From: Bacteroidia bacterium | GTDB lineage: Bacteria > Bacteroidota > Bacteroidia > JANWJV01 | Length of the DNA: 42,279 nt | Assembly: GCA_025451785.1 (NCBI GenBank) | Contig: JANWJV010000044.1 | Span: 1-42,279 of the forward strand | Direction of reading: 5' to 3' | Part shown: positions 1-42,279 of the stretch, in pieces | Layout of the letters: every line of letters starts with the position of its first letter | Numbering within the stretch: position 1 is the stretch's first letter | The notes under the pieces: generated by a model | Databases searched by the model: none | Told to the model about the DNA's origin: nothing | Seen by the model: the letters and a program-made list of their open reading frames with translations, nothing else | Translations under genes and position numbers: made by a program

Positions 1-110
1 ATATCGACCACTCCCGCGTTCTGTATCTTCCAGGCCCATATCCAAACCATGATCATCACCAGCGAAACGGCAGCAAAGGAAACGAGAGGAAGAAGTACAG
101 AAGTGCTCAT
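1..110 (-). CDS. N-terminal fragment of a membrane protein, possibly DUF1295 / isoprenylcysteine methyltransferase-like; continues off the left edge
   Basis: Reverse strand from 110 reads MSTSVLLPLVSFAAVSLVMIMVWIWAWKIQNAGVVD with no stop to the window edge; hydrophobic, and the W-x-W...NAGVVD motif resembles DUF1295 N-termini. Not in the ORF track because it is truncated. Confidence 0.55.
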   Translation of the reverse strand, partial: MSTSVLLPLVSFAAVSLVMIMVWIWAWKIQNAGVVD

Positions 111-150
111 AATATGTTTAAGGGATAATGGTTAATGGATAATAGGAAGT

Positions 151-882
151 TTAGGTTCGGCGGAAATGGATGATGCCTAAATAGTTCATCACCACCATGG
201 CCGGGTAAGTAGGATCGAACTCGAACCATTTCTTGGCGAAGTTGGCTCGGTTAGGGCTCTTGTGATGATTGTTCTGAAAAAGTTCGCCCAGCATAAGAAG
301 GTCGAGGGGAATGGTATTCTTGCTGTGGTCGTCATTATCGTAATTGGCGTAACCGTATTTATGCCCGCACCAATTCACAATGGCGCCATGCAGAGGCCCC
401 ATGAATAAATGCGCCGGCAGAAGCAAGTACCACCATAAGCTGGGAGCGAAGAAATAATAGATCATGAAATAACCCACCCCAAAAAGGATACGTACGCTCC
501 ATAGATCGCTCACCTTGTCCATAAAGGCCCAGGTAGGATAACGGTCGCGGAACTCGGGCTCAGGCTCCGTTTTATACTTGGCATATTGAAGGTAAATACC
601 TTTGGTCTTCATCATCAGCCCCCACACATCCTTGATAAAATGCGGCGAATGCGGATCTTTCTCCGTATCGCTGTAGGCATGATGCATACGGTGCATAATG
701 GCGTAAGCACGGGGATTCAAAAAAGAGGCTCCCTGGGTAATGAATGTCATAAGGTAAAAGAACTTCTCCCAAAAAGAGCTCATCGTAAACATCTTATGCG
801 ACGCATACCGGTGAAGGAAAAAGGTCTGAAAAAAAAGAGATGAGAACCAATGTATGGCAAAGAAAAGCAAGATAAACTTCAT
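151..882 (-). CDS. Fatty acid / acyl-CoA desaturase
   Basis: Three histidine boxes HRYASH, HRMHH and NNHHKSP, with hydrophobic segments, as in the membrane desaturase family. Confidence 0.9.
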   Translation of the reverse strand: MKFILLFFAIHWFSSLFFQTFFLHRYASHKMFTMSSFWEKFFYLMTFITQGASFLNPRAYAIMHRMHHAYSDTEKDPHSPHFIKDVWGLMMKTKGIYLQYAKYKTEPEPEFRDRYPTWAFMDKVSDLWSVRILFGVGYFMIYYFFAPSLWWYLLLPAHLFMGPLHGAIVNWCGHKYGYANYDNDDHSKNTIPLDLLMLGELFQNNHHKSPNRANFAKKWFEFDPTYPAMVVMNYLGIIHFRRT

Positions 883-985
883 TCTCTAAGCGGTTTGATC
901 TTCCAAACATACGGATTTTTTCAGCACGCAGTTTTGCAGCGGTTTTCACGAATGAATGGCATCTGGGGCTTCTTATCATAAATAT

Positions 986-993
986 TATCTTTG
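986..993 (+). promoter_or_regulatory. Bacteroidetes -7 box TATCTTTG upstream of the usp gene
   Basis: Exact match to TAnnTTTG, 22 nt before ATG 1016; a weak -33 (TCTG) lies 20 bp upstream. Confidence 0.55.
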
Positions 994-1015
994 TTTACTA
1001 TCAATTTCTTTCACT

Positions 1016-1897
1016 ATGACTTTTGACCTGGGCAAACTAAAAAAGAGACCCTCCTACCCTTTCGAGACCATCGCCGCGGCAGTCGGTTTTTCACCGAGGC
1101 TCGAGGCCCTTGTTTCGGAGGCGAAGCGCTTGTCAGAAACGCTCAACGCCAAACTACTCCTCATCCATGTGGGCGAAAAGACAGCCAAAAAAGAGGATGC
1201 GCTCTCAAAAATGTTATCAAAGACAGGTATGGACATGAAACGGTGCCAGGTGATCTGGGCCGATGGACATCCTGTGGAGACCATTCTCAGCCTCTGCAAG
1301 CAGCACGTGGTAGACCTGCTGATGATCGGCGCGCTGAAAAAAGAGAACCTCCTGAACTATTACCTCGGTTCGGTAGCCCGCAAGATCAGCCGCAAGGCCA
1401 AATGCTCGGTGCTTCTCCTTACCGAAGCCTCTACTGAAGAAAGCAAGCCCAAAAAGATCATTGTGAACGGCGTGGAGAACCCCAAGACCATTCATACATT
1501 GAATGCAGCGCTTTACCTCGCGAAGAACTACAGTGTGAAAGACATCACTGTGGCAAGAGAAGTGCATATGCCTACCCTTACGATGACGATGGCCGACGAC
1601 AGCACGGCACCTGAAGCCAGGGAGATGAAAAAGCACCTGAACGAGGAAGAAAGCTCGCGGCTTCTTTCCATGATAAAAAAGTCGGACACCGGCAAGATCC
1701 AGGTGAAGGACAAAATGATCGGCGGCAAGCCAGGCTTTGCTATAAGTAAGTATGCTCGCGATAAAAAGGCCGACCTGCTGGTGATCAATTCACCCGACAC
1801 GCACCTTAACCTTTTGGACAGGATCTTTACACACGACATTGAATACGTGCTTGCCGATCTGCCCTGCAATGTTTTGATCGTACACTCCAGGATCTGA
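1016..1897 (+). CDS. Universal stress protein family, two Usp-like halves
   Basis: ORF 956..1897; the likely start is the internal ATG at 1016 (MTFDLGKLKKRPSYPFETI), downstream of a promoter-like box. LLLIHVGEK, DLLMIGALKK and KADLLVINSP are UspA-like segments. Confidence 0.8.
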   Translation: MTFDLGKLKKRPSYPFETIAAAVGFSPRLEALVSEAKRLSETLNAKLLLIHVGEKTAKKEDALSKMLSKTGMDMKRCQVIWADGHPVETILSLCKQHVVDLLMIGALKKENLLNYYLGSVARKISRKAKCSVLLLTEASTEESKPKKIIVNGVENPKTIHTLNAALYLAKNYSVKDITVAREVHMPTLTMTMADDSTAPEAREMKKHLNEEESSRLLSMIKKSDTGKIQVKDKMIGGKPGFAISKYARDKKADLLVINSPDTHLNLLDRIFTHDIEYVLADLPCNVLIVHSRI

Positions 1898-1905
1898 ACT
1901 GAAAA

Positions 1906-3135
1906 ATGAAATTCACCCACCACGACCTGTTTACTCTCCTCATCGCGATCGGCACTATGCTGATCGTCGCAAGGCTTATCTCAGAGTTGGGTAAGAAGTT
2001 CAAACTGCCCGGTGTGATGGGCGAACTTATCGTGGGGATCCTGTTGGGCCCTACTATACTGGGAAGCATCGACCCTGATCTGTTCGCCAGCATCTTCCCC
2101 AAAACGGGCGCCACCAAGATAGCGCTTGACGGCATTACTTCATTGGCGGTGATCATGCTGCTTTTCGTGGCCGGCATGGAAGTGCAGCTGCAGATCGTTC
2201 TTAAGCAGGGAAAGGCGGCGATATATACCAGCCTTACCAGCATGGTCATTCCATTCACCCTTGGCTTTTGCACCGTTTGGTTCGTACCCGAGTGGTTTAA
2301 CTTCGACAACAAATACCGGCTGGTATATGCGCTCTTCTTCGGCACAGCCATGGCCATCTCCGCCATTCCTGTTATTGTGAAGATCCTTATGGACCTCAAT
2401 ATCTATAAAACAAAAGTGGGCATGACCGTTATCGCCGCCGCCATATTCGACGATCTTACAGGCTGGCTGTTGTTCTCTTTTATTCTTTCCCTTATGGGGC
2501 AGGAAGGTGAGGTCACCAACGCGTGGTATTCTGTAAGCATGATCCTTGGCTTCGGCCTCTTCATGCTGCTGATCGGCCGTCGTGTGATAGACAAAGCGCT
2601 TCCCTGGGTGCAAACAAAGCTGTCGTGGCCCGGGGGTGTACTTTCTCTTTCTCTTGGTCTTTGTTTCCTGAGCGCAGCCTTTACTGAAAGTATCGGCCTG
2701 CATGCCATCCTGGGAGCTTTCATCACCGGCATCGCCTTTGGTGATTCAGTGCACCTGCACGAAAAAGCAAGGGAGATCATTCATCAGTTCGTAACCAATG
2801 TATTTGCGCCGCTCTTCTTTGTTTCACTGGGTTTGAAAGTGAACTTTATTGAGAACTTTGACCTAACACTAGTAACCATTGTATTGTTCCTGGCAGTGGT
2901 TTGCAAACTGGTGGGAGCATCGCTTGGCGCTTATATGGGCGGTATGTCAAAACGCAACGCCATTGCCGTGGGCTTTGGCCTTAACGCGCGGGGCGCTATG
3001 GAGATCATCCTTGGCACCCTGGCCCTTAACGCCGGACTTATTGATGAGAAGATGTTCGTGGCCCTGGTAGTAATGGCGCTCATCACTTCTATCATGAGCG
3101 GCCCGTTGATGAAACGTTTTATAGAACCTGATTAA
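1906..3135 (+). CDS. Cation:proton antiporter (CPA2/KefB-type)
   Basis: Multi-TM protein with GVMGELIVGILLGPTILG, HAILGAFITGIAFG and GFGLNARGAMEIILG, typical of Na+/H+ exchanger family proteins. Confidence 0.9.
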   Translation: MKFTHHDLFTLLIAIGTMLIVARLISELGKKFKLPGVMGELIVGILLGPTILGSIDPDLFASIFPKTGATKIALDGITSLAVIMLLFVAGMEVQLQIVLKQGKAAIYTSLTSMVIPFTLGFCTVWFVPEWFNFDNKYRLVYALFFGTAMAISAIPVIVKILMDLNIYKTKVGMTVIAAAIFDDLTGWLLFSFILSLMGQEGEVTNAWYSVSMILGFGLFMLLIGRRVIDKALPWVQTKLSWPGGVLSLSLGLCFLSAAFTESIGLHAILGAFITGIAFGDSVHLHEKAREIIHQFVTNVFAPLFFVSLGLKVNFIENFDLTLVTIVLFLAVVCKLVGASLGAYMGGMSKRNAIAVGFGLNARGAMEIILGTLALNAGLIDEKMFVALVVMALITSIMSGPLMKRFIEPD

Positions 3136-3203
3136 ATTTATCATCTTTAAATTATGGAATACAGCACCCGATGGTGTCTATTTCCCGAACAACAAAACAA
3201 ACC

Positions 3204-4847
3204 ATGAAAAACACCCTTCTCATTTCACTGCTCAGCCTGCCCCTTGTAATGATGGCCGGCGAAGAAGAAACACGCGTAAAGACCGAGATCAAGGAAGTGA
3301 CCGTATTCCTTAGCGGCGCACAGGTGACCAGCACCGGCAACGTATCGATCAACTCAGGCACTACCGACCTGATCTTTGAGAACCTCTCGCCCAATATTAA
3401 CAGCAATAGTATACAAGCGAAAGGCGAAGGCGACTTCACCATTCTTTCGGTAAGCTACCGCCTCAACTATGTGAACCAGCGCACCAAACCGAAGGAAGTT
3501 CTTGTACTGGAGGATTCGCTCGATGCCCTTAAATCAAAACTGGAGGCGCAGGACAACCTGATGGCCGTTTATTCGAACGAAGAACAAATGATCACCGCCA
3601 ACCGAGATATCGGAGGCAATAATACTGGTGTTACCGCGATAGAACTTGAGAAAGTAGCTTCTACCATGCGCACCAGGCTTCTGGAGGTGAAGACAAAACA
3701 GAGCGAGATAAAGACCCGCCAGAAAAAACTGAACGAGAGCATCAATAAGATCAACAGCCAGATAAACGAGTTGAACGGCAAACGCAACCGCAACACGGGT
3801 GAAGTGATCGTAAGCGTGTCGAGCAACAGCACCGTGCAGGCAAAAATGACACTTACTTATATGGTAAGCAGTGCCGGCTGGAGTCCCGTGTACGACATAC
3901 GTGCCCAGGACGACCGCAGCCCTGTGAAGCTAAACTACCGTGCCAATGTTTACCAGAGTTCCGGTGTGGAATGGAAGAACGTGCGCCTCACGCTCTCTAC
4001 TGGCAATCCCAATATCAGCGGCAATAAACCCTCGCTTACGCCGTGGAGGATCTCTTATTACACTCCCACAAAATACAAATCGTACGGCAACAAGAACCGC
4101 GCGTATGCTCCCGCCTACGGTGGCGATGTGCCCGCCGCCTCAGAAAGCACACGCGAACTGAGCGAGGTAGATGTCAAAACAAATTCAGTGAAAAAAGAGG
4201 CTGTGACCAGCTCTAATTTCACACAGATGGTTACCGACAATGTGGTGAACGTTCAATACGAGATAAGCGTTCCTTATAATATCCCCGCCGACGGCAAGAC
4301 CTATTCGGTGGAGATCCAAAACTACAGTATGCCGGCACAGTACAAGTTCTTCGCGGCTCCCAAGCTTGACAAAGACGCCTTCCTGGTGGCCAAGGTAAGC
4401 GGCTGGGACCAATACAACCTGCTGCCTGGTGACGCTAATATTTTTTATGGCGGAACCTTTGTCGGCAAATCCTTCATCGATACCAAGACGACCAACGACA
4501 CGCTCGATATTTCATTGGGTAGAGACAAGAACATTGTGATCACACGCGAGAACGTGAAGGAGTTTTGTGAGAAGAAGGTGATCGGCGTGAACAAGAAGGA
4601 AACGTTCATGTACGAGATCAGCATACGCAATAAGAAAAAGCAAGAGATCGAGATCGAGATCAACGACCAGGTTCCCCTCTCCTCTATCAGCGATATTGAA
4701 GTGGAAACACTTGAAACATCGAGCGCGGTATGTGAAAAGGAAAACGGAAAACTAACCTGGAAGTTCAAGATACCCGGCGGAGAGACTAAGAAAATACGCT
4801 TTGGCTACTCCATCAAGTTTCCGAAGGACAAGATCATCAATTACTAG
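3204..4847 (+). CDS. DUF4139 / mucoidy inhibitor MuiA-like secreted protein
   Basis: Signal peptide MKNTLLISLLSLPLVMMAGEE (internal ATG of ORF 3171..4847); EVTVFLSGAQVT N-terminus, coiled coil, then YMVSSAGWSPVYDIRA, typical of DUF4139 proteins. Confidence 0.8.
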   Translation: MKNTLLISLLSLPLVMMAGEEETRVKTEIKEVTVFLSGAQVTSTGNVSINSGTTDLIFENLSPNINSNSIQAKGEGDFTILSVSYRLNYVNQRTKPKEVLVLEDSLDALKSKLEAQDNLMAVYSNEEQMITANRDIGGNNTGVTAIELEKVASTMRTRLLEVKTKQSEIKTRQKKLNESINKINSQINELNGKRNRNTGEVIVSVSSNSTVQAKMTLTYMVSSAGWSPVYDIRAQDDRSPVKLNYRANVYQSSGVEWKNVRLTLSTGNPNISGNKPSLTPWRISYYTPTKYKSYGNKNRAYAPAYGGDVPAASESTRELSEVDVKTNSVKKEAVTSSNFTQMVTDNVVNVQYEISVPYNIPADGKTYSVEIQNYSMPAQYKFFAAPKLDKDAFLVAKVSGWDQYNLLPGDANIFYGGTFVGKSFIDTKTTNDTLDISLGRDKNIVITRENVKEFCEKKVIGVNKKETFMYEISIRNKKKQEIEIEINDQVPLSSISDIEVETLETSSAVCEKENGKLTWKFKIPGGETKKIRFGYSIKFPKDKIINY

Positions 4848-4868
4848 GCACCTCTCTATCGAAGAAAG

Positions 4869-4892
4869 GCCCCGGGAGACCGGGGCTTTTTT
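4869..4892 (+). terminator. Intrinsic terminator
   Basis: GCCCCGG-GAGA-CCGGGGC perfect 7-bp stem followed by TTTTTT. Confidence 0.9.
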
Positions 4893-5106
4893 ATTTTCAC
4901 CTACCAGAACCATCGTTAGAGATGGCATTTATAACCCTCCTTTTCAACATCCCTGTGTTTACAAGTTGAATTCCTGGCCTGTTTTCGAGGCCCCTTATTG
5001 GGATAGTTTTGCTCTTTATAAAGGAATTATTATTTGTGGAATATTGCGTTTTTGTTTTATTTTTAGTGCTTTAAACCCAATATCACCACAACTAATAATC
5101 TAAACA

Positions 5107-6363
5107 ATGAAAGCAATCAGATCATTTTCAGCCGTCGCATTAACTTTCCTCGCCTGTGCGGGCGCATTTGCACAGTATGAAGACAACATGCCGGAAGACA
5201 CCTCCGCCATTCTCGGCGAGAGCAAGATCCCATCGGTAGGCCTCGGTGCCGGTGTGCTCACCTTTAATGGTGACATAGGAAATGGACTGAACGTCAGCAC
5301 CTACAGTTATATACGGGCAGGCTATCACCTAAACATCGAAGAACGTTTCCATCCCATGTTCGGGGTGGCCTTTAACGGTGTGATGGGAAAACTGGCCCAA
5401 AGCGAACGCTCTACTGATCCTGTATCGAACCGAAATTTTGAAGCGAAGATCATGCAGTTCGGGCTCAGCGGCGTGTTCCATTTCGACAACGACCAGATGC
5501 TGAAGCGCCGTTCGAATGTAAAACCTTATATAAGCGCCGGCTTTGCTTACCTTAAGTTCGACCCCTACGGTGATCTGAAAGATAAGGACGACATCGCTTA
5601 TAACTATTGGACCGATGGCAGCATCCGCAATGTACAGGAAACCCCCACCAACGAGTTCTGTTCAGGCTGCATTACTTCCCGCGACTATACCTATGAGACC
5701 CAGCTGAAGGATTCGCTGACCAATTACCAGCGCAGTACCTTTTCCATCCCCATCGGCCTTGGGGTAGTGATCCGCCTTAACGACAATTTCAGTATCGGCC
5801 TGGGCAGCACTTACCACATCACCTTTTCCGATTATATCGATAACGAGAAAAAAGGTGGCAATGATGGTTACCTCTATTCACACGTAAGCATCATTTACGG
5901 TTTCCCTCCTGTAAGCGCGCAGGGCGAACGCTATAAGGATGTTGATTTCAGAACGATCGATAATTCTGACGGTGACGGCGATGGCGTGAAAGACATTTAT
6001 GACCGCTGCCTCAACACTCCCAAGGATGTGAAGGTGACCAAACAGGGATGCCCTGTGGATACCGACGAAGATGGAGTTGCTGATTACCTTGACAAAGAGC
6101 CCGCCACTGTAAAGGGCTCGATGGTTGACGAGAACGGAGTAACGCAAACGGCTGAGATGATCGCCAAGAAGGCGGAAGAAGACGCCAAGGTAAGCGCCTC
6201 GGGCAACGTAATGCCTAAAGAGTTCCGCTTTGCCGACAAGAACAAGGATGGCGCTATATCTTATGATGAAGTGACCGGCGCTATTGACAGCCTGTTTGAA
6301 GGAGAAGCAAATATTTCAGTAGAAACCCTTTATAAACTTATTGAATACTTCTTCGACCAATAG
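5107..6363 (+). CDS. Outer-membrane beta-barrel protein with TSP3-type and EF-hand-like calcium-binding motifs
   Basis: Signal peptide; barrel region paralogous to the 7881 ORF; DNSDGDGDGVKDIYDRC, CPVDTDEDGVADYLDKEP, and EF-hand-like DKNKDGAISYDE. Confidence 0.8.
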   Translation: MKAIRSFSAVALTFLACAGAFAQYEDNMPEDTSAILGESKIPSVGLGAGVLTFNGDIGNGLNVSTYSYIRAGYHLNIEERFHPMFGVAFNGVMGKLAQSERSTDPVSNRNFEAKIMQFGLSGVFHFDNDQMLKRRSNVKPYISAGFAYLKFDPYGDLKDKDDIAYNYWTDGSIRNVQETPTNEFCSGCITSRDYTYETQLKDSLTNYQRSTFSIPIGLGVVIRLNDNFSIGLGSTYHITFSDYIDNEKKGGNDGYLYSHVSIIYGFPPVSAQGERYKDVDFRTIDNSDGDGDGVKDIYDRCLNTPKDVKVTKQGCPVDTDEDGVADYLDKEPATVKGSMVDENGVTQTAEMIAKKAEEDAKVSASGNVMPKEFRFADKNKDGAISYDEVTGAIDSLFEGEANISVETLYKLIEYFFDQ

Positions 6364-6386
6364 ATGTTTAACCTAAACCCTTATAT

Positions 6387-7820
6387 ATGATCAAATACTT
6401 AGTTCTGCTTTTTAACATGCTGGCATTCCTGGTCTACCAGGTGATCTTCACAGAAGGAGTAACGATCAACCAGACGGTTCCTGCGACCGCAAAACCAGGA
6501 TCAGAATTTACAGTAGAACTAAGGATCAATAAGGGGTCCATCGGAGGCTTCGCCAAGCTGCAACAGGACCTCCCTGAAGGTTTCACCGCCACTGCCATCG
6601 AAAACAGTGGCGGTTCTTTTTCCTTCAATAACCAAAGCGTAAAGATCATCTGGGCCTCCCTTCCCTCCCAGCCCGAATTGAAGGTTACCTATAAAGTAAG
6701 CGTTGCTGGCAATGCCAGTGGCAAAAAGACCATCGCCGGGAAGTTCTCCTACGTAGATGCTGCCAACCAGAAACAGAGCGTTGGCGTTGATGAGGCCAGT
6801 ATCGATATTTCAGCCAGCGAGCCCGAAGCGAAAAAGGAAGAAACGCAGCCCAGCTCAGGCGGCGGAACCACCACTACTGCTACTGATATTAAGAAAGAAG
6901 AAGAGAGCAAAGCCCCCCAGGTGCAAACAATTACAGCTGCCCGCACAATGCCAACTGAGGTTGAAGGCGAGTTTACCGTGGAGATCACCCTTGGCAAGGG
7001 CAGCATCTCCGGCTATTGCAAACTGCAGGAAACTCTTCCCGAAGGTTTTACTGCCAAGGCCATTGACCGCGATAACAGCGAGTTCACTTTCGTTAACCAG
7101 GTGGTGAAGTTCGTATGGGTGTCCGTTTCTGCCAAGCAGGAACAGCTAAAAGTATCTTACAAAGTTACCCTCGACAAAAAAGTTAGTGGCGCGCAAACCA
7201 TCGAAGGCCTCTTCTCCTATATTGAGAATGACGAGACAAAGAAGTACCTGCTCCAGAGCGGCAACATCAATATAAAAGCACCTGCCGCAACCTCTGAGCC
7301 CGTTGCCACCAAAGAACCTGAGAACAAAACCTCTGGTGACTCGGCCAAGACCACTACAACAACTACCGCGGCTACTACTACCGGAAGCAGCGGCAGCTCC
7401 ACCGAAACCAGCTCTTCCTCTTCGTCGGGCACTACTACTGCCACCACTACCGGCAGCAGCGGCTCTTCAACAGAGACCAGTTCCTCTTCTACCTCCACCG
7501 AAACAAAACCTGTTACCAACGTTCCTTCGGCAAATACCAATGTGAACTACCGTGTCCAGATATCAGCCACACACCAAAATGTTGAGGTATCCTACTTTAC
7601 CGGAAAGTACGGTATCTCGGAACAGATATACGCCGAGATGCACGAAGGATGGAACAAGTTTACTGTTGGCGGCTTTAACGAATACAAAAATGCCCGCGAC
7701 CATCGCGAGAACATTCGTGGAAAAGGTGTTGACGGTCCCTTTGTGACCGCCTACAACAGTGGAAGGCGCATTACTGTGCAGGAAGCCCTCATGATCACCA
7801 GCCAGAAATGGTATAGGTAG
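6387..7820 (+). CDS. Envelope protein: two tandem homologous domains, Thr/Ser-rich linker, SPOR-like C-terminus
   Basis: EFTVELRINKGSIGGFAKLQQDLPEGFTA and EFTVEITLGKGSISGYCKLQETLPEGFTA are internal duplicates; the C-terminus NYRVQISA...ITVQEA resembles the C-terminal module of the 7881 ORF. Confidence 0.7.
   Translation: MIKYLVLLFNMLAFLVYQVIFTEGVTINQTVPATAKPGSEFTVELRINKGSIGGFAKLQQDLPEGFTATAIENSGGSFSFNNQSVKIIWASLPSQPELKVTYKVSVAGNASGKKTIAGKFSYVDAANQKQSVGVDEASIDISASEPEAKKEETQPSSGGGTTTTATDIKKEEESKAPQVQTITAARTMPTEVEGEFTVEITLGKGSISGYCKLQETLPEGFTAKAIDRDNSEFTFVNQVVKFVWVSVSAKQEQLKVSYKVTLDKKVSGAQTIEGLFSYIENDETKKYLLQSGNINIKAPAATSEPVATKEPENKTSGDSAKTTTTTTAATTTGSSGSSTETSSSSSSGTTTATTTGSSGSSTETSSSSTSTETKPVTNVPSANTNVNYRVQISATHQNVEVSYFTGKYGISEQIYAEMHEGWNKFTVGGFNEYKNARDHRENIRGKGVDGPFVTAYNSGRRITVQEALMITSQKWYR
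7371..7508 (+). repeat. Two 69-bp tandem units encoding ATTTGSSGSSTETSSSSSSGTTT-like linker
   Basis: Read directly: ATTTGSSGSSTETSSSSSSGTTT then ATTTGSSGSSTETSSSSTSTETK. Confidence 0.85.
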
Positions 7821-7880
7821 TCATTTGAACAAAAAAAGGCTTAATTCGTAGAAATAGCCGGGATTTTCTAATTTTGGCTT

Positions 7881-9833
7881 ATGTTAAAAAGGTACGCACT
7901 CCTTGTTCTTCTTTTTGCAGCGTTTTTACGTGCCGACGCGCAATTCACCATTACCAAAGATGTAAACAAAGACGCTCCTAAGTCTTCCAAAAAAGATAAG
8001 AAGAACGCCGCTAAACCTGATAGTGCTTCGGTGCAGGCCCCGGCACCGGACGACACCATAGCGGCAAAACAATTTGTATTCAAACCCATTGTGGGCCTGG
8101 GCACAGGCATGTTCTCCTTTTACGGCGACCTTTATACACGCCACCTTCAGCCTCCCTCTGTTGCACGAATCGGTTACGACCTGAGCGTTGGCCAAAAGCT
8201 GACCCCTTACCTGAGCCTTAACCTTTATGCCCTCTTCGGTAAGTTAGGAGCCAACGAACAACAACTCGACATCCCGCGTAACCTCAACTTCGAATCGCAG
8301 ATAAGAGTTGGCGGTTTTAACCTGATGTACAACTTTGATAATTTCTTCGGGCCTAAGTCAAAAGCTAGACCATGGATCTCCGCGGGTTTCGAATCCTTTG
8401 AGTTCCTTTCGAAAACCGACCTTAGGGACAAAAGCGGATTCACCTACCACTACTGGTCCGACGGATCCATACGTGATGTTGCCGAATCAGATCCTTTCGC
8501 TTTCAACGCCATCGAACTGCAGCGCGATTATAAGTATGAGTCAGATATTCGCGAAATGAACCTCGACAGCTTTGGCAAATACCCTGAGCGTTCCTGGGCC
8601 ATCCCCCTCGGCGCAGGATTCCAGCTAAAACTTTCCGACAGGGTTGACTTCCGCATAGGATCAACACTTCACCTCACTTTTACCGATTATGTTGACGGTG
8701 TTACCGAAAAAAGTTATGGCACGCGACAGGGCAACAGCAAGAATGACGCTTTCCTGATGACCTCCTTCTCTTTCCATTACGACCTGCTGGGCAAGAAGCG
8801 CGGAGATACCCTTGACCCGCATCGTTTTGATGACGTAGATTATTTTGCACTCGACCTGATGGACCTCGACAAGGATAAGGTGCGTGATGCCGAGGACTCC
8901 TGCCAGGGTACACCTCCCGGTGTTACTGTTGATGCCAGGGGCTGCCCGCTCGACGATGACAAGGACGGCGTTCCCAATTACCAGGACAAAGAACTGCTAA
9001 GTCCCGGCGGTTCTATTGTGGATATGTTCGGCGTACAGATCACCGATTCCATGTTCCTTCAGCAGTGGCTTTTCTATAACGACTCCACCGGCATGTTCGC
9101 GAAAGTGGAATACCGCATGTATGGTACCAAGTACAGCGGTCCTGTTACTGAAAGAAAAGAGTACTCTATCCTGCTGGGTGCTTTCGAGGGTACCATATCG
9201 CCCGATGTAATGACAAAGCTGCTAAGTATTCCCGATGTTAATTTCAGCGAAGAGAATAACACTACTTATTATACAGCAGGAAAGTATACCGATTACAGGG
9301 ATGCCGACCGCAGGAAAAAGCAGCTCATCGCTTCAGGAATACCTGACGCGAAGATCGTTTACAGGAAAGACGGCAAGCTGGTAGAGGCCAAGGACATCTT
9401 TACCAATACTGGCGGAGGAGGCGGAAGTACCGGTGGTGGTGGCAACACCGGTGGAGGCGGTAATACCGGCGGTGGTGGTACAACAGGTGGTGGAAATACT
9501 ACCGGTGGCGGCGGTAATGTGGTTGATGAAGGCGCCGGAGACCCCAACCAGGTGATCTTCCGCGTTCAGTTGGGTGCTTTCAGCCGCCGGATGGAAAAGA
9601 GCACCTTCGCCAATATCCCCGATCTTATTGAAGTGAAAACGACCGATGGTATTTACAAATACATGACACGCTCTTATACTACCATGCAGGCCGCCGCCGA
9701 GCGACGTGTAGACCTTACTGTGGAGGGATATAAGGACTGCTTCATTGCCGCTTACAAGAACGGCAAGCGCATCAGCCTCACCGAGGCCGGCGCTAACGTA
9801 ACCGATAAGAAACCAGAGAAACTGGACAAATAA
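7881..9833 (+). CDS. Outer-membrane barrel + TSP3 + two SPOR-like domains separated by a Gly-rich linker
   Basis: Signal peptide; barrel paralogous to the 5107 ORF (ISAGF..., YWSDGSIRDV versus YWTDGSIRNV); DLDKDKVRDAEDSC and CPLDDDKDGVPNYQD; EYSILLGAF and VIFRVQLGAF SPOR-like segments. Confidence 0.8.
   Translation: MLKRYALLVLLFAAFLRADAQFTITKDVNKDAPKSSKKDKKNAAKPDSASVQAPAPDDTIAAKQFVFKPIVGLGTGMFSFYGDLYTRHLQPPSVARIGYDLSVGQKLTPYLSLNLYALFGKLGANEQQLDIPRNLNFESQIRVGGFNLMYNFDNFFGPKSKARPWISAGFESFEFLSKTDLRDKSGFTYHYWSDGSIRDVAESDPFAFNAIELQRDYKYESDIREMNLDSFGKYPERSWAIPLGAGFQLKLSDRVDFRIGSTLHLTFTDYVDGVTEKSYGTRQGNSKNDAFLMTSFSFHYDLLGKKRGDTLDPHRFDDVDYFALDLMDLDKDKVRDAEDSCQGTPPGVTVDARGCPLDDDKDGVPNYQDKELLSPGGSIVDMFGVQITDSMFLQQWLFYNDSTGMFAKVEYRMYGTKYSGPVTERKEYSILLGAFEGTISPDVMTKLLSIPDVNFSEENNTTYYTAGKYTDYRDADRRKKQLIASGIPDAKIVYRKDGKLVEAKDIFTNTGGGGGSTGGGGNTGGGGNTGGGGTTGGGNTTGGGGNVVDEGAGDPNQVIFRVQLGAFSRRMEKSTFANIPDLIEVKTTDGIYKYMTRSYTTMQAAAERRVDLTVEGYKDCFIAAYKNGKRISLTEAGANVTDKKPEKLDK
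9405..9518 (+). repeat. Gly-rich coding repeat (N/S/T-T-G-G-G-G units, roughly 15-18 bp)
   Basis: Encodes NTGGGGGSTGGGGNTGGGGNTGGGGTTGGGNTTGGGGN. Confidence 0.9.
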
Positions 9834-9840
9834 GACCGCA

Positions 9841-9872
9841 TTTGCCCGGCATCCTTTTTGGCACTATCTTTG
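9841..9872 (+). promoter_or_regulatory. Bacteroidetes housekeeping-type promoter, TTTG-N20-TATCTTTG
   Basis: TTTG at 9841-9844 and TATCTTTG at 9865-9872, 36 nt before ATG 9909. Confidence 0.7.
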
Positions 9873-9908
9873 CCTCATTCCAATAGCACTCACACAAAAC
9901 AAATACAC

Positions 9909-10304
9909 ATGAAAGATCTCGTAAAACTCACTCTCGCCTTCGTTTGCTGTCTCTCTATGAGCATTGCAAACGCCCAGGAAGCTGCCACCACTGTAAGCCC
10001 TAACCCTCCCCTTCCCGCTACACAAGGCGATAAGGTAGCGAAGCAGGGCGATACCAAGCAGGCACCTGCCAAAAAGAAAACTTCGAGCCGCTCAAAAACA
10101 AAGACCGCCGAAACAGTACCGGCACCTGACAAGACCGTTACCGACAAAGCGCCCGCACCCGCCAATACAGGAGCCGGTGACTCAGAAACCAAAAAGGAAA
10201 GCAGCGGCGGCGCTCCTGCACCCAAGACGAGGATGGCCATCAGCGAACAAGGCGTTCCTGCTGAAAAACCAAAAACCACCGCACCTACTACCTCACCCAA
10301 ATAA
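9909..10304 (+). CDS. Secreted Ala/Pro/Lys/Thr-rich low-complexity protein
   Basis: Signal peptide MKDLVKLTLAFVCCLSMSIANAQ (internal ATG of ORF 9858..10304), promoter immediately upstream, terminator downstream. Confidence 0.7.
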   Translation: MKDLVKLTLAFVCCLSMSIANAQEAATTVSPNPPLPATQGDKVAKQGDTKQAPAKKKTSSRSKTKTAETVPAPDKTVTDKAPAPANTGAGDSETKKESSGGAPAPKTRMAISEQGVPAEKPKTTAPTTSPK

Positions 10305-10314
10305 TTAGGGTTTT

Positions 10315-10361
10315 AATACAATAAAAAAAGGAAGCGATGAGCTTCCTTTTTTTATTGTATT
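10315..10361. terminator. Bidirectional intrinsic terminator between convergent genes
   Basis: AATACAATAAAAAAAGGAAGC-GATGA-GCTTCCTTTTTTTATTGTATT: 21-bp perfect stem, 5-nt loop, A-tract and T-tract on the two arms. Confidence 0.93.
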
Positions 10362-10370
10362 CTGATAGGT

Positions 10371-13300
10371 TTATTTACTGAACCTCAGTGTCTCTGTCAT
10401 TTCCCCCGCCCTTATCCGTACATAATAGATCCCCGACGCAAGCTCAGGAAGGCCGAGCTTCGTTCGCGTGGACCCAACCTGCATCTCCTGCTCCGCCATC
10501 ACTTGCTGGCCAAGACTGGTGTAAACACCCACACTTACCTTTGTAAAGCTGCTGAAGTTAAAGTCAATGTAAACACCTGACCTCGTTTGAATGAGCTTTG
10601 TTCCCGAAAGTTCAGCAGCCACTTCACGTATTCCAACACTATTGATCGAATCGAGGACCACTATGTTCTGAACTGTGGAATCGCTGCAGGTCTTGTTCGA
10701 TACTTTGAGCTTCAGGGGATAAATACCCGCTGAAGTATAGGTATGGGTCACAGGGTTAAATGAATTGTCCACGGCGCTTCCATCATTAAAGTCCCAGGCA
10801 TAAAAGGAAGCTCCTGCTGAATTGTTCCAGAGGAAAATAGTCGCTCCTGTTTTAAGATAAACAGTATCGTTGCTGGCGCCAAACTGAGCCTGCAGAAGCG
10901 CAGGTTGTGTAACGATCATGCTGTCGGTAAGCACGCAGCCATTGTTATCAGTAATGGTCAGGTAATAGGTGCCTGGCAATAAACCGGAAATACTTTGTGC
11001 TGTGGAGCCATTAGACCAGGAATAGGTATACGGGGATGCGCCGCCCGAAGGATTCGCGCCCGCCATGCCATCACTGTTACCATTGCAATTAACGTTAGCA
11101 TACACCGAATTGGAAGCGAGGGCCTGGGGCTCCTGTATCACCACCGTATCGGTAATGATGCCGCAAAGACTATTGGGGTCTGTCACACGAATAAAATAAG
11201 TGCCGGCTTTAAGCCCCTTCAAGGTATCAGAAGTAAAGGCGTTCATCACCTTGCTGATGGAGTTTGTGTTAATGTCGAGCCATTCGTAATCCCAGGGTCC
11301 TGTGCCGCTGCCCTTGGCTACCGCATAGCCGTCGGACGCGCCGCTACAGCTTGTACCGAACGCATTCTTGTAAAAGGGCGCACCTACATGAAGCAGGAAG
11401 CGGGGCGCCTTGGTAGTATCTTTAATAGAGAAGGAATATGATTGATTGATGCGAAGGTTGGTCTTTATCCCGGTGAGAAGGTCTTCAAGTATAAGGCAGC
11501 AGCCCATGGGGAGGTTCATAAGGCTGTCGCGAGAAATGGTATAGGTGCCAGTCACTCCCACTTTGGCCCTAACAGGAATAGAAGTGGTGGAACTGATAAG
11601 GGGCTGTGTATTGATCGAAAGGTCCATTCCACTGGTGAAGGTACAGAGGTGGGGAACAGAAGTAGTAGTGCTGAATATCTTATGCGCATCCTCGTTCTGG
11701 TCAAAACCGGTAGTGCCCACCTGGTCGAAACGAATGAATGTTTCATCACTCTGGTTGTTGCCCTTCATTTTGAGCTTCAGGTAATAGAACGCATAATTGG
11801 TGGAGGTCTTCATGTAAGCCTGGTCCACAGGGGTCTTCACGTTCTCGGTACATGAAAGCGCGGGTGCTGCAGCATTGGCCTGCACCCAAAAGGCCTGGCT
11901 CGAAGGAACATTCTTCGTCCCCCCATTAGTGCCGATACCTGCAACATAGCTGGCATACTGCTGAAGTGAAGGGTTCCAAACATAAATTGCATTGTTAAGC
12001 CTTGTCTTGGTCCAGCCAGCCGCATCCCAGTCGATAGAGGAAGGATAAGGGTTGCCGATCATATTCCATCCATCATGGGCCGCGCCAGCGCTGGAGGTAC
12101 GGGTAAGCGTGAACACCTGGTTGAATTTGGCGGGCGGACCTGTAACATCGATCGTGAGCGGCACCGGCCCTATGTAACAATAATAGCCTTTATTAGCGAT
12201 GATGGGATTGGTGATGTTCGTTGCGGCCACGTAACCCAGGTCCTTTATACCCGCTACAGTCTCATCGTACGTATACACCGATTTAAACGCCATAGTAGGA
12301 TATTGTGAGCCCGGGAAGCCTGACATAATGAAGTCATCCTTCCAGTCGTTCAATGTCCTGCCGCTTACAGGACAGCTAAGCATCCTCCAACTGGTGGGGC
12401 CAGGCGCCAGGTAGCGCTGCATAATGATATTGCCGGTAATATTTCCCGCGGTGATCGCCGCGATCCTCGCTGTGCCTAGCGCATCAGAAATAAGGGTGAA
12501 GTTAAATCCTGTAGTAGTAAAAGTTCCGGAGCTAAGCGTAAGCGATCCGCGCAGGTTGGCATCGATGGCAATGCTCGCGCCCGTGGCATTGTTAAGTGTA
12601 AGGTTCCTGAAAGTAGTGATCGAACTGCCGTTAATGCTCTGCGCAATTGTTCCGTTCAGCGTCACCGTTCCGTTTTGCGCGGTAAAGGTTCCGTTATTGG
12701 TGAAGTTCCTTCCCACATTAACAGCATAAGAGGAAGCGCTTACATCAAGCGCGGTGCTGATGGTGAGGTCGCGCGAAACAGTAATGGGTCCGCCAAGTGT
12801 TTTGGTACCGGAACCTGCCGCGATAAGATTGAAAAAAGTTTCTCCGGCAGCCTTTGTCACCAACTGCGCGGCTCCATTGAGCGTTACAGTACCGCTGCGG
12901 GGATTAAAGGTGCCCGTATTGGTCCAGCTCCCTCCTACCCTTAAGGCGAAGTTCAATGCGGAAACGTCAAGGGTACTGCTGATGGTAAGATTATTTGTAA
13001 CTGTAACGGGGCACGACATCTGCTTTGTGAGCAGGCCCGATGCAACAAGGTTGTAAAATGTTTCTCCTCCAGCGCGTAAAATTATCTGGTTTGCCGCGGT
13101 TCCATTGAATGTTACTGTACCATTCTGCGGAACAAAGGTTCCGGTGTTGGTCCAGTTCCTGCGCAGACTAACCGCATAGTTGGAAGCACTCACATTAAAT
13201 GTGCTGCTTATCGTAATATCGTTAAGGGCAGTTACCGGCCCGCCAAGTATCTTGGATGCTGAGCCCGCAAGTACCAGGTTAAAGAATGTTTCACCCGCCG

Positions 13301-14723
13301 CACGCGTGATCAACTGGTTGGTGCTCCCGTTGAAGGTCACAGTGCCGGCATTACAGGTAAAGGTTCCGGTATCGGTCCAGTTCCCTCCTACTGTCATGTT
13401 AAAATTGCTTGCCGTGGTGGTAAGGCCGCTGGTGATCAGCATATCGCCGTTCACAAGGGTGTTTGCTAACAGCGATTTTAATCCTGTTCCGCCTGCCGTA
13501 AGGTGATGATACGCTCCGTCGTTAGGGATCCGCACGTTTTGGTTACCCGCAAAACTATAGTTCACGAGGTTTCCCGCCGCTGAAGCATTGAATGTTGTTA
13601 CAGTAAAATTGGCACTGGTTATCGAGAGGTTGAGGATACCTATGGCGCCTTGCGAAAATATTCCATTGCCTCCGAAACTTGAAGTGAGAGTAAGGTTTGC
13701 GTTATTGGTACGTGTACCGGTGCAGGTCATGGTGGCAATAGTGATCGGCGAAGCCCCGCTGATCGTTTTTGCCGCTCCTGAGAGTGCATACGTTCCGTTG
13801 TTGGCGGTAAACACCCCATCATTATGGAGATTGCCGGTGATATCATAGTTCTCAGAAGCAACGCTGTTCCAGGTTCCTGTTGCATTTACGATAAGGTTAT
13901 TAAGGTCTTTATTGCCCGCCGCGCTTGTCACCCGCATGGTGCCTGAAATAGATGTTGTTCCATTGCAGGTGAAATTATTCCCGCCAAAATCAAAAGTGCC
14001 GCTAACGATCGTAAGGTTATTACTTACCGTGCAGCTACTTCCAAGCGACGCTACGATGCCTGAAGGTTTTGTTATTACAAGATTGTAGTAGTTATTGCTC
14101 ATCACCGTTTGAGCGGTGGCGCCATTATAGTTCACTGTGTTCCCATTAGCAGTGGTCACTACGTTGTTAAGAGCTACGATGGCACACCCCAGGTTAAGTG
14201 TGGCATTGGCGGCATTGGTAAGGGTGCTGTTGCCATCAAGGGTAGTTCTAACAGTAATATTTCCGGTATTTGTAACCGTTCTGCGGATATCAAGCCACGA
14301 AAGCGACCCTGTGCCACTTATCACCAGGTTGTTATTTGTTTGCATGCGTACCCGAAGCGCATTGTTGCTTGTAACCGCGTTCAGCACGAGGTTTCCGCGA
14401 AGGTTAAGACGACCCGCTGTGCCCGCAAGATCACCGGAGGGGTTTATAATGCAGCCACCGGCATATACATGCAGTCTGCGGTTTTGGGTCCAAAGCACAG
14501 TGCCATTTACTGTAAGAGAAAGACAATAGCCAGTATTATTCACCGTAACGGTGTGGCCTGCTTGAATGGTAATATTGTCGGTTGTGGCAGGCACCCCGGC
14601 CGGCGACCAGGTAGCGGCGGTGGTCCAGTTACCTGAACCAGTGCTCACCCTATTAACGGCAAAAAGGCCGGTAGTCCAGCCAAAACAAATGAACAGCAAT
14701 AAAAGAGGTAATTTTTGCCTCAT
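10371..14723 (-). CDS. Large T9SS-exported surface protein with internal repeats, SprB-like repeats, PKD-like domain and type A sorting domain
   Basis: Signal peptide; GNWTTAATWSPAGVPATTDNITI start; NxGTF...GTVTFNG repeats; CSGASDGYA...YEWLD and CNGNSDGMA...YSWSNGSTAQSISGLLPGTYYLTITDNNGC (SprB-like); FYAWDFNDGS (PKD-like); C-terminal GIYYVRIRAGEMTETLRFSK. Confidence 0.88.
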   Translation of the reverse strand: MRQKLPLLLLFICFGWTTGLFAVNRVSTGSGNWTTAATWSPAGVPATTDNITIQAGHTVTVNNTGYCLSLTVNGTVLWTQNRRLHVYAGGCIINPSGDLAGTAGRLNLRGNLVLNAVTSNNALRVRMQTNNNLVISGTGSLSWLDIRRTVTNTGNITVRTTLDGNSTLTNAANATLNLGCAIVALNNVVTTANGNTVNYNGATAQTVMSNNYYNLVITKPSGIVASLGSSCTVSNNLTIVSGTFDFGGNNFTCNGTTSISGTMRVTSAAGNKDLNNLIVNATGTWNSVASENYDITGNLHNDGVFTANNGTYALSGAAKTISGASPITIATMTCTGTRTNNANLTLTSSFGGNGIFSQGAIGILNLSITSANFTVTTFNASAAGNLVNYSFAGNQNVRIPNDGAYHHLTAGGTGLKSLLANTLVNGDMLITSGLTTTASNFNMTVGGNWTDTGTFTCNAGTVTFNGSTNQLITRAAGETFFNLVLAGSASKILGGPVTALNDITISSTFNVSASNYAVSLRRNWTNTGTFVPQNGTVTFNGTAANQIILRAGGETFYNLVASGLLTKQMSCPVTVTNNLTISSTLDVSALNFALRVGGSWTNTGTFNPRSGTVTLNGAAQLVTKAAGETFFNLIAAGSGTKTLGGPITVSRDLTISTALDVSASSYAVNVGRNFTNNGTFTAQNGTVTLNGTIAQSINGSSITTFRNLTLNNATGASIAIDANLRGSLTLSSGTFTTTGFNFTLISDALGTARIAAITAGNITGNIIMQRYLAPGPTSWRMLSCPVSGRTLNDWKDDFIMSGFPGSQYPTMAFKSVYTYDETVAGIKDLGYVAATNITNPIIANKGYYCYIGPVPLTIDVTGPPAKFNQVFTLTRTSSAGAAHDGWNMIGNPYPSSIDWDAAGWTKTRLNNAIYVWNPSLQQYASYVAGIGTNGGTKNVPSSQAFWVQANAAAPALSCTENVKTPVDQAYMKTSTNYAFYYLKLKMKGNNQSDETFIRFDQVGTTGFDQNEDAHKIFSTTTSVPHLCTFTSGMDLSINTQPLISSTTSIPVRAKVGVTGTYTISRDSLMNLPMGCCLILEDLLTGIKTNLRINQSYSFSIKDTTKAPRFLLHVGAPFYKNAFGTSCSGASDGYAVAKGSGTGPWDYEWLDINTNSISKVMNAFTSDTLKGLKAGTYFIRVTDPNSLCGIITDTVVIQEPQALASNSVYANVNCNGNSDGMAGANPSGGASPYTYSWSNGSTAQSISGLLPGTYYLTITDNNGCVLTDSMIVTQPALLQAQFGASNDTVYLKTGATIFLWNNSAGASFYAWDFNDGSAVDNSFNPVTHTYTSAGIYPLKLKVSNKTCSDSTVQNIVVLDSINSVGIREVAAELSGTKLIQTRSGVYIDFNFSSFTKVSVGVYTSLGQQVMAEQEMQVGSTRTKLGLPELASGIYYVRIRAGEMTETLRFSK
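12511..13406 (-). repeat. Four diverged ~220-bp coding repeats in the T9SS protein
   Basis: Units beginning NFNMTVGGNWTDTGTF, NYAVSLRRNWTNTGTF, NFALRVGGSWTNTGTF and SYAVNVGRNFTNNGTF. Confidence 0.75.
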
Positions 14724-14823
14724 GTAAGAAATTACGCCAATTTCTACGGAAAAGTAGGAAAAAAGTTCCTTACAGAGGGCCTATTCGGCCAGATAGCCGC
14801 ATACGGCTCCTTAACCTGAACTT

Positions 14824-15282
14824 TTACACGACGAGGCGGTAGGTGTTTGAGAGGCCGATTAGCTCTTCGAGGTTGGATTTGATAAGGGGTTTGCTGAGTG
14901 TGGCAGCTACCCCAGGGGTAAGTCTTAGCCTTACAAATTCATTGGGATCAGCGGAACTGGTCAGGATAACGATCCTGCATTCATTTTTGATCCTGTCAGA
15001 CAATTTCGAGAACTCCTCCAGGAAATCATGGCCATCAATTTCGGGCATATTAAGATCAAGGAACAGGTAGGATGGTATCTCGCTGTCAGGGAATATGTAG
15101 TTGTTTATTGCAGTTAGTTTTTCGAGCGCTTTTACCGGACTGGTATACACTTCTATCTCCTTTGCAAAGCGGTAAGTCGAGATGATACGTTGGTTGATGA
15201 AGTTGTCTACTCTGCTATCGTCCACTAACATTACTCTTTCGAAGGTGTAGTGAATATCCTGGATGCTTGCGGGAGAGTTCAT
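14824..15282 (-). CDS. Stand-alone response regulator receiver domain protein
   Basis: MLVDDSRVDNFI, phospho-acceptor YLFLDLNMPEIDG, VILTSSAD and LSKPL; ends without an output domain. Confidence 0.9.
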   Translation of the reverse strand: MNSPASIQDIHYTFERVMLVDDSRVDNFINQRIISTYRFAKEIEVYTSPVKALEKLTAINNYIFPDSEIPSYLFLDLNMPEIDGHDFLEEFSKLSDRIKNECRIVILTSSADPNEFVRLRLTPGVAATLSKPLIKSNLEELIGLSNTYRLVV

Positions 15283-15323
15283 TTCGTTGTTGTTTTTGGA
15301 AAGTTAGATTGTTCAGGTTGTTT

Positions 15324-15959
15324 TTAGTGTCCGATATAAGAAGCAGTTCTTTTCAAGGTCCAGGCGATGCCGCACTTGAGGTAAACAGTGGCAGCCGAGT
15401 TCTCCCTGATCATGTTCTTACTGGCTTCGGGAGCTTCGATGGTGTGGTACATACCCGCGCCTATTGCGGTGGTAGCGTAGAGATGCGGTGTTAGTTTGAT
15501 GTGGAGACCGAATCCGCCATATAATTCCACCAGGTTAAGTTTCATCTCGGTATAATTGAATTCTCCTTCGCGGCAAGCATAGTTCTCGAGCCTTACATAC
15601 CTGTTACTTAGGAACGCGCTGGTGTGATGAGCCGCAGAGCCGAAAACAAAAAGTTCGGCCCTTGATGTGGTAGCTGACTCGAAACCATGTTCGAAGCAAG
15701 CCCAGAAGCCGGCAACGTTCAGGTTCCTTTTCTGTATATTAATGCCCATCATCAGAACATTGGTATTCTTGTAAAGGCCAATACCAGGCTTGATATCGGA
15801 ACCAAGACCGCTGTTTGAATTAGTATAGTTAAGGTTAAGGCCGATGTTCAGTTTGCCGCCGTCGCCTGCATACATAGGAAGGCTGGTGAGCGCGGTAAAT
15901 ACCAGGCAGGGCTTGATCATGATGCTAATAATGATCCTGGAGAGTTTTGAGTGTTTCAT
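15324..15959 (-). CDS. Hypothetical exported protein, possible outer-membrane barrel
   Basis: ORF 15324..15986 with a better start at MKHSKLSRIIISIMIKPCLVF; alternating beta-like segments. Confidence 0.5.
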   Translation of the reverse strand: MKHSKLSRIIISIMIKPCLVFTALTSLPMYAGDGGKLNIGLNLNYTNSNSGLGSDIKPGIGLYKNTNVLMMGINIQKRNLNVAGFWACFEHGFESATTSRAELFVFGSAAHHTSAFLSNRYVRLENYACREGEFNYTEMKLNLVELYGGFGLHIKLTPHLYATTAIGAGMYHTIEAPEASKNMIRENSAATVYLKCGIAWTLKRTASYIGH

Positions 15960-16297
15960 CTTTTTTTTTGTTTTGTTGGTTTGCATTTTTTAGTTGTTCA
16001 AACTTGATGATGCAAAACTACCCCCGCCGCATGCCCATTAAAACCCAACCTTAACCGATATGTCACACATGTAAGATTATCTTGAAAGATGATGGCTATT
16101 TCTAATAAAAATGCAGATATTATTCAAATTCTGAACAAAAAAGGCCATTTAAGAGAAAATTAAAAACTATGTGATTTGATGTAAGAAATGAGCTTAGAAG
16201 CGCCGGAAAAGCACCGGAAAGCTCAGCATTTGCCGAAAGTTTTCGTCAGGAAGGAGGAAAAAGAGATAAAGCGAAGTCAAAAAAAGCGTTGAAAGCT

Positions 16298-16347
16298 CTT
16301 AAGGCTGCCACAAAAAAGAAGCTCGCCTACGCTTCTTAACAGAAGCT
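16298..16347 (+). repeat. Copy 1 of 50-bp direct repeat flanking the GIY-YIG gene
   Basis: CTTAAGGCTGCCACAAAAAAGAAGCTCGCCTACGCTTCTTAACAGAAGCT; 49/50 identical to 16706..16755. Confidence 0.95.
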
Positions 16348-16348
16348 C

Positions 16349-16381
16349 CTTGCTTCGCCGTAGCGGCTACGCGAAGGCAAG
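16349..16381 (+). repeat. Imperfect inverted repeat present only beside copy 1
   Basis: CTTGCTTCGCCGTAGC-G-GCTACGCGAAGGCAAG; about 15 bp of pairing with two single-base bulges. Confidence 0.75.
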
Positions 16382-16397
16382 TCGGCGAGCGAAGGAA

Positions 16398-16640
16398 TTA
16401 AATTAGGTGTTTCTTTAAAAAAGCCCTGCCCGACCCGGATTTAAGATACTTCTCAAATTCGAACGCCCTGTATTTATCTGTAAAGACAGTATAACTTATT
16501 AATTTAACCGGACGACGGTTCTTTGTAGCAGGAACCGAACCCCTCTGGTGTCTATTCAGCCTATCCTCTAGGTCAGAGGTACAACCTGTATAATAAGTCC
16601 CATCGGAGCACCCAAGGGTATAGACACAATAAAGAACCAT
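16398..16640 (-). CDS. GIY-YIG nuclease family protein
   Basis: CVYTLGCSDGTYYTGCTSDLEDRLNRHQRGSVPATKNRRPVKLISYTVFTDKYRAFEFEKYLKSGSGRAFLKKHL; compact 80-aa UPF0213-like GIY-YIG fold. Confidence 0.88.
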   Translation of the reverse strand: MVLYCVYTLGCSDGTYYTGCTSDLEDRLNRHQRGSVPATKNRRPVKLISYTVFTDKYRAFEFEKYLKSGSGRAFLKKHLI

Positions 16641-16705
16641 GCGATTCGAAGGCGGTCTTCGACCGCCGTAGCTCGCCGAAATTAAAAAAGAGTACTCTTC
16701 GTTTT

Positions 16706-16755
16706 CTTAAAGCTGCCACAAAAAAGAAGCTCGCCTACGCTTCTTAACAGAAGCT
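16706..16755 (+). repeat. Copy 2 of 50-bp direct repeat flanking the GIY-YIG gene
   Basis: CTTAAAGCTGCCACAAAAAAGAAGCTCGCCTACGCTTCTTAACAGAAGCT; one mismatch to copy 1. Confidence 0.95.
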
Positions 16756-16770
16756 TCGGCGAGCGAAGGC

Positions 16771-16844
16771 GGTCTGGACGGGACTCGAACCCGCGACCCC
16801 GTGCGTGACAGGCACGTATTCTAACCAAGCTGAACTACCAGACC
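16771..16844 (-). tRNA. tRNA-Asp (anticodon GTC), 3' CCA not encoded
   Basis: Reverse complement GGTCTGGTAGTTCAGCTTGGTTAGAATACGTGCCTGTCACGCACGGGGTCGCGGGTTCGAGTCCCGTCCAGACC folds as a cloverleaf with loop CTGTCAC. Confidence 0.95.
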
Positions 16845-16950
16845 TTCAATAAAAGAGGCGCAAAGTTATACTTTTTTTGAACCAAACCAAATGGATAATA
16901 TCCACCTGCCTTGTGATGACCATTATAACGGAAGAAACGAGTGTAGCGAC

Positions 16951-17187
16951 CTAATCGATCCCTTTGAAGAAATCCTCGAAACTGAGCTTGTGAACCCTAA
17001 GTACGTTCGCCAGGGTATTGATGGTAATGTTTGTCTTACCCTTTTCCATCCTCCAGTAATGCACCCTTGCCAGTTTGTTCTTTACTGCAAAGGTCTCTGC
17101 ACTTTTATATCCTGCTTTCAGGCGAAGTTGCTTGATCCTATGTGCGATCTGGTCGATTCTTTTTTGAGAAGATTTACTGTATGCCAT
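16951..17187 (-). CDS. XRE-family helix-turn-helix regulator
   Basis: IAHRIKQLRLKAGYKSAETFAVKNKLARVHYWRMEKGKTNITINTLANVLRVHKLSFEDFF; classic HTH_XRE layout. Likely start MAYSKSSQ within ORF 16951..17211. Confidence 0.85.
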   Translation of the reverse strand: MAYSKSSQKRIDQIAHRIKQLRLKAGYKSAETFAVKNKLARVHYWRMEKGKTNITINTLANVLRVHKLSFEDFFKGID

Positions 17188-17298
17188 TGTATTCGGTTGA
17201 GGCACAAACATAGTAATTTTTATTAAACAAACATGATAAACATCTTTTAACGCAACATCAGGAAATTCGCAACATTACCCAAAAAATAACAGGAGGAT

Positions 17299-18762
17299 CT
17301 ACCAGAACGGCCGCTTGTATTCAGTGGCGTCCTCGGCAATGATCACCGGACGGAAACCAATAAAAGGTGAGGCGGATGAACGTGTAAACTCTCCTTTCAT
17401 CTTAAAGAACTGCTCCTTGCTGCTCCAGCATGAACCCATAACAGTTACCTGGCCGCTGGCCTGCTCTAAAATAAGTTCTGAAACATGGCCCACCTTACAA
17501 AGCGTTTTCATCCTCCTCGGATAAAGTGTGTCAGCAGGAGTTGAGTTCGCATACTCAAGACCCTGTTTGAAAAGAGCAGCGATCTCTCCTTCGTTCATTC
17601 CATACCTGTTGATCGAATAGAAATAGTCGGCCGAATCGTTTTTCCTTCCATGATGTCTCTTCACAGTGGCCATTCTGCGTACAAAAGCCTTATCAACGGC
17701 TCCCTCCTTTACATCGAATATAGTATTGTATCCGCCACAGTCAGGCACCTGGGCTGTACCTACCCATGCCGCATGGATCCACTCTACGTCATACGGAAGC
17801 CTCACTTTCACAAGTTTTGCTTTAGGGTTGTTCTTCTTGAGCCATGCATTGGTCTCTGCCTCTAACCATTGGCAAAATAATTTGGCAGCGTCAGCGCTGA
17901 TGCTCACCACAGGAAAATCGTCGTATCGCTCATCTGTAAAATAATCGGCTGCCAAACCACTAAGACCATAATTGTTCCACACGGCGGTATTAACCTGGGC
18001 TTTTTTATAGTCTTCTGTTCTGCCTTGCAAAAGCAGGTCAACAAGAAATGCCTTGTATTCAATATTGGTCACTTCAAAATTTCGCATTGCGAATGAGGTG
18101 ACCTCCACCCCTTTCCCCTTGTAATCCACTTTACCTTCTATGAGAGTGGTATAAACTTTTTTATCGCGCGACGCCAGCTTACTGAACATCTGGCTTTTGA
18201 GGTTGCGGAAGCGGGCCACCTCTCTTTCTATGAGCACAGGCGCAACGGGCGCTGCCTTTTGCTCCTGCAATTGCTCCGGTGCAGGCTGTGACACGGCTGC
18301 CTTGCCTGCCGAATCATAATAGGAAACGATCTGTCGGTAGTTTTCAGCCACGGGAGGCGGCATATTCATTTCTATCATTGCCTTCTCGTGATCCGCCACC
18401 GAATCTGTATACTCCTTCAGCCCATAGGTCTTTCCATTGGCGGTGATATAGATCTTAGCATCTGCGTCAAAAGCAGTTTTATTTCCCGAATGGATCGAGT
18501 GTTCGACATGAAAGAACATAAAGATGAGCTCAAAGACAACGGCGAAACCCAGGCCCGCAGGGAAATAGCGGCTGAACCAACTGGGCTGATCACGGGTGAG
18601 TTTTTCAATGACCGCCTTTTCTTTCGCGGCGTCGATCTTCACATCATACTCCTGGCCTAATACAAACTCAACATCCCCAGGTAAAGCCGCCCCTTCCTCA
18701 AGGAAAACCCCTTTGAGAAGCTCTTCCAATTCCTCTTCGTTTATTTTCCTGTGTTCGCTCAT
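17299..18762 (-). CDS. Single-TM membrane protein with C-terminal FGE-sulfatase (SUMF1-like) domain; anti-sigma-like position
   Basis: ATGA overlap with the upstream sigma gene; N-terminal cytoplasmic region, TM AGLGFAVVFELIFMFF, then EVTNIEYKAFL...FPVVSISADAAKLFCQWLEAET...RLPYDVEWIHAAW...GFRPVI. Confidence 0.75.
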   Translation of the reverse strand: MSEHRKINEEELEELLKGVFLEEGAALPGDVEFVLGQEYDVKIDAAKEKAVIEKLTRDQPSWFSRYFPAGLGFAVVFELIFMFFHVEHSIHSGNKTAFDADAKIYITANGKTYGLKEYTDSVADHEKAMIEMNMPPPVAENYRQIVSYYDSAGKAAVSQPAPEQLQEQKAAPVAPVLIEREVARFRNLKSQMFSKLASRDKKVYTTLIEGKVDYKGKGVEVTSFAMRNFEVTNIEYKAFLVDLLLQGRTEDYKKAQVNTAVWNNYGLSGLAADYFTDERYDDFPVVSISADAAKLFCQWLEAETNAWLKKNNPKAKLVKVRLPYDVEWIHAAWVGTAQVPDCGGYNTIFDVKEGAVDKAFVRRMATVKRHHGRKNDSADYFYSINRYGMNEGEIAALFKQGLEYANSTPADTLYPRRMKTLCKVGHVSELILEQASGQVTVMGSCWSSKEQFFKMKGEFTRSSASPFIGFRPVIIAEDATEYKRPFW

Positions 18763-19313
18763 TGTTTCTGCATCCCTAAACACTCATTCACCAGCTCTGT
18801 TACCGCCTTCTTGAGGCGCATGTAATACACCTTTAACTGTTCTGCCGGTTTGCTTACATACTTTGCGATCTCTTCATAAGAGAAATCCTGTGCCCGCATC
18901 AGCAGCACTACACGCTGCCAGTCACCCACCTCGTTCAGGGCCTTCTGCAAACAGATCATCGAGGGACTCTGTTTGCTACTCTCCCCTTCTCCCTGGCTCA
19001 ACGTACGCTCGTGCTTTTCTGTCATTTCTACTGTTTCAAATCCTTTGTTCTTATTATCGCGATAATGGTTGCGCAAATAATTGATGAATGTGGTGAAGAG
19101 GAAACCACTGAACTTTTTCTCATCCTCAAACGTGTATTTGTCGCTCACCTGCATCACCCTGTAGAGCGTTTTGTACACAAGGTCCCAGGCATCGTCCTCC
19201 TCCAGATGCCACTTGCTCACCCCGTAACCGTACAGTTTCCTCCCATAGCGGTTGTAAAGCAAAGCCACCGCTTCCTTGTCTTTCTTCCGTACCCTCGTTA
19301 GCAATTCTTCCAT
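18759..19313 (-). CDS. RNA polymerase sigma factor, ECF-like
   Basis: 184 aa; LTRVRKKDKEAVALLYNRYGRKLYGYG (region 2-like), SGFLFTTFINYLRNHYRD, and C-terminal DFSYEEIAKYVSKPAEQLKVYYMRLKKAV (region 4-like). Confidence 0.82.
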   Translation of the reverse strand: MEELLTRVRKKDKEAVALLYNRYGRKLYGYGVSKWHLEEDDAWDLVYKTLYRVMQVSDKYTFEDEKKFSGFLFTTFINYLRNHYRDNKNKGFETVEMTEKHERTLSQGEGESSKQSPSMICLQKALNEVGDWQRVVLLMRAQDFSYEEIAKYVSKPAEQLKVYYMRLKKAVTELVNECLGMQKQ

Positions 19314-19348
19314 CTACAGTAACAAATATACACATTGCGTTCAGCTGC

Positions 19349-20752
19349 TTAAAAGGCCGGACAACTCACAGTCCGGTATTTTTTATGCTTGTACACCTTT
19401 ATATGGTAGCTTGCCTTTTCCCTGTCCATGTTCTTAAGATCGGCTATGATCTTCTCATATTCATCAAGCTTATTATACAGGTCTTTGAGGAAGGGATGTT
19501 CTCCGATATTCTTAAAATGATTGTCAAGCACCTCCTTTGCTTCCTTTATTTTCTTGACCGATCCTTCATAATCTCCCCTGTTGCCTGCCTGCACGGCATC
19601 CTCATAAACCTCTCCCGTAACCTGCAAAGCATAACCTTCACTAGCTGCCCTGCTGTATCCACTATTATACACCTTCCTGTCATTGGTAAGCATCACCTCG
19701 GTGCTCCTTAGGTCCGACACCGCGGTAAGTGAATCGTTAGCACTGTTGTTATAGCTGATAGAACATTCGAGCTTCAGCGGCGCTTTTATCTTTTCCTTCG
19801 TTTTGAACCGGATCAATACCGCCTTCTGCTCCTCCGAAAACACATCGTTAAAGCTGAGCTCCAGGGTTCCCTCGGTGTTGTTAGCATTGTACAAATAGGT
19901 TTTGTCATAGGCCAACAGTGTGGCCGGATACTTTATCTTCAGTACAGTGTTCTTTGCCACCACCTGCGATACTCCTTTCAGCTCCTGGTCGAAGATCGAC
20001 GACATCTTATCGGGCGAGTCGATGAAATAATACTTGCCGCCGCCCTGCACAGCGATCTTGGTCATAAGGTCCTCACTGTAATCGGTACCGACCCCAAATG
20101 TGGAGATCGATATTTTATCCTTCTCGAATAGCTCGCGGGTGATCGCGCTAAGGGCAGCCGGGTCTGTAAGTCCCACATTTGCCAAGCCGTCGCTAAGCAG
20201 CAGCACACGATGGATCATTTCATCGCCTAAAAGTTTCTTCGCTCCTTTCACCAGCTCAAACCCTTTACGGATACCACCCTCCAGGTTGGTGGAGTTCAGC
20301 GTTCCGATGCCGCTCACACGGTTGAGGAGCTCTTGTTTGCTCTCCAGGCGCTGCGCCTGCTGAAAAACCTCCACGTTGGTATCGTACAATACAATTGACA
20401 ATACATCGCGGTAGTCAAGCTGGTTGATAATGTATTTTACCGCCTCTCTGGTATAGGCTATCTTATCGCCGCTCATAGAGCCGCTCCGGTCGATCACGAT
20501 ACAAAGGTTAAGTGGAATGCGTTTCCTTGTTTGTGCGTTGTCCTTCTTAATGCCCTGAAGGTGGATATAGTAATACAATTCGCTTCCCGAAGATGTTCCT
20601 TCCATCATGAAATGATTGACCGGCTCGGCCCTGAAATACAGGGAACCGCCGGAGCTCAGCTCGCCATGGTGCGTATTATCGGCCTTACAGAATGTTGCGG
20701 TCGTCAGCGTCGCTGCGATGATGACAGACCATTTTACCAGAGTTGTTCTCAT
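19349..20752 (-). CDS. Secreted VWA-domain protein
   Basis: Signal peptide; MIDAS-type NLCIVIDRSGSMSGDKI, VLLLSDGLANVG, STFGVGTDYSEDLM. Confidence 0.9.
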   Translation of the reverse strand: MRTTLVKWSVIIAATLTTATFCKADNTHHGELSSGGSLYFRAEPVNHFMMEGTSSGSELYYYIHLQGIKKDNAQTRKRIPLNLCIVIDRSGSMSGDKIAYTREAVKYIINQLDYRDVLSIVLYDTNVEVFQQAQRLESKQELLNRVSGIGTLNSTNLEGGIRKGFELVKGAKKLLGDEMIHRVLLLSDGLANVGLTDPAALSAITRELFEKDKISISTFGVGTDYSEDLMTKIAVQGGGKYYFIDSPDKMSSIFDQELKGVSQVVAKNTVLKIKYPATLLAYDKTYLYNANNTEGTLELSFNDVFSEEQKAVLIRFKTKEKIKAPLKLECSISYNNSANDSLTAVSDLRSTEVMLTNDRKVYNSGYSRAASEGYALQVTGEVYEDAVQAGNRGDYEGSVKKIKEAKEVLDNHFKNIGEHPFLKDLYNKLDEYEKIIADLKNMDREKASYHIKVYKHKKYRTVSCPAF

Positions 20753-21609
20753 TATTTGGGTTTTTGTTTTTTATCCTTAAGCTGTTTGTCGATCTCTTCC
20801 TGTTTTTGTTTGAGCTGCTTTAATTTTTCTTCCTTCTCTTTTCTCTTCTGGTAGTCATCCTTTTCAATGTGTATGGAAGGCAATGAGAACTTCAACTGCA
20901 ACGACATGTTCACTCCATAGGAAACAGTGCTGATGATCCTTCCAGTGTTCCTGAAATAGCCGGAACCCAGCCCAATGAAAGGATCTACGCTCAAGAGCCC
21001 ATTGTCGCCTACAGGAAAGCTATTGGCAAGAGCAATAAGCAGCGAGTGCTGAAAGCTGAGGTTGTCAAGCTTATACTCATCCAGAAATTTGCTATCAACA
21101 GCCCCACCCAGGCGCTGAATGGAAAGGCTGGTATTGCTCGCAACCGATGGCAGGTACGTAATGCGAAGCCCTCTGCCACTAATGTTCCTGTACCTTGAGC
21201 CGTAACAGTTCCTTCGCCCATAGCGAACATTGTAGCTTCGCTGGAAAACACAAACAGAGATAGGAAATGACCAGTAAGCGGCCTTCGCGTTAATAAGCCC
21301 TGAACCATAATTACCTGTCTCCGGAAAAACCCCCTCTACCTCTTTCTGAAAGCTGAGTTGGCTAAGGCCCACTCCAATATCGAACCTCGAATACTCGAAA
21401 AGGGGAAAACTGGCTTTCATACTGAAAAGATCACCATCAAACTGGTTAAGCTTTTCAAAAAGTCCGTTGGAAATAATGCTTTGCTTTTCAGCTTTTATAC
21501 CGAAGATGCCGTACTCAAAACCAAGGTAGTTGTCCTTGCCCCCAAAAGAAGCCTGGGAAATAAACTCACAAAAGAATGCGATGAGTAAATGAGCAGAGCT
21601 TGTTTTCAT
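20752..21609 (-). CDS. Hypothetical exported (barrel-like) protein with highly charged C-terminal tail
   Basis: N-terminal signal; beta-rich middle; C-terminal KDDYQKRKEKEEKLKQLKQKQEEIDKQLKDKKQKPK; stop/start overlap (TAATG) with the VWA gene. Confidence 0.6.
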   Translation of the reverse strand: MKTSSAHLLIAFFCEFISQASFGGKDNYLGFEYGIFGIKAEKQSIISNGLFEKLNQFDGDLFSMKASFPLFEYSRFDIGVGLSQLSFQKEVEGVFPETGNYGSGLINAKAAYWSFPISVCVFQRSYNVRYGRRNCYGSRYRNISGRGLRITYLPSVASNTSLSIQRLGGAVDSKFLDEYKLDNLSFQHSLLIALANSFPVGDNGLLSVDPFIGLGSGYFRNTGRIISTVSYGVNMSLQLKFSLPSIHIEKDDYQKRKEKEEKLKQLKQKQEEIDKQLKDKKQKPK

Positions 21610-21658
21610 TCCGGTGCTTTAATAGAAGAACACCGGCCGGTAACAGGCCCAGGAATAA

Positions 21659-22477
21659 CTATTTCAACCCACTGATCTCCAGGCTTTTAGCCCATATTTG
21701 ACTAGCGAGTGACTGGTCGAAGTGGATCTTATCGCGCTTGGCGGATTGGCCGGGCGCTTTCAGGAAGAAGCCCGAGTAATCAACTTTATCATCGCTGGCG
21801 AGCTCAACAAAGTTCTTAGCCGCTTTTTCAGGCGAAGCGCCAAAGAGCCCAACCATGGTGCGGAAAAAGAAGTTCCCTTCACGCATGATATCCGTTTTAG
21901 CGATGCCCACATGACCGATATTGGTTCGGATCTCCGGATGACGCTTCGCGAACTCCTGAACGAACAGGTGATTGCTCAGCATGGCTTGCTGCGCGCCCTT
22001 CAGCATACTGTATCCGTTCGGGATACTCAGGTCATCGAAAAATATTTTAGCGCTTTTCATCACAGGAGCGCCAACATGCACTACTCTCGCGCTGGCCGAA
22101 CGCTGAAGCTCCGGCAGCAAGGACTCGGCTACCACAAAGCGGCTCAGGTACTGGATAGCAAAACCCAATTCCAACCCGTCGGCCGTTACGACCCTTTTAG
22201 GAAGAAGTGTGCCGGTTGACAATACCAGCGCGTCGATCACCGTTGTTTTCTCTTTGATCTTCGCGGCGAGGTCCTTCATACCGGCTATGGTAGAAACATC
22301 GGCAACGATCGCCTCCACCTCTTTGCTGCCAGAGGCCGACTTTATCTCCTCTGCCGCGGCTTGGGTCTTTGACTTATCGCGACCGTGAATGATGACACGG
22401 TATCCCTTTTTTGCCAGCGCAATGGCGGTGGCTTTGCCGATCCCGCTATTGCCTCCTGTTACTACTGCAGTTTTCAT
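21659..22477 (-). CDS. Short-chain dehydrogenase/reductase (SDR)
   Basis: VVTGGNSGIGKATAIALAKKGYRVIIHGRD Rossmann glycine motif. The usual catalytic YxxxK appears as GYSMLKGAQQ. Confidence 0.88.
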   Translation of the reverse strand: MKTAVVTGGNSGIGKATAIALAKKGYRVIIHGRDKSKTQAAAEEIKSASGSKEVEAIVADVSTIAGMKDLAAKIKEKTTVIDALVLSTGTLLPKRVVTADGLELGFAIQYLSRFVVAESLLPELQRSASARVVHVGAPVMKSAKIFFDDLSIPNGYSMLKGAQQAMLSNHLFVQEFAKRHPEIRTNIGHVGIAKTDIMREGNFFFRTMVGLFGASPEKAAKNFVELASDDKVDYSGFFLKAPGQSAKRDKIHFDQSLASQIWAKSLEISGLK

Positions 22478-22532
22478 GTTGTTGAATTATGGTTGTTCGT
22501 GAAAGGTACAAAAAATCAAGCCAGAACTATCC

Positions 22533-23549
22533 TTACCCATTAAGGGCATTGATAGCCTCCGCGGCCGGAGTATACTGTGGGTCCATCTGTAGTGAAGTAC
22601 GGTAATCCTCTAACGCCTTTTTCTTATCGCCCAATTCCTGGTAACAGGCACCACGGGCGAAATAAGCTTCCGCGTATTGACCGTCACACTGGATAGCCTT
22701 GTTAAAATTAGCTAAGGCCGCTTTATAGTCTTTCTTTTCCACAAGGCTGATCGCACCTAAGTTGTACCAGGCAAATTTATACTGGGGGTCTATCTTTAGC
22801 AGTTCATTGTACATTGCCACCGCCGTTTTATAATCACTTGCATCCTGGAAGAACTTTGCTTTGTTATACATCGCCTCCGTGCTCTTGGGAGAAATACGCA
22901 AGGCATTGTCGTAATAGTCGACGGCCAGGCGGTTCTTTTGCGCGGCACACAATACACCTAACTGTATGTAAGCCGAATAATACTGCTGGTCCTGCTCTAC
23001 TGCCGTTTGCAAACTCGATATAGCCTTTGCCGTATCGCCCATACGTTTAAAGTTGATGCCTTTAATGAAATAAGCTTTCGCGTTATTGACATCGAGCTTC
23101 AGAACCTTGTCAAGATAGTTCATCGACTCTTCATTCTTATCCACGTAACAATAAAGCTCCGCAAGTTTTAGCAGCGCATCCAGATTAGAAGGGTCTTTCT
23201 TCACACACTTCTCGAGGGCATTCTTAGCTTCACCGCTTTTGTTACCAAAGAAATAGATGTCGGCAAGCGTTAGGTAATACGCCCCTTTCGAGCTATCAAG
23301 CTTCAGCGCGCGGCCCATATCGGCGAGCGCCGCGTCCGCGTCCTTTTGCCCGAGGTATTTTTTGGCGCGTGCATGATAAAGGTCGGCATCATCAGGCGAC
23401 TCAAGTATCTTGCTGTTCAGTTCCTTCAGGTCCTTACCGGTTGTATCGGCAGGAACAACATCGGTTCCCTTGCTGCCACTACCACCGCATGAAAAAAGAA
23501 AAAGAAAAAGAAAGCCGGCGATGCCGGCTTTTATGAAATTGCTGATCAC
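22533..23549 (-). CDS. TPR-repeat lipoprotein
   Basis: GTG start overlapping the recA stop (GTGA); lipoprotein signal [20 protein letters not shown]; multiple TPR units ([23 protein letters not shown]..., [30 protein letters not shown]). Confidence 0.9.
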
Positions 23550-24610
23550 TCGGCTTTCGGGTTACTGAGGGCTTCCCTGATCTTGTTCTCGATCTCGTCA
23601 GCCAGTTCAGGATTATCGGCAAAAAGTGTTTTCACCGAGTCTTTGCCTTGTCCCAGCTTCGTACCATCGTAGCTGAACCAGGATCCGCTCTTTTGAATGA
23701 TATTATGTTCCACTCCAAGGTCGATCACCTCACCCACTTTAGAAATACCTTCACCAAAAAGGATATCGAACTCCGCTGTGCGGAAAGGAGGTGCCACTTT
23801 GTTCTTCACCACTTTCACACGCACCCTGTTACCCGCAACAACTTCACCTTCTTTCAGCTGGCCTATCCTGCGGATGTCGAGCCTCACCGAAGCATAGAAT
23901 TTAAGGGCATTACCACCGGTGGTAGTTTCGGGGTTGCCAAACATCACCCCTATCTTTTCCCTGAGCTGGTTGATGAAGATGCAGCAGCAGCCCGTCCTGT
24001 TAATAGTAGCGGTAAGCTTGCGCAGCGCCTGCGACATCAGTCGGGCGTGCAGGCCCATTTTCGAATCACCCATCTCCCCTTCTATCTCGCTCTTAGGTGT
24101 AAGCGCCGCAACAGAGTCGATCACGATAATATCGATCGCTCCGGAACGTATAAGGTTCTCCGTGATCTCCAGTGCCTGTTCACCATTGTCGGGCTGCGAG
24201 ATAAGGAGGTTCTCCATGTCAACATGCAGCTTTTGTGCGTAGGAACGGTCAAAGGCATGCTCCGCGTCAATGAACGCGGCGATGCCTCCCGCCTTTTGCA
24301 CCTCCGCGATCGCATGCAGGGCCAGTGTTGTTTTACCTGATGATTCAGGGCCGTAGATCTCGATCACTCTTCCGCGGGGAAGGCCGCCAATGCCCAGGGC
24401 CATATCGAGCGTAAGCGATCCGGTTGGGATCACCTCTACCGAATGGTCAACAGCATCGTCTGTCATCTTCATAACGGTGCCCTTGCCATACGTCTTGTCC
24501 AGTTTATCAAGTGTAAGCTGTAAGGCTTTCAGTTTTTCTTTGTTCACCTCTTTCACGAGGTCTTTTTCCTTTGGTTCCTTTGTAAGGGTTGCTTCTTTCT
24601 CTTTTGCCAT
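23546..24610 (-). CDS. recA: Recombinase RecA
   Basis: [72 protein letters not shown]. Confidence 0.99.
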
Positions 24611-24614
24611 GGTT

Positions 24615-25121
24615 TTATTTTGTTGATAGTATTTGCTCTGAATGATCTCCCGAATCCACCTCGCTGATCACCTTTTCGATCTTACGGTCCTCGCTGATCA
24701 GGAAAGTAGTGCGGGCGATCCCGTCAAAAGTCTTTCCAAAAATGGTCTTCTCTCCCCACACATCGTACGCGTTGATCACTTTCCGGTCAGTATCGGCAAG
24801 TAAACGGTACGGAAGTTTGTACTTGGCGATGAACTTCTGGTGTGAGCGCTCATCGTCAGCACTTACTCCCAGCACCTCGTAGCCTTTGCCGCGCAGCGCG
24901 CTGTAATTGTCGCGCAGGTTGCACGATTCCTTGGTACAGGTAAGGGTATCGTCTTGCGGGTAGAAAAAAAGAACGAGTTTCTTGCCCTCGTAATCGCTGA
25001 AGCTAACCTCCTTTCCGTCCTGGTCCTTTCCTTCGATAGGCGGGGCCATTTCTCCTTCTTTAAGGCCCGTTTTATGGTTCTGTTTCAGCGCCTTGTTCAG
25101 TAAATTCGAGAGCATACGCAA
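24615..25121 (-). CDS. bcp: Thioredoxin-dependent thiol peroxidase (Bcp-type peroxiredoxin)
   Basis: [28 protein letters not shown] active site (C-x4-C), [15 protein letters not shown]. Confidence 0.92.
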
Positions 25122-25181
25122 AGAACCTAATTCCCTGAGAGATTTACAAGATGATGGAAAAGAGAAGTTATTAACAGGCCT

Positions 25182-25820
25182 TTAGCGCTGCTTCTCGAAG
25201 TATTTGCAGTAGTCCTTAAGTCCGCAAGCGCCACATTTGGGATTCCGCGCTACACACACATAGCGCCCGTGAAGGATCAGCCAATGATGAGCAACAGCTA
25301 CCTGCTCAAGGGGGATGTGCTTCATTAACTGGCGTTCGGTATCGAGCGGGGTTTTAGAGTTGGTAGTGAGTCCAATCCTGGCAGAGACCCTAAACACATG
25401 CGTATCTACGGCAAGCGCCGGCTTCTCGTATACCACCGATGCTATCACGTTGGCCGTTTTTCTCCCTACTCCGGGTAGTTTTTGCAACTCTTCCACCTCC
25501 GAAGGAACCACCCCGCCAAAATCGTTCATCAGCATCCGGGCCATGCCTACCAGGTGTTTTGACTTATTGTTCGGATAACTTACCGAACGGATATAGGGAA
25601 ACACTTCCTCTGCGCTGGCGGCGGCAAGCACTTCGGGCTGGGGAAAAGCTTTAAAAAGTTCGGGGGTAATGAGGTTCACCCTCTTATCAGTGCACTGGGC
25701 CGAAAGGATAACGGCTACCAACAGCTCGTATGGACTGGAATAGGCCAGCTCGGTTTCCGCGGAGGGATTGTTTGCTGCAAACCAGGCAAGTACTTTCTCA
25801 AAACGTTCCTTCTTCGTCAT
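25182..25820 (-). CDS. nth: Endonuclease III
   Basis: LPGVGRKTANVIASVVY HhH, AVDTHVFRVSARIGLT, and FeS cysteines CVARNPKCGACGLKDYC; start at MTKKERFEKVL (25820), not the track start at 25880, which lies in an inverted repeat. Confidence 0.95.
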   Translation of the reverse strand: MTKKERFEKVLAWFAANNPSAETELAYSSPYELLVAVILSAQCTDKRVNLITPELFKAFPQPEVLAAASAEEVFPYIRSVSYPNNKSKHLVGMARMLMNDFGGVVPSEVEELQKLPGVGRKTANVIASVVYEKPALAVDTHVFRVSARIGLTTNSKTPLDTERQLMKHIPLEQVAVAHHWLILHGRYVCVARNPKCGACGLKDYCKYFEKQR

Positions 25821-25845
25821 GAGACGCAAAGATAAAAAGGAATGC

Positions 25846-25934
25846 ACCACCCCCAACCCCTCGTCGAAGGAGGGGAGCAAAGCTCAGCGGAACATCGAAG
25901 CGTTCCCCTCCTCTTAGAAGGGGTCGGGGGTGGT
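25846..25934. repeat. Long inverted repeat, Bacteroidetes GGGGGTGG-type palindromic element
   Basis: ACCACCCCCAACCCCT ... AGGGGTCGGGGGTGGT arms (15/16), inner GGAGGGGA / TCCCCTCC arms. Confidence 0.85.
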
Positions 25935-25935
25935 C

Positions 25936-26103
25936 TCAGTTACGGAGTTCCTCGATGTGCTTAATGAGCTTCGATTTACGAACACGAAGCGCTTTGGAAT
26001 AGTTGAGAATGTTCTGAACGGTTTGTTCAGAAGGCCCTTCGGGGCTTTTGGCGGATTCGGAAGAAGATCTTAAAATGTTTTTCCTTAGTAATTGTTTCTG
26101 CAT
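25936..26103 (-). CDS. Putative 55-aa small protein
   Basis: Manual translation: MQKQLLRKNILRSSSESAKSPEGPSEQTVQNILNYSKALRVRKSKLIKHIEELRN*, intact ATG-to-TGA, downstream of the sigma gene; absent from the track, apparently because it falls under its length cutoff. Confidence 0.65.
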   Translation of the reverse strand: MQKQLLRKNILRSSSESAKSPEGPSEQTVQNILNYSKALRVRKSKLIKHIEELRN

Positions 26104-26209
26104 ATAGCGGTTTTAGGGTTTTCACTGTTCCATTAACGCAGGGCGGAAGGGAAATATTGCGCGCTAGCGGAATATTTCTCCTTTGGCCCTGTAAATCAAC
26201 GAATTGCAT

Positions 26210-26854
26210 TTATTCTTCATACAAGAACTCCTTCAGCTTCAGCTGTCCTTTTTTCTCATCGATGAACTTGCGTAGGCTGATAAGCGCATACCGCATCCTG
26301 CCTAAAGAGGTATTCACGTTCACGTTCATTCGTTCTGATATTTCCTGGAAGCTCATGTCATAATAATGGCGCATCATGAGCACTTCGCGCTGTTCCTTGG
26401 GGAGGCGGTTGATCAGTTTTTTCAATTCAGTCCTGATCTCTTTCATCGATTCTTCCTTGTCCTGGTTGCTCACCTGGCTTTCGTCCGACATAGCGGTGCG
26501 AACCTTGCCAACACTGAAGATATCGGTGTACTCGCCTTTCTTGTTCTTTACCTTGCTTACCAATTGCATCTTTTTGTTCTCACGGAACATATCCATGCAC
26601 TTGTTCTTGGCGATGCTTATCACCCAGGAGCCGAACTTACCGTTGAACTGGTATTCGCCTTTGCGCAGCTTGCTTACCACCTTAAAGAAGGTGTCCTGGA
26701 AAATGTCCTCGGCAAGGGCTTTATCCCTTACAAGGTAAAAAATGTACTTGTAAACGGCTGCTTTGTGTCTGTTGATCAGCACTTCGAGGGCAGGCTCGTG
26801 GCCTTGGATGTACTGGTGTACCAGCTCGTGGTCATCCTGTTTGTTTTGCGACAT
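26210..26854 (-). CDS. RNA polymerase sigma-70 factor, ECF subfamily
   Basis: LINRHKAAVYKYIFYLVRDKALAEDIFQDTFFKVV, FGSWVISIAKNKCMDMFR, LPKEQREVLMMRHYYDMSFQEISERMNVNVNTSLGRMRYAL. Confidence 0.93.
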   Translation of the reverse strand: MSQNKQDDHELVHQYIQGHEPALEVLINRHKAAVYKYIFYLVRDKALAEDIFQDTFFKVVSKLRKGEYQFNGKFGSWVISIAKNKCMDMFRENKKMQLVSKVKNKKGEYTDIFSVGKVRTAMSDESQVSNQDKEESMKEIRTELKKLINRLPKEQREVLMMRHYYDMSFQEISERMNVNVNTSLGRMRYALISLRKFIDEKKGQLKLKEFLYEE

Positions 26855-27198
26855 AGGGTCCTCCTTTTTTAAATGGTCCAGATATAAAAAAGTAAGTTTT
26901 ACCTATGCGTCCTCCTTTTTTGGTTAATAATAGTGTTCGCCGCCTGCGCGGTCATTCTTTTTAAAAAAGATGTTAAGAGGGGATCCGGAGATTCGATCAT
27001 AACATCATTAAAATAAGCTACTGAATTAAAAGGGCAATGTTTAATTTAAGTAGTTTATTTCCTGATGCTATTCTCTTTTTGCTGCCTGCCGGTCAGGCGT
27101 TTGATCCGGGTGATATAGGTGCTTAGACGTAATCTCAAAAAAAAGGTTGCACAATTATAAAAATAATTCATTCATCAGCGCAAACCCCATCGTATCAA

Positions 27199-27239
27199 CG
27201 GACAGTATTAATGTATGACCGGACAATATTAAGGTATAA
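27199..27239 (+). repeat. Two ~20-bp direct repeats with 21-bp period upstream of uvrA
   Basis: CGGACAGTATTAATGTATGA and CGGACAATATTAAGGTATAA; 17/20 identical. Confidence 0.8.
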
Positions 27240-27245
27240 AATGAG

Positions 27246-27253
27246 TAATTTTG
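27246..27253 (+). promoter_or_regulatory. Candidate -7 box TAATTTTG for uvrA
   Basis: Exact TAnnTTTG, 29 nt before the TTG start at 27282; no clear -33 TTG. Confidence 0.5.
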
Positions 27254-27281
27254 CGCGCTTAACATTTTTTAACACCCTCCT

Positions 27282-30113
27282 TTGGGCAAAAAGACCGAAA
27301 ACAAAGCGAAAGAAGGCAAAAGGCCCATCATCATTAAAGGTGCCAGGGTGCATAACCTTAAGAACATAAGCCTGTCCATTCCCCGGAACAAGCTGGTGGT
27401 GATCACTGGCCTGTCAGGTTCCGGCAAATCCTCGCTGGCCTTTGACACCTTATATGCGGAAGGCCAGCGCCGTTATGTAGAAAGCCTTTCCGCCTATGCC
27501 CGCCAGTTCCTGGGCCGGATCAACAAACCCGATGTTGATTCCATCACCGGCATCTCCCCTGCCGTTGCTATCGAACAAAAAGTAAACTCGCGTAACCCGC
27601 GCTCTACTGTAGGGACCAGCACCGAGATCTACGATTACCTTAAATTGCTGTATGCCCGTATCGGCAAAACCTATTCGCCGGTATCTGGCGCACCGGTAAA
27701 GCGCCACAGCGTAGCCGATGTAATGGAGCACATTGCTTCCTTTCCCGATGGAACTAAAATGCTACTGCTTGCTCCGCTTATTTTAAAGGAGAAAGGCATC
27801 AAAGAAAAGCTTGGCCTTTTACTTCAGCAAGGATTCACTAGGATAAAAGAGGAGGAAGAAGTTCTTCGGATTGACGATTATCTTTCCAAATCAACAACCA
27901 AAAATCAACAATCAAAAATCAGTATCGTCATTGATCGATTCGCTGTTATGAAGGACGATGAGGACAATACAAACCGCGTAGCCGATAGTATACAAACGGC
28001 TTTCTTTGAAGGAGAAGGAGAGTGCACCATAGAACTTGCTGAAGATCAAAAGGCAAAGGGCAAGCCAGCAAAAGGCAAAGGACCCGTAACATTCAGCAAT
28101 CGCTTTGAAATGGATGGTATAACATTCGAAGAGCCAAGCATCCATTTCTTCAGCTTCAACAATCCTGTTGGGGCCTGCAAGACCTGCGAAGGCTTCGGCA
28201 GCATCATTGGTATTGACCCTGACCTGGTGATCCCTGACAAAAGTCTTTCTATTTACGAAGAGGCCATTGCTTGCTGGAAAGGAGAAAAGATGAGCGAATG
28301 GAACCGCAGCCTGGTGATGAACGCCGCCAAGTTCGATTTCCCCGTTCACCGTCCATATAGAGAGCTGAGTGAAAAACAGAAGAAATTACTTTGGACAGGC
28401 AACGAATACTTTCATGGCCTCAACGCCTTCTTTAAACACCTGGAGGAGCAGGCTTATAAGATCCAGTACAGGGTTATGCTCTCGCGTTACCGTGGCAAAA
28501 CCATTTGTCCGGATTGTAACGGAACACGCCTGCGTAAGGATGCGAGCTATGTTAAGATAGAAAACAAGTCCATCAACGAGGTAGTACTTGAACCTGTAAA
28601 GGAGAACCTGGAGTTCTTTCGCCATATAAAACTGAACGAGCACGACAAACAAGTGGCCAAGCGTATCCTGGCCGAGATCGTGAACCGCCTTCAGTTCCTC
28701 GACGATGTAGGCCTTGGCTATCTTACTCTTAACCGCCTCTCCAATACTCTCTCAGGGGGTGAGTCGCAGCGCATCAACCTGGCCACATCACTTGGCAGCA
28801 GCCTGGTGGGTTCGCTGTATGTGCTCGACGAACCCAGCATAGGCCTGCATCCCAGAGACACACAACGCCTGATAAAAGTACTGAACTCGCTCCGCGATGT
28901 TGGCAATACTGTATTGGTGGTGGAACACGACGAAGAGATCATGCGTGCTGCTGACGAACTTATCGACATTGGCCCCATGGCCGGATCGCATGGTGGCGAG
29001 CTGGTATTCCAGGGAAACCATAAGGACATTCTTACTGAAGAAAGGAGCCTCACGGCACTTTACCTGAACGGCAAGGAAAAGATCCCTGTACCCTCTAAAC
29101 GCCGCAAGTGGAACAGCTATATAGAAGTATGCGGGGCAAGGGAGAATAACCTGAAAAGCATTGATGTGAAATTTCCTCTTAACACCATGACGGTTGTTAC
29201 CGGGGTGAGCGGCTCAGGAAAGACCTCACTGGTAAAGCGCATCCTTTACCCGGCATTGAAAAAGATGTTCGGAGGTTATGGGGAGCAAACGGGCGCCTTC
29301 GATAAACTGCAGGGAGACTACAAGAACATCTCCGCTGTAGAAATGGTGGACCAAAATCCTATTGGCAAGTCATCGCGCTCTAACCCTGTTACTTATGTAA
29401 AGGCCTACGATGAGATACGCGCACTGTTCGCCGACCAGGCACTGGCAAAATTGCGCGGATACAAACCCTCACATTTTTCCTTCAACGTTGATGGAGGCCG
29501 CTGCGAAGTTTGCGAAGGCGAAGGCGAGGTTCAGATCGAAATGCAGTTCATGGCCGACATCCACCTGGTGTGCGAAGCCTGTGGAGGCAAACGCTTTAAG
29601 CAGGATGTACTTGAAGTGGAGTTTAAAGGCAAAAGCGTTTCGGATGTATTGGGAATGACTGTAGAGGAGGCCATTGAATTCTTCAGTAGCGAAAAGAAAA
29701 TAGTCCAAAAACTAAGACCGCTTAGCGAGGTAGGCCTTGGCTATGTGCAGCTTGGCCAAAGTTCCAGCACCTTAAGCGGGGGCGAGGCACAGCGAACCAA
29801 GCTCGCTTCTTTCCTTGGACTGGGACAAGGCAGCATCTCTCCCACCCTCTTCATTTTCGACGAACCCACCACAGGCCTGCACTTCCATGACATACGCAAA
29901 CTCCTCTATGCCTTTGAAGCGCTTATCAAGCAAGGGCATTCGCTCATCATCATCGAGCACAATACGGAGATCGTCAAGAGTGCCGATTGGGTGATCGACC
30001 TGGGACCTGAAGGCGGCAGCGAAGGTGGCCACACGGTGTTCGAAGGAACACCTGAAGACCTTGTATCCTGCAAAGGAAGTTACACCGGGAAATACCTGAA
30101 GGGAAAACTATAG
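27282..30113 (+). CDS. uvrA: Excinuclease ABC subunit A (TTG start)
   Basis: [35 protein letters not shown], two ABC signature regions ([28 protein letters not shown]), Zn motifs [18 protein letters not shown] and CEACGGKRF. Confidence 0.99.
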
Positions 30114-30114
30114 C

Positions 30115-30897
30115 TTAAAAGAACTCATTGTACTCCTCGAGGCTCATTAAGCTATCGCGGCCTGAGAAACCAAGCTTTTCCGCACGAACGAACATCTCTT
30201 CTTCCGTTTTAAACTCCTCCCGTTTACCGTCAACAAAATAATAGATCAGGTACTTGTATTTTTCTCGTTCGGTAGTACCCGCCTGATCGCGGTTCTCAGC
30301 GATCTTCAGCAGCAAGAGGTTCTTGTCAAATGAAAATCGGGTGATATCGAATAACTGCGATTCAGAATTGTCATGTGCATTCGGGTCTTTGAAATTCACT
30401 ACCCGGCTGTCATCGTACAAAACTCCGTACTCATAAGTATCGGTCGATTGGATAGAGTAAGGATAGGTGACAGGGAAGCGGTGCCAATCGCGGTAACCAA
30501 AATAAGTATAGAACTCTGGGTCTACCTTACCCTTCATACTATCAGGCTCGTAGCTTTGAAGCAGTTCCAACTGGGCATAGTTGCGATCCCCTTCCATAAG
30601 ATAAGACCGGTCGTCGTGCCAGATATCCCGGTCCTTCCTCTCCATGTCTTTCTTTACCTGCGCGGAAATAATATTTCCAACTTCCTGCACTTTTCTCACG
30701 GCCCTTGTTACAGCATAGATAAAAAGAGAAAGTGAGATCAACAAAGACACCGCGAACACGATGATCCAAACTCCGCGCTTCGCCGGCTCCGACCAGTAAA
30801 TAAAGAGCATTACAAGACCAATAATGGCGACAACACCCATGAGGATGGCGAATATTATACATAATATACCTGTGAGCATGGTGTGGCTTTTCAGCAA
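30115..30897 (-). CDS. Hypothetical membrane protein with two N-terminal TM segments
   Basis: MLTGILCIIFAILMGVVAIIGLVMLFIYW and WIIVFAVSLLISLSLFIYAV; soluble C-terminus not recognised. Confidence 0.65.
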   Translation of the reverse strand: MLKSHTMLTGILCIIFAILMGVVAIIGLVMLFIYWSEPAKRGVWIIVFAVSLLISLSLFIYAVTRAVRKVQEVGNIISAQVKKDMERKDRDIWHDDRSYLMEGDRNYAQLELLQSYEPDSMKGKVDPEFYTYFGYRDWHRFPVTYPYSIQSTDTYEYGVLYDDSRVVNFKDPNAHDNSESQLFDITRFSFDKNLLLLKIAENRDQAGTTEREKYKYLIYYFVDGKREEFKTEEEMFVRAEKLGFSGRDSLMSLEEYNEFF

Positions 30898-30955
30898 ATT
30901 TAAGATTTCATATTAATGTTCACGGTACAGTTTTTGTAATTTGGGGCGCCGTACC

Positions 30956-32029
30956 ATGAAAACAAAACTATTTCTCGCAGCCAGCCTGCTTTTCGTATCT
31001 GCATCCCTTATTGCACAGGACCTTGAAACAGAGATCCTGACCGTAAAAGAGAACCTGCAGCGCAAGAGCCAGGGTTTAAAGAACATCCTGGAACTGAACA
31101 ACCAGAACGATACACTCAACTTTGTAAGCTTCGATAAGGAAGGCCGGATCGTCCGTTTCCTCCAGTTCAAAAAATGTCCCTATGCTGATGCCGGCAAAGA
31201 GTTTCAAAGGCTTAAACAGGAACTTACGTTCACTTATGACGACAAAAGCAATATTTCGGCGGTGACCAATTTTGAGGAGCATGTATCCGGGACCGCCTAT
31301 GGAGTAAACAGTCGTGGAGAGCACGGAGAGTATGGCTTGCCCACAGTTGGCGGCCCTTATAAAAGGTACTCTCAGACACAAAAGGGAAGCTGGACATACA
31401 CGTATGACAAAGATGGGAAGGTGATGCAGAAGGTAGGCTTTGGGGAACGCTGCATCGCCGGTGGGCGCCATGAATATGGTTTTTCCTTTTACATCCCCGA
31501 GAATGGTAATTGCCGAAAGTCGAAATACGTTTATAAATATGATACTGATGGCAAGGTATCGGAGATCACCTCTTATTGGCCTGATACTTCACGTACCATT
31601 TACCACCGGGTAGAATACAGCTATGATAAGTATAGCAACATGAAAGAGCAACGCTGGTATTCGTGGGAGAACAAGCTTACTGACCGCGTAAGTTTTTCGT
31701 ACGACAATGGCGGCAAGCTGGGCGAGAAGAACGAGGGCAATTCATACAAACATGTTTACGCTTATGATGATGCCGGCAACAAAGTAAGGGAAGAATGTTA
31801 TTACCTGCTCAATGGCAATCTTAGCGGTACCTGTACCTGGAAATACGATTCGCGCAACAACGTTACCGAAGAAACCTGCTCAGGAAGTCTTTATACCGGA
31901 CAAAAGTTCTTTGCCAGCACATACACTTACGATGATAAGGGAAGGATCACTAAACGGGTGAAAAACAATATCGCGCCCGGAACAAAGGAACACCTGGTCC
32001 TTACCTCTGTTTACAGCTATTACAACTAA
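30956..32029 (+). CDS. Secreted YD-repeat protein
   Basis: Signal MKTKLFLAASLLFVSASLIAQ; repeated YDKDGKVMQK, YDTDGKVSEI, YDNGGKLGEK, YDDAGNKVRE, YDDKGRITKR. Confidence 0.8.
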   Translation: MKTKLFLAASLLFVSASLIAQDLETEILTVKENLQRKSQGLKNILELNNQNDTLNFVSFDKEGRIVRFLQFKKCPYADAGKEFQRLKQELTFTYDDKSNISAVTNFEEHVSGTAYGVNSRGEHGEYGLPTVGGPYKRYSQTQKGSWTYTYDKDGKVMQKVGFGERCIAGGRHEYGFSFYIPENGNCRKSKYVYKYDTDGKVSEITSYWPDTSRTIYHRVEYSYDKYSNMKEQRWYSWENKLTDRVSFSYDNGGKLGEKNEGNSYKHVYAYDDAGNKVREECYYLLNGNLSGTCTWKYDSRNNVTEETCSGSLYTGQKFFASTYTYDDKGRITKRVKNNIAPGTKEHLVLTSVYSYYN

Positions 32030-32580
32030 GCGATAGCCCCTCTTACTTCGCGTATTCCTTCGTAGATGTCGCTCATGGAATATTTCCGTAAGGAGAAATC
32101 CTCTCCTACCAGGTACTTGTCCATAAAAAGGTGATAACTGTTTCCAGCCACATTTTGCTCGAACAGCCGGGGAAGCAGTTCATATACAAAGTTCACATCC
32201 TGGGTCTCGGTGTGATATACCGATCCGCAAAAGTCCTTGATGGGCGTAAGGCAGGTAGCGATCCCGATATCAACGCGGGGATAGGCCAGCACATACTTCT
32301 TTATCTCGCGTCGCAAGTCATCTATGGTAAATATAGCTGGCACCGAAAGCCTGGTAAAGATGGTGGGCACTTGCCGTTGCCTTATCAGTTTAAGGATCGA
32401 GCCCAGGTCATCGTCGATCATAGGCCCCTTTACACCAAGCGAAAATATCTTACCATTTACCGAAACAAGCAAGTGAGGGGGAATGCGTGTGGCGTAAAGG
32501 AGTACCAGGTACACATCGTTGTACAGTGCAGCTTCGTTTGCCGGAAGAATGTGAGCAATGGAGTAATTGTTCTTCATCAC
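32026..32580 (-). CDS. Hypothetical protein downstream of dapF
   Basis: Intact 184-aa ORF, 3 bp from dapF; family not recognised. Confidence 0.65.
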   Translation of the reverse strand: MMKNNYSIAHILPANEAALYNDVYLVLLYATRIPPHLLVSVNGKIFSLGVKGPMIDDDLGSILKLIRQRQVPTIFTRLSVPAIFTIDDLRREIKKYVLAYPRVDIGIATCLTPIKDFCGSVYHTETQDVNFVYELLPRLFEQNVAGNSYHLFMDKYLVGEDFSLRKYSMSDIYEGIREVRGAIA

Positions 32581-32583
32581 GCC

Positions 32584-33360
32584 CTATATTTCCACTTCTC
32601 CTTTATATACCATCACAGCGGGGCCTTCGAGCCAAATATCAGTAAAACCATCTCCCGCCCTCTTGAAGCGCACCCTGAGCTTGCCGCCTGGTGTTAGAAT
32701 GTCGCAATGGCCGGCGGCTGTTGAAGCTCCCGCCAGTGCAGCAACCAGCGCCGAGGCAGTAACTCCCGTGCCACATGAAAGTGTTTCGTTCTCCACTCCC
32801 CTTTCATAGGTCCGCACCATAACAATGCTGTCTTTCTTCTCAAGGAAATTCGCGTTCGTACCACCCTCCCCAAACTTACCGCCGTACCTTACCTTTCGGC
32901 CTTCTTCAACCACTGGGTATTTGTCGAGTACCTCCACGAAACGGCAATAATGAGGCGAGCCGGTGTTAAGGAAATAGTATCCATCGCCCTTCTCCACCTT
33001 CGTTACATCGTTCATCTTTACGCTTACCGTGTCTCCATTGATCACTGCCTCGTGAATGCCGTCGAAAGTGCGGAAGCGGATGTTCCCATTTACAATGCCG
33101 AGGCTTTTCGCGTAAGCCACAATGCAGCGGCTGCCATTGCCGCAAAGGCTCTGGCTGCCATCGGGATTAAAGAAGGTCATCTCGAAATCAACCTCACTTG
33201 AATTCCCTAATAACATAAGGCCATCGGAACCGACCCCGAACTTTCGGTCGCAAAGTTTACGCACCAGGTCCAGCCGCTTGGGGTCGAACAGGTTCCCACG
33301 ATTGTCCACCAGGATGAAATCATTCCCGGTGCCCTGGTATTTAATAAAGGGGATCTTCAT
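32584..33360 (-). CDS. dapF: Diaminopimelate epimerase
   Basis: KYQGTGNDFILVDN, FNPDGSQSLCGNGSRC, ERGVENETLSCGTGVTA. Confidence 0.97.
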   Translation of the reverse strand: MKIPFIKYQGTGNDFILVDNRGNLFDPKRLDLVRKLCDRKFGVGSDGLMLLGNSSEVDFEMTFFNPDGSQSLCGNGSRCIVAYAKSLGIVNGNIRFRTFDGIHEAVINGDTVSVKMNDVTKVEKGDGYYFLNTGSPHYCRFVEVLDKYPVVEEGRKVRYGGKFGEGGTNANFLEKKDSIVMVRTYERGVENETLSCGTGVTASALVAALAGASTAAGHCDILTPGGKLRVRFKRAGDGFTDIWLEGPAVMVYKGEVEI

Positions 33361-34049
33361 TTGAGCCGGGCCAGTACTCCTTCGTCAGATACCCGCTCTA
33401 ACTGCCTGAAGTCGCTCGAGTGATCGAGCCGGTATATAGCGGAAGGATGTTTGAGGTAAATAACGTCATCGAGCTTGAACAAGCGGATCCCTTCGCTATC
33501 GCCCATGCCATACAGCAGTATCTTGTTCTTCGACATCTTATATCCTTTATAATTGATCGGCGATTGCCAGAATTCCACCGTGTAAAAGGTCTTTGGACCA
33601 TCATCCCTGATACCGCTTAGCTGCGAAAGAACAGAGTCTTTTTTGCTGGTGGCCGATCCCAGGCTGAGCATCTCGAGGTTCCTGGCCGACAAAAGCTCAT
33701 CTTTCTTAACTACAATATTGTCAGCACCCATGCTGCTGTCAGCACGCAATGAATCAGGCGTGAACAAAAGAAGCGCCGCGTTTGCGGAAGGTGTTTCTTC
33801 GGACAACGTGTCCGTCTGCTGCTCTCCAGATACGTTGGTGGTCTTAGTGTTCTTGAGCTTTTTCTGGCTCTGCTTTCCGGGCTCCGGCTCAACGGGCATC
33901 TCTTCTGATATCTCTTTTTCCGTAGCGTCCTTCTGGCTAAGTTCACTGAAATAGTGATCGAGCTTGAGGATAAAGAAGCCTCCGCCGATCAGAAGACCGA
34001 GCATCAACCCGAGGGAAAATACCTGAACCTTATCCTTGAAACCGCTCAA
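33357..34049 (-). CDS. Hypothetical single-TM protein; 4-bp overlap with dapF
   Basis: TM VFSLGLMLGLLIGGGFFIL, disordered Glu/Ser/Thr-rich region, conserved-looking C-terminus TFYTVEFWQSPINYKGYKMSKNKILLYG. Confidence 0.65.
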   Translation of the reverse strand: MSGFKDKVQVFSLGLMLGLLIGGGFFILKLDHYFSELSQKDATEKEISEEMPVEPEPGKQSQKKLKNTKTTNVSGEQQTDTLSEETPSANAALLLFTPDSLRADSSMGADNIVVKKDELLSARNLEMLSLGSATSKKDSVLSQLSGIRDDGPKTFYTVEFWQSPINYKGYKMSKNKILLYGMGDSEGIRLFKLDDVIYLKHPSAIYRLDHSSDFRQLERVSDEGVLARLK

Positions 34050-34206
34050 CGAAAATCTGTTTTTGTCAATGAGTTTTCAAAGTTACGGATTAATGTTAAA
34101 AGATGTTAAAAATATTGACACTCAATACTAAAGGAACAAAATTTGTGTTTACAGAAACCGTGAAAAATCATTCCTACTCCAATATAAAAATCAAAAACCA
34201 AACATT

Positions 34207-35682
34207 ATGAAAAAGATCCTTAGTGGTTTCATCATCGCGAGCCTGGGCGGGATCACCGCACTGGGACTCAACTATTTCCTAGGCCCTCCTAATGTCATCA
34301 CACAGGTGATAGAAAAGGAAAGCCCGGCTAAGTTCACGGCGTTTAACCCCGCTAGTCCTGAGAACGCAATTGATTTCACTTCCTCGGCAGAAACCTCCAT
34401 CCACTCGGTGGTACATGTAAAAACCAGTTACCCTATGGTAAGCCAGGGCGGCGGCAGCCAATACTACATCGATCCTTTCCGCGATTTCTTTTGGGGAAAC
34501 CCGCAGCAGCAACCGCAGCAACGATCCGTACCTAAGGCTTCGGGCTCTGGTGTCATCATTTCGTCAGACGGTTATATCGTTACCAACAACCACGTGGTTG
34601 ACAAGGCTGATAAGGTAGAAGTGACACTCAACGATAAGAGAACCTATACCGCCGAAGTGGTAGGCAAGGACCCTAATACAGATCTGGCATTACTTAAGAT
34701 CAAGGAACAAAACCTTCCTTACCTGGCTTACGGAAACTCCGACAACGTGAAGGTGGGCGAATGGGTGCTCGCGGTGGGCAACCCTTTCAACCTTACCTCC
34801 ACCGTTACCGCCGGTATTGTAAGCGCCAAGGGGCGTAACATAAATATCCTCGAAGGCGATCCTTCAAGAGGACTTTATCCTATCGAATCATTCATTCAAA
34901 CCGATGCTGCAGTGAACCCCGGCAACAGTGGCGGCGCTTTGGTAAGCACATCTGGACAATTAGTTGGAATAAACTCTGCAATAGCCTCTAATACAGGTTC
35001 TTATGCAGGATATTCTTTTGCCATCCCTGTGAACATTGTGAGGAAAGTTGTTGCCGATCTCATGGAGTACGGTGAGGTACAAAGAGCCTTTTTAGGTGTA
35101 AGTATCCGCGACCTTGACTCGAAGCTGGCAGAAGAGAAACAACTGTCTGACATGCACGGAGTATATGTTAACGACATTACCGAAGGTGGCGCGGCGGCGG
35201 AAGCCGGCTTAAAACAGGGGGATGTGATTACCCGCATAGGTGAAGTAGAGGTAAATGATGTTCCTGCTTTGCAAGAGCAAGTAGGCAGGTTCAGACCCGG
35301 CGATAAGATAACCGTTACACTTAAAAGGAAGAGCGAGGAAAAGACCCTTGCCCTGCTGCTGAAGAACAAGAACGGAAATACCAAGATCGTAGAGAAAGAT
35401 AAGAGCGAGACCCTGAGCGCCCTGGGAGCAAGCTTTGAGCCCCTTAGTAAGGAAGACATGAAGAAGCTGAACATTGAGAACGGCCTCCGTATCAGTAAAC
35501 TTGATGGAGGAAAACTCAGAAGTTCGGGCATTAAGGAGGGCTTCATTATCACCAGCATCGACAAAAAGAGGATCAGTACACCTGAAGATGTAAAGGCTGC
35601 CCTTGAGAATAAAAAGGGCGGTGTCCTTATAGAAGGTATCTATCCTAACGGTATGCGTGCCTATTATGGCTTCGGCCTGTAA
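34207..35682 (+). CDS. HtrA/Deg-family periplasmic serine protease with PDZ domains
   Basis: GSGVIISSDGYIVTNNHVVDKAD (His), NTDLALLKI (Asp), INPGNSGGAL-type VNPGNSGGALV (Ser), PDZ FLGVSIRDLDSKLAEE and a second PDZ. Confidence 0.96.
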   Translation: MKKILSGFIIASLGGITALGLNYFLGPPNVITQVIEKESPAKFTAFNPASPENAIDFTSSAETSIHSVVHVKTSYPMVSQGGGSQYYIDPFRDFFWGNPQQQPQQRSVPKASGSGVIISSDGYIVTNNHVVDKADKVEVTLNDKRTYTAEVVGKDPNTDLALLKIKEQNLPYLAYGNSDNVKVGEWVLAVGNPFNLTSTVTAGIVSAKGRNINILEGDPSRGLYPIESFIQTDAAVNPGNSGGALVSTSGQLVGINSAIASNTGSYAGYSFAIPVNIVRKVVADLMEYGEVQRAFLGVSIRDLDSKLAEEKQLSDMHGVYVNDITEGGAAAEAGLKQGDVITRIGEVEVNDVPALQEQVGRFRPGDKITVTLKRKSEEKTLALLLKNKNGNTKIVEKDKSETLSALGASFEPLSKEDMKKLNIENGLRISKLDGGKLRSSGIKEGFIITSIDKKRISTPEDVKAALENKKGGVLIEGIYPNGMRAYYGFGL

Positions 35683-35689
35683 GTTTATC

Positions 35690-35724
35690 GCCCAAAAGGC
35701 GTTGGTTATCGACGCCTTTTGGGC
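35690..35724 (+). terminator. Intrinsic terminator downstream of the htrA-like gene
   Basis: GCCCAAAAGGCGT...ACGCCTTTTGGGC, 13-bp perfect stem. Confidence 0.85.
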
Positions 35725-35796
35725 ATTTATCTAAACACTATATAATAAACTGATAATCAAGCAATTGAAATATATGATTTAAAGTTTACAGAAAAA

Positions 35797-35827
35797 TTGT
35801 TTTTTAAACCTTCATGCCGTAATTTTG
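35797..35827 (+). promoter_or_regulatory. Bacteroidetes promoter for rpoD, TTG-N20-TAATTTTG
   Basis: TTG 35797-35799 and TAATTTTG 35820-35827, upstream of ATG 35871. Confidence 0.7.
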
Positions 35828-35870
35828 CGGTGCTTTTTCATCCACATCTCTTTATAAACCAACCTATAAT

Positions 35871-36734
35871 ATGAGACAGTTAAAGATCACAAAATCGATT
35901 ACCAACCGGGAAAGCGCTTCACTCGATAAGTATTTACAGGAGATCGGAAGGGAAGGACTCATCACGGCTGAAGAAGAAGTGGCGCTTGCCATTCGAATAA
36001 AGAACGGAGACCAGGACGCGCTCGAGAAGCTGACCAAAGCGAACCTTCGCTTCGTGGTTTCAGTAGCTAAGCAGTACCAGAACCAGGGATTAAGCCTTCC
36101 CGATCTTATCAACGAAGGCAACCTGGGCCTCATTAAAGCCGCCAAGCGTTTCGATGAAACGAGGGGTTTTAAATTCATTTCATACGCTGTATGGTGGATC
36201 CGTCAATCGATCCTCCAGGCGATCGCTGAGCAATCAAGGATCGTACGCCTTCCTCTTAACCAGGTAGGTGCGCTTAACAAGATCAACAAGACCTTTTCTA
36301 AACTTGAGCAGGAGTACGAACGCGTACCCACTGCTAACGAACTGGCCAAGATCCTCGAGATCCCTGAAGACAAAGTTTCCGATACCCTGAAAGTATCAGG
36401 AAGGCATGTATCTGTTGACGCTCCGTTCGTGAATGGTGAAGAGAACGGCCTGCTTGATGTATTGGTAAACCATGACTCACCCAGGGCCGACAGGGAACTG
36501 ATGACCGAATCACTGCAGAAAGAGATCGAACGTTCTCTCTCTACCCTTACTGACCGCGAGCGCGATGTGGTAAGGCTGTTCTTCGGATTAGGAATGAACC
36601 ACGGGCTCACGCTCGAAGAGATCGGCGCGAAGTTCGATCTTACCCGCGAAAGGGTTCGCCAGATCAAGGAGAAAGCGATCCGAAGGCTTCGTCACAACTC
36701 AAAAAGCAAGCTTCTGAAGGCCTACCTCGGCTAA
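35871..36734 (+). CDS. rpoD: Housekeeping RNA polymerase sigma factor (RpoD/SigA)
   Basis: [65 protein letters not shown] and region 4 [30 protein letters not shown]. Confidence 0.97.
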
Positions 36735-36754
36735 TAAGAAAAGCACCCTCTGAC

Positions 36755-36807
36755 ACCGCATAAGAACAGGGAAAATTTGTTGAAAACCCTCCCTGTTTTT
36801 ATGCGGT
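36755..36807 (+). terminator. Intrinsic terminator downstream of rpoD
   Basis: ACCGCATAAGAACAGGGA / TCCCTGTTTTTATGCGGT, 18-bp stem with one G-U pair. Confidence 0.88.
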
Positions 36808-36855
36808 TCTTATTTTTAAAATTTAATACATTTACCTCCCTCAAAAAAGCAATCT

Positions 36856-38337
36856 ATGAGCCCGAAAATCGCAGAGCCGCAATCTGATAAAAAGAAAAAA
36901 GGATACGAAGGGGAGTTAAAGGACTGGATCGTCCTGGAAAAAGCCGCCATTGAGCTTATCTCTATTACCGGCAACTTATGGCTGGAGAAGTCGGTAGAGC
37001 TGGTGATCTTCCGCAACCAGTTGGTTGACCGCAGCGTGAGCGAGATCCTGAACCTGCACCAATACGCCAAGACCATTGTTAAGCAACCCATTATTGTAAC
37101 TGATACGGTGCAGCTGGCCAGGGAGCTCCTCCAGCTCGACCTCGCCCCTTCGCGCATCGACATTGGCCGCCTGAGCGGTGAATGGCTGAAGGAAAAAAAC
37201 AAGCACAAGAATGTATCGGACTTTGTGGGCAAGAAATTAAAAGACCTTATCGGCAAGGAAAAGCGCGCATTGCATCCCAAGGATGTAGTGCTTTATGGCT
37301 TTGGCCGTATCGGCCGCCTGGCCGCCCGTGAACTAATAGCACAGGCAGGCAAAGGCGAACAACTTCGACTGAGAGCGATCGTTACCCGCTCTAATTCAGC
37401 GGAAGACATTATTAAGCGTGCTGATCTTCTGCGTAATGACTCTGTACACGGGCCTTTTCCAGGAACCATCGTTGAAGATACCGAGAACAAGACCCTGATC
37501 GTGAACGGCCATACCATTTTCATGATCGCCGCTTCTAAACCCGAAGAGATCGACTATACTTCCTACGGCATCAACAAAGCGCTGGTGATCGACAACACCG
37601 GTATTTCCCGCGATCGCGATGGCCTCAGCAAACATCTTGCGGGCAAAGGGGTAGGGCAAGTGCTGCTCACCGCCCCCGGTAAAGGCGATATTCCTAACCT
37701 TGTGCATGGTATCAATCATGAAGAATATAAGTCGGACGAGAAGATATTCTCCGCCGCCTCCTGTACCACCAATGCTATTGTACCTGTACTGGCAGTGATC
37801 GAGCGTGGCCTGGGGATCGAACGCGGACATATAGAGACCATCCATTCATACACTAACGACCAGAACCTGCTCGACAACTATCACCCTAAATACCGCAGGG
37901 GCCGTTCGGCTGCCCTCAACATGGTAATCACCGAGACCGGTGCTGACAAGGCAGTAGCGAAAGTACTCCCTCAATTGGCGGGCAAGATCACGGGCAATGC
38001 GGTGCGTGTGCCTACACCCGATGTATCCCTGGCTATTTTGAACCTTACGCTTAAGAAGAACACCAACAAAGAGACCATTAACGAAATGATGAAAGAGGCC
38101 GCGTTGAAAGGCGACCTGGTGGAACAGATACAGTACTCATTCTCCAATGAACTGGTTTCTACCGATTGCATCGGCAATCCCTGCGCGTCAGTATTCGACA
38201 GCCCGGCCACCATCGTATCGAAGGACGGAAAGAGCGTGGTACTGTATGTATGGTACGATAACGAATACGGCTATACCCGGCAGGTGATACGCCTCGCGAA
38301 GCAGATCGCTGATGTAAGAAGACTTACTTATTACTAA
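36856..38337 (+). CDS. gap: Glyceraldehyde-3-phosphate dehydrogenase with ~140-aa N-terminal extension
   Basis: VLYGFGRIGRLAARELI, SAASCTTNAIVPVLAVIERGLGIERGHIETIHSYTNDQNLLD, VRVPTPDVSLAILNL, WYDNEYGYTRQV. Confidence 0.95.
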   Translation: MSPKIAEPQSDKKKKGYEGELKDWIVLEKAAIELISITGNLWLEKSVELVIFRNQLVDRSVSEILNLHQYAKTIVKQPIIVTDTVQLARELLQLDLAPSRIDIGRLSGEWLKEKNKHKNVSDFVGKKLKDLIGKEKRALHPKDVVLYGFGRIGRLAARELIAQAGKGEQLRLRAIVTRSNSAEDIIKRADLLRNDSVHGPFPGTIVEDTENKTLIVNGHTIFMIAASKPEEIDYTSYGINKALVIDNTGISRDRDGLSKHLAGKGVGQVLLTAPGKGDIPNLVHGINHEEYKSDEKIFSAASCTTNAIVPVLAVIERGLGIERGHIETIHSYTNDQNLLDNYHPKYRRGRSAALNMVITETGADKAVAKVLPQLAGKITGNAVRVPTPDVSLAILNLTLKKNTNKETINEMMKEAALKGDLVEQIQYSFSNELVSTDCIGNPCASVFDSPATIVSKDGKSVVLYVWYDNEYGYTRQVIRLAKQIADVRRLTYY

Positions 38338-38377
38338 ACGAAAGAAGCCGGACAATAAAATCCGGCTTCTTTCGTTT
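38336..38377 (+). terminator. Intrinsic terminator downstream of gap
   Basis: AAACGAAAGAAGCCGGA-CAATAAAA-TCCGGCTTCTTTCGTTT, 17-bp perfect stem overlapping the stop codon. Confidence 0.92.
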
Positions 38378-38393
38378 TCTAAAAAAACTTCTG

Positions 38394-38840
38394 ATGAAAA
38401 ACATCCTCCTGCTCCTTTCCTTCGCTTTATTATGTCTCCCCGCCTACTCTATCCAGCAAGGAAAAAAGGAAAAGGGATTTGACAAGAATGGGCAACGCGA
38501 CGGGAAGTGGTGCACCTATTATGACCAGTCGAAGGGCATCAAGGACAAAGTTGGAAAGTATAAGCACGGCGAGCAAGTAGGAAAATGGAAGTACTATACC
38601 CACGAAGGGATCCTTTATAAAGAAGAGCGATATAATCTCCGCAAGCACCGCATCCACACAAAGATCTACAAGAACGGCAAACTGCTAAAGACCGGTAAGG
38701 CTCGCATTGTTGATGAGCCCGATGGCATTCACTATTACTGGTACGGTGAGTGGAAGTACTACAATGAGAATGGCAAGCTGGAGAAGATAATTATTTATGA
38801 CAATGGAAAGGCCGTAAACACCATCATAAAAGACAAATAA
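38394..38840 (+). CDS. Small secreted MORN-variant repeat protein
   Basis: Signal peptide; GKWCTYYDQSKGIKDKVGKYKHGEQVGKWKYYTHEGILYKEE...GEWKYYNENGKLEKI. Confidence 0.8.
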   Translation: MKNILLLLSFALLCLPAYSIQQGKKEKGFDKNGQRDGKWCTYYDQSKGIKDKVGKYKHGEQVGKWKYYTHEGILYKEERYNLRKHRIHTKIYKNGKLLKTGKARIVDEPDGIHYYWYGEWKYYNENGKLEKIIIYDNGKAVNTIIKDK

Positions 38841-38843
38841 GGG

Positions 38844-39890
38844 TCACCACTCCTTTACCAGTACGGGATCCATCCCCGTACGAAAAACAAAGAGCTTTGT
38901 TTTTCCTCCCTCGTAAAACTCCATCTTCATAAAGCCTGTTCGGTCGTCACTGCCGAAAGTGGATGGATGCTTTTGCCTTTTCCTTAGCCGCGTGGTCTTG
39001 CTCCCGGCACCGCTCACGATAAACCTATTGTTTCCTCTCTCAAAGAACTGGAGGTTATGTTCATGCCCGGAGGCGTAAACAACATTCCCGTGCTTCTCAA
39101 TGATCGCCAGCAGCCGCTCACGCATCTTCCCATACCTTGGCTGAGGCAGGTCCTGCGAAAGCAGGCGGTTAAGACCTGCAAGGCCCAATAGCTGGAAGGG
39201 GGTATAATTTACCAGGAACCGTATGGGCTGTCGGCCCCGCGAATGCAAGCCATTGGTATATATAGGATGATGCCCCATGAGAACCACCTGTTTGTTCTGC
39301 TGCTTTCCCATAGTAATAACGCTGTCAAGCTCATGAAAGAAACGTTCGCCTGTTTGCTTTCTAGTGCCCGTGGTCATTACCTTTCCATAATGCAGGAACC
39401 ATTGAGTATCAATGAACACGAACAGCAGCTTATCGTTCGGCGAATAGCAGGAAGGCCCGGGAAAACCGGGCTGAGGCATAAAGGGTATACCGATCTCCCG
39501 AGAGGCTGGCGCATTCTTAGCCGTCCATTCTGCGATGCTGCGATGCTGCGAGCACACCGCTTTCAAGCCTCCTTTTCGTTGCGCATCCCAATCGTGATTG
39601 CCGGGAATAAAACACCACATGCCCTTATAATCTTTTATTAGCGCCAGTTGACAAAAAAGCTTCCTCTCTGTTTTTGGATTAAACCCGTTGGGATAGATGT
39701 TATCGCCAAGGAACACCAGGCCGCTTTTTTTTCCACAGGCGAGGATATTTTTTTGAAGCAGTTTCAATGCGGGTCCCGCCGTTGTATCTTCGCCGGTATC
39801 ACCAATAAGAAATAGTGAGTAATAAGGCGTTTGCCCTGGACTCAAAAAAAAGGATAAACAAAGGCAAAAAGATGCCAGGAAGTTTTTCAT
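38844..39890 (-). CDS. Secreted calcineurin-like metallophosphoesterase
   Basis: LIGDTGED, FLGDNIYP, PGNHDWDAQ, LMGHHPIYT, ASGHEHNLQFFE. Confidence 0.92.
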   Translation of the reverse strand: MKNFLASFCLCLSFFLSPGQTPYYSLFLIGDTGEDTTAGPALKLLQKNILACGKKSGLVFLGDNIYPNGFNPKTERKLFCQLALIKDYKGMWCFIPGNHDWDAQRKGGLKAVCSQHRSIAEWTAKNAPASREIGIPFMPQPGFPGPSCYSPNDKLLFVFIDTQWFLHYGKVMTTGTRKQTGERFFHELDSVITMGKQQNKQVVLMGHHPIYTNGLHSRGRQPIRFLVNYTPFQLLGLAGLNRLLSQDLPQPRYGKMRERLLAIIEKHGNVVYASGHEHNLQFFERGNNRFIVSGAGSKTTRLRKRQKHPSTFGSDDRTGFMKMEFYEGGKTKLFVFRTGMDPVLVKEW

Positions 39891-39968
39891 TGGCCCAATA
39901 TTACGTATTTCTTAAATTAGCAGGGCCGCAACATTAGCCATTATACATCAACCATTAACCATTTTCCA

Positions 39969-40457
39969 ATGCCCTCATTCGATATCGTAAGCAAGACCGA
40001 CCACCAAACGCTTGACAATGCCATTAATGTAGCCCGCAAAGAGATCCTTACGCGTTACGATTTCAGGGAATCGAAAAGCACCATTGACTTCGACAAGAAA
40101 GAAATGATGATCCGCATCGTTACCGAGGATGAGATGCGCGTGAACTCTATTGTTGATGTGATCCGTGCCCGGATGGCCAAGCAACGCCTTGATACTTCCT
40201 GTCTCGATGTAGGCAAGGAACAATATGCCAGCGGAAACATGGTGAAGAAGGACATCAAGATAAAAGAGGGCATCGATAAGGAAACTGCAAAAAAGATCGC
40301 AAAGGACATTAAGGAAAGTAAGCTAAAGGTGCAGCCCCAGATAATGGAGGACCAGGTACGCGTGAGCGGAAAGAAGATCGATGACCTGCAGGCAGTGATC
40401 GCACTCATGCGCCAGGGAAGCTATGGTCTTCCCCTGCAATATGTGAATATGAAATAG
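39969..40457 (+). CDS. yajQ: YajQ-family (DUF520) nucleotide-binding protein
   Basis: MPSFDIVSKTDHQTLDNAINVARKEILTRYDFRESKSTIDFDKKE. Confidence 0.97.
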   Translation: MPSFDIVSKTDHQTLDNAINVARKEILTRYDFRESKSTIDFDKKEMMIRIVTEDEMRVNSIVDVIRARMAKQRLDTSCLDVGKEQYASGNMVKKDIKIKEGIDKETAKKIAKDIKESKLKVQPQIMEDQVRVSGKKIDDLQAVIALMRQGSYGLPLQYVNMK

Positions 40458-40498
40458 CCAGGCAATTTTTGCCGGGCTTGAACGTTAATTAAGAGCTA

Positions 40499-41593
40499 AT
40501 GAAAAAGCCCGTTTCGCTTTTTTTCCTCCTTTTACTTTCCATCTCCTTATTTACCTGCCGTAAAGACGCGGCCATCATTGGAAAAAAGCTGCATATAAAG
40601 GTATTCGTAAAGAACCTGGAGATCCCCTGGGGGATGGACTTTCTTCCGAACGGCGATTTTATCTTCAGCGAACGCGACGGCAAGATCAACTTGCTTAAAA
40701 AAGGCGCTTCAACCTATGATATGGTAATGTTCCGTTTTGTGGAAGTTTCGGAAGGAGGGCTGCTTGGCATCGCTGCCGACCCCGATTTCAGTAATACGCA
40801 GCACATCTATATTTATGAAACAACCACTGCCGACAGCAACCGGGTGGTAAGGCTTAAGCTTGAGAACGATGTTCTTACGGAGGAGAAAATAATCCTGAAA
40901 GGGATCCCGAAAGGCTTTAACCATGACGGGGGCGCGTTGCGCTTCGGCCCTGACGGGTTTTTATACGTGGGGACGGGCGATGCCCTCATCCCCAACCTTG
41001 CCCAGGATAAAAGCTCAATGGCTGGTAAGATCCTTCGCATCGACAAGAACGGCAACGCCGCACCCGGCAATCCCTTTAACAACAGGGTATGGAGCTACGG
41101 GCATCGAAACGTACAGGGCTTCGACTGGAACAAGGATGGAAAGATGATCGCCACAGAGCACGGGCCCACTTCTGAGTTTGGCTGGTGCTGCCACGACGAG
41201 ATCAACCTCATTGAGCCCGGCAAGAACTATGGCTGGCCGCTTGCGCTGGGAGGCACAGAGCAGGACACCCTAACTCCTCCCCTCTATCACTCAGGCAACG
41301 ATACCTGGGCACCTTCAGGCGGTATTTTTATAAATGGGCCTGAATGGACTACCTGGGAAAATAATTTTGTAGCCGCTGGTTTGCGCGGACAAAGGCTCAT
41401 ACGTTTCAGCTTTGATGGCAGTACAACAAGTGTTCTTGAGAAAAACGATACACTAACAGGTGTTTTTGGAAGACTACGAAATATCCTGCAGGCGCCTGAC
41501 GGCTCGATCTATTTCACAAGTTCCAACCTGGGATCTACCAATCCCCTGCCCTTGCCGGGCGACGATAAAATTTACAAGCTCAGTTTCGAGTGA
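40499..41593 (+). CDS. PQQ-dependent glucose/sorbosone-dehydrogenase-like lipoprotein
   Basis: Lipobox ISLFTCRKD; LEIPWGMDFLPNGDFIFSERDGKI, FNHDGGALRFGPDGFLYVGTGD, VWSYGHRNVQGFDW. Confidence 0.93.
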   Translation: MKKPVSLFFLLLLSISLFTCRKDAAIIGKKLHIKVFVKNLEIPWGMDFLPNGDFIFSERDGKINLLKKGASTYDMVMFRFVEVSEGGLLGIAADPDFSNTQHIYIYETTTADSNRVVRLKLENDVLTEEKIILKGIPKGFNHDGGALRFGPDGFLYVGTGDALIPNLAQDKSSMAGKILRIDKNGNAAPGNPFNNRVWSYGHRNVQGFDWNKDGKMIATEHGPTSEFGWCCHDEINLIEPGKNYGWPLALGGTEQDTLTPPLYHSGNDTWAPSGGIFINGPEWTTWENNFVAAGLRGQRLIRFSFDGSTTSVLEKNDTLTGVFGRLRNILQAPDGSIYFTSSNLGSTNPLPLPGDDKIYKLSFE

Positions 41594-42279
41594 TCACCTG
41601 GCCAGGATCATCTTCCGCTTGGCGGTCTCCCCGTTCACGGTAAGTACAAAGTAATAAACGCCGGAGCTGATGTGGTACCTGCTGGCTTCAAAGCGTTCGG
41701 TATACTTGCCGTAATCATATTCTTTGTTGTCAACAAGAGTAGCTATATCTCTGCCAAACATATCCACCACTTTCAAGTTCACCTTTGCCGCTTTATACAG
41801 TTTGAAATTGATATAGGTAGTCTCGTCAAAAGGATTGGGATAGTTCTGGTCGAGGCTGTAAGGTGTAGGGTCTTGCACCTGGTCACTTGTTACGACAGTA
41901 TTCACCAGCGCTGTCCAAACAGAAAGTGCCCCGGCATTGAGGCGCGTCCAAATGGGACGCACTACATTGTTGTAAGCGGAAATGCCTGTGTAATCACCAA
42001 AGAAAGGCCCTGATGTAGGGAGAAAGGGAGAAGCGCTCACTTTGAAATCATAAAAGGTATTGCCTCCATCTTTAGAAAAAGCCAGGTAAACATCGGTTTG
42101 ATCATTGGTATAGCTCCTTCGGTCGTAATAACAGAACCATAGATAACCTGTCTTCTGATCGATAATAAAAGAAGTAAAGAACTGCTGTTTACCAGCGGCA
42201 TCCTGGTTCACACGCTTGGGCGCGCTCCAGGTAGCACCGCCATCGGTCGATTTCACCATCCACACATCGGTATCGGTGA
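41594..42279 (-). CDS. T9SS type A sorting-domain protein with BNR/sialidase-like repeats, truncated by the window edge
   Basis: STDGGATWSAPKRVN and SKDGGNTFYDF; C-terminal YSLDQNYPNPFDETTYINF...SSGVYYFVLTVNGETAKRKMILAR. Frame stays open (TDTDVWMVKS) to the right edge. Confidence 0.9.
   Translation of the reverse strand, partial: TDTDVWMVKSTDGGATWSAPKRVNQDAAGKQQFFTSFIIDQKTGYLWFCYYDRRSYTNDQTDVYLAFSKDGGNTFYDFKVSASPFLPTSGPFFGDYTGISAYNNVVRPIWTRLNAGALSVWTALVNTVVTSDQVQDPTPYSLDQNYPNPFDETTYINFKLYKAAKVNLKVVDMFGRDIATLVDNKEYDYGKYTERFEASRYHISSGVYYFVLTVNGETAKRKMILAR

Follow-up and report, generated by a model that had tools for sequence, protein, structure and literature searches.

Why an 80-aa GIY-YIG nuclease gene should lie between two direct repeats and directly beside a tRNA-Asp gene is the question raised by this locus, which belongs to a window of 42,279 nucleotides, the term denoting the whole stretch of DNA that was analyzed. 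A sequence-only reading had proposed a small mobile cassette with two 50-bp repeats as its ends. The repeat search confirmed that the gene is enclosed by direct repeats, which measure 51 nt and are identical at 50/51 positions. It also recovered a 14-mer (TCGGCGAGCGAAGG) at 16382, behind the left repeat after a 34-bp insertion, and at 16756, abutting the right repeat, as well as a 12-mer (CGAAGGCGGTCT) at 16647, upstream of the GIY-YIG start, and at 16764, on the tRNA boundary, all as first described. The longest exact direct repeat in positions 15500-17500 is 44 nt, compared with 9-14 in 30 mononucleotide shuffles. The 14-mer, first described as one base away from tRNA-Asp, is not merely near the tRNA, because it overlaps the encoded CC (16768-16769) of its 3′ end.

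The start-to-start spacing is 374 for the 14-mer and 408 for the 51-mer, a difference of exactly the 34-bp insert, so that the repeat represents one 65-bp unit present twice, with its left copy split. Along the tRNA strand, tRNA-Asp ending in CC is followed by TTCGCTCGCCGAAGC and the remainder of a hairpin, a T-rich run, a hairpin mimicking the tRNA acceptor end (GGCGGTC-GAA-GACCGCC), the GIY-YIG gene, the letters TTCC and then once more the 5′ hairpin, this time gene-less. Since spacing and order fit tandem 5′ ends, the view of the repeats as ends of one cassette was rejected; each repeat is the 5′ end of one of two consecutive units, the second being either a tandem element or a terminal hairpin copy, as in the array at locus L072. 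The hairpin built on AGAAGC/GCTTCT is present and is predicted to be larger than first read, with a further stem of 7 bp (GCTCGCC/GGCGAGC) outside that of GCTTCT/AGAAGC. The insertion point is the 3′ end of tRNA-Asp, formed by the discriminator G and the encoded CC, and the same start, TTCG..TCGCCGAAGC directly after the CC of a tRNA or tmRNA, also occurs in other phyla. The features are summarized in the table below. Directly upstream of tRNA-Asp lies a further small gene (16951-17211, minus strand) with a weak, below-cutoff match to the helix-turn-helix family PF13560.

Table. Features of the tRNA-Asp locus in the window, with the basis of each assignment.
Feature	Position	Strand	Basis
tRNA-Asp(GTC), host gene	16768..16844	-	ARAGORN; Rfam tRNA match on the same gene in L011
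Element A, 374-bp unit, from TTCG directly after the tRNA CC to TTCC past the GIY-YIG stop codon	16394..16767	-	14-mer spacing of 374; unit structure matches the 4 x 472 bp repeats in L072
Hairpin 1 of element A, TTCGCTCGCCGAAGCTTCTGTTAAGAAGCGTAGGCGAGC, then T-rich run (terminator-like)	16729..16767	-	Coordinates and fold
Right 51-nt repeat copy, within element A	16705..16755		Repeat search
Acceptor-end mimic hairpin GGCGGTC-GAA-GACCGCC-TTCG	16647..16667	-	Repeats the 3′ end of tRNA-Asp (AGACCGCC), also as reverse complement
GIY-YIG nuclease gene (80 aa) with its catalytic residues	16398..16640	-	PF01541, E=3e-14; alignment; model
5′ end of element B, an older second element without a gene (or a terminal hairpin copy), immediately following element A	16304..16393	-	44-nt and 14-nt exact repeats, in the order of element A
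34-bp REP-like palindrome inserted into element B	16348..16381	-	Near-copies elsewhere in the window genome
Left 51-nt repeat copy, within element B	16297..16347		Repeat search

A search of the window's own genome found no second locus for the 51-bp repeat, and its interpretation as a dispersed repeat was rejected on account of this confinement. Its palindromes occur in few copies, flanking the window gene and standing alone at a tRNA-Pro gene and on contig C6. At the former, tRNA-Pro(TGG) is directly followed by the hairpin core of the window element, TTCGTTCGCCGAAGC, without a GIY-YIG gene (contig C8, L009 positions 1501-1534); at the latter, the contig starts with a gene-less element carrying a Ser-type mimic hairpin (L231 positions 1-67), read as CCGCC-TTCGGTCGCC...GGCGGACGAAGTCCGC and then a terminator-like hairpin. 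This CCGCC would be the end of a tRNA-Ser, at which the assembly of the contig probably breaks. Near-copies of the 34-bp palindrome (CTTGCCTTCGCGTAGCCGCTACGGCGAAGCAAGG) lie outside tRNA genes, at C91:2-35, C60:44647-44681 and C127:2344-2374. No match was found that would place the window element on a plasmid, and no relative of its GIY-YIG protein was found in viral contigs.

The window protein contains GIY-YIG (PF01541) as the sole domain found, with neither an HUH-Y1 nor a Y1 transposase domain. Y17, G19, R27 and E63 are invariant in the alignment (A1) of the protein with its relatives, the predicted fold reaches a pLDDT of 95, and its nearest PDB folds are UPF0213 proteins and the structure-specific nuclease Slx1. 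The gene is under strong purifying selection, with a median dN/dS of 0.10 and low values also for most pairs of tandem copies. Given the retained catalytic residues, the confidently predicted fold and the low dN/dS, the product is most likely active. A profile search (E<=1e-12) returned matches in 158/396 Bacteroidota genomes, covering 90 of 172 genera, and the closest proteins, 64-74% identical, come from Bacteroidota and Patescibacteria (e.g., Gottesmanbacteria). The window protein matches no curated family in NCBIfam and no defence system in PADLOC. At one locus (L120, genome G262, contig C13) the GIY-YIG match lies inside an open frame of 287 codons, longer than usual, which may be a fusion or a chance frame.

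The association with tRNA genes extends across the relatives. A tRNA or tmRNA on the same strand, within 260 bp upstream or 60 bp downstream and with loci cut by a contig end excluded, adjoins the gene in 87/113 loci of the tRNA-linked clades and in 1/49 loci of two sister clades, the KxWS and KYLKTxYGKxFxxNRL types (Fisher p=6e-21, for distance limits and a clade division set after an initial inspection of the data, with loci that are partly non-independent). The Bacteroidota survey alone gives 51/63 vs 0/22, and in 88/88 linked loci the strand of the tRNA or tmRNA is that of the gene. The remaining 26/113 loci of the tRNA clades include 8 with a tRNA within about 250-760 bp. Targets also follow the phylogeny: Ser, tmRNA, Cys and Leu labels are clustered on the protein tree, clades keep to Leu, Cys, Met, Ser or tmRNA, and the label "none" requires 26 changes vs 57.5 in shuffles, on a tree of 78 columns in which many forks lack resolution. 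Many elements commonly integrate at tRNA genes, and these loci might be passive landing or recombination hot spots with the nuclease a bystander; we judge this very improbable, because the unit, which measures 323-472 bp across the observed arrays, carries no other gene, because the sister clades lack the bias and because clades keep to particular tRNA types.

In about 20 loci of other clades a tRNA fragment, a hairpin, the gene and a complete tRNA occur together, and the split, where it can be placed, is in or at the edge of a loop. When the gene lies ahead of the tRNA, it is itself preceded by the 5′ part of that tRNA, split by a hairpin; L162, for example, reads tRNA 1-22, CCTGCCTGCCGCAGGCAGG, tRNA 23-35, gene and complete tRNA-Arg. 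When the gene follows the tRNA, a 3′ tRNA part with a hairpin in the T-loop lies past the gene (Leu in L136, L139 and L168; Cys in L135, L143 and L181; Ser in L169 and L189), and in L032 the hairpin is in the anticodon arm. A narrow pattern search for the junction of tRNA-Arg D-loop and hairpin detected three places in 2/396 genomes, both already known to bear copies. The clade of the window has no split-tRNA fragment, and the grounds for the putative membership of its element in the family are protein phylogeny, position and mimic hairpin. Interrupted tRNAs of this kind might be read as the decayed remains of group I introns that sat in anticodon loops and carried GIY-YIG endonucleases, and one published account (PMC3984707) describes bacterial group I introns in tRNAs that may encode homing endonucleases. 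We give this next to no credence, as most splits affect a D- or T-loop or the 3′ end and the gene has a complete tRNA next to it. The intron reading was rejected on the Rfam result for 20 tRNA-linked loci, including that of the window, where tRNA and tmRNA were the only matches and no intron RNA was found.

Filled and empty states of the same site were found among relatives. Beside one sugar-nucleotide-reductase-like gene, tRNA-Arg(CCT) carries three units in G269, one in G441 and none in G476 and G457, the flanking protein being 92% shared between G269 and G476. In the empty state the sequence is ..GCAGGATA|GAGCAG..; the filled state is interrupted at precisely this point, tRNA 22/23, and has the complete tRNA at its far end. 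Beside a PBP gene, the tRNA-Leu(CAG) site is filled in G269, G469, G476, G464 and G328, and GIY-YIG is absent there in 17 genomes with sequence on both sides, including G457 of the same genus. In G328 this locus (L203, C1 63656-67900) has two units, no detectable complete tRNA-Leu(CAG) and duplicated flanking sequence, and a loss of the tRNA after insertion is possible. Tandem arrays of identical or near-identical units are common among the relatives, with 4 x 472 bp and a last lone hairpin in L072, 5 x 450 in L139, five units in L174 and three each in L148 and L176, and gene-less copies lie upstream of tRNA-Leu in G269 and downstream of tRNA-Arg in G269 and G476. Taken together, the arrays, the gene-less copies, the close relatives in two phyla and the filled and empty orthologous sites show that the family is mobile, and mobility of the window copy is suggested by these relatives. 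The idea of a small mobile unit of GIY-YIG gene and palindromes at a tRNA is thus supported, through empty orthologous sites and a patchy distribution in relatives, without the repeats as its ends. A host-useful gene beside tRNA genes, serving tRNA processing, stress cleavage or defence and not itself selfish, would suit the strong purifying selection and the fixed strand and spacing. We nonetheless find this improbable, since presence is patchy at orthologous tRNAs and since identical arrays, split tRNA fragments, gene-less copies and relatives in two phyla speak against it, as does the missing PADLOC match of the window protein.

We consider it likely that these are small selfish elements which enter tRNA and tmRNA genes by homing, with the nuclease as the driver and an intact tRNA being kept. 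The unit, a hairpin plus one GIY-YIG gene on the tRNA strand, could share the transcription of the tRNA from its promoter. The nuclease would cut an element-free tRNA gene in the D-loop, T-loop or anticodon loop or, in the clade of the window, at the 3′ CC end, and the element would enter the cut as it is repaired from a copy that carries the element. Loop-inserting clades would bring tRNA sequence for both sides of the cut, whereby a complete tRNA is rebuilt beside the hairpin-split fragment, and the 3′-end clade would leave the tRNA whole. Tandem arrays would form because the rebuilt tRNA is again a target, and gene-less hairpins may be decayed or non-autonomous copies. Several points count against homing: the complete tRNA adjoining an element should stay a target, with the escape from lethal cutting unaccounted for; homology arms of ~20 bp are short for RecA; and the 26/113 loci without an adjoining tRNA, the missing split-tRNA fragment in the clade of the window and the coarse protein tree weigh on the same side.

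The target-matched hairpin bears on a different route. In the window clade the terminal bases of the adjacent tRNA recur in a hairpin preceding the gene, as GCGGACGCAGTCCGC for Ser, GTGGACACAGTCCAC for Ala, GTGGACAAAGTCCAC for tmRNA, GCTGGTGATGACCAGC for Gln and GCGGTCGAAGACCGC for Asp. By a motif defined after part of the data had been seen and then tested, the hairpin matches its own tRNA in 11/34 loci and another tRNA in 0/306 tests, and 11 matches were reached in 0/5000 permutations; at several further Ser loci the direct copy TCCGC alone remains. The same mobile family might move by single-strand transposition, with GIY-YIG acting on single-stranded hairpins, those of a cloverleaf-folded tRNA gene and the element's own, and with an element guide pairing with the target as in IS200/IS605, whose guides are tetranucleotides. 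Insertion in cloverleaf loops or at the 3′ end, hairpins at the junctions, a stretch of the mimic hairpin that is complementary to the target tRNA end and varies with the target, and a fold like that of Slx1 all agree with this route. As double-stranded sequence, too, the loops are the most conserved part of the tRNA, so that a loop bias could arise without folding; the motif is post hoc, and a cruder test, which scored complementarity to the tRNA tail by the longest common substring, was weak, its observed value being reached in 78/2000 permutations. We know of no joining activity in GIY-YIG proteins, which also counts against this route, and on balance we regard it as unlikely. It is similarly doubtful that the elements form a separate class in which GIY-YIG alone moves the hairpin-gene unit as single-stranded DNA into cloverleaf loops or the 3′ end, the target-matched hairpin serving as an exchangeable guide that sets the tRNA.

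For homing into tRNA genes, the reading we prefer, the closest published counterpart found is SegB, a GIY-YIG homing endonuclease of T-even phages that is free-standing, lies in the T4/T6 tRNA region and promotes inheritance and tandem amplification of that region (PMC2988022, PMC13096335). As with SegB, an intron-less GIY-YIG nuclease gene lies among tRNA genes; unlike SegB, the tRNA elements are chromosomal in Bacteroidota and Patescibacteria, encode a single 80-aa domain and are inserted within or directly at the tRNA, a hairpin marking the junction and the tRNA being rebuilt, and no relative was found in viral contigs. In common with free-standing GIY-YIG homing endonucleases they have the catalytic domain and its residues, and relatives show presence and absence at one locus (tRNA-Arg, tRNA-Leu). 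The earlier comparison in logic with homing and REP/RAYT elements retains some value, as REP/REPIN with RAYT (TnpA-REP) combine one nuclease-type gene flanked by palindromes with solo palindromes elsewhere and a possible guide (PMC3116915, PMC6006769); in the window genome the solo palindromes are few. Here the nuclease is GIY-YIG, the HUH-Y1 transposase is absent, and the site is a tRNA, not dispersed intergenic places. IS200/IS605 elements likewise have hairpins close to their ends, and they use a short guide to contact the flank of the target (PMC6006769); the present elements have a candidate for such a guide. They differ in the absence of a Y1 transposase and in an insertion that restores the tRNA. 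Genomic islands with tyrosine integrases also integrate at tRNA genes and restore the tRNA with a missing part that they bring along; the elements resemble them in this and differ in having no integrase and a unit of <0.5 kb, the 374-bp unit having room for the 243-bp GIY-YIG gene alone. Ssn of Neisseria, a GIY-YIG nuclease specific for single-stranded DNA, is likewise a solitary gene tied to its own repeated target sequence nearby. Ssn is not known to target tRNA genes, to form tandem arrays or to show empty sites.

The open-licence literature searched contained no description of tRNA-linked GIY-YIG elements in bacterial chromosomes, nor of a junction hairpin, a split and restored tRNA and a clade-specific tRNA combined on chromosomes of two phyla, and there is a real chance that these elements are a class of their own. 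If the homing interpretation is correct, many small GIY-YIG genes of Bacteroidota and Patescibacteria would be selfish elements living on highly conserved genes while a working tRNA is kept, which would account for tRNA fragments and palindromes around tRNA genes. The family would then reach two phyla, including Patescibacteria with their very small genomes, and would be a source of compact nucleases with natural targets, in tRNA genes, that vary from clade to clade. Each clade indicates its own target, which makes the question amenable to direct testing.

For the KYLKTxYGKxFxxNRL clade (L131, L132, L134, L137, L140, L141, L147, L157, L163, L171, L184 and L186), a search for rRNA or another RNA as target gave none, with neither tRNA nor Rfam RNA nearby. 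The KxWS clade includes L022, L025, L026, L084, L091, L093, L097 and L099 as loci without a tRNA link, and several of its genes are surrounded by palindromes of the TGAGCTTGTCGAAG / CTCGACTCCGCTCGA type, perhaps another pairing of nuclease and palindrome. In L089, L090 and L092, from Doudnabacteria and Uhrbacteria, the copies follow a complete or near-complete CCA and start with GACTTCGCC.., a different variant of insertion at the tRNA 3′ end.
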